Shown one piece after another: positions 1 through 64,000 of a DNA stretch of 64,000 nucleotides; the first letter of the stretch is position 1, and every line of letters starts with the position of its first letter. The stretch is from assembly GCF_030160635.1 (NCBI RefSeq), contig NZ_BSOS01000007.1, positions 124,001 to 188,000 on the forward strand. The letters are read 5' to 3'. The stretch comes from Acidocella aquatica (GTDB taxonomy: Bacteria; Pseudomonadota; Alphaproteobacteria; Acetobacterales; Acetobacteraceae). The translations under genes were made by a program, and so were the position numbers. The notes under the pieces were generated by a model that had not been told where the DNA came from, did not search any database, and saw nothing but the letters and a program-made list of their open reading frames with translations.

Positions 1-12
1 GATTACCGGAAG

Positions 13-543
13 CTAACGTGATGTTTTGGAAGTGGACCTCTCGGAAAGGTCATCCAGCTTTAAAAATGGTTCAAATTTTTCAGCTAAGACCGGTAAAACC
101 TTGGAAAGCGTTCCGAAATTTTGAATTTTTTTTACCTCAAGCCGACGAAAATCATCTGTTGGAATATCTTTTTTCCCTCTATGCCTCCCCTCTTCCATAT
201 ACATTACAAATACATTTGTTTGGAGTTCTTTTAGATATTGCTCCATTTCAGAGTTTAATACGAACGAACTCTGGAGTGACGCTACAAATACTTGATCCAA
301 AGCTCTTTTAATCTCATCCGAATTTTCCTTCCCAAGATATGAACTGATCATATTTTCAAAGGCCATATAAATTGCAAAACGACGGTCATAAAGATCATGT
401 CGCAGTTTCTCTTTTGAGACCCGCGTCTGATCTTTCGCATTACGGATGCCAAAAAACGTTAAAGCCAACGCAAATAGCGGCAAGCCGAGCGCCTGGACAT
501 ACATAACCCAAAGAGGAAGGGACTGTTGCGACGATTGTAACAT
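13..543 (-). CDS. Hypothetical membrane-anchored protein
   Basis: This 176-residue protein is not recognised. Residues about 11-32 form one hydrophobic segment, followed directly by a basic stretch (RNAKDQTRVSKEKLRHD), so the long C-terminal part is probably cytoplasmic. The remainder is charged, probably helical, and ends in a hydrophilic tail. The gene is much more AT-rich than the aconitase next to it, which points to recent acquisition. The ATG at 543 is the first in the frame. No neighbour indicates a function. It is unlikely to be an artefact because its composition is protein-like and it has a clear membrane anchor. Confidence 0.6.
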   Translation of the reverse strand: MLQSSQQSLPLWVMYVQALGLPLFALALTFFGIRNAKDQTRVSKEKLRHDLYDRRFAIYMAFENMISSYLGKENSDEIKRALDQVFVASLQSSFVLNSEMEQYLKELQTNVFVMYMEEGRHRGKKDIPTDDFRRLEVKKIQNFGTLSKVLPVLAEKFEPFLKLDDLSERSTSKTSR

Positions 544-578
544 TACGGCCTCTTGGCTGAATTCCTAATCAGATCGCC

Positions 579-719
579 TCAAAGATGCACCGCCCATAAA
601 ATTAACGCGAATCCCAACAATATTCCAACGCCCGCAGCTATCAAAAAAACGGCGCCCCACCCAGAGCGCCGTTCTTTGTAATCGGGGTCAGGGGCCAGCC
701 GGCCCCTGTGGGGTTCCAA
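579..719 (-). CDS. Possible tiny membrane protein
   Basis: The last 33 codons of this frame read as a short basic segment (DPDYKERRSGWG) followed by one convincing transmembrane helix. No ATG or GTG precedes it in a sensible place. The only candidate start is a TTG at 719, which lies inside the REP hairpin at 716-736. Either the gene starts with TTG or CTG, or the repeat replaced the original start. It lies downstream of aconitase on the same strand. The helix is believable, but expression is uncertain. Confidence 0.3.
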   Translation of the reverse strand: MEPHRGRLAPDPDYKERRSGWGAVFLIAAGVGILLGFALILWAVHL

Positions 720-759
720 GGGGCAGCGCCCCTTGGTGGGGTTCTTAGGGGCGAAGCCC

Positions 760-764
<5 letters not shown>
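716..764. repeat. REP-type double hairpin at the end of acnA
   Basis: There are two perfect GC-rich hairpins in tandem. The first has 9-bp arms (CCAAGGGGC, 716-724 and 728-736) with a 3-nt loop. The second has 9-bp arms (CTTAGGGGC, 744-752 and 756-764) with loop GAA. The aconitase stop codon lies inside the second hairpin. The architecture matches the repeats at 43266, 57799 and 57962. It may help protect or terminate the acnA mRNA. Confidence 0.75.
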
Positions 765-3447
<2,683 letters not shown>

Positions 3448-3538
3448 GATAAATTGACCCTTTCTGATATACGGCTTGCGAATTGTGACGGCTTAAACCA
3501 TAGCCGTGCCACTGCGTCCATTCATGGGTTAAGGATTT

Positions 3539-4105
3539 TTGCACCTGCTCACTGCATCCAATTTATCGGTATTCCGGGGGGAGCGGCTGGTCCTGAGCAA
3601 TGTCAGCTTTTCGCTGCCCGCCGGGGGAATCCTGGTGTTGCGCGGCGAAAACGGCGCCGGCAAGTCCACCCTGCTGCGCACCCTGGCGGGGTTAACCCCC
3701 CTGGCCGCCGGTGCGCTGAAATGGGACAATGAAGACGCGCTGAATGATCTGCCCAGCCATGCAAAGCGCATCGCCTGGCTCGGCCATCTGGACGCGGTGA
3801 AACCCGCCCTCACCGCGGCCGAGCATGTTCCGGCCGCCGCTTTAGCCGCCGTCGGGCTTTCGGCCTATGCCGAGCTTCCCGCCCGCCTCCTCTCCGCCGG
3901 GCAAAAACGCCGCCTCGCGATCGCCCGCGTCGCCGCCTCGGCCAAACCGCTCTGGCTGCTCGATGAACCCACCACCGGGCTGGACGCCGCCTCGGTGCTC
4001 CGCTTCCTCGCCTTGTGCGAAACCCACCGCCAGGGGGGCGGCATGATCATCGCCAGCACGCACACCCCGCTGGAGCTCTCAGGCGTAGAGGTCCTCACGC
4101 TATGA
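3539..4105 (+). CDS. ccmA: Haem exporter ATP-binding protein CcmA
   Basis: This is the ATPase of the CcmABCD transporter used in system I cytochrome c maturation, where it drives release of holo-CcmE. The 188-residue protein has Walker A GENGAGKS (36-43), the signature LSAGQKRR (118-125) and Walker B LWLLDEP (138-144), all in normal order. It starts at a TTG preceded by TTAAGGA at a suitable distance; no ATG allows a complete N-terminus. It overlaps ccmB by four bases (ATGA), so the two are translationally coupled. The other ccm genes are not in this window. Confidence 0.93.
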   Translation: MHLLTASNLSVFRGERLVLSNVSFSLPAGGILVLRGENGAGKSTLLRTLAGLTPLAAGALKWDNEDALNDLPSHAKRIAWLGHLDAVKPALTAAEHVPAAALAAVGLSAYAELPARLLSAGQKRRLAIARVAASAKPLWLLDEPTTGLDAASVLRFLALCETHRQGGGMIIASTHTPLELSGVEVLTL

Positions 4106-4746
4106 TCGCCCTTATCCTGCGTGAACTGAAGCTCTCGCTGCGCCACGGCGCCGACACCACCGCCTCGCTGCTGTTTTTTATCATAGCGGGAACATTATTC
4201 CCCTTCGCGCTCGGCCCCGGCCCCACCACGCTCGCCGCCATCGCCGCCGGCGTGGTCTGGGTCTGCGCCCTTCTCGCAGCCTTGCTGCCGCTGGACCGTC
4301 TCTTCGGCGCCGATTACGAGGACGGCACGCTAGACCTCCTCCTCCTCTCCGGCCTGCCCGCCTATGGCGTCGCCTTCGCCAAAACCGCCGTCCACTGGCT
4401 CACAACGGGCCTGCCATTGCTCATCATCGCCGGGCCGCTCGCCATCATGCTCCGCCTGCCGGCCGAGCACGTGCCATTGCTGTTATTAACCCTGCTGCCA
4501 GGCACCATGCTGCTCTCGCTGCTCGGCACCCTGGCCGCCGCCATCACCCTCGGCGCGCGCCGCGCCGCCGTGCTGATGCCGCTCATCACCCTGCCGCTGA
4601 TGATCCCCACACTGATCTTCGGCGCTGCCGCCGTGACCTCGGCGCATCCCTCCGCGGCATTATACATGCTCGCCGCGATGTTCTGCGCCGCCTTGCCGCT
4701 AGCCCCGCTAGGTGCCGGCGCCGCCCTGAAAGCCGCCGCCGAATAG
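4102..4746 (+). CDS. ccmB: Haem exporter permease CcmB
   Basis: CcmB is the inner-membrane permease partner of CcmA. The 214-residue protein is almost entirely hydrophobic, with about six transmembrane segments, and starts MIALILRELKLSLRHG as the family does. The start chosen is the ATG overlapping the ccmA stop; an in-frame upstream extension exists but lies within ccmA and is not hydrophobic. The gene runs convergently to within two bases of sufA. No ccmC follows, so the ccm cluster is split in this genome. Confidence 0.93.
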   Translation: MIALILRELKLSLRHGADTTASLLFFIIAGTLFPFALGPGPTTLAAIAAGVVWVCALLAALLPLDRLFGADYEDGTLDLLLLSGLPAYGVAFAKTAVHWLTTGLPLLIIAGPLAIMLRLPAEHVPLLLLTLLPGTMLLSLLGTLAAAITLGARRAAVLMPLITLPLMIPTLIFGAAAVTSAHPSAALYMLAAMFCAALPLAPLGAGAALKAAAE

Positions 4747-4747
4747 C

Positions 4748-5116
4748 CTAAACGTGGAAACTCTCGCCGCAGCCGCAACGGCCTTTTTCGTTCGGGTTCT
4801 CAAACGTAAACCCGGCGGTCAGCTTGTCCACCTTATAGTCCATCGTCGTACCGATCAAAAACAGCGTCGCCTTGCGGTCCACCAGCACGGTGAGCCCATG
4901 GCTCACCACCACCTCATCCTGCGCCGTCGGCGCCGCCACCCACTCCATCTCGTAAGACATCCCCGAGCAGCCCTTGGTGGAAACCGCGATGCGCAGCAGC
5001 TTGCCCGCCTCGCCGCCCTCATACAGCGTCTTCAACCGCGCCGCCGCGGCCTCGGTCAGCTGCATCAGCTGCGGCAAGGCCCGGCGGGCTTTTGGCTCGA
5101 TTGTCGTCGTGCTCAT
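4748..5116 (-). CDS. sufA: A-type Fe-S carrier SufA
   Basis: This A-type carrier accepts Fe-S clusters from the SufBCD scaffold and passes them to apo-enzymes. The 122-residue protein has the three family cysteines, Cys50 in TKGCSGMSY and Cys114/Cys116 in GRCGCGESF near the C-terminus. An N-terminal extension of about 18 residues precedes the HesB/IscA core. It is the last gene of the suf operon, 10 bp after sufT. Sequence alone does not separate SufA from ErpA or IscA, but the context favours SufA. Confidence 0.9.
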   Translation of the reverse strand: MSTTTIEPKARRALPQLMQLTEAAAARLKTLYEGGEAGKLLRIAVSTKGCSGMSYEMEWVAAPTAQDEVVVSHGLTVLVDRKATLFLIGTTMDYKVDKLTAGFTFENPNEKGRCGCGESFHV

Positions 5117-5126
5117 GCTCGCCTCC

Positions 5127-5489
5127 TTAAAACATATTCAGCGAAAGACGCGCGTCCTCGCTCATCCGGCTCGGGTCCCACGGCGGATCCCACACCGTAT
5201 CCACCACGATATTCCCCACGCCCTCCACCGCGGCGATGGCGCTATGCACCGCCTCCGGCAGTTCCTGCGCCGCCGGGCAGCCGGGCGCGGTCAGCGTCAT
5301 CTCCACGCGCACATCGCCGTTTTCCGCCAGCTCCACCGCGTAGATAAGCCCAAGCTCATAAATATTCACCGGAATTTCCGGATCGAACACCGTGGAGATC
5401 GCCGCGATCACCGCTTCTTCGGAGACCACCGCCTTCGTCTCGCCATCGGGCGTCCAGCTCGTCACCGGGACCATTTTTACCTCATCCAT
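5127..5489 (-). CDS. sufT: SUF-associated DUF59/MIP18 protein SufT
   Basis: This 120-residue protein carries the DUF59 (MIP18-like) domain found in Fe-S maturation factors. The hallmark DPEIPVNIYELGLIY covers residues 36-50, and the conserved cysteine follows in LTAPGCPAA (Cys71). Family members help mature Fe-S proteins, especially under high demand; they are not scaffolds. The start codon lies eight bases inside the end of the SufU gene, indicating translational coupling. The PWDPSRMSEDAR tail is typical of SUF-linked members. Confidence 0.9.
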   Translation of the reverse strand: MDEVKMVPVTSWTPDGETKAVVSEEAVIAAISTVFDPEIPVNIYELGLIYAVELAENGDVRVEMTLTAPGCPAAQELPEAVHSAIAAVEGVGNIVVDTVWDPPWDPSRMSEDARLSLNMF

Positions 5490-5904
5490 GAACCTGCCCC
5501 TCCTTGAGAGCTTCAGCCAGCGCCACCCACGGCAACGTCGCGCAGCGTATCCGCGAACGATACTGCGCCACGCCCGCCAGCGCGTTCAAATCTCCCAGCG
5601 CGGGATTTTCCCTGCCGCTGGTTACAACTTCCTCAAATGCTCCGCGCAAGGCCGTCATCTGCGACGGGGTTTTCTCCGCCACCGCCTGCGCCATCAAATC
5701 CGCGCTCGCGGTCATGATCGCGCAGCCATGCGCCTCATGGCGCACCACGCCACCACGCTGCCAGAACACCTGCACCCGATCCCCGCACATCGCATTCTCG
5801 CCTTGGCCCTGCGCGTCAAACGCCTCCGGCCTTCCGGCAAAGTGCGGCGCCTTGCTCCGCTCCATGATCAACGCCTGATAAAGCTCTTGGGATTCGCTCA
5901 TCAT
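5482..5904 (-). CDS. sufU: SufU/IscU-like scaffold or sulfur-transfer protein
   Basis: This 140-residue protein belongs to the NifU N-terminal (IscU/SufU) family. The three ligand cysteines are in place: Cys40 in NAMCGD, Cys61 in HGCAI and Cys121 in RIRCATLPW. Asp42 matches the metal-ligand aspartate of SufU. In Gram-positive bacteria SufU transfers sulfur from SufS as a zinc protein. With sufS adjacent and no sufE visible in the operon, the same role is likely here. The gene has two successive ATG codons, and the first overlaps the sufS stop (ATGA). Confidence 0.88.
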   Translation of the reverse strand: MMSESQELYQALIMERSKAPHFAGRPEAFDAQGQGENAMCGDRVQVFWQRGGVVRHEAHGCAIMTASADLMAQAVAEKTPSQMTALRGAFEEVVTSGRENPALGDLNALAGVAQYRSRIRCATLPWVALAEALKEGQVHG

Positions 5905-7133
5905 TTGAACATCTGCCTGATCCGCAGCAGCCCCGCGCCCAGCGCGTCGATCTCCTCGCGCGTGGTGTACAACGCGAACGATGCCCGCGCCGTCGCCGTC
6001 ACACCCATCCGCCCCATCAGCGGCTCAGCACAATGGTGCCCTGCCCGCACGGCAATCCCCTGCCGGTCCAGCAAGGTCGCGATATCATGCGCATGCGCAT
6101 CGGGCATGGTGAAGGAGAGCACCCCGCCGCGGTCCTGCGCCGCACCCAAAACCCGCAAATCTTCAATCCCCGCCAGCACTTTCAGCCCATGCTCGGTCAG
6201 CGCGCGCTCATGCGCCGCGATCGCCTCGAAGCCGAGCGCCTGCACATAATCAATCGCCGCCCCCAGCCCGATCGTCTCAACAATCGCGGGCGTCCCCGCC
6301 TCGAAACGGTGCGGCGGCTGCGCCCATTTGGTGCGCTGATAAGAGACGGATTCAATCATCTCCCCGCCCGCCATGAACGGCGGCATCGCATCCAGAAGCT
6401 CCCGCTTGGCATACAACACGCCAATGCCCGTCGGGCCGTAGAGCTTGTGTCCGGAAAACACATAGAAATCCACATCAAGCGCCTGCACGTCAACCGCGCG
6501 GTGCACAATCGCCTGGCATCCATCGAGCAGAACCTTCGCCCCGCGCGCATGCGCGAACGCCACCAGCCGCTCCGCCGGCGTATAGCTGCCCAACACGTTG
6601 GACATATGCGTGATCGCCAGCAATTTCACCTTGCCATCAGCAAACTGCGCCTCGAGTGATTCCCAATCGATCTCGCCGGAATCAGTAATCTTCGCAATCC
6701 GCAGCTCCACGCCATGAGCATCGCGCAGCATCTGCCACGGCACCAGATTCGCATGATGCTCCATCTCGGAGACCACAACGGCATCCCCCGGCCGCAACGC
6801 CGTGCGGCCATGGGTGTATGCCACCAGATTGATCGATTCCGTCGCATTGCGCGTGAAAACAATTTCCTCGCGCGCCTGTGCATTCAAAAACGCCGCCACC
6901 TTGTCGCGCGCCGCCTCATATGCATCCGATGTCCGCTCCGACATCCAATGCAGCCCGCGATGCACATTGGCATATTGCGCCTCCATCACATGCACCATGG
7001 CATCGATCACCGCGCGCGGCTTCTGCGCCGAGGCCGCTGAATCCAGAAACACCAGCTTCCTGCCGTGAACCTGCTGCGCCAAAATTGGAAAATCCTTGCG
7101 GATTTCGTCAAGATTAAACTCACGCACGCTCAT
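5901..7133 (-). CDS. sufS: Cysteine desulfurase SufS
   Basis: This is a PLP-dependent group II cysteine desulfurase that takes sulfur from cysteine for Fe-S assembly. The 410-residue protein has the PLP lysine in FSGHKLYGP (about Lys230), the persulfide cysteine in RAGHHCAEP (about Cys368) and the substrate region RNATESIN. An in-frame start 15 bases upstream exists, but the ATG at 7133 overlaps the sufD stop by four bases and gives the standard N-terminus (MSVREF), so it is preferred. Confidence 0.95.
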   Translation of the reverse strand: MSVREFNLDEIRKDFPILAQQVHGRKLVFLDSAASAQKPRAVIDAMVHVMEAQYANVHRGLHWMSERTSDAYEAARDKVAAFLNAQAREEIVFTRNATESINLVAYTHGRTALRPGDAVVVSEMEHHANLVPWQMLRDAHGVELRIAKITDSGEIDWESLEAQFADGKVKLLAITHMSNVLGSYTPAERLVAFAHARGAKVLLDGCQAIVHRAVDVQALDVDFYVFSGHKLYGPTGIGVLYAKRELLDAMPPFMAGGEMIESVSYQRTKWAQPPHRFEAGTPAIVETIGLGAAIDYVQALGFEAIAAHERALTEHGLKVLAGIEDLRVLGAAQDRGGVLSFTMPDAHAHDIATLLDRQGIAVRAGHHCAEPLMGRMGVTATARASFALYTTREEIDALGAGLLRIRQMFK

Positions 7134-8221
7134 TTTCTGGCCCACCACGTCTCAATCGCCGCCTCAAAGAGCGCATGCGCCCCCTCATGCGTCACCGGTT
7201 CCAGCGCCTCGGTCAAAAATGCGCGGATCAGCATGGAACGCGCCGTATCCTCGGGAATTCCCCGGCTACGCAGATAAAACACCTGCTCCTCATCCAGCGC
7301 GCCGATGGTCGCGCCATGGCTGCATTTCACGTCATCAGCATAAATCTGCAACTCGGGCTTTATATCCATCTCCGCCGTTGGCGAGAGCAGCAACGCCTGG
7401 CTCATCTGGTAACCGTCAGTCTTCTGCGCGACACGCTCAACCTCGATCCGCCCCTGAAAAACCCCGCGCGCGGAATCACAGAGTACGGATTTCACCGTCT
7501 GGCGCGAGCTGCAATCCGGCGCCTTGTGGCGCACCACGGAGGTAAAATCCCCATGCTGCGAACCACCCAGCAATTGCGCCGCGTTCAGATGCGTGTGCGC
7601 CTTCGCGCCGGTTAGTTCCACATGAAATTCCGCGCGTGAAAGCTTTGCCCCCATCACCGCGGTAAAACTCTCATAAGCCGCATCCGCCGCGACAGTGGCG
7701 CGGATCGTCGCCAGATGAAACGCCTCCTGGCTTTCATCCTGCAAGCGATAATGCGCAAGGCTCGCACCTTGCGCCAGCACAATATCCGTTACCGGGTTAT
7801 GCCAGTAAACACCGTCGCCTTTTACAACTTCAAGCAGCGTCAGCGCCGCACCCGCCCCCAGTGAAACCCGGTGGCGCGGATGCAACGCTCCGCCATTGGC
7901 ATAAGAGACCAGCAGCACAACCCCGGCATCTACACCGTCAGGAATCTCCAGCGTCACCCCATCATGCGCGTGCTCGGCGTTGATACGCGCCAGCGGCAGA
8001 TCAGACACTTCATCCACGGCGGCAAAATTGCGCGCGAACGGCAGCGCGGAGGACGCTGCCTCATCAAAACGCCCATTCACAAAAACCAGGCGCGGCACGC
8101 CGATATCGGGCAGACCATCTGGAAGGGACGCCGCCGGCGCCTCAGCGAAACTCATCGCATTCAGCGCGCGCAAATCTGTGTAGCGCCAGGATTCCAGCCG
8201 TTGGGTGGGAAGTGCTGTCAT
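7130..8221 (-). CDS. sufD: SufD, Fe-S scaffold subunit
   Basis: SufD pairs with SufB and the ATPase SufC in the SufBC2D scaffold, where it is linked to iron entry. The 363-residue protein has the beta-helical SufBD core in its C-terminal two thirds and ends with the helical domain seen in RSRGIPEDTARSMLIRAF. The terminal RGIPEDxAR motif is shared with SufB. It starts three bases after sufC ends and overlaps sufS by four. At 363 residues it is somewhat shorter than E. coli SufD. Confidence 0.93.
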   Translation of the reverse strand: MTALPTQRLESWRYTDLRALNAMSFAEAPAASLPDGLPDIGVPRLVFVNGRFDEAASSALPFARNFAAVDEVSDLPLARINAEHAHDGVTLEIPDGVDAGVVLLVSYANGGALHPRHRVSLGAGAALTLLEVVKGDGVYWHNPVTDIVLAQGASLAHYRLQDESQEAFHLATIRATVAADAAYESFTAVMGAKLSRAEFHVELTGAKAHTHLNAAQLLGGSQHGDFTSVVRHKAPDCSSRQTVKSVLCDSARGVFQGRIEVERVAQKTDGYQMSQALLLSPTAEMDIKPELQIYADDVKCSHGATIGALDEEQVFYLRSRGIPEDTARSMLIRAFLTEALEPVTHEGAHALFEAAIETWWARK

Positions 8222-8224
8222 CGC

Positions 8225-8968
8225 TCAGGCCGCTTCCAGCCCGGCATAGCCACGGGCTTCCAGTTCCAGCGCCAGCTCCGGCCCGCCGGAGCGCACGATT
8301 TTACCCGCTGCCAGCACATGCACTTTATCGGGCACGATATAGTCCAGCAGGCGCTGATAATGCGTAATCACCAATGCGGAAAATGTCTCGCTGCGCAGCG
8401 CGTTGACACCTTCAGCGACAATCTTGAGCGCATCGATATCCAACCCGGAATCCGTCTCATCGAGAATCGCCAGCCCCGGCTGCAACAGCGCCATCTGCAA
8501 CACCTCGTTGCGTTTTTTCTCACCGCCCGAAAACCCGACATTCACATTGCGCTTGAGCATGTCATCCTGCATCGAAAGCTTTTTCAGTGCTGCCCGCGCA
8601 AGTTTTAAAAACGCCACGGCATCCAGCTCCGCCTCGCCGCGCGCCCGCTTCACAGCGTTCAGCGCCGTGCGCATGAAATTCGCATTGCCCACGCCCGGCA
8701 GTTCCACCGGATACTGAAATGCCAGAAAAATTCCGGCGGCGGCACGCGCCTCAGGCGTCAGCGCCAGAATATCCTGGCCGTTATAAATCGCCTCGCCACC
8801 TGTCACCTCATAGCCATCGCGCCCGGAGAGCACATAGGAGAGCGTGGATTTTCCCGCACCATTCGGCCCCATGATGGCGTGAATCTCACCATCGGGGACA
8901 CTCAGCGTAACACCACGCAGAATTTCCTTATCACCAATCCGCGCCGACAAATTTTTAATCTCAAGCAT
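8225..8968 (-). CDS. sufC: SufC, Fe-S assembly ATPase
   Basis: This is the ABC-type ATPase of the SufBCD scaffold. The 247-residue protein contains Walker A GPNGAGKST (34-42), the SufC-type signature FSGGEKKRNEVLQM and Walker B AILDETDSGLDID. There is no membrane segment, as expected for this cytoplasmic member of the ABC family. A longer frame runs upstream into sufB, but the ATG at 8968, one base after the sufB stop, gives the canonical MLEIKNLSA start. Confidence 0.96.
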   Translation of the reverse strand: MLEIKNLSARIGDKEILRGVTLSVPDGEIHAIMGPNGAGKSTLSYVLSGRDGYEVTGGEAIYNGQDILALTPEARAAAGIFLAFQYPVELPGVGNANFMRTALNAVKRARGEAELDAVAFLKLARAALKKLSMQDDMLKRNVNVGFSGGEKKRNEVLQMALLQPGLAILDETDSGLDIDALKIVAEGVNALRSETFSALVITHYQRLLDYIVPDKVHVLAAGKIVRSGGPELALELEARGYAGLEAA

Positions 8969-8969
8969 T

Positions 8970-10421
8970 TTAACCAACCGACCCTTCAAGTGACACAGCC
9001 AGGAGTTTCTGCGCTTCCACAGCAAACTCCATCGGCAATTCCTTCAACACATCCTTGCAGAAACCATTCACGATCAACCCCACCGCATCCTCCTCGGAGA
9101 GTCCGCGCGAGCGGCAATAAAACAGCTGATCCTCGGCGATCTTCGAGGTTGTGGCCTCATGCTCCACCTTGGCGGAGGCATTCCGGCTCTCGATATAGGG
9201 CACCGTGTGCGCGCCGCACTGATCGCCGATCAACAATGAATCACACTGCGTATAATTACGCGCGCCTGAGGCTTGGGGAAGTATTTTCACCAGCCCGCGA
9301 TAGGTATTATTCGAGTGCCCGGCGGAGATCCCCTTCGAGATGATCGTCGAAGTGGTGTTTTTGCCGATATGGATCATCTTCGTGCCGGTATCCGCCTGCT
9401 GATGATTATGCGTCAGCGCCACGGAATAAAATTCTCCCACCGAGCCATCGCCCTGCAGCACGCAGGAAGGATATTTCCACGTAATCGCCGAGCCGGTTTC
9501 AACCTGCGTCCAGGAGATTTTCGAATTCCTGCCCCGGCAAGCGCCGCGCTTCGTCACAAAATTATAAATACCGCCCTTACCGTCGGCATCGCCCGGATAC
9601 CAGTTCTGCACGGTGGAATATTTGATCTTCGCATCATCGAGCGCCACCAGCTCCACCACCGCCGCATGCAGCTGGTTTTCATCGCGCTGCGGCGCGGTGC
9701 AACCTTCCAGATAGGAGACGCTGGCACCTTCTTCAGCAATAATCAGCGTCCGTTCAAACTGCCCGGTGTTGCGCGCGTTAATGCGGAAATACGTGGAAAG
9801 CTCCATCGGGCAACGCACCCCCTTGGGGATGTAGACAAAACTCCCATCGGAAAACACAGCCGAGTTCAGCGCCGCGAAAAAATTATCGCCAATCGGCACC
9901 ACGCTGCCCAGATATTTGCGCACCAGCTCTGGGTGCTCGCGCACCGCCTCGGAAATTGGGCAGAAAATGACACCTGATTTTGCAAGTGTCTCGCGGAATG
10001 TGGTGGCCACGGACACTGAATCGAACACCGCATCCACCGCCACGCCGGCCAGCGCCGCGCGCTCGCTCAGCGGAATGCCAAGCTTCTCATACATGTTCAG
10101 CAGTTCAGGATCGACCTCATCGAGCGACTTCGGCGCCGGCCCGGAGGGGGCTGCGTAATAATACAACTCGTTATAGACGATCGGCGGGTGCTTGATATGC
10201 GCCCACACCGGCTCTTCCAGCTTCTGCCATAACGTAAAAGCCTTCAACCGCCACGCCAGCAGCCATTCCGGCTCGTTTTTTTTCGCCGAGATCAACCGCA
10301 CGATATCCTCGTTCAGCCCCTTGGGAAATTCTTCCATCGCGATATCGGTGGTGAATCCGTATTTATATTTATCGGCCGCCAGCGCCTCGACAGTATCGCG
10401 GGTCTCAATAGAAGCAGACAT
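8970..10421 (-). CDS. sufB: SufB, Fe-S scaffold subunit
   Basis: SufB is the subunit on which the cluster is assembled in SufBC2D. The 483-residue protein is full length, with the N-terminal helical region ([13 protein letters not shown]), SYLEGCTAP in the beta-helix core and the C-terminal [19 protein letters not shown]. The ATG at 10421 overlaps the stop of the upstream Rrf2 gene (ATGA), whereas a GTG one codon upstream would overlap more; the ATG is chosen. It is the first structural gene of the operon. Confidence 0.97.
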
Positions 10422-10873
10422 CACACAACCTCGCTTATAGACGCGGAAACAGGCACGCGGAACGCAACAGGAATACTCGCCGCCTCCATATCCGCCAGGG
10501 AAATCCGGCTCAACGCCGTTCGGATCGCATTATTCACCGGGTCCCAGCGTCCGGCCACGGGGCAAAGTGACTGGCTCTCGCAGCCCACCGCGCCATCCAC
10601 GCAGGAGGTCAGCGCAATCGGTCCGTCAATGGCCATGATAACCTCTGAGACGGCAATCTCACTCAGCGGCCGGCCCAGCCGGTAGCCGCCCCGCGCCCCG
10701 CGCGATGACACAACCAGCCCATGCCCGGCCAGCGCCTTCAGCACCTTGGCCACGGTTGGCTCCGGCACGCCGATGGAGGCGGCAATGCCGGGTGAGGTTT
10801 CCATGCCGTCAGCGGCACTCAGGCGGACCAGCGCCACCACGGCATAATCGGTCAAACGGGACAATTTTAACAT
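10421..10873 (-). CDS. Rrf2-family Fe-S regulator of the suf operon
   Basis: This 150-residue transcription factor is of the Rrf2 type and probably senses Fe-S status to control suf expression. The winged-helix domain ([12 protein letters not shown], then [12 protein letters not shown] as recognition helix) covers about residues 3-70. Three cysteines, Cys91, Cys98 and Cys104 ([18 protein letters not shown]), match the cluster ligands of SUF-type Rrf2 regulators. It is the first gene of the operon and overlaps sufB by four bases, so it probably regulates itself. An in-frame upstream extension is not conserved-looking. It could equally be called SufR- or IscR-like. Confidence 0.9.
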
Positions 10874-10888
10874 ATGCGCTCCGATAGT

Positions 10889-10903
10889 GGACCTAAACGG
10901 TCC
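10889..10903. promoter_or_regulatory. Candidate operator before the suf operon
   Basis: GGACC-TAAAC-GGTCC is a perfect 5-bp inverted repeat with a 5-nt centre. It begins 15 bp upstream of the regulator start codon, in the 167-bp gap between the suf operon and glmS. Its position suits autoregulation by the Rrf2 protein. The arms are short, so chance occurrence cannot be excluded. Confidence 0.3.
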
Positions 10904-11040
10904 TGATTGGCAAATGGGCCATGGCAAGCCCCTCGTCAAGCCATATCGGCACATAATGAAACACGAATTGATGCCCCGGCCTTTGACACGGAGCGGCAGC
11001 GGACGCTACCGGCTGAAGAAGGTTTTCGGAGTAGCGAATC

Positions 11041-12864
<1,824 letters not shown>

Positions 12865-12867
12865 GCG

Positions 12868-12888
12868 CGCTCCACGTGGAGCGTTTTT
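12868..12888 (+). terminator. Rho-independent terminator of glmS
   Basis: A perfect 16-bp palindrome, CGCTCCACGTGGAGCG (12868-12883), is followed by five T. It starts four bases after the glmS stop codon. Confidence 0.85.
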
Positions 12889-12975
12889 GAGGATCGCTCC
12901 ACAAACGTTTGATTATAAAGTTTAACTTTTTACTTGCATCCCAATCTGTGCGGGTTTGGTGCGATAAAACAACGA

Positions 12976-13650
12976 TTATCGTTTCAGCAATGACCAGTAG
13001 ACTGGCTGGCGGCCGGCCAAAATGGCTTTGGCCTCGTAGCGGGTTGGCGGCCAGCCTTGTGGCCTTATGGTGGCGCGGGTGACGGCAAAAGCGCTTTGGG
13101 CGGCCAGAACTTCATCGGTCCAGGCTTGGTAGGTGGGATCATCCGAGGCGATGCGCCACTCGCCGCCGGGTTTGAGGACGCGGGCGGCCTCGGCCAGAAG
13201 TTCGGGATGGACGAAGCGGCGTTTGGCGTGGCGGGCCTTGGGCCAGGGATCAGGGAACATAAGGAAAAGCTTGCCCAGCGAGGCATCAGCCATGCCGCGC
13301 AGGAGGGGGCGGGCGTCATGGGTGAAGAGGCGCAGGTTGGCGGGGACTTCGGGCACCGCGGCATCCTCCGGCGCGAGGCGCGAGAGCAGCGAGCAGATGC
13401 CGGTCTCGAACACTTCGGCGGCGATGAGGCCGATATCAGGGTTGGCCTGGGCCAAGGCGTAAGCGTGCTCGCCGCCGCCAAAGCCGACTTCGAGCCAGAT
13501 TTCACGCACGGTGATGCCGAAGGGGATTTGCGGCCACGAGAGGCGGGGCAGAAATTCGGCCAGCAGAAATTCCTGGCGGGGGCGCAGTTTTTTGCCTTTG
13601 GTCCGGCCGTAGAGACGGTCAGGGGATGGTTTGACGCCGGGGCCGGACAT
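12976..13650 (-). CDS. trmB: tRNA (guanine-N7-)-methyltransferase
   Basis: TrmB methylates G46 in the tRNA variable loop using S-adenosylmethionine. The 224-residue protein has the SAM-binding motif LEVGFGGGEH (about residues 53-62) and the family signature DPWPKARHAKRRF. The reading frame remains open for 40 codons upstream, but that part is Ala/Pro-rich and is encoded by the hairpin repeats at 13679-13809, so the ATG at 13650 (MSGPGVKPSP) is preferred. It lies downstream of metK, which supplies its cofactor. Confidence 0.92.
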   Translation of the reverse strand: MSGPGVKPSPDRLYGRTKGKKLRPRQEFLLAEFLPRLSWPQIPFGITVREIWLEVGFGGGEHAYALAQANPDIGLIAAEVFETGICSLLSRLAPEDAAVPEVPANLRLFTHDARPLLRGMADASLGKLFLMFPDPWPKARHAKRRFVHPELLAEAARVLKPGGEWRIASDDPTYQAWTDEVLAAQSAFAVTRATIRPQGWPPTRYEAKAILAGRQPVYWSLLKR

Positions 13651-13678
13651 TTTGGGGCCTTTGTGCCTGGAAAAAGAG

Positions 13679-13809
13679 ATGCCAGCTTTCGCTGGCATGA
13701 CGGGGACTGCTGGTATGGCGGGGGCCGCTGGTGTGGCGGCGGCCGCTAGCATTGCAGGGGCCGCTGGCATTGCGGGGTGGTGTCACGAGATGCCAGCTTG
13801 CGCTGGCAT
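13679..13809. repeat. Pair of ATGCCAGC hairpin repeats
   Basis: Two near-identical hairpins with arms ATGCCAGC/GCTGGCAT lie at 13679-13698 (loop TTTC) and 13790-13809 (loop TTGC). Each is followed by GACGGG. Between them is a degenerate GGCCGCTGG(C/T)ATTGC(A/G)GGG repeat. This is a common type of intergenic palindrome in proteobacteria, which often puts a MPAKAGIS-like string into false ORF extensions, as happens here upstream of trmB. Confidence 0.75.
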
Positions 13810-13834
13810 GACGGGACCCGCTGGCAAGAGGTGG

Positions 13835-15022
13835 TTAGCGGCCGAAGGCGGACTTCAGGGCGGGAACGAGGTCGGTTTTTTCCCAGGTGAAGGTGCCAAG
13901 GTCGGGGTCCGGCGTGCGGCCGAAATGGCCGAAGGCGGAGGTGGGGGCGTAGATCGGGCGGTTGAGCTGCAGGTGCTCGCGGATGCCGCGCGGGGTGAGG
14001 TTGACCAGCTCGCGCAGGGTTTTCTCGAGCTTGACCTCATCGACATCGCGGCCGGTGCCGTGCAGCTCGACATAAAGCGAGAGCGGCTGCGAGACGCCGA
14101 TGGCATAGGAGAGCTGCAGGGTGCAGCGGTCCGCCAGGCCGGCGGCGACCACGTTTTTGGCGAGGTAGCGGCAGACATAGGCCGCGGAACGGTCAACCTT
14201 CGTGGGGTCCTTGCCCGAGAAGGCGCCGCCGCCATGGGGGGCGGCACCGCCGTAGGTGTCTACGATGATTTTGCGCCCGGTCAGGCCGCAATCGCCATCC
14301 GGCCCGCCGATGACGAAGATGCCGGTCGGGTTGACGTAGAATTCAGCCTCGGTGGGCATCCAGCCGGGGGGGAGCGCCTCGTTGACGATCGGGGTGAGCA
14401 TTTCGCGCACGCGGGCCAGCGAGACATCAGCGTCGTGCTGGATGGAGACCACGACAGAGGTGGCGGTGACGGGTTTGCCGTCAATGTATTTCAGGGTCAC
14501 CTGGCTCTTGGCGTCGGGCTGCAGGCCCTTGGCGCGGACATCGCCGGCGCGGCGCAGGTCTGAAATGCGGCGCAGGATGAGGTGGGAGTAGTAGATGGGG
14601 GCGGGCATCAGCGCCTCGGTCTCGGTGCAGGCGTAGCCGAACATGATGCCCTGGTCGCCGGCACCTTCGTCCTTGCTGCCGGCGGCGTCCACGCCCACAG
14701 CGATGTCAGCCGATTGGGCGTGGAGGTGAACATCAACCTCGGCGTTCTTCCAGGAGAAGCCTTCCTGGTCGTAGCCGATGTCATGCACCGCCATGCGGGC
14801 GAGATGCGCCAGATGTTCCTTGGTGATGGTCTCGGGGCCACGGACCTCGCCCGCCAGGATGATGCGGTTGGTGGTGACCAGGGTTTCGCACGCGACGCGC
14901 GCGTAGGGGTCGGCCGCCAGATAGGCGTCAACAACGGTATCGGAAATCCGGTCCGCAACCTTGTCCGGGTGGCCTTCCGAGACGGACTCGGAGGTGAACA
15001 GAAATTCGCCTTTATCGCGCAT
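13835..15022 (-). CDS. metK: S-adenosylmethionine synthetase
   Basis: MetK forms S-adenosylmethionine from methionine and ATP. The 395-residue protein has [13 protein letters not shown] at the N-terminus, the signature [12 protein letters not shown] near residue 121 and the glycine-rich [19 protein letters not shown] loop. The ATG at 15022 is chosen over a TTG two codons upstream because AAGGGAT lies nine bases before the ATG. It lies between dapB and trmB on the same strand. The 80-bp leader has a small CGAG-GCGG-CTCG hairpin but no SAM riboswitch that I can recognise. Confidence 0.97.
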
Positions 15023-15102
15023 GCACAAATATCCCTTATTCGAGGCGGCTCGGATGACTTATCTGATTGCCGGGGTCAATACCCTGCCTGGGTTAACAAG
15101 AA

Positions 15103-15864
15103 CTAGAGGTTGAGAAAGTCACGCATGGTGTAGAGGCCCGGCTTCTGGTTTTGCAGCCAGAGGGCGGCGCGCACGGCGCCCGTAGCGAAAACCCGGCGGT
15201 CCAGCGCATGGTGGGTAAGCGAAATCTGCTCGTCCGCGGCGGTGAAGGAAAGGGTGTGGCTACCGATGATCTGGCCGCCGCGCAGTGTGGCGAAGCCGAT
15301 TTCGCCGTCGCGGCGCGGGCCGGTGTGGCCGTGGCGGCCGCTGGCGATCACCTCGTCCAGATTAACCCCGCGCCCGGCGGCCACCGCGCGGCCCAGGGCC
15401 AGGGCGGTGCCGGAGGGGGCGTCAACCTTTTGCCGGTGGTGCATTTCCAGGATTTCAGCGTCGTAGCGGGCGGGCGGGAGCGTGGCGCCGAGTTTTTCGG
15501 CAAGGATAAGCAGGAGGTTGACGCCGGTGCAGAAATTGGGCGCGGCGATGATGGGGATGGTTTGCGCCGCGGCCTCGATGGCGGTTTGGTCATTTGCCGA
15601 GTAGCCGGTGCTGCCCAGCACCCAGGGGGTTTTGGAGGTGGCCAGGGCGGCTGCGTGGGCGCTCACGGTGCTGGCGTGGGTGAAGTCGATCACCACGTCG
15701 CAGGTGGCCGCCAGGGCGGCGATGTCAGGGTATAGCAACGCATCGCCCGGCGCGGCGCCGGAGCGGCTGGTGCCGCCGGTGAGCTGCGCGGCGGCGGCGG
15801 CTTCCTCGGCCAGCAGGCGGCCCATGCGGCCGGAAATACCGGCGATTCCGATTCGGTTGGTCAT
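15103..15864 (-). CDS. dapB: 4-hydroxy-tetrahydrodipicolinate reductase
   Basis: DapB reduces the product of DapA in the diaminopimelate/lysine pathway, using NAD(P)H. The 253-residue protein has the nucleotide-binding motif GIAGISGRMGR (6-16), the GSTGYS segment and the active-site region EMHHRQKVDAPSGTA with the catalytic histidine pair and lysine. An in-frame extension of 26 codons upstream lacks family features, so the ATG at 15864 is used. It lies in a same-strand run but is separated from metK by about 80 bp. Confidence 0.95.
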   Translation of the reverse strand: MTNRIGIAGISGRMGRLLAEEAAAAAQLTGGTSRSGAAPGDALLYPDIAALAATCDVVIDFTHASTVSAHAAALATSKTPWVLGSTGYSANDQTAIEAAAQTIPIIAAPNFCTGVNLLLILAEKLGATLPPARYDAEILEMHHRQKVDAPSGTALALGRAVAAGRGVNLDEVIASGRHGHTGPRRDGEIGFATLRGGQIIGSHTLSFTAADEQISLTHHALDRRVFATGAVRAALWLQNQKPGLYTMRDFLNL

Positions 15865-15913
15865 GGCAGGAGTATAGCGGAGATGGCGCAAAACACCCAG
15901 CGCGCGAGGCTGC

Positions 15914-16627
15914 TTAGGCGGGGAGCCAAAGAACATCCTCATCGCTGGCGGTCACGGGGAGCGGCTGCGGGTTTTCCCCGGCGGCATCATGAGGGTTGAA
16001 GCCCAGCGCCAGCAGCTCGCCCCAAAGCGCGGCACGCGAGGAGCCTGCGCGGCGGAGGAATTCGTCATTCATTTCAAGATAAACGGCCGGGCGGAATGTC
16101 TTGAGCACATGGTGCGCGCCACGGATGAGTTCGGCCTCGAAACCCTCGATGTCGGCCTTGATGAAATCAACCCTGGTGAGAGCAAGCTGTTCTGCCAGAC
16201 TGTCGAGCGTGACGAGGGCCACCGGCTCACAAATTGAGTTGGCGCCGCCCTCGATCAGATTGGCGAGGCCGTAGCCCATGTCGCCCCGGCGCTTGAGCGG
16301 GGTGCGGATAAGCATGGTGCCAAAATTGGAGCCCAGGGCGGCGGCGAAGACCACTGTATTGGTGCAGCGGCGCAACCAGAGGGCGGCGCGCAGGATAGAG
16401 CGGGTGTAGCCGCTTGGTTCCACCGCCACGACGAAGCCATCAGGCGCGAGGCCGGCCAGCAGACGGGTGATCTGCCCGCCATGCGCGCCAACATCGATGG
16501 CCACGCCGTTAAGGGGCAGATAACGGCGGATAATGGGTTTGAGGTGGGAATGATCCTGGCGGGTTACCGATTTATAAAGATGCGCGAGATAACCGATGGT
16601 GAGGCGGAATTTATAAAATTGTTTCAT
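15914..16627 (-). CDS. FkbM-family methyltransferase
   Basis: This 237-residue SAM-dependent methyltransferase belongs to the FkbM group, which often O-methylates sugars in polysaccharides or glycolipids. It has the Rossmann motif AIDVGAHGGQ (43-52) followed by VVAVEPSG, and the FkbM signature DFIKADIEGFEAELIRGA in the second half. It lies between dapB and a sulfotransferase, with a tyrosine autokinase upstream. This suggests it modifies an exported polysaccharide, although the acceptor cannot be determined. Confidence 0.8.
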   Translation of the reverse strand: MKQFYKFRLTIGYLAHLYKSVTRQDHSHLKPIIRRYLPLNGVAIDVGAHGGQITRLLAGLAPDGFVVAVEPSGYTRSILRAALWLRRCTNTVVFAAALGSNFGTMLIRTPLKRRGDMGYGLANLIEGGANSICEPVALVTLDSLAEQLALTRVDFIKADIEGFEAELIRGAHHVLKTFRPAVYLEMNDEFLRRAGSSRAALWGELLALGFNPHDAAGENPQPLPVTASDEDVLWLPA

Positions 16628-16678
16628 TCCGCAAACTAATGGTTTCCGTTTCGATTGTGAAGGGAGCGGGGGGATGGC

Positions 16679-17314
16679 TCAGTGCGATTTGGCCGCGAAC
16701 TGTTCCAGCCATTGCGCGGTGGAATTCACGCGCGGAAAGGGCGTGGCGGGAACGGGAACGCCCAGGAAACGGCAGAGCGGCTCCCAGCCTTCGGCCACGT
16801 TGAAGACCAGGAGGCGCGCGGGTGCGATGGCGGCGCGCACCTGATCGAGGCGGCGGCGGTAGGCGGCAAGCGCCGCGTCACGGTTGGTGAAGGCGGCGCC
16901 AAAGGTTTGTTCGCCGATCATGCGGCCGGCCGCGGCCATCATCGCGGCGGCATGGGGCGGCAATGAAATTTCACGATAGGTGTTGAGCAAGCCGCCGATG
17001 GTCGCGGAGAAGCTGTTCCACCAGTCATCCTCGGGCCGCTGGGTATGGATGATTTTGGCAGCGGGATAGGCGAGGCTGAGCTCGCGCCAGACATGCGCGC
17101 CGGGCCAGTCCACCTGGGCGCGGTAGCCGGCGAAAACATCATCCCAGGTGACCGGCTGGCCAGCCGCGACAGCCTGCCAGTGCGCCACCTGCCCGGGGTG
17201 GGCGAGGACTTCCTCCATGTGATGGCAGGGGCCGAAACCGAGTTGTTCGAGGGCGAGCTTGAGCGATGCCGTGCCGGTGCGGCCGAAGCCGGAACCAATG
17301 ATCTCGAGGCTCAT
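16679..17314 (-). CDS. Sulfotransferase-family protein
   Basis: This 211-residue protein begins IIGSGFGRTGTASLKLAL, the 5'-phosphosulfate loop of PAPS-dependent sulfotransferases (about residues 5-22). The rest fits the short bacterial/eukaryotic group with HHMEEV after the loop and KIIHTQRPEDDWWNS in the position of the 3'-phosphate-binding region. Family members transfer sulfate from PAPS to hydroxyl groups; the acceptor is unknown. Its place between an FkbM methyltransferase and a Wzc-like kinase suggests decoration of a surface polysaccharide. Confidence 0.75.
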   Translation of the reverse strand: MSLEIIGSGFGRTGTASLKLALEQLGFGPCHHMEEVLAHPGQVAHWQAVAAGQPVTWDDVFAGYRAQVDWPGAHVWRELSLAYPAAKIIHTQRPEDDWWNSFSATIGGLLNTYREISLPPHAAAMMAAAGRMIGEQTFGAAFTNRDAALAAYRRRLDQVRAAIAPARLLVFNVAEGWEPLCRFLGVPVPATPFPRVNSTAQWLEQFAAKSH

Positions 17315-17404
17315 GGCCGATCAATCTCCTCCGCAGCGGTTTCCCAGAATTCAGGTTTGTTGCTGTGATAATGAGGGACAATCGCGGGCAGGGCAAGGGT
17401 TTGG

Positions 17405-19501
17405 TCAGCGGTTGAAGTAGCCTCCGTAGCGGGGCTGGTAAATCTCGGCATCGGCGTAGCCGGAGCTGCCGTGGGCTTTTACGTTCACGCGGGTCAGCGC
17501 GGCGCCGGCCAAGGTTACCCCGGCTTCGCGCAGCAGCAGCATGGCGGCGAGGACGACGCGGCGCGGCGTGTGGCCCCAGCGCACGCAGAGCAGAGCTGAA
17601 TCGGCCAGGCGGGCGAGCACCCTGCCCTCTGCCAGCGCGAAGGCGGGGGGGACATCGAGGAGAATGACGTCAAAACGGGAACGCAGGGCGTTGAGGCAGG
17701 CGGGGAGCGCGGGCGAGAGAAACAGCGAGAGCGCGGCGCGCGTTGGCGTCCCGGCGGGGATGATGGTGAGCGGGCTGAGGGGGTCGGCGAGGAAGATGGC
17801 CTCAAGCGTGGCGGCACCTTGCAGGTGGTCGGTGAGGCCGGGCGCGGCGGCGCAGTTGAAGACAGGGTTGAAGCCGGGCTGGCGGATATCGCCGTCAATC
17901 GCCAGGACACGCAGGCCCGCGGCGGCGAGTGAGCGGGCCAGGGCGATGGTTGCCGTGGTTTTGCCCTCGCCGGGGCGGGCGGCGGTGATGGCGATGATCC
18001 TGCCCTCCCCCGCGGCAAGGCCAAGCCCGGTGCGCAGGGCGCGCAACTGCTCGGCGAACAGGGAAAACGGGGCATCGAGCGCCGCCTGTTTTGGCGTGGC
18101 GGTTTCGGGCAGCAGGGCAAAACAGGCAAGCCCGAGGGCGGCGCGCAGGGCTTCGCCGGAGCGCAATGATGTGTCCAGCGCGTCTACCAGCCCGGCGAGG
18201 AGCAGACCGGCGCAAAACCCCAGCGCGGCGGCGGCGGAGAGGATGAGTGCGCGGCACGGGGTATCGGGCTGGGCTGGCGGCGCGGCGGCGGAGAGGATGC
18301 GCGCATCGGGCCGGGTGAGTGAGGCGTCCTGCGCCAGTTGCCCGGCCTGTTCAGTCATGGAACGCAGCATGTCGCGGCTGGCCTGGGCGCCTTGTTCGAG
18401 GGCACGGATGGGGGCGGATTGGGCGTCCTCCGCCTGCGATTGCGTGCGGGCATTGGCCAGCGCGCCGCGCAGGGTGGCGACCTCTGCCTTGCTGGCGGCG
18501 ACTTCGGCGCGGGCGGCGTCCAGCTCGCGGGCGGTCTCGGCGTTGATCTCGCCGGTGATAGCGGCGAGCTGGGTGCGGGCGGTTTGCAGGTCGGGGTAGT
18601 TGGGCCCGTAGTCCTGGCTCAGCGATTGCGCCTGGGCGGTGAGGTCGGCCTGCTCCTTGCGCATGGGCAGCAGGTTGGGGGCGATGGCGGCGTTGGCCGC
18701 GGCATCGCCTGAGGTGGCTGACGACAGGCGGGCCTCGTTCATCGCCAGATCAGCCTGCGCCTGCACCAGAGAGGCCGTGAGGCGGCTGGCGGTTTCGGTT
18801 GTGAGGGTGCCTTGGGTCCCCTGCACCACCCCGGCCGCGGCACGGGCCTGGGCCAGGGCGGCCTCGGTGGCGTCAAGCTGAGACTGCACATCGCCGGCAT
18901 GGGTTTCCAGCCAGGATTGCGCGCCAGTGAGCGCGGCGAAGGATTGGTCACGCTCATGGTTCAGGTAGAGCTGCATGGCGAGGTTGGCGGCGGCGGCGGC
19001 CAGGGCGGGGTCTGTGCTGGTGAAGGCGACGGTGAGTACGCGCGAGCCAGGTTCAACAGTGACGCTGAGGTTGCGGCGGACCTGTTGCGCGATGGCGCCT
19101 GCATTGGGCGGCTTGGTGGTGTGGAACAGGTTGAACGGCCAGGGGCGGGCCGCCAGGGCCGGGTTGTATTCCGGCCGTTGCGCCAGATTAAGCTGGGCCG
19201 CCAGCACGTTGGCGGCGGGCAGGCTGGCGATGACGGCGCTTTGGCTGGCGGTGATTTCGTCCTGGTTCTGTAGATCCTGCGGGGGGGCGGCGCCGCCGGG
19301 GGGGGTGGCGCTGGCGGGGTCGTAGAGAAGGGTGCCGGTGGCGGTGTAGCTGGGGGGCATCCATAGCAGAGCAAGAAGCGCGAGACCGGGGATGAGCAAT
19401 GTGCAGGCGGCAACGAGACGCCAGCGGCGGCGCAGGCTGAGAAGCTGTTCGGCCAGACCCGGGCTGGCCGGGAGGGCGAGGCTGGGTAGAGCGAGACTCA
19501 T
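17405..19501 (-). CDS. Wzc-like polysaccharide co-polymerase and tyrosine autokinase
   Basis: This 698-residue inner-membrane protein combines a Wzz-type chain-length domain with a BY-kinase. A first transmembrane helix lies near residues 28-48. A long periplasmic, largely coiled-coil region follows, and a second helix lies near 410-440. The kinase has Walker A ARPGEGKTT (about 508-516), Walker A' VLAIDGDIRQPG (about 535) and Walker B DVILLDVPP (about 610). The last 17 residues form a tyrosine cluster (YADAEIYQPRYGGYFNR), the usual autophosphorylation site. Such proteins control capsule or exopolysaccharide polymerisation. No outer-membrane exporter or glycosyltransferase genes accompany it here. 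Confidence 0.88.
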   Translation of the reverse strand: MSLALPSLALPASPGLAEQLLSLRRRWRLVAACTLLIPGLALLALLWMPPSYTATGTLLYDPASATPPGGAAPPQDLQNQDEITASQSAVIASLPAANVLAAQLNLAQRPEYNPALAARPWPFNLFHTTKPPNAGAIAQQVRRNLSVTVEPGSRVLTVAFTSTDPALAAAAANLAMQLYLNHERDQSFAALTGAQSWLETHAGDVQSQLDATEAALAQARAAAGVVQGTQGTLTTETASRLTASLVQAQADLAMNEARLSSATSGDAAANAAIAPNLLPMRKEQADLTAQAQSLSQDYGPNYPDLQTARTQLAAITGEINAETARELDAARAEVAASKAEVATLRGALANARTQSQAEDAQSAPIRALEQGAQASRDMLRSMTEQAGQLAQDASLTRPDARILSAAAPPAQPDTPCRALILSAAAALGFCAGLLLAGLVDALDTSLRSGEALRAALGLACFALLPETATPKQAALDAPFSLFAEQLRALRTGLGLAAGEGRIIAITAARPGEGKTTATIALARSLAAAGLRVLAIDGDIRQPGFNPVFNCAAAPGLTDHLQGAATLEAIFLADPLSPLTIIPAGTPTRAALSLFLSPALPACLNALRSRFDVILLDVPPAFALAEGRVLARLADSALLCVRWGHTPRRVVLAAMLLLREAGVTLAGAALTRVNVKAHGSSGYADAEIYQPRYGGYFNR

Positions 19502-19549
19502 GATTTCAGGTTAGTTAACAAAATTACAAAAAGTCAACCTATAGTTGTT

Positions 19550-21556
19550 TTATTTTGGGTAGAAGACGACCCAGGGGCGTGCGCCCTGGACCGCGCGGTC
19601 GGTAAGCAGGGTGAGGCTGCGCCCGGTTATCCAGGCGGCGGTGGCACCGTTGCGGTAGACGGAGAGACGGTCAATGACCGGCGTGTTGCCGCAGGCGCCG
19701 CGCAGAGGCTCAGGCGAGACGGCCACCACAACATCGCCGCAGCCGCCCGGCGGGGGCGAGAGGGCAAACAGCACGGCGCCGAGGCGGCAGGTGTTTTGTG
19801 TGCATCGCGCCGGGGTGAGCGGCGTGCCGGCCCAGACCGGCGCCCATTGTGCGAGGGTGTAGGATTGGGGCTTGCCGCGGCTGATCAGGAAAATCCGTGG
19901 CGCGGCGCGGATGGCGATGAGTTCGGCGCCGGGCGAGACCAGAATGTCAGGCGGGCGGGCGGCGGCATAGACGGCGAGGCCGGCAAGCATGAGCACCAGG
20001 CCCGCGAAACGCGGCGTGCCGCGCCAGATGCAAAGCCAGATCAGCCCGGCGGCAATGAGCAGGATGGCGAGGCTGGGCATCGGCTGGATGCGCAGCATGG
20101 CGGCGGGCCAGGTGGCGATGCGGGCGGTGACCCAGAGGATGATGGCGATGCCGCGCGCCATGGGCAGAAGTGCGAGGGCCTGCAGGCCAAGCGGCATCAG
20201 CGCCAGCGCCAGCAGGCCGAGGGGGAGGATCCACAGCGCGGTGAGCGGCACGGCGAGGAGGTTGGCGGGAATCCAATAAGGTTGCACCTGCTGGAACTGG
20301 TAGGCGGCAAAGGGCATGGAGGCGCCGCCCGCCAGCAGGCTGGTGTAGGCCAGCGCCGCGCCGTGCATCGCAAAGCTCCCGGCGCGCGAACTGGCGGCGT
20401 GGAAACGCGCCATGGCATGCTGAACCGCGGCAAACCCCGCGATGAGCGCCAGCACGGCGGAGAAACTCATCTGGAAGCTGACCCCCAGCACGGCTTCGGG
20501 CGTGACCAGCATGATAAGCGTGGCGGCAATGGCGAGGCCACGGAAGGAGATCGCGCGCCGCCCCATGAAAACCCCGAGCGTGACCAGCGAGGCCATGGCG
20601 AGGCTGCGCAGGATCGGCAGATGCGCGCCGGTGAGCGCCGCATAGGCCGCCCCGCCGAGCAGCGCGGCGGCGGCGGCGAGAGGTTTGACCGGGAGGCGCA
20701 GGGCCAGACGCTCGTGCCGCGTGAGCAGGAAGCGGGTGGCGCTGAAAAACAGCCCCATGACGATGCCGGCATGCAGCCCCGCCACCGCGAGAATATGCGC
20801 CAGCCCGGCGGCGATGAAATTATCATGCTCGGCGGCGGGGATGGCCTGCTCGTCGCCGGTGAGCAGCGTGACGGCGATGGACCCGGTGGAGACCGGCAGC
20901 ACCCTGAGGATACGCAAGGCGATGCCCGCGCGCAGATTTTGCAGCCAGGCGGCCAAGGCGCCGGGCGGGGCCGGGGCGGTGATGCTGACATCGCCCAGCG
21001 CGAAGCCGGAGGCGGCGAGACCGGCGAAGAAATCCTGGCGCCCCTGATCCCAGCCACCGGGATAGGCCGGGCGGTCCGGCGGGAAGAGCATGGCATAGGC
21101 GCGCACCGCCTCGCCCACGCTCAGCGGCGTTGCATCGGTGCCGCGCAGGCGCAGGCGGATGGTGCGGGGGAGCGGGGCGGCGCCGTCCAGGCTGGGGTGC
21201 GCCAGGGTGAGGCGGCGCGCGCCTGGGAGCAGGTCTATCCGCGCGATGGTGCCTGAGAGGCCGATGGGGCCAGAGGGGATGGTGATGAGGGGCGGCTGGG
21301 CGGCGGTGCGCCACTCGGCGCGGGCGAAGCCAAGCGAGGCGGCCAGGGCCAGGGCGGCGGCAAAGCGCCAATAAGGGTGGCGCCACCCGGCGGCGAGGGC
21401 GATGAGGCTGAGGATGGGCAGTGTTATCCCCAGCCAGGGCGGCGGCTCGGCGGGCAGCGCGAAATAGACCAGGATCGCAGCCCCCATGGCAACGGGCAGC
21501 AACAGCGAAAACCGGCCCCGCTCGGCCTCGGCCCATTTGGCGAATGCGTCGCGCAC
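19550..21556 (-). CDS. comEC: ComEC/Rec2-family DNA uptake channel protein
   Basis: This 668-residue polytopic membrane protein resembles ComEC, the inner-membrane channel for transforming DNA. It has an N-terminal DUF4131-like region, then the Competence domain with the diagnostic HILAVAGLHAGIVMG near residue 249, and about ten helices. The C-terminus lacks the metal ligands of a metallo-beta-lactamase nuclease domain, so it is a shortened form. The GTG at 21556 is preferred because GGAGG lies six bases upstream; a TTG two codons earlier is also possible. It is transcribed divergently from gltX. Confidence 0.85.
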   Translation of the reverse strand: MRDAFAKWAEAERGRFSLLLPVAMGAAILVYFALPAEPPPWLGITLPILSLIALAAGWRHPYWRFAAALALAASLGFARAEWRTAAQPPLITIPSGPIGLSGTIARIDLLPGARRLTLAHPSLDGAAPLPRTIRLRLRGTDATPLSVGEAVRAYAMLFPPDRPAYPGGWDQGRQDFFAGLAASGFALGDVSITAPAPPGALAAWLQNLRAGIALRILRVLPVSTGSIAVTLLTGDEQAIPAAEHDNFIAAGLAHILAVAGLHAGIVMGLFFSATRFLLTRHERLALRLPVKPLAAAAALLGGAAYAALTGAHLPILRSLAMASLVTLGVFMGRRAISFRGLAIAATLIMLVTPEAVLGVSFQMSFSAVLALIAGFAAVQHAMARFHAASSRAGSFAMHGAALAYTSLLAGGASMPFAAYQFQQVQPYWIPANLLAVPLTALWILPLGLLALALMPLGLQALALLPMARGIAIILWVTARIATWPAAMLRIQPMPSLAILLIAAGLIWLCIWRGTPRFAGLVLMLAGLAVYAAARPPDILVSPGAELIAIRAAPRIFLISRGKPQSYTLAQWAPVWAGTPLTPARCTQNTCRLGAVLFALSPPPGGCGDVVVAVSPEPLRGACGNTPVIDRLSVYRNGATAAWITGRSLTLLTDRAVQGARPWVVFYPK

Positions 21557-21576
21557 CAACAACCTCCAGTTGTTGG
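21556..21576 (-). promoter_or_regulatory. Hairpin enclosing the comEC ribosome-binding site
   Basis: CCAACAAC-N5-GTTGTTGG is a perfect 8-bp inverted repeat. Read on the comEC strand, the loop and first base of the right arm contain the GGAGG Shine-Dalgarno sequence, and the hairpin ends at the first base of the GTG start. Folding would hide the site. It could be a translational control element or a protein-binding palindrome. Confidence 0.45.
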
Positions 21577-21636
21577 TTGACGTTAGGCGGTTGCCCCGTC
21601 TGGCACAATGCGGCGCAAGAATGCTAAACGCTGGGC

Positions 21637-23028
21637 ATGAAAATCCGTACCCGTTTTGCCCCCTCCCCCACCGGCCTGCTGCATATCGGCGGCGCCCGGA
21701 CGGCGTTGTTCAACTACCTGTTCGCCAGGCATCATGGCGGCGAGTTTCTGCTGCGCATTGAGGACACCGATAAGGCGCGCTCCACCCAGGAAGCGGTGCA
21801 GGTGATTTTGGACGGGCTGGAATGGCTTGGTCTGAACGCGGATGCGCCGCCGGTGTATCAATCCACCCGCGAGGCGCGGCATGTGGAGGTGGCGCTCGAG
21901 CTGCTGGCGCAGGGGCGCGCGTATAAATGCTATTGCACCGCCGAGGAGTTGCAGGCGATGCGCGAGCAGGCGGCGGCTGAGAAGCGTCCGCCGCGCTATG
22001 ACGGGCGCTGGCGCGACCGCGACCCGGCGGAGGCGCCCGCCGGGGTGAAGCCCGCGATAAGGCTGAAGGCGCCGCGCGAGGGCGAGGTGGTGTTGCAGGA
22101 CCTCGTGCAGGGCACCGTGAAAGTGCAGAATGCGGAGATGGATGACATGATCATCCTGCGCTCCGATGGCACGCCGACCTACTTGCATGCCGTGGTGGTG
22201 GATGACCATGACATGGATATCACCCATGTCATCCGCGGCGATGATCACCTCACCAACACGTTCCGGCAGATTCAGATTTATGACGCCATGGGCTGGGAGA
22301 AACCGCAGTTCGCGCATATCCCGCTGATCCATGGCGCGGACGGGGCCAAGCTCTCCAAGCGCCACGGCGCGGTGAGCATTCTGGAGTTTCGCGAGGAAGG
22401 GTTTCTGCCCGAGGCTTTGTGCAACTACCTGCTGCGGCTGGGCTGGGGGCATGGCGATGCGGAGTTTTTGACGCGCGCCGAACAGGTGGAGCTGTTTACG
22501 CTGGAGGGCGTGGGCCGGGCCGCGAGCCGGATGGACTACGCCAAGCTGACCCATTTGAACGGGGTATGGCTGCGCGGGGCGGATGATGCGCGGTTGCGCG
22601 AGGATGTGGTGATGCGGCTGGCCAAGGCCGGAATTGTGGTGGATGCGGCGGCGATGGGGCGGATTCTGCGCCTTATGCCAGGGCTGAAGGAGCGTGCGAA
22701 AAATCTGGCGGATCTGGCCGTGTCGGCGGCGTTTCTGGCGCGCGGCGTGCCGCTGCCCTTCGAGCCAAAGGCTTTGGCGCTGCTGACCGATGAGGCGAAG
22801 GCGATGCTGGGGCGGCTGATACCTGTGCTGGCGGCCACGGATTTTTCCGCCGCGGGCGTTGATGCGGCGCTGCGCGGGTTTGCCGAGGCGGAGGGACGCA
22901 AGCTCGGCCAGGTGGCGCAGCCTCTGCGCGCGGCGCTGACCGGCAGCACGATGAGCCCGGGGATAGACGCGACGCTGGAGGCCTTGGGCGCGGAGGAAAG
23001 CCTGGCGCGGTTGCGCGCGGTTGTTTGA
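21637..23028 (+). CDS. gltX: Glutamyl-tRNA synthetase
   Basis: This class I synthetase charges tRNA-Glu, and often tRNA-Gln in alphaproteobacteria. The 463-residue protein has the HIGH-type motif FAPSPTGLLHIGG (7-19) and the KMSKS equivalent KLSKRHG near residue 238. It has a normal discriminating-size C-terminal anticodon-binding domain. No strong Shine-Dalgarno sequence precedes the ATG. Many alphaproteobacteria carry two gltX copies, and this could be either. A bidirectional terminator follows. Confidence 0.95.
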   Translation: MKIRTRFAPSPTGLLHIGGARTALFNYLFARHHGGEFLLRIEDTDKARSTQEAVQVILDGLEWLGLNADAPPVYQSTREARHVEVALELLAQGRAYKCYCTAEELQAMREQAAAEKRPPRYDGRWRDRDPAEAPAGVKPAIRLKAPREGEVVLQDLVQGTVKVQNAEMDDMIILRSDGTPTYLHAVVVDDHDMDITHVIRGDDHLTNTFRQIQIYDAMGWEKPQFAHIPLIHGADGAKLSKRHGAVSILEFREEGFLPEALCNYLLRLGWGHGDAEFLTRAEQVELFTLEGVGRAASRMDYAKLTHLNGVWLRGADDARLREDVVMRLAKAGIVVDAAAMGRILRLMPGLKERAKNLADLAVSAAFLARGVPLPFEPKALALLTDEAKAMLGRLIPVLAATDFSAAGVDAALRGFAEAEGRKLGQVAQPLRAALTGSTMSPGIDATLEALGAEESLARLRAVV

Positions 23029-23040
23029 CCTTGGTTTGAA

Positions 23041-23072
23041 AATCCCCCGCTGAGACCAGCGGGGGATTTTAT
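23041..23072. terminator. Bidirectional terminator between gltX and the pilus operon
   Basis: Perfect 12-bp arms (AATCCCCCGCTG, 23041-23052 and 23057-23068) enclose a 4-nt loop, with T runs on both strands. It serves the convergent gltX and the Tad operon end. Confidence 0.92.
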
Positions 23073-23073
23073 T

Positions 23074-24390
23074 TCAGAAATCCGCCGGGGTGCAGCGATG
23101 ACCGGCGGCCTGAAGCTCGTTGCAAAAATGCGCAGCGGCGACTTTGTTTTCGAAACCGCCGACACGCAGCCGGTAAAAGGTTTTGCCGCCCAGCGTAACA
23201 GGGGCGATTTGCGGCGAACGGCCCACAAAAAGAGCCGGTGAGGATTTGGCAAGATGTGACCAGGCGCGCTGCGCGTCATTACGGGAGTTGAGCGCTCCGA
23301 GCTGCACCGTGGCGGCGGATGGGACGCTGGATGATGCGGCCTCAGCCGCCATGATGGCGCTATAAGGCTGCGAATAAGGCGCGGGTGTTGGTGTGGGCGC
23401 CGTAACGGGGGAAATCTGCGCCACCACGGGAGACGGCGGCGGCGCGGCGGCGGCCAGCGGGGTTGGCCGCGCCAGTGGCGCCGCGGGGGTGGTGGCCGAT
23501 TGCGGCAAGGGCGTGGCTGTCACCGGGGCGGGCGCCGGCACCTGCTGAACGGTCGGCGGCGGCGGCGCCGGAGGTGGCACGGACTGCGACTGCGCGATCA
23601 GGGTGGAGAAACCATCGAGGGCGCTGTTCACCTGATCAGGGGGCAGATCAATCGCCAGCACCTGACGGGCTTCATCCTTGCGGCCGGAGGCGACCAGGGC
23701 GGCGGCGTAATCCTCGCGGATTTTGGGCGTGGCCTGCGGGCTGGTGGCGAGCGGGCCGAGATATTGCAGGGCAAGCGGGCCGTTGCCGGAAAGGGCCAGC
23801 GAGAGGCCGAGGTTCACCTCGACGGCGGTAAGGCTTGGGTCGGCCAGCAGCGCCTTCTGGTAGGGGTCGACCGCGCCGGCGAAATTACCCTGCAGGTCAC
23901 GGGCGATGCCAAGGTCGTTCAGGGCGTTGGCGTTGCCCGGATCGTCCTGCACGGCCCGCATGAAAGCAAGTTCAGCCGCATGGGGATCGGTTTTGAGCAG
24001 GCAGCGCCCCTGCCCTGTTTCCGCCACGGCGGATTTGGGGTCATGCTGCAGCGCCAGCTGATAGGCGGCCACGGATGCGGGGCAGCGGTTCAGGGCGTAA
24101 TAAGCATCGCCTTCATGCTCCAAGGCCTGAACATTGCCGGGATCAGTCGCGAGGATGGACTGGCTGACCGAGAGCGCCATATTCGGGTCGCCGCCGGCGA
24201 TCGCGGCATCGGCGACATTCAGCGTGTTCGTGCCGATCTGCGCATTCGCCACCGCGTTGTTCGCAGCGCTTTGCTGTGCGCAGGAAGCCAGAAGCAAGAC
24301 CGGCACCAGCCAGATGGCGCTTGGCCGCCTCAGTGACAATCTGTTGAATTGGGCCATCTCAAACAATCCGGCTCTGTGAAAAATTTTCAT
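23074..24390 (-). CDS. TPR and SPOR lipoprotein at the end of the Tad operon
   Basis: This 438-residue protein has a lipoprotein signal ending LLLASC (Cys37 from the first ATG, or Cys26 if the ATG at 24357 is used). About five tetratricopeptide repeats follow (residues 55-250), as in TadD pilotins. A Pro/Ala-rich linker (275-340) leads to a C-terminal SPOR domain (about 358-438). TadD helps pilus secretin assembly, and SPOR domains bind denuded glycan at division septa. The fusion suggests septal or polar placement of the pilus machine. It follows tadC by eight bases and is the last gene before the terminator. Confidence 0.85.
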   Translation of the reverse strand: MKIFHRAGLFEMAQFNRLSLRRPSAIWLVPVLLLASCAQQSAANNAVANAQIGTNTLNVADAAIAGGDPNMALSVSQSILATDPGNVQALEHEGDAYYALNRCPASVAAYQLALQHDPKSAVAETGQGRCLLKTDPHAAELAFMRAVQDDPGNANALNDLGIARDLQGNFAGAVDPYQKALLADPSLTAVEVNLGLSLALSGNGPLALQYLGPLATSPQATPKIREDYAAALVASGRKDEARQVLAIDLPPDQVNSALDGFSTLIAQSQSVPPPAPPPPTVQQVPAPAPVTATPLPQSATTPAAPLARPTPLAAAAPPPSPVVAQISPVTAPTPTPAPYSQPYSAIMAAEAASSSVPSAATVQLGALNSRNDAQRAWSHLAKSSPALFVGRSPQIAPVTLGGKTFYRLRVGGFENKVAAAHFCNELQAAGHRCTPADF

Positions 24391-24398
24391 GGTTTACT

Positions 24399-25340
24399 CT
24401 ACTTTTGCCCATGGAGGGTCGCCAAGACATTGATGATCGCAGGCCCTGCCACGACCAGAAAGACGCACGGCAAAATAAAAAGAATCATCGGGATGGTCAT
24501 TAAGGTCGGCAAGCGGCCGGCGCGTTCCTCGAATTTGATGAGGGCCTCCTGGCGCAGCTCCCCCGAGAGCGAGCGCAACGCCTGGGTGAGCGGGGTGCCA
24601 TAGTGCAGGGATTGTATCAGCGTCGTCGCCAGGCGCTTCAGCGGGTCCAGCCCGGTGCGCTGGCCGAGCGATTCCATCGCCTGGCGCATGTCCGAGCCGA
24701 TCTGCAATTCGCGTGAAGTCTGGGTCAGCTCTTTCGCCAGGGCAGAATTGAGTCCTTCCAGCTCCTGCGCCACGCGCGCCAGCCCGGCTTCCAGAGCCAG
24801 GCCTGCATCCGCGCAGATCACCATCATGTCCAGCGCATCCGGCACGCCGGCTTCAACCTGCTTAAGATGGCGGGTACGGATATTGGTTGCGATTGTCTCC
24901 GGCAGGAGCAGGCCGGCCATCGCGGCGCCGCCGATTTTGACCACCATCCACAGCAAGCCGCTGCCGACATCGCGCAGGGCAAAAAAGACCAGCACCGGCA
25001 GCAGCAGCCCGAGCATGATTTTCGCGCCGATGAACAGGCCAAGCCCCCGCCCGCCGCGGAAGCCGGCACCTTCCAGCGTCGCGGTCATTTCCGCCAGCGT
25101 CTTGCCCGAAAGAAGGCCGCTGCGCGCGATGAACATACCAAAGGCGGAGAGTATCCGCAGCAGCAGGGCGCCCTCGGGCTTGTGTGCCACCGGTTGCTGC
25201 GCCTGGCCGCCTGATTTGACGAATTCGATACGGCTGGCAAGCCGCCCGGAGCGGGCAAGCTCGTTTGCCAGATAGAAGCCCGCCACCACGACGAGAAGGA
25301 ACAGAAAAACGACGGCTAAAAAGATATATGTTTGGGGCAT
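24399..25340 (-). CDS. tadC: Tad pilus inner-membrane platform protein TadC
   Basis: TadC is one of two GspF-like platform proteins of the Tad/Flp pilus. The 313-residue protein has a T2SSF domain in its second half (DMMVICADAGLALEAGLARV, shortened here to its core) and hydrophobic segments at the N-terminus, near 105-145 and at the C-terminus. It follows tadB by nine bases in the same operon. TadB and TadC are paralogues, and the order B then C fits other Tad loci. Confidence 0.9.
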   Translation of the reverse strand: MPQTYIFLAVVFLFLLVVVAGFYLANELARSGRLASRIEFVKSGGQAQQPVAHKPEGALLLRILSAFGMFIARSGLLSGKTLAEMTATLEGAGFRGGRGLGLFIGAKIMLGLLLPVLVFFALRDVGSGLLWMVVKIGGAAMAGLLLPETIATNIRTRHLKQVEAGVPDALDMMVICADAGLALEAGLARVAQELEGLNSALAKELTQTSRELQIGSDMRQAMESLGQRTGLDPLKRLATTLIQSLHYGTPLTQALRSLSGELRQEALIKFEERAGRLPTLMTIPMILFILPCVFLVVAGPAIINVLATLHGQK

Positions 25341-25349
25341 GATATCGCG

Positions 25350-26339
25350 CTACTTCAAAACATTGCTGATCATGTATTGGATCGTTCCCATGCCGATCCC
25401 CATCAGCAGGATGGCGACGCCAAGTACGGATTCACCGCTTTTCGTGGTGAACAGCATCATGATGTATTCGCGCTGCATCACAAAGATCGCGCCGGCAGCG
25501 ATAAAGGGCAGAACCGAGAGGATCAGCGCGCTGGTGCGCGCCTCCGCGGTGAGCGCATAACCACGCGCCTTCAGGCCGACACGTTTGCGGATCACCTCGG
25601 CCAGGGTTTCCAGCGTCTGCGTGATGCCGCCGCCCGAACGAGCCTGCAATGTTAGCGCGGTTGCGAAAAACTGATATTCGGTGAGTTTGATCCGCTGCGA
25701 AAGCTCCCGCAGGGCGATGTCGAGCGGAATGCCGATCGAAACTTTGTCGGCCAGAACGTCGAACTCTGTCTTGGTCGGCTCCTGCGCATCGCGCGCGACC
25801 GTGCGCAGGGCTTCACCGATGGGAATGCCAACGCGCACGCAACGCACGATGGTGCTCAGCGCATCTGGAAATTGTTCCAACAGCTTGGCGTTCCGCCGGT
25901 TGGTGAACCAGTTGAAGACGAATTTGGTCAGCACCAGCCAGATAACGGGGGAGGCAAAATAAGTCAGCAGAAATACGAGAGCCTTGTAACCGCTCAGCGG
26001 ATGCGAGGCCATCAAGACCACCACGGCGGTGAGCACCAGGGTCAGCGGCGGGACCAGCCACCATTTGATCGGGTAGGTCTCGGCCTGGCGCAGGTCGACG
26101 CCGATAAATCCCGCTGCCCTTTCCTTGAGCTCCTGGATTCTCGAGACTTTATGGGTCAACGAGATTTCCTCAACCGCGGTTTTTATCGATCGCTCCCCTG
26201 GAGCAACAACATCCTGCATACGGAGCTGAAGCTTCTGTTGCCGGTCATAGCTTTGCAGAATCGAAACGAGAACAATCCCCGCCAGAACCAGCAGGACGAC
26301 GATGATGGCAAACAGAAAAACAAGTTCGTGGAAAATCAT
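25350..26339 (-). CDS. tadB: Tad pilus inner-membrane platform protein TadB
   Basis: TadB forms the inner-membrane platform with TadC and is driven by the CpaF ATPase. The 329-residue protein has an N-terminal helix (about 8-28), a pair of helices near 90-135, the T2SSF domain with FPDALSTIVRCVRVGIPIGEA (core near 160-180) and a C-terminal helix. Its start overlaps the end of cpaF by four bases, so the two are coupled. Confidence 0.9.
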   Translation of the reverse strand: MIFHELVFLFAIIVVLLVLAGIVLVSILQSYDRQQKLQLRMQDVVAPGERSIKTAVEEISLTHKVSRIQELKERAAGFIGVDLRQAETYPIKWWLVPPLTLVLTAVVVLMASHPLSGYKALVFLLTYFASPVIWLVLTKFVFNWFTNRRNAKLLEQFPDALSTIVRCVRVGIPIGEALRTVARDAQEPTKTEFDVLADKVSIGIPLDIALRELSQRIKLTEYQFFATALTLQARSGGGITQTLETLAEVIRKRVGLKARGYALTAEARTSALILSVLPFIAAGAIFVMQREYIMMLFTTKSGESVLGVAILLMGIGMGTIQYMISNVLK

Positions 26340-27784
26340 CCGATGTCATCCAGAGCGGCCATCCAGGAACGGTCAAGGCCGAAATATTGCAGCCGTTCAT
26401 GGAAGGCGGAGCGGATGCGGCTGACCTCGTAACGGCCGGTCAGCTTGCCGGTGGCGGTCTCGCCCGTGACCTCGAATTTGAAGATGTCGTTGAGCAGCTG
26501 GGTCTCACCCTCAATGCCCGCGATTTCAGTGACCTGGGTGACGCGCCGGCCACCGTCGCGCTGGCGTTCCACCTGCACGATGATGTTAACTGCCGCCACC
26601 ACCTGCGTGCGGATGGCCTTTGGCGAGAGGCCCATGCTCGACATCTGCACCATGTTCTCGATACGCGCCAGCGCGTCGCGCGTGTTGTTGGCGTGAATGG
26701 TGGACATCGAGCCATCGTGGCCGGTGTTCATGGCCTGCAACATATCGAATGCCTCGGCGCCGCGGACCTCACCGATGATGATCCGGTCAGGGCGCATACG
26801 CAGCGCGTTACGCACGAGATCGCGGGCGTTGACCTCGCCCTTGCCCTCCAGGCTGGCCGGGCGGGTTTCCAGGCGCACCACATGCGGCTGCTGCAATTGC
26901 AGTTCGGCGGCGTCTTCCACCGTGACGACACGCTCGGCGGGATCGATGAAGCGGCTCATTGCGTTCATCATCGTGGTCTTGCCCGAGCCGGTGCCGCCGG
27001 AGACGATGATGTTCAGACGGGTGCGGGCCGCAATTTCGAGAATACGGGCGATCGGCGGCGTGAGCGAGCCGTATTGGATCAGCTTCTCGAAGTCGATCGG
27101 CTTTTTGGAGAATTTACGAATGGAGAGCGAGGGGCCATCAATCGCCAGCGGGGGGAGGATGATGTTGACGCGCGAGCCGTCCTTCAAGCGCGCATCGCAC
27201 ATCGGGCTTGCTTCATCGACACGGCGGCCAACGGAGGCGGCGATGCGCTGGCAGACGTTGGTCAGATGCGTCCAGTCGCGGAAGCGCACCGGCACCTGCA
27301 CCAGCTTGCCGCCACGCTCCACGAAGGTATGGTCGGGGCCGTTGACCATGATGTCGTTGATCGAATCGTCAAGCAGCAAAGGCTCCAGCGGGCCGAGGCC
27401 CAGCATGTCGTCAACCAGCTCTGTTGCCAGGCTGCGCTGCTCGCGGCCATTCAACTGAACGCGCTTCTCGGTTGCCAGATCGGAGATCAGACGTTCCACC
27501 TCGATGAGCAGGCGATCAGGATGCAGGCTGGCGACAGCCGTGGCATCCATGCGCGCGAGGCAAAGCGCGCGCAATTCAGCGATATCGGAACGGGTGGTGA
27601 TGGCGGCCGCGTGCGCGGCTGCCGCCGCGATTGTGGCGCTGGCCGCCGCGTCGGAGGTAGTGCGCGCGGAAACCGGCGTTGAAGCGGCCGTAGGCGCCAC
27701 AGTGCCCCCCCCCTGCGCCGCCAGTATGTTGCTGGCCTGCTCGTTACGGCGCCGGCCGAAAATGGGGATGTTGGCGTCAGTCAT
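26336..27784 (-). CDS. cpaF: Tad pilus ATPase CpaF/TadA
   Basis: This secretion ATPase powers Flp pilus assembly, and in some species retraction. The 482-residue protein has a variable N-terminal segment rich in Ala/Thr, the CpaF N-domain (ELVDDMLGLGPLEPLL), Walker A SGGTGSGKTT near residue 260, the Asp box after it and the His box in MSTIHANNTRDAL. The ATG at 27784 is chosen over an in-frame upstream extension that enters cpaE. It lies four bases after the cpaE stop. Confidence 0.95.
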   Translation of the reverse strand: MTDANIPIFGRRRNEQASNILAAQGGGTVAPTAASTPVSARTTSDAAASATIAAAAAHAAAITTRSDIAELRALCLARMDATAVASLHPDRLLIEVERLISDLATEKRVQLNGREQRSLATELVDDMLGLGPLEPLLLDDSINDIMVNGPDHTFVERGGKLVQVPVRFRDWTHLTNVCQRIAASVGRRVDEASPMCDARLKDGSRVNIILPPLAIDGPSLSIRKFSKKPIDFEKLIQYGSLTPPIARILEIAARTRLNIIVSGGTGSGKTTMMNAMSRFIDPAERVVTVEDAAELQLQQPHVVRLETRPASLEGKGEVNARDLVRNALRMRPDRIIIGEVRGAEAFDMLQAMNTGHDGSMSTIHANNTRDALARIENMVQMSSMGLSPKAIRTQVVAAVNIIVQVERQRDGGRRVTQVTEIAGIEGETQLLNDIFKFEVTGETATGKLTGRYEVSRIRSAFHERLQYFGLDRSWMAALDDIG

Positions 27785-27788
27785 CGCC

Positions 27789-29051
27789 TTAACCTTTTTG
27801 TAGGCCGAACATCTTGAACAGCCCCGACACGGCGCCCGTTGAGGAGGAGCCGGCAACGCCGCCATCCTCACGGCCGCCGACGAAGCCGATTTCACGCGAC
27901 AGATCGATGATCGCCTGCCGGAACGGACCGGAGCTCGTTACCGCCGGGTCGCCAAAGCTGGCGCTCTCATTCAGTTGTTTGGGGATATCGGGGATCACCA
28001 CATCGATCTTCACCTTCAGCGCCTCCTCAATCTGCTTGCGGGTGAGACCGCCGGGGCGGCCCTGGCGGTTGAGCACGATGGTCGGGCTTTGCGGCTGCCA
28101 CGGCCCGTTGGGCAGGCCGAGCAGGCGCAATGTGTCGCGCACACTGGCCAATGAGGGGTCCATGACGATTACGCGGTGATGCGCGTATTCGATCAGTTCC
28201 CGGTTGCATTGCATGGGCAGGAACGGCACGTCCATGATGATGAAATTATAGCGCACGCGCAGGGTCTCGATCAGGCGGCGGGCCGCGCCTGGCGCATAGT
28301 TCAGAGGATCGTTCAGTTTTTCCTCCGAGGCGAGAACCTGCAGCCGCTCGGCCACCGGCTGCGCCGCGCGCTCGACGAACAGCGGGTCGATACGGTCCGG
28401 CGTTTCCAGCGCCATGCGCAGGCCGGGGCCGGTTTTGGCGCCGAGCAGCAGGGCGCCGGAGCCCATGTGCAGGTCAGACTCGAGGAACACCGTATGGCGC
28501 TTGGCGATGACCCCCAGCAGCCACGCAAGATTGCCGGCGATGGTGGTGCTGCCCACCCCGCCGCGCGCACCCATGACCGCGATGACGCGGCCGCCGCGCG
28601 TGGCATCCTGGCCGACGGTTTTGCGGGTAACCAGCGGCGCGAAATAGCGGGCGACCGCCTCGCGGGTGATTGGCTTGAAGATATATTCCATCACCCCCAT
28701 GCCGCGGGTGATATGGCGGTAAAAATCCACATCGTCGGTATCGCCGATAACCAGCACCCGCACGCCGGGCTCCACGACATCAGACAGTTCGCCAAGCGCG
28801 TGCAGCGGCTGTTCCTCGCCCGCGATGTCGACAATCAACACTTCCGGCGTTTGCAGCTTGGCCATGGCGGCAATGGCGGTGCGGACCGTGCCGCGCCTTA
28901 TATCCATGCCATTTGCGACCTGATCGCCGAGACCGTCCCGCAACACCTGTTCGGTCGCGGGGTCTCCCAGAAATGCGAGCACGGTCAGACGATCGGGGCG
29001 ATTGGTCAGCCCGCCGTCAGTAGAGGTTACGCGTGGACCCTGTTGGCTCAT
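27789..29051 (-). CDS. cpaE: Tad pilus localisation ATPase CpaE/TadZ
   Basis: CpaE is a ParA/MinD-like protein that positions the Tad machine, often at a cell pole. The 420-residue protein has an N-terminal atypical receiver-like domain (residues 20-145) and a C-terminal ATPase domain. The P-loop reads GARGGVGSTT (about 158-167), in which the usual lysine of the deviant Walker motif is replaced, as in many CpaE proteins. IMDVPFLP is the Walker B region. It lies between the short CpaD-like gene and cpaF. Confidence 0.92.
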   Translation of the reverse strand: MSQQGPRVTSTDGGLTNRPDRLTVLAFLGDPATEQVLRDGLGDQVANGMDIRRGTVRTAIAAMAKLQTPEVLIVDIAGEEQPLHALGELSDVVEPGVRVLVIGDTDDVDFYRHITRGMGVMEYIFKPITREAVARYFAPLVTRKTVGQDATRGGRVIAVMGARGGVGSTTIAGNLAWLLGVIAKRHTVFLESDLHMGSGALLLGAKTGPGLRMALETPDRIDPLFVERAAQPVAERLQVLASEEKLNDPLNYAPGAARRLIETLRVRYNFIIMDVPFLPMQCNRELIEYAHHRVIVMDPSLASVRDTLRLLGLPNGPWQPQSPTIVLNRQGRPGGLTRKQIEEALKVKIDVVIPDIPKQLNESASFGDPAVTSSGPFRQAIIDLSREIGFVGGREDGGVAGSSSTGAVSGLFKMFGLQKG

Positions 29052-29097
29052 GCCGCAGTCCTTGTGTTAAAATGTCTTGCCGTGAAATCAAACATTT

Positions 29098-29418
29098 TTA
29101 GTTACCCACCGTCGTGCTGATGAAAACGGAGGTCGGGTTGACCTGGGTCTGCAGACCAGCCGCGGTGCCGGCGCCGTTGGCGCCAAGCGCCTTGTCAACG
29201 CCCGCCGCAGCGGCCACTCCGTTGGCATAAGGTTCAGACTTGCCGCTTATCAGATCGGACGGATCGGCCACCTGCTGGGCAATATCCTCCCTGCTGGCGC
29301 CTGTCGCCGACCAGGTTCCTGGCCGCTGATACGGGTCCAGCACACAGCCGCTCAGGCTGAGCAGCATCACACAAAATGAGAAAAAAGCCAGCGAGCGCAA
29401 GGGGAATGATCCTTTCAC
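29098..29418 (-). CDS. Short CpaD-like pilus lipoprotein
   Basis: This 106-residue protein has a signal peptide ending LLSLSGC, with the lipidated Cys at residue 25. It then has YQRPGTW, a motif of CpaD pilus-assembly lipoproteins, and a NPTSVFIST tail. Full CpaD proteins are about twice as long. It sits exactly where CpaD belongs, between cpaC and cpaE, and overlaps the secretin gene by four bases. It is either a minimal CpaD or an unrelated small secretin partner. Confidence 0.75.
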   Translation of the reverse strand: MKGSFPLRSLAFFSFCVMLLSLSGCVLDPYQRPGTWSATGASREDIAQQVADPSDLISGKSEPYANGVAAAAGVDKALGANGAGTAAGLQTQVNPTSVFISTTVGN

Positions 29419-30860
29419 TGTACGATGAACCCGGCATCGCCTGGAATGGTGGTGCTGGCTGTGTTGGTGCCGTTGTCGCGCAGCATGAAGATCCGCTGCA
29501 GATCGTTGGGCGGGGTCCAGCCATCATCGGGTGATGCCAGGGCGCCGGGGTTGCTGACCGGGTTGACCAGATAGGGTGTGACCGTGATCACGACTTCCTG
29601 CTGCTGACGCTGAAAGGCATCGCCCCGGAAGAGAGCGCCGATGATCGGCGTCTCGCTCAGGCCCGGCACGCCGTTATCAACCTGATTGGACTGATCCTCC
29701 AGCAAGCCCGCAATGGCCATGCCCTGGCCGCTACCCAGGATGACGGTGCTGGATGCCGCGGTGACATTGAGCGAGGGGACGCTAAACACCTGGCCACCCG
29801 TGGCGCCCGAGGAAATATTCGCGGAGTTGGCTGAGTTCAGTTCGCTGAGCTGCGGCGCCACCTGCAGGGAGATCCGGCCATCGGAAAACACCGTCGGAAT
29901 GAAGGTGAGCAATACGCCGTAGTTTTTAAACGTGACCGTCACCACGCCGTTCGCCGAGCTGACCGGGATGGGAAACTGCCCACCGACCTGGAAGCTGGCC
30001 TGCGTGCCGCTTAATGTCGTTAAAGTTGGCTCGGCCAGAATATGCGCCAGATTGTCGGTGGCCAGGGCGTCGATGACGCCTTCGAAATTGCCGCCGGGGA
30101 AGATGACGCCAAGCCCGCCCTGCGTGGTGGGAGAGAGTGAAGCGGCTGCGGAGCCTGTTGATCCGGTTAGCACGAACTTGCCGATATTGAAGCCAGCACT
30201 CGTGACCGCACCCCAGTTGATGCCGAGTTCACGCGTCGTGTTGCGCGACATGGAGGCGATGCGGACCTTCAGTTCAACCTGGATCGGCTCCTGCACCTGC
30301 AGATTATTAACCACGGTGCCGCTGGGAGAGATCAGCTTGGCCTGCTCAACGACATTGGCCGCCTGCTCTGGCGTGCGCACCGTGCCGCGCACAACCACAC
30401 CGCCAGGCTCGGTCTCGGAGGTGACGCTGTTGCCAGGGGCGGCTTTATCGACCTGGGACTGGAGCCGGTCGTTAACGAAGGAGGAGGGATGAACCGAGAC
30501 CGAATACTGGGCAATGGTGTTGCCCGCCGTGTCGGTGGTGACGATGGTGGTCTCGCCCGTGTTAGTGCCGAACACAAACATGGTGTTCGGGCTGGCCGGG
30601 CGCACCTCGACGATGCTGGGGTCGGCGGCAAAGATATTCGCCACCGGGTGCGGCAATTTGACCAGCTGGCCACTGCCCTTGGCGAGCGATATGCCGCCGA
30701 AGAACGCCGGCCCGGTGGCAACGACCGGTGGCGAAACACCAGCAGCCGCTGAGCCGTCAAGCGGTTGGGGCTGGTCCTGCGCCAAGGCGAGAACAGGAAC
30801 CAGACCAATTGCGGCCGATAGAACAAGCGGGACGTATCCGCGTTTTGATGGGGCGGTCAT
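29415..30860 (-). CDS. cpaC: Tad pilus secretin CpaC/RcpA
   Basis: This is the outer-membrane secretin through which the Flp pilus passes. The 481-residue protein has a signal peptide (cleavage after about residue 28, ALAQDQ), the N-terminal pilus-locus domain (about 50-130) with ANIFAADPSIVEVRP, a BON-like segment, and the secretin domain (about 225-430) with VPGLSETPIIGALFRGDAF. The C-terminal tail (DDGWTPPNDLQRIF) is typical of CpaC. It overlaps cpaB by one base and the lipoprotein gene by four. Confidence 0.94.
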   Translation of the reverse strand: MTAPSKRGYVPLVLSAAIGLVPVLALAQDQPQPLDGSAAAGVSPPVVATGPAFFGGISLAKGSGQLVKLPHPVANIFAADPSIVEVRPASPNTMFVFGTNTGETTIVTTDTAGNTIAQYSVSVHPSSFVNDRLQSQVDKAAPGNSVTSETEPGGVVVRGTVRTPEQAANVVEQAKLISPSGTVVNNLQVQEPIQVELKVRIASMSRNTTRELGINWGAVTSAGFNIGKFVLTGSTGSAAASLSPTTQGGLGVIFPGGNFEGVIDALATDNLAHILAEPTLTTLSGTQASFQVGGQFPIPVSSANGVVTVTFKNYGVLLTFIPTVFSDGRISLQVAPQLSELNSANSANISSGATGGQVFSVPSLNVTAASSTVILGSGQGMAIAGLLEDQSNQVDNGVPGLSETPIIGALFRGDAFQRQQQEVVITVTPYLVNPVSNPGALASPDDGWTPPNDLQRIFMLRDNGTNTASTTIPGDAGFIVQ

Positions 30861-31699
30861 CAGAAGCTATAATCCTGTTCGTTGGGGGTGCCCTGGAATA
30901 CCTTGACAGTTGAAACTTGCGGCACTGATGGATGCTGGTTGGCCAGGGCCGGCGAGACATCCCCCGCCCAGACAGGTTGGGCGGGCTGCGCGTTCAACTG
31001 TACCGCTCCTGCGCGGGCCTGCGAGGAGTGGACGATGAGCGAAAGTTTTCCAAGATTGGTCGCCACCAGAATGCGGGCGGCCTGATCCTGGGTTACCTCC
31101 AGCGTGACGGTCTGCGCGGGAGGCCCGCCGTTAGGGGCGTTTTCCGCGGTTTTCACCAATTCGGCGCCGGTCGCGATGACGCGGACATCGCTGAGCACCA
31201 CTTCGGCGGCAATGCTTTTATCGCTCGGCGCGCCGCTGATCGACTGCGTGAGAAGCACGTCGACATTATCGCCCGGCCAGATCAGGCCGTTGGCGCCGGA
31301 GATATTATCAACGCCAACGGTGACAGCCCGCATGCCGGGCATCAGCACCGCCGCGAGAAAGCCATGGTCGCCGGGGCGAATGACTTCTGAGTCCAGAATG
31401 GGCGAGCCGGGAGCCAGCGAAGTGCGGATCATGGCGCCGGTAAGGGCCGCGCGGTTCTGCGGCGTGTCCTGCTCGGCGCCCAGCGGCGAGGTACCGGCCG
31501 CGACAGCCCCTGCCGAAATATCCGCCGGTTGCAAAAGGCTGCCGCCCTGCAGCTGCACGGCCGCGACCAGAATTTGTTCAGTCGCCGGCGGCGCCACCAC
31601 TTGCTGCTGCTTCGACTGCTTCAGGATGGAGAAGCCGAACAGCGCGACCGCGATCAGCGCCACGACCAGAACCCCGAATACTCCAAGACGAAAAATCAT
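30860..31699 (-). CDS. cpaB: Flp pilus assembly protein CpaB/RcpC
   Basis: CpaB is a periplasmic/inner-membrane component that stabilises the pilus secretin. The 279-residue protein has an N-terminal helix (about 5-25), a SAF domain (about 44-105, ILVAAVQLQGGSLLQPADI) and the RcpC domain with DNVDVLLTQSI. It follows cpaA by seven bases and overlaps cpaC by one base. The order A-B-C is the standard Tad order. Confidence 0.93.
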   Translation of the reverse strand: MIFRLGVFGVLVVALIAVALFGFSILKQSKQQQVVAPPATEQILVAAVQLQGGSLLQPADISAGAVAAGTSPLGAEQDTPQNRAALTGAMIRTSLAPGSPILDSEVIRPGDHGFLAAVLMPGMRAVTVGVDNISGANGLIWPGDNVDVLLTQSISGAPSDKSIAAEVVLSDVRVIATGAELVKTAENAPNGGPPAQTVTLEVTQDQAARILVATNLGKLSLIVHSSQARAGAVQLNAQPAQPVWAGDVSPALANQHPSVPQVSTVKVFQGTPNEQDYSF

Positions 31700-31706
31700 G
31701 TTCTAC

Positions 31707-32216
31707 CTAACGCTGAAAAGAAAGAGGTAAAAGAGTTACGATGGCACTGCCCGCGATTGCGCAAGCATAAGGCAAAGACGCGCGCCGGCTGATCCGCCAG
31801 GCTTCCGCCCGCAGCAGGCGCCGCAGCAGCCCGCCGGTTTTCAGCCCCTGCGGCTTGTGGACGACAAAGCCCAGAGACAGATAAAACAGCGCAAGAATAC
31901 CGCCGAAAACCACGACACGGAGAAAAAAAGCCAGTTCGGGTTGCAGCAGCGGCGGGATCAACAATGCCGTCGCGGCCCACAGCTTTACATCGCCCCCACC
32001 CATGGCGCCGAGCAGCCAGACGATGAACAGGACAAAGAATGCCCCGCCGGCCACGGCCAGCCCGGTGAACAGGGTGTGGTCAGCCAAGCGCGCGCAAAAA
32101 CCTAAAGCCAGCAAGGTGAGAGGCAGCCAATTGGGAACCGTCCGCGCCGCAAGGTCATGCAGCGCCGCATAAACAAGCAAACCCGCCGCCCCGATGGACA
32201 GAACCGCCGTTAACAT
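31707..32216 (-). CDS. cpaA: Prepilin peptidase CpaA/TadV
   Basis: CpaA is the membrane aspartyl protease that cleaves Flp prepilins. The 169-residue protein is polytopic and has the two catalytic aspartates, the first in AALHDLAARTVPNWL and the second in the GxGD-type motif MGGGDVKLW. It is the first gene of the Tad operon. The promoter at 32590-32618 would give it a leader of about 370 nt. Confidence 0.92.
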   Translation of the reverse strand: MLTAVLSIGAAGLLVYAALHDLAARTVPNWLPLTLLALGFCARLADHTLFTGLAVAGGAFFVLFIVWLLGAMGGGDVKLWAATALLIPPLLQPELAFFLRVVVFGGILALFYLSLGFVVHKPQGLKTGGLLRRLLRAEAWRISRRASLPYACAIAGSAIVTLLPLSFQR

Positions 32217-32589
32217 GCTGTTGCCCCTACAAAACGCCGCATCACCAAGATATTCCTTATTTGCCGGTCTTCATCTCACTGCCACATGTTCGCAAACTAA
32301 CCCAGGCATTCAAAAGTATCTTTGCAGGATCAAACGGAAAAATCGTAACAACAGGTAAAGTTTTCATGCCGCCTTGCATCCCCCGGAAAAAATTCCCCCC
32401 AGCAAGAACTCACGGGCCAGAAACCGGCCTGATTGTACAACTTTCAAACAAATGAGCGATCAGCTTTTAAATCCTTGTTCCCAGCCTCAGTTCCAAAAAA
32501 ACGACCCCGCCAACCCGCCATCTCATTACGAACGAGGTGAACCGGACCAATCTTCACTGGGCCGCGCCGTTCAATTATAGTTGTTCTGT

Positions 32590-32618
32590 AATACACGGAA
32601 TTTAGGGCATTTTGTCAA
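32590..32618 (-). promoter_or_regulatory. Sigma-70 promoter of the Tad operon
   Basis: On the minus strand this reads TTGACA, 17 bp, TGTATT. The same arrangement, with 14 of 17 spacer positions identical, lies before the pilin gene at 33284-33312. It is 374 bp upstream of cpaA. Confidence 0.7.
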
Positions 32619-32917
32619 ACAATCTTTCGCCGCACGTAATTTTATCTCAATGTTCATGTAATTTTATTTCAATGCAGCAAAACGCGTTGTGCGGATACCA
32701 GGCCCCGGGGCTGACCACCAGCATATGATTCCGCCAAAATCCACGCGGGAAGGACGGCGCGGCGGGCCTGACAGCCCCTGCACGGCAATTAAATGAGGTT
32801 AAACGCACGAACGCTTCAGGCACGATTCACGTTTGCGGCCCGCTCAGGTTAAGCGAACTTCAAGCGGCCAGGCTCTGGCAGCCAAGGCAGACGAGACTGC
32901 CGCGCGCCGGGCAGCAA

Positions 32918-32944
32918 AACGGCCGGTGAACATCACCGGCCGTT
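32918..32944 (-). terminator. Terminator after the first Flp pilin gene
   Basis: Perfect 12-bp arms (AACGGCCGGTGA, 32918-32929 and 32933-32944) enclose a 3-nt loop, and TTTTG follows on the minus strand. It lies 31 bp past the pilin stop and separates the pilin transcript from the Tad operon. Confidence 0.8.
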
Positions 32945-32975
32945 ACACTATCAAGAGATAATCGACTCTTGGATA

Positions 32976-33164
32976 TTAGAGCTCGGAGGCAACCGAGTTG
33001 AAGGTTTTGGATACGTTAGACCCGAGGGTGGTGACGGCGCCAATGATGACGACGGCGATGAGAGCCGCGATCAGCGCATATTCAATCGCGGTCACGGCGC
33101 GCTTGTCGAACTTCAGTTCGTTGAGCTTCAGGGCGACGGCGGTGCGGACATAATTAACGAGCAT
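32976..33164 (-). CDS. Flp-family pilin 1
   Basis: This 62-residue protein is a class IVb Flp prepilin. A charged leader (NELKFDKRA) precedes the cleavage region RA-VTAIEYALIAA, with Glu and Tyr at mature positions 5 and 6, then a hydrophobic helix and a short polar tail. The residue before the cut is Ala rather than the usual Gly. AAGGA lies eight bases before the ATG at 33164, favouring it over an upstream TTG. It has its own promoter and terminator, which suits a highly expressed major pilin. Confidence 0.93.
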   Translation of the reverse strand: MLVNYVRTAVALKLNELKFDKRAVTAIEYALIAALIAVVIIGAVTTLGSNVSKTFNSVASEL

Positions 33165-33720
33165 GATATAGATCCTTTTCAACGTTGAGACAAAACCGCG
33201 GCAAGACGGCTAGGGTCAAATGATAAACACAAAAAACAGTTTCACGTTTGCTTTTCACGTTAACCCTATCAGGGTCGGCTTCCACTACACGGAATCTAGG
33301 GGATTTTGTCAAACAAATGTTTCCATAGCATTTACGCCTTTTCATGTCGGCCGCGGCAAATTTTATGGGACATTTTAGCGTGTGAACAATAAAAAATTTA
33401 ATTAACTTTTTTTGATTTTATTTCTAATAATTAAGATGATTTAGTGCTAACTAAACGAGTCGACTGAGTGATAAATATGTTTTTTGTACTAAAAAATTTT
33501 TTTTAGCATTTTTCGGTTTTTGACATTGTCATCAAAATTTCGTGATCCCCGGAATATGTCGTGAAAAATCCACGCAAGCCAAGCGAATCCTGACCGCACA
33601 TATCCCGGACTGTCAAAAATTGACAACCAGCAGCCCATGTTGCCCAGGCAGCGCAGTTTTTGCCGCAAACGCCACACCGGGGGCGTCCGCCCGTGGGAAG
33701 CCCCCATTTATCCAGCCTGC
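33165..33720. other. AT-rich regulatory gap between the two Flp pilin genes
   Basis: These 556 bp contain the pilin 1 promoter at 33284-33312. Beyond it is a very AT-rich stretch (33370-33530) and two palindromes built from the same hexamer: TGACA-T-TGTCA (33521-33531) and TGTCAA-AAA-TTGACA (33611-33625). A GGGGGC/GCCCCC hairpin at about 33680-33706 may terminate pilin 2. No coding sequence is supported. Confidence 0.5.
33284..33312 (-). promoter_or_regulatory. Sigma-70 promoter of Flp pilin 1
   Basis: The minus strand reads TTGACA, 17 bp, TGTAGT, a good housekeeping promoter. It lies 120 bp upstream of the pilin start, so the transcript has a long leader. Hexamers and spacer closely match the Tad operon promoter. 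Confidence 0.75.
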
Positions 33721-33924
33721 CTACAACTCCGACGATACTGAATTGAAGGTGACGGTCAGAGAATGACCGATGCTGCTGGCGCCCCAGATTATTCCGATAA
33801 CGATGATTAACGCGATCAGCGCATACTCGATGGCGGTAACCGCCCGGCGCTCGCGCCACAAGGCCAAACTCCTGCCCCAGAGGTATCTACCCCGCACAAA
33901 CTGCCAGCAACTGCTTAGGACCAT
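33721..33924 (-). CDS. Flp-family pilin 2
   Basis: This second Flp prepilin has 67 residues. Its leader is longer and more basic (ALWRERRA) than that of pilin 1. The cleavage region RA-VTAIEYALIAL is intact, and the tail FNSVSSEL resembles the FNSVASEL of pilin 1, so the two are probably duplicates. GGGGGA lies five bases before the ATG at 33924, which is chosen over an ATG and a GTG further upstream. It could be a minor or conditional pilin. Confidence 0.88.
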   Translation of the reverse strand: MVLSSCWQFVRGRYLWGRSLALWRERRAVTAIEYALIALIIVIGIIWGASSIGHSLTVTFNSVSSEL

Positions 33925-33948
33925 TTCAATCCCCCGCATAAAGGGCAC

Positions 33949-34350
33949 TCACAAAAAGCGTCATGTATGATTACACATTTAAATTAAATAGACACCCTCT
34001 CACGACACAAGCTCACGAGATTGTGTCAGCGGAATGACCGTTTCTGCAAGAAAAATCGCCCCCTTCCCCTGAAACGACGACAAAATGCCGAACATGCGGG
34101 TCCATATATTATGATTTATTCCATTTATTGGGCAAACTGTACTTTTTCAACGCAAGCACAAAAAAGCTCCACTCAAGGTGGAGCGCTCCGGTTATTCTCC
34201 CCCAGGCATCCAGCGCCATACCCACATCCCGGCCCGCGATTCAGGGGGGCCAGGCATGGCATGTTAGCGTATGATGACATCAAATTCATCCGCGCCGCTG
34301 GTGAACCTGAAATCATCGTGCGCTCTCATGCCATGCGCTGCCCGGGCTTC
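33949..34350. other. Gap between pilin 2 and tonB
   Basis: It holds the presumed promoter region of pilin 2 (AT-rich, 33965-34010) and the tonB terminator at 34160-34184. The rest (34190-34350) has no supported gene or repeat. Confidence 0.5.
34160..34184 (-). terminator. Terminator of the receptor-cytochrome-TonB operon
   Basis: Perfect 7-bp arms (GCTCCAC, 34166-34172, with GTGGAGC, 34178-34184) enclose a 5-nt loop, followed on the minus strand by six T. Confidence 0.8.
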
Positions 34351-35076
34351 TTACTGGTTTGTCGAGAGTTTTACCGTCAGGTCGAACGTGATCGGGTGCT
34401 GAGCCATTCCAGCGGAAAATGCGGGGAGTGAAACAGAGCGCACGGCCGACTCGGCGGCCGCGTCGATCGGGGGGGCACCGGAGCTTTGGATGATGGCAAC
34501 TGAAAGCACAGCGCCGCTCGGTGCGACGGTGACGGCAAGAACGGTTGTGCCTGACAGCGCCATAAGCTGCACGGCGGAGGGAACCACCAGCCCAGCCTGA
34601 ACACGCGCGTTCAATGCCTCGCCGTAGAGCTGTTCGGCGGTGGCCTGCATTTGGGCATTTGGCGGCACGGGAGCGGGCTCAGGCGGCGGTGGCGGTGTTT
34701 GAAACACCGGTTTGGCCGGCACCACTGGTTTGATGACGGGCATTTTCCGCATGATCGGCCTTGGCGCCGGCCTTGCCACGGGCTTTGGCGGCGGCGGCGG
34801 CGGCGGCGGCGCGGGCTGAGGCAATGCCTGGGGTGGGGGCGGCGCCGGCGGGGGCGGCTTGGCCACGGGAGGCGGGGGAACTTGCTGGATGGAAATATTC
34901 ATCACGCTAGGCTGAACAGCGGCCGCTTTGTGACCGATCGTTGCCGAGACATAGGCAAAGCCGAGGACCAGAAGGCCCTCGACAATAACCGCCGCGATCA
35001 ACGCCTGCCAGAAATGCCCGCCGCCGTGATAATCGGCCATGACGGCCGGGCCGGGGTTCGCGTTTTGTACGTTCAT
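34351..35076 (-). CDS. tonB: TonB-family energy transducer
   Basis: TonB couples inner-membrane proton motive force to outer-membrane receptors. The 241-residue protein has a short cytoplasmic N-terminus, one helix (about 24-44), a proline-rich periplasmic spacer (about 60-140, with PPPPP and PKPVARPAPRP) and a C-terminal TonB domain (about 150-241). It is the third gene after a TonB-dependent receptor and a cytochrome c, so it probably serves that receptor. No exbB or exbD accompanies it. Confidence 0.88.
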   Translation of the reverse strand: MNVQNANPGPAVMADYHGGGHFWQALIAAVIVEGLLVLGFAYVSATIGHKAAAVQPSVMNISIQQVPPPPVAKPPPPAPPPPQALPQPAPPPPPPPPKPVARPAPRPIMRKMPVIKPVVPAKPVFQTPPPPPEPAPVPPNAQMQATAEQLYGEALNARVQAGLVVPSAVQLMALSGTTVLAVTVAPSGAVLSVAIIQSSGAPPIDAAAESAVRSVSLPAFSAGMAQHPITFDLTVKLSTNQ

Positions 35077-35078
35077 CC

Positions 35079-35468
35079 CTAGGAACCTGGAGAAATCGAT
35101 TTGAGATAGGCTATCACATTTGCCCTGGCGGTGGCGCTGGCCAGGCCGCTGTAGGGCATGATGGTGCCGTGCATATCGGCGCGCGGGTTTTTAAGAAACG
35201 CATCGAGCGTGGCGGCGTTCCACACGAGATGCGAATCGGCCATCGCCTTGGAGTAGCGATGCCGCGGCGCCGTGCCTGACATGCGGCCATAAACCCCGGC
35301 GAGGGTGGGACCGAAACGGTCCACACCTGCGCGGTTACTGTGACAATCCGAGCATTGGCCGCGATAGACGGCGTAGCCGGCCTTGGCGTCCGGGGCCGCA
35401 GCATGCGCTGCGAACAGCGGCATGCCAACGGTTGCGAGGACGGCAAGAAGGAGGTGTTTTTTAATCAT
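35079..35468 (-). CDS. Small secreted c-type cytochrome
   Basis: This 129-residue protein has a signal peptide (cleavage after about AAHA, residue 23) and one haem-binding motif CSDCH (Cys39, Cys42, His43). Met104 in GTIMPYSG is the likely second haem ligand, making it a class I cytochrome c resembling cytochrome c550/c2. It would be periplasmic. It lies between a TonB-dependent receptor and tonB with 10-bp and 2-bp gaps, so all three are co-transcribed. Its electron partner is unknown; a role in reducing the imported metal complex is one possibility. Confidence 0.9.
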   Translation of the reverse strand: MIKKHLLLAVLATVGMPLFAAHAAAPDAKAGYAVYRGQCSDCHSNRAGVDRFGPTLAGVYGRMSGTAPRHRYSKAMADSHLVWNAATLDAFLKNPRADMHGTIMPYSGLASATARANVIAYLKSISPGS

Positions 35469-35478
35469 GACCCTACTC

Positions 35479-37848
35479 TCAGAACTTCATGCTGACCGTG
35501 CCGAAGATGGCGCGGCCCTGGCCGGGGTTGGCGATGACCGAACCGGCACCGGCGCCGCCGAAATAGCCGCCGGAGGAGACGTATTCGGTGGAGTTGTAAT
35601 GACGGTCGAGAATGTTGGAACCGCTGACGCCAAAGGTCAGGTCACCCAGCCCCGGGACGAGGTGGTTGAAATAAGGCGTGCTCATGGTGACGTTGAAGTT
35701 GACCAGGTTATAGGCCTGGATCTTCTGCGTCGTGGGCGCCTGGATGAGGTTGTTGAACATGTAGCTATGACCGAAATACTGGTCGAAGACGCTGGCCTTG
35801 ACGAGGTTTTCACCGACGAAGCGCTGATAGGTGAAGCCGATGTTGCTGGTCAGGGTTGGCGTGTTAGAGACCGGAACGCCGTTGTAATAAGTTCCCGAGC
35901 CGGGCGAGAAATAAGAGGTATAATGGCCGTCGAAATAGCCGGCGTTGGCGAAGAATTCCCAATTGAAGTTCACCTTGCCGTCAAATTCGGCGTTGACACC
36001 CTGCAAAATGGCCGAGCCGTAGCCGAAGGTTGTCACATTCGGCTGGTTGGCGAGGCTGATGGGGATGGTCTGGTCGCTCAGAACATCGTGGTAATAGCCC
36101 AGGGCTCCTGAGACTTCCTCAAAGCCCATGAAATTATCCTGCAGCATGCGCACGCCGATTTCGTAATCGGTGCTCTTTACCGGCTTCAGGGAGGGCAGAT
36201 CAGTCTGCGCGTTGTTGAAGACGCCGCCGGTGGGGTTTTGATAGGTGACAGCAAAGTTGGCATAGGGGGTGAGCCAGGGGAAAATGTCATAGGTCGCGCC
36301 AATCGAGAATTCAGGACGCTGGAAATCCTTGTTCACGCTGGGGTTGGTGTTGCCAGGCTGCACCGGCGGATATTGCAGCGCGTAGCTGGCATTGTTGTTG
36401 TAGAAGCTGGTGCCGTAGTTAACGAGCTGGATGCCGGGCACGATATGCAGCGCCGGGATGGGTGAAATATCATCCTGCAGGAAAACAGCGGCGAAGAGAT
36501 TGTCGTAAATGCTTTGCGTGGCCTGATAGGGCAGCAACTGGCTGGTTGGGGTGGAGCCTTGATAGCTGAGCTCCTGGTAGCCACGATAGGAATCCACCGT
36601 GTGCGAGGCGATCACATAACCGCCGTAGCTGACCGTGTTGTAGGGCAGGCTGGTGTCGAAGCTGAGCTTGTCGCCGATGGTGTCGGAATGCGGGTTGTAG
36701 AATTCGCTGTCATTCAGGCTGGCAGCCTGAAAACCAGGATTCACGCGATAGTGGATCACCTCGCCGTGGCGATACCAGAGAAGATTGGTGAGGCTGGTGT
36801 TGGTATCCAGCTGATCAAAGAACTTGGCGTAACCGATATAATTCTGAATCTGGTTCTTCTTGAACCAGACCGATTGCGGCAGATCGGAATAGAAGCCCGA
36901 GGTCTGCTGGCTGTAGAGCTGCGCGCCAGGAACATTGAGCCCGGCGACAGTAACGCCCGCGATCGGGTTGACGGGGATGTCATTGGGGCGCTGCTCGGTG
37001 CTGTGCTGCCAATAGGCGCCGATGCTGATATGGCCGCCGGTGAAATCCTTACGCACCTTGGCGTAGAGCTGGGTGGCGTGAGCGGGGTCGTTATATCCGC
37101 CCGTGCGGAAAGTGTTGCCTTCTCCGTAGGCGTAGCCAAGAACGGATGACCAGCCATCATGCACGCCGCTGGAGGCATAAAGCGAAACGTTTTTCTGCTC
37201 GTTGCTGCCGTAGGAAGCGCTGATGCCGGCCTCGGGCTTCTCGGTGGGCTGCACCGGAATAAAATTAACAGTGCCGCCGAGGCTGTCATACCAGCGGTCA
37301 CGCGGGTTGCCGGGGCCAAAGATGATGTTGGTGCCGCTTAGCAGCGTGCCCATCGGGATTTCGGTGGAGTGCCAGCCGGTGCCCTGGATCAGGCTGTTGA
37401 GAGGAATGCCGTCAAGCAGCATGGTGACGCCGTTGGTCTCCAGATCGCCTGGCACGGAGTTCCAGCCGACCTTCACGCCGCGCATCGAGACGGTTGAGCG
37501 CGCGGAGCCGCTGGTGGCGTTATAGCCGTTGATGCTGATGCCGGGCTTGACCGTGAGAGTCTGCAAACCTGAAGTCTGCGGCGTGAACAAATTTGTTTCA
37601 GCCTTGGTGATCGTGGACACCGACTGACTTTGGTGCTGCACTGCCTTCTTGCTCAAAACCGCATCGGCGAATCCTGTATTCGCCCCGATGGTTGTGGCGG
37701 AAGCGCTCACTGTGCCAGCGTTCACCGATTGCGCCATCGCGGACGCAACGCCGGTGCCGGCAAGGCCAAAAGCCGCCAGCGCCGCGCGCATAGCGAAGCA
37801 CGAGCAAGCAGCGCGAAGCGCGTTTTGTAACGATTGATTGGTATCCAT
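35479..37848 (-). CDS. TonB-dependent outer-membrane receptor
   Basis: This 789-residue receptor has an N-terminal signal region ending near ASAMAQS (residue 40), a plug domain (about 55-200) with QTLTVKPGISINGYN and MRGVKVGW, and a beta-barrel ending in a terminal Phe (GTVSMKF). It is related to siderophore receptors of the FecA/FhuE type, but the substrate cannot be read from sequence. It is the first gene of the cassette, with GGGGA ten bases before the ATG. Confidence 0.88.
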   Translation of the reverse strand: MDTNQSLQNALRAACSCFAMRAALAAFGLAGTGVASAMAQSVNAGTVSASATTIGANTGFADAVLSKKAVQHQSQSVSTITKAETNLFTPQTSGLQTLTVKPGISINGYNATSGSARSTVSMRGVKVGWNSVPGDLETNGVTMLLDGIPLNSLIQGTGWHSTEIPMGTLLSGTNIIFGPGNPRDRWYDSLGGTVNFIPVQPTEKPEAGISASYGSNEQKNVSLYASSGVHDGWSSVLGYAYGEGNTFRTGGYNDPAHATQLYAKVRKDFTGGHISIGAYWQHSTEQRPNDIPVNPIAGVTVAGLNVPGAQLYSQQTSGFYSDLPQSVWFKKNQIQNYIGYAKFFDQLDTNTSLTNLLWYRHGEVIHYRVNPGFQAASLNDSEFYNPHSDTIGDKLSFDTSLPYNTVSYGGYVIASHTVDSYRGYQELSYQGSTPTSQLLPYQATQSIYDNLFAAVFLQDDISPIPALHIVPGIQLVNYGTSFYNNNASYALQYPPVQPGNTNPSVNKDFQRPEFSIGATYDIFPWLTPYANFAVTYQNPTGGVFNNAQTDLPSLKPVKSTDYEIGVRMLQDNFMGFEEVSGALGYYHDVLSDQTIPISLANQPNVTTFGYGSAILQGVNAEFDGKVNFNWEFFANAGYFDGHYTSYFSPGSGTYYNGVPVSNTPTLTSNIGFTYQRFVGENLVKASVFDQYFGHSYMFNNLIQAPTTQKIQAYNLVNFNVTMSTPYFNHLVPGLGDLTFGVSGSNILDRHYNSTEYVSSGGYFGGAGAGSVIANPGQGRAIFGTVSMKF

Positions 37849-38219
37849 GTTATGAAGTCCCCAGTTGCCATGCGTATCGGGTCATGCGTTTGCTCGCCGC
37901 CCTTTAGCGTGGGACTTAGTACCGCAACACATGTTGGGTTGCTATTTCTGTTTAGTGATAATTCCGTGGCAAATATAAGACAAAGATGGAGCGGCTGACG
38001 CAGGGGGGGGCGGGTCGTTTATAACGATACCAGCGCACATTGGCACCGGTAGCCGAAGCACCGTAATGCAACGGCCGCGCCAATTCCAGCCCTATTTAAT
38101 CCACAGGCTTCGGTAAGGCCGCCGTTTCGCGACCAAAAAAACCACGATGATAATGACAAAGCAACGTCATATCCGATGAAATCATTTGATCGGATAAAGT
38201 TGCCCGCCAAAACAAACCG
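37849..38219. other. Leader region of the receptor operon
   Basis: This 371-bp gap precedes the receptor gene. A small palindrome, CAACA-CA-TGTTG (37925-37936), lies about 80 bp upstream of the start and could be an operator. An AT-rich stretch (37940-37985) may hold the promoter. I do not see a clear Fur box or a cobalamin riboswitch. The far part (38000-38219) shows nothing I can name. Confidence 0.4.
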
Positions 38220-39002
38220 CTAGAATATTTTAGCCAGCATTTCCGCGGCCGGAACATCTTCCATCACATCCCAGTGTTCAACCGCCTTGCCGTCCTTGTT
38301 GAATCTGAACAGGTCGAACGTGTTGATTCTGTTGACCAGCGGATGCGGCGGATTTGAATCGTAGAGCCGGTGGCACATGATGAAGTCGCCGTCGACAAGT
38401 ACCCGCTTGGGCTTCATGACCATCTTGATGCCGGCCGCCTGCATTTTTTTAAGAATATCCACCAGCCCTTCCAGACCATCGGCGCCCTTCGGGCTGTGCT
38501 GCTTATAGCCGGGCGTTCGGCTCTCGTAGAAGGCTTCTATCTCCTGGCCATCGAAACCCTTGAGATCAAGCGCCTCAAATCTGGCGACGCTTTTGCGCGC
38601 ATAATCCACGCTGCGGTCGGGTTGCGGGCCATCGAATGTGCCGTTTGAGTTCTTGCGGTTTTTTTCGTCGAGAACATGCGAGCCCCAGTGTTCCGCAATC
38701 TTCTTCCCCTCGATCCGAAATAACTCGGCGCGCGCGATGTCGATATTATGCTCGAGTTTTTCTTGAACGAGAAGAAAGACGCAATCGGCATCACGGATGA
38801 TTTTGTGAATCACAATCCGGTGTTGCGGATATTGCTGAAGCCGGTTGCGAACATATTCGGCCAGGCCAGCCTTGCTAAAATTCGCCGTATATTGATGCTC
38901 GATGTAATCATCGGCAAGATAGGTTGAGATCGCCGCCTGGTAATTTTCTGAATAGAGCTTCTGGTAATAGCTCGATATCAGTTCTTCATTTTCGCTGCTC
39001 AT
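38220..39002 (-). CDS. Tandem SnoaL-like (NTF2-fold) protein
   Basis: This 260-residue protein appears to hold two SnoaL/NTF2-like domains, about residues 1-120 and 140-260. Both have the pattern of a helical start, a DDYIEH or PGYKQHSP segment, and a strand ending in AEHWG or VEHWDVMED. Such proteins include polyketide cyclases, isomerases and hydrolases of small hydrophobic compounds; no substrate is implied. AGGAA lies nine bases before the ATG at 39002, preferred over an ATG that would overlap glpK. It follows glpK on the same strand. Confidence 0.72.
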   Translation of the reverse strand: MSSENEELISSYYQKLYSENYQAAISTYLADDYIEHQYTANFSKAGLAEYVRNRLQQYPQHRIVIHKIIRDADCVFLLVQEKLEHNIDIARAELFRIEGKKIAEHWGSHVLDEKNRKNSNGTFDGPQPDRSVDYARKSVARFEALDLKGFDGQEIEAFYESRTPGYKQHSPKGADGLEGLVDILKKMQAAGIKMVMKPKRVLVDGDFIMCHRLYDSNPPHPLVNRINTFDLFRFNKDGKAVEHWDVMEDVPAAEMLAKIF

Positions 39003-39042
39003 AATCAAATGTTCCTGATACAAATATTTTTCTCGCAAGCTC

Positions 39043-40545
39043 TCAATCATCAATCCAGTCGAAGGAACGCTGCACTGCTTTCTTCCATGATTTTAAATGT
39101 TTGGCACGCTGGGCTTCATCCATTTTGGGCATCCAGATTTTGTCCACGGCCCAGTTGGCGCGAAGTTCATTGATATCGCGCCAATATCCCACGGCGAGTC
39201 CCGCGGCGTAGGCGGCCCCTAACGCTGTGGTTTCGGATATTGCCGGCCGCACCACCGGAACGCCCAGCATATCGGCCTGAAATTGCATCAGCAATTCATT
39301 CGTGACCATGCCGCCATCGGTTTTTAAAACAGCAAGCCTGATGCCGCTGTCTTCCTCCATGGCCTCAACCACATCACGCACCTGGTAGGCCGTGGCTTCC
39401 AGAGCCGCGCGGGCGAAATGCGCGCGCGTGGCGTAGCGCGTCAATCCGGCGATCACCCCGCGCGCGCCATCCTTCCAATACGGCGCATAAAGGCCGGAGA
39501 AAGCCGGCACGATATAAACATCGCCATTATCCGCGACACTAGCCGCCAGTTCCTCGATTTCCCCCGCCGTGGCAATGAGTTTCAAATTGTCGCGCAGCCA
39601 TTGCACCAGCGCCCCGGTGATCGCGATTGCCCCTTCAAGCGCGTAATGCGGCTTGCCGCCGCCAAATTGATAGGCGATCGTCGTCAGCAACCCGGCCTTT
39701 GATTGAACAGGCTCAGTGCCGGTGTTCATCAGCAGAAAGGAGCCGGTGCCATAAGTGTTTTTGGCCTCGCCCGGGGCAAAACAGGCCTGCCCCACCAGCG
39801 CCGCCTGCTGGTCGCCCAATATGCCCGAAAGACATACCCCTGATAGAGGCCCGCCCGTGATCGTCGCGTGCATGGCGGAGGAGGGAACGATTTCCGGCAG
39901 GCAGTTGCGGGGAATGTTGAAATGCGCCAGCATCTCGTCATCCCAATCGCAAGTGGCGAGGTTGACCAGCATCGTGCGGCTGGCGTTGGTCACATCGCTC
40001 ATATGCCGGCCGCCCTGCGTGCCGCCTGTCAAATTCCAGGCGAGCCAGGAATCCATCGTGCCGAACAGCGCATCGCCGGAGGTGGCCTTCTCGCGCGCGC
40101 CAGGAACATTCTCAAAAATCCAGAGCAATTTCAGCCCGGAGAAATAGGTTGCCAGCGGCAACCCTGTTTTGGCACGAAAACGGTCCTGTCCGCCATCTGC
40201 CGCAAAGCGATGCACCAGCCGCTCGGTCCTGGTATCCATCCAGACCAGGGCATTGCAGAGCGGCAGGCCTGTATGGCGGTCCCACAACAGAGTGGTTTCG
40301 CGCTGGTTGGTGATGCCGGCGGCGGCGAGGCTGCCCGCATGAAGATTGGCTTTCGCGAGCGCGGCGCCCACAACCTCGCTGGTGTTCGCCAATATCTCCA
40401 TCGGGTCATGTTCCACCCAGCCCGGCTTTGGGGTGATCTGGCGGTGTTCCTTCTGCGCCATGGAGATGACCGTGCCCCGCTCATCGAAAACGATGAAGCG
40501 GGTGCTCGTCGTGCCCTGGTCGATGGCGCCGATGTATTTTGGCAT
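39043..40545 (-). CDS. glpK: Glycerol kinase
   Basis: GlpK phosphorylates glycerol to glycerol 3-phosphate. The 500-residue protein begins with the phosphate-binding motif [16 protein letters not shown] and has the FGGY signature region [13 protein letters not shown] and [11 protein letters not shown]. Length is normal. No glpF, glpD or glpR lies nearby, so the gene is isolated from the usual glp regulon. A SnoaL-like gene follows it with a 40-bp gap. Confidence 0.95.
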
Positions 40546-40574
40546 GGCCCTCTCCTGCGCTGGCGCGGCGCGTG

Positions 40575-41291
40575 TTACCCCTGCAGGGCCGCGCTCTGCG
40601 CCGCGAAGAGCTGTGCCGTGCCCGAGCGCGCCAAGGCGAGCAGGGCCGCGAAGGCCGCATCATCAAACGTGGCCTTTTCGGCGGTGGCCTGAATCTCGAT
40701 GATGCCGCCAGCCCCGGTGAGGATGAAATTGGCGTCGGCGTCGGCGGCGGAATCCTCCACATAATCAAGGTCGAGCACCGGCACGCCCTGGTAGATGCCA
40801 CAGGAGACCGCCGCGACCTGGCCGATGACCGGGTTGACCTTCAGCACGTTCTTCTCCCGCAGTTTTTTCACCGCCAGGCAGAGGGCGACATAGGCGCCGG
40901 TGATGGAGGCGCAGCGTGTGCCGCCATCGGCGTTGAGCACATCGCAGTCCAGCGTGATGGTGATCTCGCCCATCAGCTTGCGGTCCACCACGGCGCGCAG
41001 CGAGCGCCCGATGAGGCGCTGAATTTCCTGTGTGCGGCCCGATTGTTTGCCGCGCGCGGCTTCGCGGTCTCCCCTGGTGTGGGTGGCGCGCGGCAGCATG
41101 CCGTATTCGGCGGTGACCCAGCCCTCCCCCTGGCCGCGCATGAAGCCGGGGACCTTGCCCTCGACGCTGGCGGTGCAGAGCACCTCGGTGCGGCCCATGC
41201 GGATCAGCGCGGAGCCTTCGGCGTGGTGGGAAAAGCCGGTCTCGATGCTGACTTCCCGCAACTGGTCAAATTTTCTACCCGATGGGCGCAT
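40575..41291 (-). CDS. rph: Ribonuclease PH
   Basis: RNase PH is a phosphorolytic 3'-5' exoribonuclease that trims tRNA precursors. The 238-residue protein carries [20 protein letters not shown] at the N-terminus and [23 protein letters not shown] (core near residues 73-90), the RNase PH hallmark. Length is standard. It is transcribed divergently from hrcA, an arrangement common in alphaproteobacteria. Confidence 0.96.
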
Positions 41292-41345
41292 GGTTAAACT
41301 CCTGTGTACTTTGGCTGTGGCGTGCTATTAGCCGAGGCTGTGCAG

Positions 41346-42422
41346 ATGGACCATAGAAGCAAATTGAACCCGAAACAGCCGCCACGCCTCCCCCCGGGGC
41401 TGGATGTGCGCTCGGCCGCGGTGTTGCGCGAGATTGTGGAGCAATATGTGGAGACCGGGGAGCCGGTGGGCTCGCGCACGCTCTCGCGCCTGCTGCCGCT
41501 CAACCTCTCTCCCGCGACCATCCGCAATGTGATGGCGGATCTGACCGACGCGGGGCTTTTGTTCGCGCCGCATACCTCGGCGGGGCGGCTGCCGACCGAC
41601 CGGGGGTTGCGGCTGTTCGTGGACGGGCTGTTGCAGTTTGGCGAGCTGAGCGAGGATGAGCGCAGCACGATCAATGTCGCGCTGGCGCAGTCTGGCCGGA
41701 GTTTGCAGGAGACGCTGGCACAGGCATCCTCGATGCTCTCGGGGCTTTCGGCCGCCGCGGGGCTGGTGCTGGCGCCCAAGGGCGAGGGGCCGGTGAAGCA
41801 TATTGAGTTTGTGCCGCTCTCGCCGGGGCGCGCGCTGGTGGTGCTGGTCTCGGCCGACGGGCAGGTGGAGAACCGGATTATCGAGACCCCGCCAGGGCTG
41901 CCGCCTTCAGCCTTGCAGCAGGCGAGCAATTATCTGAACGCGCAGCTCTCGGGGTTGTCGCTGGCCGAATTGCGGCAGCGCGTGGCGCTGGATTTGTCAG
42001 CTGACCGGACGGCGCTGGATGCGTTGACGAATTCGGTGATCGAGGCCGGGCTGGCGACCTGGGGGAGCGAGGGGCGCGCCGGCTCGCTGATTTTGCGCGG
42101 CCAGGGGCGGCTGCTGGCGGATGTGGACCAGTTGGAGAAGCTGGGCGCGATCCAGGCGCTGTTCGAGCGGCTGGAGACCGAGGAGACGATGCTGCGGCTG
42201 CTGGACCTGGCGGAGACGTCTGACGGGGTGCGGATTTTTATCGGGGCGGAGTCCGGGTTGTTTGGCTCGGCGGGGGTCTCGATGATCGTAGCGCCAGCGA
42301 GGAATACGCAGGACAGGATTGTGGGGGCGATTGGGGTGATTGGGCCGACGCGGATTAACTACGGGAAGATTATTCCGGTGGTGGATTATACGGCGCGGGT
42401 GATTGGGCGGTTGTTGGGGTAG
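41346..42422 (+). CDS. hrcA: Heat-shock repressor HrcA
   Basis: HrcA represses groESL and often grpE-dnaK by binding CIRCE elements. The 358-residue protein has an N-terminal winged helix (YVETGEPVGSRTL, SPATIRNVMADL, about residues 30-60) and the C-terminal HrcA domain ending GPTRINYGKIIPVVDYTA. The ATG at 41346 is used; an upstream in-frame start is not family-like. The expected next gene, grpE, is absent and an AT-rich unknown gene follows. No CIRCE element is seen in this window. Confidence 0.95.
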   Translation: MDHRSKLNPKQPPRLPPGLDVRSAAVLREIVEQYVETGEPVGSRTLSRLLPLNLSPATIRNVMADLTDAGLLFAPHTSAGRLPTDRGLRLFVDGLLQFGELSEDERSTINVALAQSGRSLQETLAQASSMLSGLSAAAGLVLAPKGEGPVKHIEFVPLSPGRALVVLVSADGQVENRIIETPPGLPPSALQQASNYLNAQLSGLSLAELRQRVALDLSADRTALDALTNSVIEAGLATWGSEGRAGSLILRGQGRLLADVDQLEKLGAIQALFERLETEETMLRLLDLAETSDGVRIFIGAESGLFGSAGVSMIVAPARNTQDRIVGAIGVIGPTRINYGKIIPVVDYTARVIGRLLG

Positions 42423-42605
42423 GTGGGAGAATAAAAGCCGGAAGAAGAAATCAAAACAACCGCGGAAGCATTTCTCCGATTATAGAGTGTTGCTCACAAG
42501 AACGTATCCCTACGAAGTTTGGGGAAGGAAGCAACCGCCTCAATTATTTTCTTAATCTGTATAGAGTGGATTTCGGAAAGTATATTTTTCACTCAAAGGA
42601 ATAGC

Positions 42606-43100
42606 ATGAATTTCTACCAAGGAGTTGTTTTCGAATATCTTCGATCAGACCGGTCACTTTTTATAAATACTGAGTGTTGCATTCAACTCAATGAAGGCAA
42701 AAACCCCGACACAAGTGGCCCACACTGGTATTGTGACGCACTGGCGTGCGATTTTCGTCATGAATCCGCGTTCCTATGTGAGATCACATATAGTGCGTCG
42801 TTAAGCGCTTTAATAAGCCGCCTAACTGATTGGCATGAGAGTTGGCCTTTATTGAAAGAAGCACTCCGTAGAGATAGCCATGTGCCTATGGGTTGGCCGA
42901 TTAGGCCGTGGCTATTCGTTCCCGAGCAATCCATCCCGCGACTGTTAAATCGGCTGGCAGACATCCGCCCCTCAGACGACGCTCTTTTTACCCCAAGAAT
43001 CACTCCATTAGAAATGGTACAACCCTGGCGCTACAGGTCATGGAACCGTGATGGCGAGGCAGAAAAGCCAGCGTCGATACCAGAAATGATGCAGCGTTGA
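42606..43100 (+). CDS. Hypothetical protein, AT-rich
   Basis: This 164-residue protein has no function I can name, although its beginning (NFYQGVVFEYLRSDRSLFIN) is of a kind seen in conserved hypothetical proteins of many proteobacteria. It is soluble, rich in Trp and Cys (CCIQLNEG, HWYCDALACDF) and has no signal peptide. AAAGGAA lies just before the ATG at 42606, which is preferred over a start 87 bases upstream. Lower GC than hrcA and leuA and flanking REP repeats suggest acquisition at this site. Confidence 0.65.
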   Translation: MNFYQGVVFEYLRSDRSLFINTECCIQLNEGKNPDTSGPHWYCDALACDFRHESAFLCEITYSASLSALISRLTDWHESWPLLKEALRRDSHVPMGWPIRPWLFVPEQSIPRLLNRLADIRPSDDALFTPRITPLEMVQPWRYRSWNRDGEAEKPASIPEMMQR

Positions 43101-43165
43101 ACTCCAACTGATCCTATCCAATCGTCACGGCCAAGCGCTGTCACGCCTCACTACTGGCCCGGCAA

Positions 43166-43197
43166 TGGCGGAATGCGCTGCGCTTTTCCACCCTACG
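43166..43197. repeat. Half-palindrome repeat of the GCGCTGCGC type
   Basis: A GGCGGAATGCGCTGCGC core followed by TTTTCCACCCTACG resembles a widespread proteobacterial intergenic palindrome and is related in style to the inverted repeat at 54096-54185. It lies between the AT-rich hypothetical gene and leuA. Confidence 0.5.
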
Positions 43198-43265
43198 GGT
43201 GTTGTGGTGGCCTCGCCAAAGGCAGCGGCTTTAGAATTCGTTGCAAGAAATCTTATTAATGCGTT

Positions 43266-43312
43266 CGAAGGGCGCGGCCCTTCGCGGGGGTCCAGGGGGC
43301 GGAGCCCCCTGG
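43266..43312. repeat. REP-type double hairpin downstream of leuA
   Basis: Hairpin one has arms CGAAGGGC (43266-43273, 43277-43284) and hairpin two has arms CCAGGGGGC (43292-43300, 43304-43312), each with a 3-nt loop. It lies 11 bp beyond the leuA stop. The first hairpin and linker are identical to the repeat at 57962. Confidence 0.75.
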
Positions 43313-43323
43313 CCTTGCCTACC

Positions 43324-44898
<1,575 letters not shown>

Positions 44899-44913
44899 GG
44901 TTTGGTTCCGTTT

Positions 44914-45001
44914 AAAATGCCGGTTTGTGGATTTTAGGCATTCCCCTGAGCGGTGTGGCGCGGTGTTTGGGCGCGCGCGGAAGAACTTATGCGCTCAGGG
45001 G
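44914..45001 (-). promoter_or_regulatory. Candidate leucine attenuator before leuA
   Basis: On the leuA strand, CCCCTGAGCG at the end of the leader peptide (44992-45001, containing its stop codon) pairs perfectly with CGCTCAGGGG (44943-44952). Next comes AATGCC...GGCATT followed by TTTT (44914-44942), a possible terminator with only a 6-bp stem and a 15-nt loop. The order matches classical attenuation, but the terminator is weak. Confidence 0.5.
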
Positions 45002-45048
45002 CGGATAAGTCGAAGGAGCAGCCCGGCAAGTTTGGGGGCAAAAGCCAT
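44995..45048 (-). CDS. Leucine-rich leader peptide of leuA
   Basis: This short ORF encodes MAFAPKLAGLLLRLIRP, with five leucines in 17 residues, three of them consecutive (codons CTG CTC CTT). It ends 96 bp before the leuA start codon, and its stop lies in the first arm of a 10-bp inverted repeat. Slow translation at the Leu codons could sense charged tRNA-Leu. There is no Shine-Dalgarno sequence before the ATG, but a TAAAAT lies about 20 bases upstream and could be the -10 box of a leaderless transcript. Confidence 0.55.
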   Translation of the reverse strand: MAFAPKLAGLLLRLIRP

Positions 45049-45106
45049 GAGCAGGAGATAGGTGAATTTTAGCGCGAGCGCAAGGTTTTACCCGCGCGCG
45101 GCGAAT

Positions 45107-45280
45107 TTAAAGCCCTCTGGCGATGTCACTGAAGGCCGCGCCCAGGCCGTTGCCGATGTTGGTGGCGCCGTCGATGATGACGGTGGCGACCAGAGAAGCG
45201 ATGAGAACATATTCGATAGAGGTGACGGCCCGCCGGTCCTGCCTCAGCCGTTGCATTTCAGCCCATAACGATACCAGCAC
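45107..45280 (-). CDS. Orphan Flp-family pilin 3
   Basis: This 57-residue gene starts with GTG, seven bases after a perfect GGAGG. The protein has a basic leader (EMQRLRQDRRA), the prepilin cleavage region RA-VTSIEYVLIAS and a hydrophobic helix, so it is an Flp-type pilin. It differs from the two pilins of the Tad locus in having Asp within the helix (VIIDGATN) and a shorter tail. It is 11-12 kb from those genes, 61 bp downstream of the aldehyde dehydrogenase gene and upstream of leuA. Confidence 0.85.
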   Translation of the reverse strand: MLVSLWAEMQRLRQDRRAVTSIEYVLIASLVATVIIDGATNIGNGLGAAFSDIARGL

Positions 45281-45341
45281 CGCGTATCCTCCACGCCATA
45301 TTGGCTGGAAAATACGCGGGAGAGTTTAATGTCCGGTAAAA

Positions 45342-46727
45342 TTACGGCAGGCGCAGGTGAAAAGACTGCGGCCGGGTGAGTTGCTCGTAACCCCAGATGG
45401 ACAGCGTGTGGCCACGGCCGGTGTCTTTCACCCCGGTCCAGGGCAGCGCCGGGTCCAGATAGTCGCAGCGGTTGAGAAAGACCGTGCCGGTTTCGATCTG
45501 GCCGCCGATGGCTTCGGTGGCGGCGACATCGGTGGAGAAAATGGCGGCGGTGAGGCCGTATTCGCTGTCGTTCATCAGGCGGATGGCCTCCTCGTCGGAG
45601 CTCACTTTCATGATGCCGACCACCGGGCCGAAGGTCTCCTCGGTCATCACGCGCATGCCGTGGGTCACATCCACCAAAATCTGCGGCGCCAGATAGGGGG
45701 TGCCGGGCTGGTTGGCCGGGAAGGCGCTAGGGTCAATGAGGGCGCGCGCGCCTTGGGAGACGGCTTCATCAATCTGGCCGCGAATGAACGCCGCCGCCTT
45801 GGCGGAGACGACCGGGCCAAGGTTGGTTTCCGGGTCGGCCGGGTTGCCCAGGCGGTATTGGCGGGTGACCTCAACGGCCTTGGCGACAAATTCATCGTAC
45901 ACGGCCTCATGCACATAAATGCGCTCGATGCCGCAACAGGACTGGCCGGAGTTGAAGAACGCGCCGTCCACGAGGTTTTCCGCCGCGAAGGCGACATCGG
46001 CATCGGCGCGCACATAGGCGGGGTCCTTGCCGCCGAGTTCCAGGCCGACGGAGATGAAACGGTCCGCCGCGGCGCGGGAGACGGCATGGCCGACCGGCAC
46101 CGAGCCGGTGAAGGCGACATGGGCGATGCGGGTGTCCTTCACCAGCGCCTCGGCGGTGGCGCCGGAGATGTGCAGGTGCTGGAACACGCCCTCGGGCAGG
46201 CCCGCTTCGTCAAACGCCTGCTGGAAGCGCTCGGCGATGAGCTGGGTCTGCGCCGCGTGTTTGAGCATCACGGTGTTGCCCGCCATGATCGCCGGCATGA
46301 TCGTGTTGATGGCGGTGAGGAACGGGTAGTTCCACGGCGCGATGACGAAGACAACGCCGAGCGGGACGCGCCTGACATAGCGCTTGAAGCCAGATTTTGG
46401 GCCGGGGTCGAGCGGGGCGAGGCCCTCGGCGGCGGCATCGATCATGAAGCGGGCGCGCTCGACGCAGCCGCGCACCTCGCCGGGCGCCTGGGAAACCGGG
46501 CGGCCCATGGACCAGGCGAGGTCGAGGGCGATCTCATCGCTGTGGCGCAACAGGGCCTCGCAGAATTTATGCCCCAGGGCGGCGCGCTCCTCCAGGCCGC
46601 GCGCGGCCCACAGGCGCTGCGCGGCGGCTGATTTGTCAAGCACCGCGTCAATCCGCGCCGCGTCCGCGAAGGGGCGTTCGGCGTAGACGCTGCCGTCCAC
46701 CGGTGAAATCGTCTGCTGCATGCTCAT
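45342..46727 (-). CDS. NAD(P)-dependent aldehyde dehydrogenase
   Basis: This 461-residue enzyme oxidises an aldehyde to an acid. The ALDH elements are visible: APWNYPFLTAINTI, the catalytic Glu in LELGGKDPAYV (about residue 232), the catalytic Cys in NSGQSCCGIERI (about 263) and EETFGPVVGI. It most resembles the succinate-semialdehyde/broad aldehyde group, but the substrate is not fixed by sequence. The ATG overlaps the stop of the upstream membrane-protein gene by four bases. Confidence 0.9.
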   Translation of the reverse strand: MSMQQTISPVDGSVYAERPFADAARIDAVLDKSAAAQRLWAARGLEERAALGHKFCEALLRHSDEIALDLAWSMGRPVSQAPGEVRGCVERARFMIDAAAEGLAPLDPGPKSGFKRYVRRVPLGVVFVIAPWNYPFLTAINTIMPAIMAGNTVMLKHAAQTQLIAERFQQAFDEAGLPEGVFQHLHISGATAEALVKDTRIAHVAFTGSVPVGHAVSRAAADRFISVGLELGGKDPAYVRADADVAFAAENLVDGAFFNSGQSCCGIERIYVHEAVYDEFVAKAVEVTRQYRLGNPADPETNLGPVVSAKAAAFIRGQIDEAVSQGARALIDPSAFPANQPGTPYLAPQILVDVTHGMRVMTEETFGPVVGIMKVSSDEEAIRLMNDSEYGLTAAIFSTDVAATEAIGGQIETGTVFLNRCDYLDPALPWTGVKDTGRGHTLSIWGYEQLTRPQSFHLRLP

Positions 46728-47680
46728 GATTTTCGTTTCCTCGTATTGGTCCACAACTCGTTGCCAGCGTAACATAAAGCCGCGGCGCAGGCCGGGGCCA
46801 GAAAATAAAGCACACGGAACAGCAGGATAGCCCCCAGCGCCGTGGCGGGTGATAAATAGACCGAGAGGCCCAGCAGCAGAACGGAGTCGAACACCCCGAC
46901 CCCAGCCGGCAGGCCAGAGAAAATACCGGCGGCGAAGGCTGCCAGATAGACTCCCAGCACATGCGCGTAGCTTAGGCCCGGCGTGTCGGGGAGCACAACA
47001 TAGAGAATGGCGCAGGCGGTTGAAATATCGGCACAGCCGTAGAACACCTGCAACAATGCCAGGCGCGGGCCGGGGAGCGCCAGCCGCTGGCGGAAAATGA
47101 CGACCGAGGTGCGCCCGCCCACCGCGGCGACATAAAGCGCCATGGCGAAGACCAGCGCCGCGCCAACCGCCCGCAATGCCCAGGCGGGAACGGCATGGCC
47201 AAACAGCGGCATGGCCACCGGGTCGAGCAGCAGCAGCAGGCCGAGCAAGGTGAGCAGGCCAAAGGTGAACATGCTGCCGGAGATGGCGACGATGCGCGCG
47301 ATGCCGGCGGCGGGCACCCGCCATTGCGCGTAGAGCCGCAGGCGGATGGCGGCGGCGGAAAGAGCGGGGGCGCCCAGCACATGGCTGAGCGCGTAGGCGC
47401 AGAAGGAGGTGAAGGCGATGTGGAGGGCGCCGATGCGAGGCACGCTCTCGCGGCGGCGGGCGAAAAGGATGCCGGGGAGGTCGTAACCCGCCATGAGGCA
47501 GAGCGAGACCGCGAGCAGCATCAGCGCATGGATGAACTCAACGCGCGGCGTGGCGCCAACGGCGGCCAGAACATCGCCAAGGCCGATGCGCCTGAGTGCG
47601 CCGCGCAGACCGATGACAACCCCCGCCAGGACAATAAGACCCAGCACAGGTGGCACATATTTGAGCGCGCGCTGTTTCAT
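46724..47680 (-). CDS. UPF0104/LPG synthase-like membrane protein
   Basis: This 318-residue polytopic protein has seven to nine transmembrane segments and matches the flippase-like domain of lysylphosphatidylglycerol synthases (UPF0104 family), for example ALSHVLGAPALSAAAIRLRL and GIFSGLPAGVGVFDSVLL (both in family-typical places). The cytoplasmic aminoacyl-transferase domain of MprF is missing. Lipid translocation is a family-based guess. It lies between lysK and the aldehyde dehydrogenase. Confidence 0.82.
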   Translation of the reverse strand: MKQRALKYVPPVLGLIVLAGVVIGLRGALRRIGLGDVLAAVGATPRVEFIHALMLLAVSLCLMAGYDLPGILFARRRESVPRIGALHIAFTSFCAYALSHVLGAPALSAAAIRLRLYAQWRVPAAGIARIVAISGSMFTFGLLTLLGLLLLLDPVAMPLFGHAVPAWALRAVGAALVFAMALYVAAVGGRTSVVIFRQRLALPGPRLALLQVFYGCADISTACAILYVVLPDTPGLSYAHVLGVYLAAFAAGIFSGLPAGVGVFDSVLLLGLSVYLSPATALGAILLFRVLYFLAPACAAALCYAGNELWTNTRKRKS

Positions 47681-47700
47681 GGCGGGGGCCGGGCTGGGGG

Positions 47701-49284
47701 CTAGGCTGCCTCCACGTCGCGGGCCAGCGCGCTCTCGACCAGGGCGATCGTGCGCTCGATGCCATAGAGCGCGATGAAACCGCCGAAACGAGGGCCTTCG
47801 ACCTGCCCGAGCAGAACCTGATACAGGCAGTCAAACCAGGATTTTAGCGGCGCGAAGGGGTGGCGCTTGCCGATGGCGTAGACCAGGTTTTGCAATTGCT
47901 CCGCCGGGGTTGCGCCGGGGTATTGCACCATCTCGTTCGCCTTCAGGCTTTCGGCGAGGTCGATCAGCGCGCCGCGCTCCACATCGCTCGGCGCGCGGAA
48001 CTGCTTTTTGGGCGCCACGAAGTCGCGGTTGTAGACGATGGCGTGGTGCACGAGCCGGGCCAGGAAGGGGTAGGTCTCGGCGTTCGCGCCGGGGATATAG
48101 GCGCGGATGAAGCCCCAGAGCATTTCCGGGCTGTCGGCGTTGATGACCGAGGCGAGATTGAGCAGCATGGTGAAGCCGATGGGCGAGCCGGCGTGTTCGG
48201 GAACTTCACCGCCATGAATATGCCAGGCCGGGTTTTCATATGGTTTTTCGGCCGTGGGCAAAGCGGCGACGCTGGCGATATAATCGTCGGTCGCGCGGGG
48301 GATGACATCAAAGAACAGGCGCTTGGCGCGCTGCGGCGCGTGGTACATGAACTGGCCCAGGCTCTCCTTGGGCGCGTAGGTGAGCCATTGCTCGACCGAG
48401 AGGCCGTTGCCCTTGGATTTGGAGATTTTCTGGCCCTTGTCGTCCAGGAACAGCTCATAGGTGAGGCAGACCGGCGGCTCGGTGCCCAGCGCGCGCACGA
48501 TGGCGGAGGAGAGCTTCACCGAGTCGATGAGGTCTTTGCCGGACATCTCATAATCAACGTCCAGCGCGTGCCAGCGCATCGCCCAGTCGGCCTTCCATTG
48601 CAGCTTGGCGGCGCCGCCGGTGACGGCGGTCTCATATTTCGTGTTGGTGTCCGGGTCGGTCCAGAACACGGTGCCGTGTTCAACGTCCACCTGGTCAATG
48701 GGCACCTGCATGACGATGCCGGTGCGCGGGTGGATGGGCAGGATGGGCGAATAGCTGGCGCGGCGCTCCGGCCCGAGGCTCGGGCGGATGATGTCGACGA
48801 TGGCGCCGTGATGCGCGAGCACATGCAGCAGCGCATTGTCGAACCGGCCGGAGGCGTAATAATCAGACGAGGAGGCGAACTCGAACTCGAAGCCGAACTC
48901 GTTCAAAAAATCCTGCAGCATGTTGTTGTTGTGCTCGCCGAAACTGTCGAACTTGCCGAAAGGGTCCGGCACTTTGGTCAGCGGCTTGCCGAGGTGCTGC
49001 TTGAGCATCTCCTTGTTGGGCACATTGTCGGGGACTTTGCGCAGCCCGTCCATGTCGTCGGAGAACGCCAGCAGGCGCGAGGGCAGGCCGGTGAGATCAG
49101 TGAAGGCCTTGCGCACCCAGGTGGTGCGGGCGACCTCGCCAAAGGTGCCGATATGCGGCAGGCCGGACGGGCCGTAGCCGGTCTCGAACAACGCCTCGGT
49201 CTTGCCTTTTTGCTTCAAGCGCGCGGCAACACGTTCGGCTTCACGGAAGGGCCAGCTCGGCTGGGTAGAAATCTGTTCGCTCAT
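47701..49284 (-). CDS. lysK: Class I lysyl-tRNA synthetase
   Basis: LysK is the archaeal-type class I lysyl-tRNA synthetase found in most alphaproteobacteria in place of the class II LysS. The 527-residue protein has the HIGH-type motif GPSGLPHIGTFGE (about 33-45) and KISKSKGNG (KMSKS equivalent, near residue 285). Length is normal. It diverges from the DinG-like helicase gene across 46 bp, and a membrane-protein gene follows it. Confidence 0.96.
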   Translation of the reverse strand: MSEQISTQPSWPFREAERVAARLKQKGKTEALFETGYGPSGLPHIGTFGEVARTTWVRKAFTDLTGLPSRLLAFSDDMDGLRKVPDNVPNKEMLKQHLGKPLTKVPDPFGKFDSFGEHNNNMLQDFLNEFGFEFEFASSSDYYASGRFDNALLHVLAHHGAIVDIIRPSLGPERRASYSPILPIHPRTGIVMQVPIDQVDVEHGTVFWTDPDTNTKYETAVTGGAAKLQWKADWAMRWHALDVDYEMSGKDLIDSVKLSSAIVRALGTEPPVCLTYELFLDDKGQKISKSKGNGLSVEQWLTYAPKESLGQFMYHAPQRAKRLFFDVIPRATDDYIASVAALPTAEKPYENPAWHIHGGEVPEHAGSPIGFTMLLNLASVINADSPEMLWGFIRAYIPGANAETYPFLARLVHHAIVYNRDFVAPKKQFRAPSDVERGALIDLAESLKANEMVQYPGATPAEQLQNLVYAIGKRHPFAPLKSWFDCLYQVLLGQVEGPRFGGFIALYGIERTIALVESALARDVEAA

Positions 49285-49330
49285 AGCCCCGCTCTATGGT
49301 CAAATTTCCGCCGCGTCTATACGGAGAGCA

Positions 49331-52045
49331 ATGCCTTTCCTGCCGGACTCCCCCGCCCTTGTTGCCGGTCACGGCCGCGCCGTGCTGCTGACGCATGGCG
49401 GCGAGGCTGTGGAAATTAGGCCGGGGAGTGTCGCCAAACAGCTCGGCGGCGCGGTGCCGCTGCTGGTGCATGGCCCGGCGACGCTGAAGCGGCTGGGCAA
49501 TCCGGCCGTGCAGGTGCTGGATTTGTTGGAATTATTTGCCTTCGTGTGCCCGGCGCGCGGCTTGGCGCCCACACCCGCCGGGCTGGCGCGCGCGTTGGAG
49601 ATGGAGGTGCCGGAAACGCTGGAGGAAGGCGCGCGGCTGCTGGCGCCGATGGCCGAGGCGCTGCTGGCCAGGCTGGCGGCGGGCAAAAATGTGCCCGCGA
49701 ACCAGGACGCGGCGGGGCTGGCGGCGCGCATGGGGGCCGCCGGCTGGGGCTGGGCGCCTTATGTGCTGGCGGCGCTGGGGCAACCCGCCGCAAGGCCCGA
49801 CGGCATGGCGATGCGGCTTTGGAAGCGCCTGCCGAAATGGGAGGAATCCGCCCCTCGCCCGCCGCCCTCGGCATTTGCGGTGACCTCCGGGCAGGCGCGG
49901 GCACGCCTGGCCACGCTGCTGGGGCCGGAGGCGGAGCAGCGCCCGGCGCAGGCTGATTATGCCTCGGCGGCGACGGCGGCATTCGAGCCCCGCCAAGCGG
50001 AAGGCCAGCCGCATGTGGTGCTGGCTGAAGCCGGCACAGGCACGGGCAAGACGCTGGGCTATCTGGCCCCCGCCAGCCTGTGGGCGCAGCAGAACAAGGG
50101 CGCGGTGTGGGTTTCCACCTTTACCCGGCATTTGCAGCGCCAGATCGAGCAGGAGGCGGGGCGCCTGCCGGAGGGCACCAAGGTGGTGCTGCGCAAGGGG
50201 CGGGAGAATTACCTCTGCCTGCTCAATTTCGAGGACGCGATGGGCGTGGAGCGCTACGCCGTGCCGCTGGGGCTGGTGGCGCGCTGGGCGATGGCGAGCG
50301 CGGATGGCGATTTGTTCGGCGGCGACCTGCCGGGCTGGTTCGCGGAATTGTACGGCCATGGCCTCTTGGCCCAGATCGCGGACCGGCGGGGCGAGTGCAT
50401 CCACGCCGCCTGCCCGCATTTTTCCGCCTGCGTGATCGAGCGGGTGATCCGCAACGCCCGCGAGGCGGATTTGGTGATCGCCAACCACGCGCTGGTGATG
50501 GCGCAGGCCGTCTGGGGCGGGCTGGATGATGATTATGTGCCCACGCGCTATGTGTTCGACGAGGGGCACCATATTTTCGATGCCGCCGACAGCGCGTTCG
50601 CGGTGGAGCTTTCCGGCGCGGCGATGGCGGAGCTGCGGCGCTGGCTGCTGGGGGCGGAGGGTGCGCGCTCACGCGCGCGGGGGCTGGCGCGGCGGCTGGA
50701 GGATTTCGCCGCCACGGACGATGCCATAAAGCGCACGCTGGACGCGGCGCTGCTGGCGGCCAAGGCGTTGCCCGCGCCAATGTTCTCCACCCGGCTCGAC
50801 CCTGAGCTGGAATCTGACAAAAACCCGGCGGAGGCGTTTTTGCGGGCGCTGCGGGTGCAGGCGCTGGCACGCGGCACGGAGGCGGAGATTAAAGGGGCGA
50901 TGGGGTTCGAGGTGGATCTGCACCCGATCGACCCGGGGATTTTGCCGGTGGCCGCCGCGCTCTCGGCCGCGCTGGAGAAGCTGCGCCTGCCCCTGGTGGC
51001 GTTGCGGCAGCGCTTTCTGGAGCGGCTGGAGGCCGAGGCGGAAACGCTGGAGGAGACCTCGCGCCAACGGCTGGAGGGCACCGCGCGCAGCATCAAGCGC
51101 CGGGCGATTGACAGCATCACCGCATGGCGGCGGATATTGGACGGGCTGGCGGCCGAGGCCAAACCTGGCGAGCGGCCGGGGCGAATCGAGTTTTTGCGCC
51201 TGGACCGCGAGGCGGGAACCGACCGCGACGTGTTGCTGCTCTCGCACCTGCTCGACCCGACGGAGGCGTTCATCGAGACCATCGCCCGCCCGGCGCATGG
51301 CATGCTCATCACCTCCGCCACGCTGCGCGACGGAACCGACAACGAGACCGCCTGGGAGGGCGCGGAAGCGCGCACCGGGGCGGCGCATCTGGCCGCGCCC
51401 GCCATCCGCGCGGCGTTCGGCTCGCCGTTTGATTATGCGGACCGCACGCGCATCGCGCTGATCACGGATGTGAACACGCAGGACATGGGGGCGCTGGCCG
51501 GGGCGTATCAGGCGCTGTTTCAGGCCGCGGGCGGCGGCGGGCTGGGGCTGTTCACCGCCATCTCGCGGCTGCGCGCGGTGCAGGCGCGCATCGCCAAACC
51601 GCTGGAGGAGGCGGGAATTGCGCTCTACGCCCAGCATGTGGACGCCATGGACAACGCCACGCTGGTGGATATTTTCCGCGCCGAGGAACACTCCTGCCTG
51701 CTCGGCACCGATGCGATGCGCGACGGCGTGGATATTCCCGGCAACGCGCTGCGGCTCGTGGTGTTCGAGCGCACGCCCTGGCCGCGCCCGGATATTCTGC
51801 ACCGCACCCGGCGCACGCATCTCTCCGGCGGGGCGCCCAAGGATTATGACGATGCAATCGTGCGCTTAAGGTTGCGCCAGGCGTTCGGGCGGCTGATCCG
51901 CCGGGCCGATGACCGGGGCGTGTTCGTGCTGCTGGACCGGCAGATGCCCTCGCGGCTGCTGAGCGCCTTCCCCGAGGGGGCGCCGGTTATCCGCTCTGGC
52001 CTGGCCGAGGCCGTGGCCGGGATACGGCGGTTTTTGCAGGGATAG
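49331..52045 (+). CDS. DinG/XPD-like Fe-S DNA helicase
   Basis: This 904-residue protein is a superfamily 2 helicase of the DinG/XPD group. After an N-terminal region of about 200 residues (not a recognisable exonuclease), it has Walker A EAGTGTGKT near residue 240, the four cysteines of an Fe-S domain (NYLC near 296; GECIHAACPHFSAC near 355-367), the DEGHH box near 412 and C-terminal motif VI-type RQAFGRLIRR. It would unwind damaged or R-loop DNA. GGAG precedes the ATG at 49331; an in-frame upstream extension overlaps lysK and is rejected. Confidence 0.88.
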   Translation: MPFLPDSPALVAGHGRAVLLTHGGEAVEIRPGSVAKQLGGAVPLLVHGPATLKRLGNPAVQVLDLLELFAFVCPARGLAPTPAGLARALEMEVPETLEEGARLLAPMAEALLARLAAGKNVPANQDAAGLAARMGAAGWGWAPYVLAALGQPAARPDGMAMRLWKRLPKWEESAPRPPPSAFAVTSGQARARLATLLGPEAEQRPAQADYASAATAAFEPRQAEGQPHVVLAEAGTGTGKTLGYLAPASLWAQQNKGAVWVSTFTRHLQRQIEQEAGRLPEGTKVVLRKGRENYLCLLNFEDAMGVERYAVPLGLVARWAMASADGDLFGGDLPGWFAELYGHGLLAQIADRRGECIHAACPHFSACVIERVIRNAREADLVIANHALVMAQAVWGGLDDDYVPTRYVFDEGHHIFDAADSAFAVELSGAAMAELRRWLLGAEGARSRARGLARRLEDFAATDDAIKRTLDAALLAAKALPAPMFSTRLDPELESDKNPAEAFLRALRVQALARGTEAEIKGAMGFEVDLHPIDPGILPVAAALSAALEKLRLPLVALRQRFLERLEAEAETLEETSRQRLEGTARSIKRRAIDSITAWRRILDGLAAEAKPGERPGRIEFLRLDREAGTDRDVLLLSHLLDPTEAFIETIARPAHGMLITSATLRDGTDNETAWEGAEARTGAAHLAAPAIRAAFGSPFDYADRTRIALITDVNTQDMGALAGAYQALFQAAGGGGLGLFTAISRLRAVQARIAKPLEEAGIALYAQHVDAMDNATLVDIFRAEEHSCLLGTDAMRDGVDIPGNALRLVVFERTPWPRPDILHRTRRTHLSGGAPKDYDDAIVRLRLRQAFGRLIRRADDRGVFVLLDRQMPSRLLSAFPEGAPVIRSGLAEAVAGIRRFLQG

Positions 52046-52139
52046 GGCGCGAAATTTCTTTTCCGGCGCGCAAGCTTGTTGTTAAAACCAACACAGCCGC
52101 GCCACAACCTGAACGCGCGCGGACGCAAAAGGCAGACCG

Positions 52140-53759
52140 ATGGATATTCAACTGGTTTTTGATGCAAGTACGAGCTTTGCTCCCGCCGGTTTCATCACGG
52201 CCATGGATTATGCGGCCAGCCAGCTCGACGCGCTGATAACCGACCCCGTGACGGTCAGCCTTTCGGTCTCCTGGAACCAGGCCGTGTTCGGCGAGGGCGG
52301 GCCAAATATGGGGCAATACAGCTACGCCGCCGTTGCCGCCGCGCTGAAGGCCCATGCCTCAACCCCCGCAGGCATAGAGGCCGCCGCCAACCTGCCCGCC
52401 GTGGACCCGACCGGGACCGGGTATCTATTGATTTCCGATGCGCAGGCCGAGGCGCTCGGCCTTATGACAGGCTCCGCCGGGCCGGGGCAGGACGGGTCAG
52501 TTACCTTCGGCACCGCAGGCCAGACGCTGGATTTCAGCACCACCGGGACCAGCGTGCCATCCAACCAGTATGATTTTGTCGGCATCGCCGAGCATGAGCT
52601 GACACATGCGCTGGGGCGGATCGACGCGAATTCCGGCCGGCCGCAGTTCATCATGGATTTATATAAATATGCGTCGCCCGGCACGCTGCAGACCAACGGC
52701 GCGAACCTGACATATATCTCGGTCGACGGCGGCACCACGGCGGTCGACACGCTTTCAACCGCGTCCGACCTCTCCGACTGGGCGTCCAACGCCGGGAACG
52801 ACGCCTTCACCGCCTATGCCAATCCGGGCGTGCTGAACACAATTTCATCGGCTGACATGACGCTGATGAGCGCGCTGGGGTTCAATGTGCTGTGCTTCGC
52901 GGCGGGGACGCGCATCGCCACGCCGGATGGCGAAGTGGCGGTGGAGAGCCTGGCGCTCGGCGATGAGGTGTTGAGCCTCTTCAAGGGGCGCCAGCGGGTT
53001 AAGTGGATCGGGATCAGCCATTATGACGGGCGGTTTTTAAAAGGAAACCACCTGATGCTGCCGGTTTGCATCAAGGCCGGGGCGCTGGGCGATGGGGTGC
53101 CCGCGCGGGCGCTTTGGGTCTCGCCCGGGCATGGGATTCTGGCCGGTGGCGGGCTGGTGCCGGCATGGCGGCTGGTGAACGGCGTGAGCGTGACGCAGGC
53201 GCAGAGCGTGGAGCGGGTCAGCTATTATCATATCGAGCTGGCGGCGCATGATGTGGTGTTCGCGGAAAACTGCCCGGCGGAGAGTTATCTCGATATTGGC
53301 GAGCGCCAGAAATTCCATAACGCGGCGGCATTTGAGGCGCTGTATCCAGGTGAAGAGGCGGCGCCCTTGGCCTGTATGGCGCGGCTGGAGGATGGTTTTG
53401 GGCTGCGCGATGCGCAGGCAGCGGTGAACGCGCGGGCGGGGATTGCGCCGGTGGCCGAATTGGCCGGAGCGTTGCGCGGGGCGCTGGAGGTGGCCGGGCC
53501 GGAAGTTTGCGCGGGCTGGGCGGTTTGCGAGGCGTGCCCTGAGGTGCCGGTGGAGCTGCTGGTTTTCGCCGGGGCCGAGGTAGTGGCGCGGGTGGTGGCC
53601 AACGGCTACCGGGCGGATGTGCGGGCGGCGGGGCTGGGCAGCGGATGCTGCGGATTCGCGGTGGCGATTCCGGCGGGGGCTAAGGGCGCGGTTTCGGTGC
53701 GCCGCGCGTTGGATGGGGCGGAAGTGGGGGTTGGGGGTGAGGTGGCGCGGGTGGCTTGA
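52140..53759 (+). CDS. Metzincin-like metalloprotease fused to a Hint domain
   Basis: This 539-residue protein has two parts. Residues 1-250 resemble NF038122-type metalloproteases, with HELTHALGRID (152-162), a HExxHxxGxxD zinc motif as in snapalysin. Residue 252 begins a Hint domain: CFAAGTRIATPDGEVAVESL (252-271), then SPGHGILAGG and a segment ending ENCPAESYLD. A further region of about 130 residues follows. Hint domains self-cleave, so the protein may process itself after secretion. No classical signal peptide is visible. It stands alone downstream of the helicase gene. Confidence 0.82.
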   Translation: MDIQLVFDASTSFAPAGFITAMDYAASQLDALITDPVTVSLSVSWNQAVFGEGGPNMGQYSYAAVAAALKAHASTPAGIEAAANLPAVDPTGTGYLLISDAQAEALGLMTGSAGPGQDGSVTFGTAGQTLDFSTTGTSVPSNQYDFVGIAEHELTHALGRIDANSGRPQFIMDLYKYASPGTLQTNGANLTYISVDGGTTAVDTLSTASDLSDWASNAGNDAFTAYANPGVLNTISSADMTLMSALGFNVLCFAAGTRIATPDGEVAVESLALGDEVLSLFKGRQRVKWIGISHYDGRFLKGNHLMLPVCIKAGALGDGVPARALWVSPGHGILAGGGLVPAWRLVNGVSVTQAQSVERVSYYHIELAAHDVVFAENCPAESYLDIGERQKFHNAAAFEALYPGEEAAPLACMARLEDGFGLRDAQAAVNARAGIAPVAELAGALRGALEVAGPEVCAGWAVCEACPEVPVELLVFAGAEVVARVVANGYRADVRAAGLGSGCCGFAVAIPAGAKGAVSVRRALDGAEVGVGGEVARVA

Positions 53760-53796
53760 GGGGGGAGCCTAAGCCGAACCGGCCAGACGCTTATAA

Positions 53797-54185
<389 letters not shown>

Positions 54186-54364
54186 ATGTCAGCGTTCGGG
54201 ATGCCGCGCCCTGACGATCAATGACTGAACTGGGTGCAAACGCCCCCTGCCCCGCCCCCCGCCTTGACTTTGCCGCCCCCCGGCTCTACGGGGTGCAAAC
54301 ATTCGTCCGCCGTGCTGCGAGGGTTCGCACCACGGCGCGTTTTGCGTTGTGAGGTAGGTAGAGC

Positions 54365-55738
54365 ATGTTCGACACGCTGTCGGGCAAATTAGGTGAGGTT
54401 TTCGACCGGCTCCGCCGCAGGGGGAGCTTGTCCGAGGCTGATGTGACCGAGGCGCTGCGGGAGATCCGTCTGGCGCTGCTGGATGCTGACGTCGCGCTGC
54501 CGGTGGTGAAGGATTTTATCGCCACGGTGAAGGAAAAGGCTGTCGGCGCGGAAGTGCTGCGCTCGGTCTCGCCGGGGCAGATGGTTGTCAAAATCGTCAA
54601 CGATGCGCTGGTTGAAGCGCTCGGCGGCGCGGTGGTGCCGGTTAATCTGCTGGCCCCCTCGCCTATTCCCATCCTCATGGTTGGCTTGCAGGGTTCGGGC
54701 AAAACCACCACCTCGGGCAAGCTGGCGCTGCGGCTGCGCACGCGTGAGCGCAAAAAGGTGTTGCTGGCGAGCCTGGATACGCAGCGCCCGGCGGCGCAGT
54801 TGCAGCTGGAGCAGCTGGCGCAGCGGGCCGAGGTGGCGAGCCTGCCGATTATCGCCGGGCAGACACCCCTGCAAATCGCGCAGCGGGCCATGGATGTGGC
54901 GCGGCGCGAAGTTTTCGACGTGGTGATTCTGGATACCGCGGGGCGGCTCTCCATCGACGCGGCGCTGATGGAGGAAGTCAAATCCATCCGTTTCGCGGTG
55001 AATCCGGTCGAGACTCTGCTGGTGGTCGATGCCATGACCGGCCAGGACGCGGTGACCACCGCCACCGCCTTTAATCAGGCGCTGGGCATTACCGGCATCG
55101 TGATGACCCGCCTCGACGGCGATGCCCGTGGCGGCGCCGCGCTCTCGATGCGCGCGGTCACCGGCGCGCCGATCAAACTGGCAGGCACTGGCGAGAAGCT
55201 GGATGCGCTGGATGAGTTCAACCCCGAGCGGATCGCCGGGCGGATTCTCGGCATGGGCGATATCGTCGGCCTGGTGGAGCGGGCGGCGCAGAATATTGAC
55301 CAGGCGGAGGCCGAGAAACTCGCAAAGCGCATGGCCAAGGGCAAGTTCGACCTTGACGATTATGCCTCGCAGCTCAAGCAGATTTCCAAAATGGGGTCGC
55401 TGTCGGGGATTTTGGGCATGCTGCCCGGCGTCGGCAAGATCAAGAAGCAGATCGAGGATGCGAATCTCGATACCACCATGTTCAAGCGCCAGGCCGCGAT
55501 CATCAGCTCGATGACCAAGGCCGAGCGCCGCAACCCGGACCTGCTGAAGGCCAGCCGCAAGAAGCGGGTGGCGGCGGGGTCTGGCACGTCGGTGCAGGAG
55601 GTCAACAAGCTGCTGAAGCAGTTTGATGACATGTCCACCATGATGAAACGCATGAATAAAGCCGGCGGCCAGGAGGCGATGATGCGCCAGATGCAGGCCG
55701 CCATGGGGGGCGCCAAAGGGGGGCGCCGCCCGTTCTGA
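54365..55738 (+). CDS. ffh: Signal recognition particle protein Ffh
   Basis: Ffh binds signal sequences and 4.5S RNA and delivers nascent membrane proteins to FtsY. The 457-residue protein has an N domain, the GTPase G1 motif GLQGSGKTTTSGK (about 105-117), DTAGR (about 190) and a methionine-rich M domain with the RNA-binding region. The leader carries a CGCCGTG/CACGGCG hairpin (about 54308-54336), but it is not 4.5S RNA. It heads the rpsP-rimM-trmD-rplS block. Confidence 0.97.
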   Translation: MFDTLSGKLGEVFDRLRRRGSLSEADVTEALREIRLALLDADVALPVVKDFIATVKEKAVGAEVLRSVSPGQMVVKIVNDALVEALGGAVVPVNLLAPSPIPILMVGLQGSGKTTTSGKLALRLRTRERKKVLLASLDTQRPAAQLQLEQLAQRAEVASLPIIAGQTPLQIAQRAMDVARREVFDVVILDTAGRLSIDAALMEEVKSIRFAVNPVETLLVVDAMTGQDAVTTATAFNQALGITGIVMTRLDGDARGGAALSMRAVTGAPIKLAGTGEKLDALDEFNPERIAGRILGMGDIVGLVERAAQNIDQAEAEKLAKRMAKGKFDLDDYASQLKQISKMGSLSGILGMLPGVGKIKKQIEDANLDTTMFKRQAAIISSMTKAERRNPDLLKASRKKRVAAGSGTSVQEVNKLLKQFDDMSTMMKRMNKAGGQEAMMRQMQAAMGGAKGGRRPF

Positions 55739-55770
55739 AGATTTTTACCGTTTAACCTTGAGGAGTTACC

Positions 55771-56112
55771 ATGTCTGTTAAAATTCGTCTGTCGCGCGCC
55801 GGCGCCAAGAAGCGCCCGTTCTACCATATCGTGATCGCTGACGCGAACAGCCCGCGCGATGGCAAGTTCATCGAGCGCGTCGGCACCTATAACCCGATGC
55901 TCCCCGCCGAACACGCCGACCGCGTGACGCTGGTGAGCGAGCGCCTGACCCATTGGATCGCCAATGGCGCGCAGCCGACCGACCGCGTTGCCAAATTCCT
56001 CGGCAAGGCCGGGCTGATCGCGATGCCGGTGTATCCGGAGCAGCCCAAGCAGTCCGCGCCGAAGAAGAAGGCGCAGGAACGCGCCGCCGAGCGCGCGAAA
56101 GCCGCCGCTTAA
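55771..56112 (+). CDS. rpsP: Ribosomal protein bS16
   Basis: This is small-subunit ribosomal protein S16, 113 residues, with the conserved start [19 protein letters not shown] and [15 protein letters not shown]. It has a lysine/alanine-rich C-terminal extension of about 25 residues, as in other alphaproteobacteria. TTGAGGAG precedes the ATG. It lies 32 bp after ffh and 14 bp before rimM. Confidence 0.97.
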
Positions 56113-56126
56113 TTAAAGGCAGTTAG

Positions 56127-56636
56127 GTGAACGAACGGTTGATCCTGATGGGCGTGATCGGCAAGCCTCATGGCGTGCGGGGGCTCCTGCGCGTCAACTG
56201 CTTTGCCGAGGATTCCGGGGCACTGGCGGAGTATCCGCTGAGCGACCGCACCGGGCGCCGCTTCTCGCTGGAATGGGTGCACGACAATGTCGCGCAGCTG
56301 AGCGAGATCACGGCCAAGGGAAACCGTGCGATCACCGACCGCAACGAGGCGGAAAAGCTCACCAACACCGAGCTATTCGCGCCGCGCGAAGCGTTGCCGG
56401 CGCTTGAGGAGGAGGAATTCTACCTCACCGACCTTATTGGCCTGAAGGCCCGTAACGAGGCCGGGGTGGAAATTGGCAGCATCACCGCCGTGCATGACTA
56501 TGGCGGCGGCCCGAGCCTGGAGATTTCTCCGGGCGCGCTGCTGGTGCCCTTTACCCGCGCGGCCGTGCCGGTGGTGGATATTGCCGCCGGATATGTCGTG
56601 GTGGTGCCGCCGGTTGAAGTGGTGGTGCCGTCATGA
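56127..56636 (+). CDS. rimM: Ribosome maturation factor RimM
   Basis: RimM binds S19 and assists 30S head assembly. The 169-residue protein has the N-terminal beta-barrel ([17 protein letters not shown]) and the C-terminal PRC-like barrel ([31 protein letters not shown]). It starts with GTG, preceded by AAAGG. It overlaps trmD by four bases. Confidence 0.95.
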
Positions 56637-57382
56637 GCTGGCGCGCCGATGTGCTGACCATTTTCCCGTCCATGTTTCCTGGGCCGCTGGGCGAGTCCCT
56701 GGCGGGCAAGGCGATGGAAGCGGGGACCTGGAGCCTGAAAGTCACGGATATTCGCGACTTTGGGCTGGGCCGCCACCGCAGCGTGGATGACACGCCCTTT
56801 GGCGGCGGAGCCGGAATGGTCATGCGGCCGGATGTTTTGGACGCCGCCATCGGCTCGGTGGCGGATGCCACCCCCGGTTCATCGGCGGATGCCACCCCCG
56901 GTTCAGCGGCTGACGAACGCCCGCTCATCGTGCTCACACCGCGCGGCAAGCCGCTGACTCAAAAACGGGTGCGCGAACTGGCCGAAGGGCCAGGGGTTAT
57001 CCTGCTCTGCGGGCGCTTTGAAGGCATCGACCAGCGGGTGATCGACGCCCGCCAGGCGGAAGAAATTTCCATCGGAGACTATGTGCTCTCCGGCGGGGAA
57101 ATTGCTTCCCTGGTGCTGCTTGATGCCGCCATCCGCCTGCTGCCGGGCGTTATGGGGGCGGCCGATAGCGCCGTGGAGGAGAGCTTCTCCGCCCCGCTGC
57201 TGGAATACCCGCACTACACCCGCCCGGCCATTTGGGCGGACCGCGCCGTGCCGGAGACACTCACCTCCGGCAACCACGCCGCCATCGCCGCCTGGCGGCT
57301 GGCGGCTGCCCGCCAAACCACCAAAACCCGCAGACCGGACCTGTACAACCAATACATTGCATCTGGTGCCCAGGCACCCTAA
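56633..57382 (+). CDS. trmD: tRNA (guanine-N1-)-methyltransferase TrmD
   Basis: TrmD methylates G37 of tRNAs and prevents frameshifting. The 249-residue protein has the knot-fold motifs [23 protein letters not shown] and [11 protein letters not shown]. Between [15 protein letters not shown] and the central knot there is an unusual Ala/Asp/Gly-rich insert, [20 protein letters not shown], encoded by a 24-bp tandem repeat (56861-56904). The insert lies in a loop that varies in length, so activity is probably kept. Confidence 0.95.
56861..56904. repeat. 24-bp tandem duplication inside trmD
   Basis: A 20-nt core, GCGGATGCCACCCCCGGTTC, occurs at 56861-56880 and again, identical, at 56885-56904, giving a 24-bp period that keeps the reading frame. 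It encodes two copies of ADATPGSS-like residues. Confidence 0.9.
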
Positions 57383-57408
57383 ACACCGCTTTCGAAAAGG
57401 ACCCGACC

Positions 57409-57792
57409 ATGAACATTATCCAGACCATCGACGCCGAACAGATCGCCAAACTCACCGCCGGCAAACCCATCCCGCCGTTCGCCCCCGGTGATACCGTGCG
57501 CGTCAGCGTCAACGTTAAGGAAGGCGAGCGCTCGCGCGTGCAGGCTTTTGAAGGCGTCTGCATCGCCCGCTCCAACCGCGGCATCAACTCCTCCTTCACC
57601 GTGCGGAAAATCTCCTACGGCGAAGGCGTGGAACGTATCTTCCAGCTCTACGCGCCCACCATCTCGGAAATCCACGTGATGCGCCGGGGCGACGTGCGCC
57701 GCGCCAAACTCTACTACCTGCGCGGCCGCCGCGGTAAATCCGCCCGTATCGCCGAAAAAGCCCGCGAAGTCGAAGCCGCTCCTGCGGAGTAA
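57409..57792 (+). CDS. rplS: Ribosomal protein bL19
   Basis: This is large-subunit protein L19 at the 30S-50S interface, 127 residues. It has [39 protein letters not shown] and [13 protein letters not shown], the standard L19 pattern. The ATG at 57409 follows AAAAGGAC. It ends the ffh-rpsP-rimM-trmD-rplS block, and repeats begin seven bases after the stop. Confidence 0.97.
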
Positions 57793-57798
57793 GGAAGC

Positions 57799-57844
57799 TG
57801 AGGGGGCTTTGCCCCCTCAACCCCCACTAAGGGCTAGCCCTTAG
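57799..57844. repeat. REP-type double hairpin after rplS
   Basis: Hairpin one has arms TGAGGGGGC/GCCCCCTCA (57799-57819, loop TTT) and the second is an 18-bp perfect palindrome, CTAAGGGCTAGCCCTTAG (57827-57844). It may act as the rplS terminator or mRNA end. Confidence 0.75.
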
Positions 57845-57856
57845 AACCCATTAATT

Positions 57857-57947
57857 AGGGTTTTGGGAGGGAGGGGTAAGGCGCAACTCCGGTCATCGGG
57901 TATAACTCCCGTCCGCGATGCGCCTTACCCCTCCCTCCCAAAACCCT
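57857..57947. repeat. Perfect 29-bp inverted repeat
   Basis: Two perfectly complementary 29-nt arms (57857-57885 and 57919-57947; core TTTTGGGAGGGAGGGG) surround a 33-nt spacer. It lies between two REP elements in the 291-bp gap between rplS and leuC. It could be a small non-autonomous element or a very stable RNA hairpin. Confidence 0.88.
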
Positions 57948-57961
57948 TAACTATCGCGGAT

Positions 57962-58055
57962 CGAAGGGCGCGGCCCTTCGCGGGGGTCCAGGGGGCGTCG
58001 CACCGAAGGTGCGCCTGTTAGCTAATAGGCGGCCCTTAGGGCCGACGCCCCTTGG
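57962..58055. repeat. REP double hairpin with an expanded second hairpin
   Basis: The first hairpin (CGAAGGGC arms, 57962-57980) and linker match the repeat at 43266. The second hairpin has arms of 13 nt (57988-58000 and 58043-58055, one mismatch) but holds 42 extra nt, including GGCGGCCCTTAGGGCC. This looks like one repeat nested in another. leuC starts 28 bp later. Confidence 0.75.
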
Positions 58056-58083
58056 CCTTCCTTAATCAGAAGGAGCCGTCTCG

Positions 58084-59487
58084 ATGTCACGGACTTTATT
58101 TGACAAGATTTGGGATGCGCATGTGGTGGAGCGTTTGGAGGACGGCACGTGCGTTCTCTATATTGACCGGCATTTGGTGCATGAGGTGACCTCGCCGCAG
58201 GCGTTTGAGGGGTTGCGGCTGGCGGGGCGCAAGGTTCGGCGCGTGGATGAGACGATTGCGGTGGTAGACCATAATATCCCCACGGATGCGGACCGGCTGA
58301 ACGGCATCAACGAGCCGGAGAGCAAGCTGCAGATTGAGACGCTGGAGGCCAATGTCGCGGCGTTCGGGGTGCCTTATTTTCCGGTGAGCGACGCGCGGCA
58401 GGGCATTGTGCATGTCATCGGGCCGGAGCAGGGGATTTCGCTCCCGGGCTTCACCATTGTTTGCGGGGATTCGCACACCAGCACGCATGGCGCGCTGGGG
58501 GCGCTGGCGTTTGGCATCGGCACCTCCGAGGTTGAGCATGTGCTGGCGACGCAGACCTTGTTGCAGAAGCCGGCCAAGAACATGCTGGTGCGGGTGGACG
58601 GCGTGCTGCCCCCCGGCTGCACCGGCAAGGACATTGTGCTGGCGATTATCGGCAAGATCGGCACCGCGGGCGGCACGGGGCATGTCATCGAGTTCGGCGG
58701 CGAGGCGATAAGGGCGCTGGACATGGCCGGGCGACTGACCGTCTGCAACATGAGCATCGAGGCGGGCGCGCGTGCCGGGCTGATCGCACCGGATGAGACG
58801 ACGTTTGAATACATCGAGGGCCGGCCGTATGCGCCCAAGGGCGAGGATTTCGAAAAGGCCGTGGCGTATTGGAAGACGCTGCCGAGCGACGAAGGCGCGC
58901 ATTACGATAAAATCGTGGTGTTGAACGCCGCTGAGATTGTGCCGCAGGTGACATGGGGGACCAGCCCGGAGGCGGTGATCCCCATTACCGGCACGGTGCC
59001 CGACCCGCAGGCCGAGCCGGACGAGGCGCGCCGCGCGCAGCTGCAACAGATGCTGCGCTATATGGATTTGCAGCCAGGCCAGAAGATTGCTGGCACCAAG
59101 GTGGATGTTGTGTTCATCGGCTCCTGCACCAACTCGCGCATTGAGGACATGCGCGCCGCCGCCGCGGTGGCCAAGGGCCGCCATGTGGCGCCGGGTGTGC
59201 GTGTGCTGGTGGTGCCGGGCTCGGGGCTGGTGAAGGCGCAGGCCGAGGCCGAGGGGCTGGCGAAAATCTTCACCGATGCGGGGTTTGAATGGCGCGAGGC
59301 CGGGTGCTCGATGTGCCTGGGCATGAACCCTGACAAGCTGACGCCAGGGCAGCGTTGCGCCAGCACCTCCAACCGCAACTTTGAAGGCCGCCAGGGGCCG
59401 GGCGGGCGCACCCACCTGCTCTCCCCCGCCATGGCCGCCGCCGCCGCCGTCACCGGCGTTCTTACCGATGTCCGGGAGCTTGTGTAA
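58084..59487 (+). CDS. leuC: 3-Isopropylmalate dehydratase large subunit
   Basis: LeuC is the [4Fe-4S] subunit of isopropylmalate isomerase in leucine synthesis. The 467-residue protein has [19 protein letters not shown] and the cluster cysteines in [11 protein letters not shown] (about residue 347) and [11 protein letters not shown] (about 407 and 410). AAGGAG precedes the ATG. It heads leuC-leuD-leuB and overlaps leuD by one base (TAATG). Confidence 0.97.
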
Positions 59488-60101
59488 TGGATAAATTCAC
59501 CCGCCTCACCGCCCCCGCCGCACCGTTGAATCTGGCGAATGTGGACACCGACAAAATTATCCCGGCGCGGTTTTTGAAGACCATCAAGCGCAGCGGGCTG
59601 GGCAAGAGCCTGTTCGCGGATATGCGCTACAATGCCGATGGCTCGGAAAATCCGGCGTTCGTGCTCAACCAGCCGAAATACCGCCAGGCGCAAATTCTTG
59701 TTGCCGGGGATAATTTCGGCTGCGGCTCGTCGCGCGAGCATGCGCCCTGGGCGCTGCTGGATTTTGGCATCCGTTGCGTGATCGCGCCGAGTTTCGCCGA
59801 TATTTTCCATGGCAACTGCTTCAAGAACGGCATTCTGCCGATCGTGCTGCCGGCGGATGTCTGCGAGCAGTTGATGGACGACGCGGCGCAGGGGACGAAT
59901 GCACGCCTGACCATAGACCTGGAAAAGCAGGTGGTGGTGCGCCCCGACGGCGAGGAAATCCATTTCGAGGTGGATGCTTTTCGCAAGCACTGCCTGCTGA
60001 ACGGACTCGACGATATCGGCCTGACGCTGGAGCATGCCGCCGCGATTGATGCCTATGAAGCCAAAACCCCGAGCTGGAAGCCGGCCATTAACGGAGTCTG
60101 A
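59487..60101 (+). CDS. leuD: 3-Isopropylmalate dehydratase small subunit
   Basis: LeuD is the swivel subunit that completes isopropylmalate isomerase with LeuC. The 204-residue protein has [14 protein letters not shown] near the N-terminus and [15 protein letters not shown], the substrate-binding GSSREH motif. Length is normal. The start overlaps the leuC stop by one base, and leuB follows after four bases. Confidence 0.96.
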
Positions 60102-60105
60102 AACC

Positions 60106-61212
60106 ATGAGTGAGCGTAAAAACCTGTTGCTGATGCCGGGCGACGGCATTGGCCCCGAAGTGATGGCGCAGGCCAAGCGCGTGCTGGACTGGCTGCAAAA
60201 AACCGGCCGCGCGGATTTTGCGATCACCGAGGAGCTGGTCGGCGGCGCTTCCATCGACGCACATGGCGTGCCGCTGACCGAGGCGGCCCTGGCGCATGCG
60301 CTGGCGGCGGATGCGGTGTTGTTCGGCTCCGTCGGCGGGCCGAAATGGGACACCGTGCCCTTCGATATCCGCCCCGAGGCGGCGCTGCTGAAACTGCGCA
60401 AGGAGATGGGCGTGTTCGCCAACCTGCGCCCGGCAAAGGTGTTCGATGCGCTGGTGGATGCCAGCTCGCTGAAGCCGGAACTGGTGCGCGGGCTGGATAT
60501 CATGATCGTGCGCGAGTTGATCGGCGGGATTTATTTCGGCGAGCCGCGCGGCATCGAGACCCTGCCCGATGGCAGCAAGCGCGGCGTGAACACCGAGGTT
60601 TATACCACGGGTGAGATCGAGCGCGTGGGGCGGGTGGCGTTCGAGCTGGCGCGCAAGCGGCAGAACCGCGTGTGCAGCGTGGAGAAAGCCAATGTGATGG
60701 AAAGCGGGCTGCTCTGGCGCCAGGTGATGACGGCGCTGCATGCGGCCGAATATCCGGATGTGCAGCTCAGCCATATGTATGCCGACAACTGCGCCATGCA
60801 GCTGGCCAAAAATCCGCGGCAGTTTGACGTGATCGTGACTGGGAACCTGTTTGGCGACATCCTCTCCGACCTCGCGGCCATGCTCACCGGCTCGCTCGGG
60901 CTGCTGCCCTCGGCCACGCTGGGCGCCGTGGAGCCTTCCGGGCGCCGTGCGGGGTTCTATGAGCCGATCCACGGCTCTGCGCCCGACATCGCCGGCAAGG
61001 GCCTCGCCAACCCGCTGGCGCAGATACTGAGCCTGGCGCTGATGCTGCGCTATTCCTTCGGCCAGGGGGCGAACGCCGCGCTGATCGAGCAGGCCGTGGA
61101 GAACGTGCTGGCGAAGGCCGGGCGCACGCCGGACATCGCCATGCCCGGCCGGGCAAAAATTTCCACCTCGGAAATGGGCGATGCGCTGCTCGCGGAGCTG
61201 GAAGCGCTGTAA
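60106..61212 (+). CDS. leuB: 3-Isopropylmalate dehydrogenase
   Basis: LeuB oxidatively decarboxylates 3-isopropylmalate with NAD+. The 368-residue protein has [12 protein letters not shown] at the N-terminus, the [15 protein letters not shown] substrate loop and [19 protein letters not shown] with the metal aspartates. The ATG at 60106 (MSERKNLLL) is chosen; a longer frame reaches back into leuD. A tRNA gene follows 57 bp downstream. Confidence 0.97.
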
Positions 61213-61269
61213 ACTTTCGCCGCCACTATTGCAGTGCGGTGAAGCTTCAGCTAAACCGCGCCGCACGAC

Positions 61270-61346
61270 GCGCCCGTAGCTCAGCTGGATAGAGCATCAG
61301 ACTACGAATCTGAGGGTCAGGAGTTCGAATCTCTTCGGGCGCGCCA
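61270..61346 (+). tRNA. tRNA-Arg (anticodon ACG)
   Basis: This 77-nt gene folds into a full cloverleaf. The acceptor arms are GCGCCCG and CGGGCGC (7 bp, discriminator G), the anticodon arm is CAGAC-TACGAA-TCTG with anticodon ACG, and the T arm contains TTCGAAT. CCA is encoded. The ACG anticodon would be edited to ICG and read CGN codons. Confidence 0.97.
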
Positions 61347-61563
61347 TTTTTCCTGCTGTAATCAAGGGTTTACGGTCATTCCCCTCCAGGGTGAGTGGCC
61401 GTTTCTTTTTGGCGGCCCACGGTATCCCCGCCAGGGCATTGGTGATCTTTGCGTTTTAGAATGCGATCGTTTGAGGTTCGCTCAACCGAGCGAGCCGAAA
61501 GCGTGAATCGCCCTCAGAAAAACGGCTAGAACCTGATCGCGCTGATAGGGGCCGCCGCCCGGC

Positions 61564-62538
61564 TTAATACCTCGCTCCGGCCGGAGGCTGGGATTTGGTT
61601 CTTTCCCTAATCTCAAGAATTTCCGAGGCACGCGGCAAATCCGCGCCGACGCGGGTGCAGGTCAGCGCGCCAGCGGCGGCGGCGAGGTTCAGGGTTGCGC
61701 GCAGGGCATCGAGCGGCAATACCTCCAATGTTGCGCGCGAGACCGCGCCTTGCTGATGCAGCCCATGCAGCAGCGCCGCCTGGAAGGAATCGCCCGCGCC
61801 TACGGTGTCAACCACGGTGATCGCGGGGGCGGCGACTTCAACCTGAGCGCCGCCCAGAAATGCCACCGCCCCTGCCCCGCCGCGCGTAACCACCACAAGG
61901 CCCGGACCCCGCGCCGCCCATTCGCGCGCTATCTCTCTTTCATCAACACCGGGATAGAGAGATTGCAGATCTTCCTGCGAGACCTTCACGATATCCGCGA
62001 TGGCCAGCCATTCGGCGACCCGCGCGCGCCAGAGCGCAATCTCGGGGACCACGCTCAGGCGGATATTCGGATCATAGGAAATAAGCCGCTGCCCCGCCAT
62101 CGCGCGGCCAAATTGCAACAACGTATCGGCGACTGGCGGTACGGCCAGGGCGAAAGAGCCGAAATGCAAGGCTGTCACCGTGGGGGGCAGGCTTGGAATG
62201 TCCGCGGGAAGCAGGGCGCGGTCGGCTGCGTCATTGCCAAAAAAAGTGTAACGCGGCGTGCCGGTGGCGTCCAGCAACACGAAACTGAGTGTTGTCGGGT
62301 TTGGTTTACGCACGAGGTAATGCGGGGAGACGCCCTCGGCGGCCAGCGCCTCACACAGCATGTCGCCAAAAAAATCAGTGGAAATACCAGCAAAAAATCC
62401 AGCGGAGCTGCCCAGGCGCGCAAGCCCCACCGCGACATTATAGGGTGATCCGCCGCGATGGGCCGAGAATGTTAACGCGCCATCGGTGCTGCGGTTCGCA
62501 AACATGTCAAACAGCGCTTCCCCACAGACAAGAAACAT
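61564..62538 (-). CDS. PfkB-family sugar kinase, probably fructokinase
   Basis: This 324-residue kinase of the ribokinase/PfkB family starts MFLVCGEALFDMF and has GGSPYNVAVGLARLG (substrate-binding region) and the C-terminal DTVGAGDSFQAALLHG with the catalytic Asp (about residue 251). Fructokinase is the best guess because the N-terminus fits that group. AGGGAG lies five bases before the ATG; an upstream in-frame start lacks family features. It follows a ROK regulator on the same strand. Confidence 0.88.
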   Translation of the reverse strand: MFLVCGEALFDMFANRSTDGALTFSAHRGGSPYNVAVGLARLGSSAGFFAGISTDFFGDMLCEALAAEGVSPHYLVRKPNPTTLSFVLLDATGTPRYTFFGNDAADRALLPADIPSLPPTVTALHFGSFALAVPPVADTLLQFGRAMAGQRLISYDPNIRLSVVPEIALWRARVAEWLAIADIVKVSQEDLQSLYPGVDEREIAREWAARGPGLVVVTRGGAGAVAFLGGAQVEVAAPAITVVDTVGAGDSFQAALLHGLHQQGAVSRATLEVLPLDALRATLNLAAAAGALTCTRVGADLPRASEILEIRERTKSQPPAGARY

Positions 62539-62588
62539 TTCAACTCCCTTGGATATTAAAAAAACTACCGCAAGCGTCACATTTTTTT

Positions 62589-62598
62589 GTCAGCTGAC
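62589..62598. promoter_or_regulatory. Palindrome before the sugar kinase
   Basis: GTCAGCTGAC is a perfect 10-bp palindrome about 50 bp upstream of the kinase start. A TTGACA lies on the kinase strand at 62626-62631, without a good -10 partner. The palindrome may be the operator of the ROK regulator. Confidence 0.35.
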
Positions 62599-62686
62599 GC
62601 GGTGGTGCATGATCGTGTTGAACGCTGTCAATCATTAAAACAAATTGATTCAAGTGTCGCATCGAAGAACGCGAGACGGCCGGCAT

Positions 62687-63925
62687 TTAAACATTTCCGC
62701 GTAGAAATGGCCGTGCGGCAACGTGGAATTTATTAGCCAGCACCTCGTTATTGGGCGCGAAATTGGCATAAAAGGGGAGTACCGCCGCACCTATCGCCGC
62801 CGCGGAGGGGCCGAGTTCGCCCTGGCGGATTGCGGGGGCGACAAAACCTTCCGGCGCCAGTGCCGCCACGCAGGATTGCACCAGAGAGACTGTGGTGGCG
62901 AGCGGCCCCGGAGGGAGGATGCCGTCAATGATAATCGCCTCAACATCAACCACGGATGCAGCGCCGATGATGGCCTGGGCCAGCGCATCCGCGCAATCCT
63001 CCTGCCACTCACGCAGATAAGGCTCGGCGAACGCGCCCAGCTCAGCCAGCTGGCTGGCGCGTTCGATCTGCACGCCGTTTGCGCGCAGATGTTTGAGAAG
63101 CACAAAAACAGAAGCGCGGCGCTGCAATAATTCAAAATGTCCCTTCGGCGGAGTGACGCTGGAGAGCTGTGAGGGGCTTACGGGAAATGTATTAAACGCG
63201 GCGGCGTTGCCGTGCGGGCCGGTCTCGATATTGCCCCCCAGAACAAGGCCGCCGCCGATGATTGTGCTCAGGTAGAGATAGATGAAATCGCGCTCGGGGG
63301 TGCCGCGCCCCTGAAGCAGTTGCGCCGTCGCGGCAGCGGATGAGTCATTCTCGAAAAACACTTCATATTCGGTATGTTTAATGAGGTAGTCGGGCAGGTT
63401 GAACTGCCCCCAGGCGGCGGCAATTGTATCGGGGAAGCCAAGATCGCTCTGCCAGGAGCCCAAAAAATAGGGGATGGAAACGCCAATGCCGACAAGGCGC
63501 TCGCGCTGGGCCTGGGGCAGGCGGGATTCCAGCTCGGCGATGCCAGCCAAGGCCATGGCGGCAACCTCGTCAGGTATTGGGTAGGCGTATTCATGTGTGA
63601 GCCGGTGCAGCACCTTGCCGGAGAGGTCGATCATCAGGCAATTCAGCGCCCGCCTGCCGACATGCAGGCCTATGGAGAAGGCGCGCTCGGCGTTGGGCAT
63701 GTAGAGCACGGAGGGCTGGCCGATCTGGCCATGGCGCTTGCCGGCCTGCACCACATATCCCGCCTCGTGCAGCGAATCCACAATGCCGGCCACGGCCTGC
63801 GGCGTGAGGTTGGCGCTGCGGGCTATCTCCGCTTTCGAGGCTCGCCCAAGCTTGCGAATGGCCTCCAGCACGACACGCTCGTTGAATTGGCGGATTTGTA
63901 GCGAGTTGCTGCCCTTACGTGACAT
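62687..63925 (-). CDS. ROK-family transcriptional repressor
   Basis: This 412-residue regulator has an N-terminal winged helix (LGRASKAEIARSANLTPQAV, about 25-45) and a ROK sugar-binding domain with IDLSGKVLHRL and FENDSSAAATAQLLQ. It resembles NagC/XylR/Mlc-type repressors. The CxCGxxGC zinc motif of many ROK proteins is not visible. It lies directly upstream of a sugar kinase on the same strand and probably controls it in response to its sugar substrate. The gene for the sugar transporter is not in the window. Confidence 0.88.
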   Translation of the reverse strand: MSRKGSNSLQIRQFNERVVLEAIRKLGRASKAEIARSANLTPQAVAGIVDSLHEAGYVVQAGKRHGQIGQPSVLYMPNAERAFSIGLHVGRRALNCLMIDLSGKVLHRLTHEYAYPIPDEVAAMALAGIAELESRLPQAQRERLVGIGVSIPYFLGSWQSDLGFPDTIAAAWGQFNLPDYLIKHTEYEVFFENDSSAAATAQLLQGRGTPERDFIYLYLSTIIGGGLVLGGNIETGPHGNAAAFNTFPVSPSQLSSVTPPKGHFELLQRRASVFVLLKHLRANGVQIERASQLAELGAFAEPYLREWQEDCADALAQAIIGAASVVDVEAIIIDGILPPGPLATTVSLVQSCVAALAPEGFVAPAIRQGELGPSAAAIGAAVLPFYANFAPNNEVLANKFHVAARPFLRGNV

Positions 63926-64000
63926 TGCGCCCTGGCCCGCGTGTGGCGCCTTGGTTGCGAACAGGAGAAAGGACGGCGTGGAACGGCATGAAACCCTTGC

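Follow-up and report, generated by a model that had tools for sequence, protein, structure and literature searches.

Type-B bacterial intein-like domains, which are without block G, cleave without splicing (PMC4031507; PMC7765530). Nine putative RTX proteins with homology to Hedgehog/Intein domains have been described (PMC3034196), and in a secreted RTX protein of Ruegeria an intein-like block yielded no peptides (PMC2953401). HINT peptidases are also known from polymorphic toxin systems, where they release C-terminal toxins (PMC3482391). In our literature search, no paper was found on the function of the Hint_2 module, nor on metallo_LGF proteases or their fusion to Hint_2.

The window (the whole stretch of 64,000 nucleotides analysed here, from the acid-loving bacterium Acidocella aquatica) contains a gene for such a fusion, whose features are listed in table 1. 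The protein had been described, from the letters of the DNA, as a protease followed directly by a Hint domain starting at Cys252 and by a C-terminal region, and this layout was confirmed by the open reading frame and by matches to NF038122 (152 bits against the curated NCBIfam cut-off of 80, spanning profile positions 3–274 of 274) and to Pfam Hint_2 (141 bits against the gathering cut-off of 28.4). Neither match is due to chance. Only two residues separate the two domains, and the Cys252 codon lies at 52893–52895. Pfam itself makes no call on the protease domain; weak matrixin-like matches were found in a few relatives (best E = 0.0076). An AlphaFold2 model of the 539-residue protein with four orthologues had a pLDDT of 31.7 and was discarded. 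The reported absence of a visible signal peptide also held: a simple hydropathy rule detected no signal-peptide-like stretch, even when earlier in-frame starts back to the previous stop were included.

Table 1. Coordinates of the metalloprotease–Hint_2 gene and its domains and motifs within the window
Feature	Position	Strand	Evidence
CDS, metalloprotease–Hint_2–tail fusion, 539 aa, ATG start	52140..53759	+	ORF listing; Pfam/NCBIfam matches
metallo_LGF (NF038122) metalloprotease domain, residues 18–249	52191..52886	+	E = 2.5e-44, 152 bits vs cut-off 80
HELTHALGRID, residues 152–162 (HExxH zinc-binding helix)	52593..52625	+	sequence
Asp173, candidate third metal ligand	52656..52658	+	alignment; putative role
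Leu251-Cys252, predicted scissile bond and Hint nucleophile (Cys1)	52890..52895	+	Cys 77/77, residue -1 variable
Hint_2 domain (PF13403), residues 252–385	52893..53294	+	E = 4.1e-41; profile matches 2lwy, E = 3e-5
Block-B motif S328-P-G-H331	53121..53132	+	His 77/77; Ser 75/77, Thr 2/77
Block-F/G region H364-I-E-L-A-A-H370 ... A-E381-S382	53229..53285	+	block-F His kept; block G His-Asn replaced by Glu-Ser
C-terminal tail, residues 386–539 (~150 aa), long-tail class	53295..53756	+	tail common to paralogue in L074/L002

Several other elements were noted in the window. An ORF of 98 codons lies downstream of the fusion gene (53806–54102); the start of its product resembles GIY-YIG/group I intron endonucleases (NCBIfam E = 0.2, below the cut-off). 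It was considered as a partner or immunity gene and rejected, having no match in the other 37 genus genomes searched. An inverted repeat at the end of this ORF (54096–54185; 33-nt arms, 94% complementary and 24 nt apart) resembles a mobile or REP-like element. On the minus strand, 47701–49284 reads, from its sequence only, like a class I (archaeal-type) lysyl-tRNA synthetase.

To characterize the protease domain, we aligned 94 metallo_LGF sequences. The domain has an HExxH-type active site (HELTH, residues 152–156), in which His152 and Glu153 are nearly invariant, whereas position 156 is His in 46 sequences and Glu in 48. The sequence-only reading had extended the protease signature to HExxHxxGxxD. 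This did not survive the comparison: only 11 of 21 genus copies have D162, and the wider family does not conserve it. Because Asp173 is kept in 92 of the 94 sequences and D162 is not conserved, Asp173 is probably the likelier third metal ligand, and the third ligand at motif position 11 of metzincins and matrixins was not found. HExxE forms (such as HELTEVMGR and HEISEVLG) are common in RTX- and Hint-fused proteases and account for about half of the aligned domains. In addition, two copies in one genus genome (L033 and L037 of G012) are without the first His (GELSHALGR and VELTHALGF) and may be inactive.

The cleavage competence of the Hint domain was examined in an alignment of 77 distinct Hint_2 domains, nearly all of them from the same bacterial family. 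Cys1, the block-B His (S/T-x-x-H) and the block-F His (His370) are present in all 77, as are Asn347 and Glu381, and His364 in 76. The position just ahead of Cys1 is variable (A, P, L, T). A search of this alignment for missing catalytic residues thus found every residue of N-terminal cleavage in place. On the other hand, the C-terminal His-Asn of inteins (block G) is absent from all 77 domains, which have Glu followed by Ser or Thr instead, and the combination of a C-terminal His-Asn with a +1 nucleophile that marks a splicing intein was not found. When a profile of the Hint_2 domains was compared with solved structures, the best match was a bacterial intein-like domain (2lwy, E = 3e-5).

Since the N-cleavage residues are kept and the His-Asn is absent, the domain resembles a type-B bacterial intein-like domain, with an N-terminal Cys nucleophile (C252), a block-B S328-P-G-H331 and no block G. 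By its sequence features, Hint_2 here would thus qualify as an N-cleaving, non-splicing Hint, splicing not being expected because of the missing His-Asn. Self-processing before Cys252 is a prediction well supported by residue conservation, and the fusion is under purifying selection (see below). It had been proposed that the protease might be released or activated in this way; the invariant N-cleavage residues are consistent with predicted release, and activation is not favoured over it.

We then analyzed the distribution of the fusion. Orthologs at 87–94% identity occur in Acidocella MAGs and Proteobacteria MAGs, and the same domain order was found well beyond this gene: in all 21 metallo_LGF-carrying genus genomes (of 37 in the search for relatives) the protease is fused to Hint_2. 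The viral contigs scanned and the phage records yielded no relatives. In close relatives the gene is flanked by a dinG-like helicase gene and ffh, and ffh still adjoins it in members at only 52–56% protein identity. In pairs with enough divergence, dN/dS was 0.14–0.30 in most comparisons for the protease, the Hint domain and the tail, and all three parts of the fusion are under purifying selection. Comparison of window positions 52140–53708 with positions 1486–3054 of L010 revealed about 98 differences in the first 723 bases and only 6 in the next 846, the shift falling near the protease/Hint junction. This pattern looks like a recombination of the C-terminal module; a chimeric assembly is also possible, since the L010 MAG contig is short and breaks off within the gene.

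Hint_2 is present across Alphaproteobacteria and is abundant in Acetobacteraceae-type bacteria: 188 of the 249 genomes sampled from this family carry it, often in several copies. This Acidocella aquatica genome has nine Hint_2 genes. Among the 36 pairs of these paralogs, the Hint domains are similar in every pair (38–80% identity), the tails in 10 and the N-terminal passengers in only one. The tail of the 539-residue protein is 47% identical to that of the paralog L074 over 138 residues, and tails in the 77 Hint_2 proteins are mostly 48–66 or 147–207 residues long. On Acetobacter and Neokomagataea plasmids (L173, L174), two neighbouring Hint_2 genes lie close to IS6-family transposases, which suggests that the module travels.

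Within the family, metallo_LGF proteases occur with a signal peptide and PEP-CTERM, as signal-less forms with an RTX-type ending, as signal-less forms with Hint_2, or at the end of the chain, behind repeats. Every form of the protease on which Hint_2 was seen is without a signal; by a crude hydropathy rule, none of 65 complete Hint proteins appeared Sec-dependent, compared with 13 of 19 PEP-CTERM sisters. Across a tree built from 93 protease domains, the Sec/PEP-CTERM label changes 3 times and the Hint label about 8 times, just two of the latter changes being forced by the starred branches alone. One Hint fusion (L096) is nested in the RTX group beside an RTX protein, where the forks have only 80–92% SH-aLRT support. 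Judging from this phylogeny, C-terminal modules are exchanged repeatedly among metallo_LGF proteases. Most likely, the Hint_2 module (Hint plus tail) stands where sister proteases have an RTX/type I or a PEP-CTERM tail.

These sisters, which carry either a Sec signal with PEP-CTERM or a signal-less RTX-type (type I) tail, partly answer how the protein might leave the cell, a point that the sequence-only reading had left unclear. The genome contains one type I exporter pair, which consists of an HlyD protein above the cut-off and an ABC protein whose N-terminus gives a weak C39-like match below the cut-off. The RTX domain (PF00353) is absent from the whole genome. Of 38 genus genomes, 5 have RTX domains and 31 a type I HlyD exporter; in the good assemblies, the exporter is present in 22 of 23. 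As the exporter is kept without RTX substrates, signal-less Hint_2 proteins are natural candidate substrates. The 539-residue protein shares with type I substrates the lack of an N-terminal signal and is without RTX nonapeptide repeats. In well-assembled family genomes, Hint_2 was carried by 160 of 203 with the exporter versus 2 of 7 without it, counts that ignore kinship; this co-occurrence is weak evidence for a type I route because almost all genomes of the family have the exporter. No type I exporter was found next to the Hint_2 gene in the 12 plasmid-borne neighbourhoods examined, nor beside the gene in the window. The exporter pair itself (L131, G000:C65:117000-135000) lies beside glycosyltransferase and Sel1/TPR-type genes, with no candidate substrate adjoining. 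From a reading of the sequences, a domain shared by the tail and the glycosyltransferase next to the exporter was considered; it was dropped when a profile built from the tails gave no hit in that protein.

Taken together, we propose with moderate confidence that the product of the gene is an extracellular metalloprotease whose precursor has no signal peptide and carries an exchangeable Hint_2 module as its C-terminal half; after export, the protease would be set free by self-cleavage before Cys252. The precursor would leave the cell by a route that reads a C-terminal signal, most likely the single type I exporter of the genome, acting through the tail. The Hint domain would then undergo an N-S acyl shift at Leu251-Cys252, probably helped by His331 and the block-F His, as the invariant residues suggest. 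Hydrolysis of the thioester would free the protease domain (residues 1–251) and leave the Hint-tail part behind.

The main rivals to this explanation are a scaffold that does not cut and a mechanism that hands the protease over to an acceptor at the surface. As a scaffold, Hint_2 would serve in export, folding or tethering, and the protease would work without being separated from Hint and tail. The variable residue before Cys1 (A, P, L, T), unlike that of Hedgehog, which has a fixed Gly there, fits such a role, and so do tails that are conserved in their own right. However, it is hard to explain why a domain that does not cut should keep Cys1, the block-B His and the block-F His in 77 of 77 cases on mostly unrelated passengers, and we regard the scaffold as unlikely, if still the best placed of the alternatives.

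Somewhat less probable still is a Hedgehog- or exosortase-like transfer, in which a nucleophile (a lipid, a surface sugar or a protein amine) would take up the Hint thioester and the protease would become anchored. Sister proteases do have PEP-CTERM sorting tails at the same position, and Glu381 is invariant where inteins carry the penultimate His. In addition, the only exporter lies beside glycosyltransferase genes, and 5 of the 12 Hint_2 genes on plasmids are located within polysaccharide or glycosyltransferase clusters, although this adjacency comes from a small sample with no control. Against a transfer, no acceptor or sterol-recognition-like domain was identified. A broader version appears doubtful to us: Hint_2 might be a self-contained alphaproteobacterial sorting system, an export tag that cuts itself outside the cell and passes the newly formed C-terminus of its passenger to a surface lipid or polysaccharide acceptor. 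If so, it would do in one chain what PEP-CTERM and exosortase do in two.

There is little to recommend a polymorphic-toxin-like arrangement, in which the effector would be the C-terminal tail, freed by Hint, and the protease only a stalk. HINT peptidases act in this way in such systems, and one paralog weakly matches Pfam PT-HINT, below the cut-off. However, the Hint_2 tails fall into few conserved classes and the N-terminal passengers vary, which is the reverse of polymorphic toxins, and the small downstream ORF, found in none of the other genus genomes searched, is no conserved immunity gene. A true intein that splices the protease to the tail is very improbable despite the Hint fold and N-terminal motifs, given a C-terminal His-Asn in none of 77 domains, no homing endonuclease insert, and a position close to the end of the protein, where two domains meet.

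Self-release of an exported protease remains our preferred reading. The protein can be compared with several known systems. Its Hint domain is like type-B bacterial intein-like domains in having the Hint fold, intein-like N-terminal motifs, no block G and an expected cleavage without splicing, a likeness drawn from the published definitions. With type I secreted RTX proteins the 539-residue protein shares a signal-less, modular organization of passenger plus a predicted C-terminal export module, but it has no RTX repeats, and Hint stands at the C-terminus where sister proteases have RTX; the intein-like block of the Ruegeria RTX protein, unlike that of the 539-residue protein, ends in HN. The order of a secreted effector, a Hint domain with N-terminal Cys and a C-terminal extension recalls Hedgehog (Hog), whereas no sterol-recognition region was identified here and the residue before Cys1 is not Gly. 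Polymorphic toxins with PT-HINT differ in that here the tails are conserved, the passengers vary and the small neighbouring ORF was found in no other genus genome searched. The closest counterparts of the protease half are the metallo_LGF proteases with PEP-CTERM, which share the protease domain and the LGF/LGW end motif but carry a signal peptide and an exosortase-type tail in place of the signal-less form with Hint_2.

Both parts of the fusion are already known; what is new is their recurrent pairing, the genus-wide fixation of Hint_2 on the protease, and the replacement of an RTX or PEP-CTERM ending. The repeated swap of end modules hints at the way in which such proteins leave the cell and are released. 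As one catalytic domain that occurs naturally with three alternative C-terminal endings, the metallo_LGF family offers a clean test, in which the role of Hint_2 in export and processing can be set directly against the PEP-CTERM and RTX endings, which are better understood, on an enzyme whose activity is measurable.
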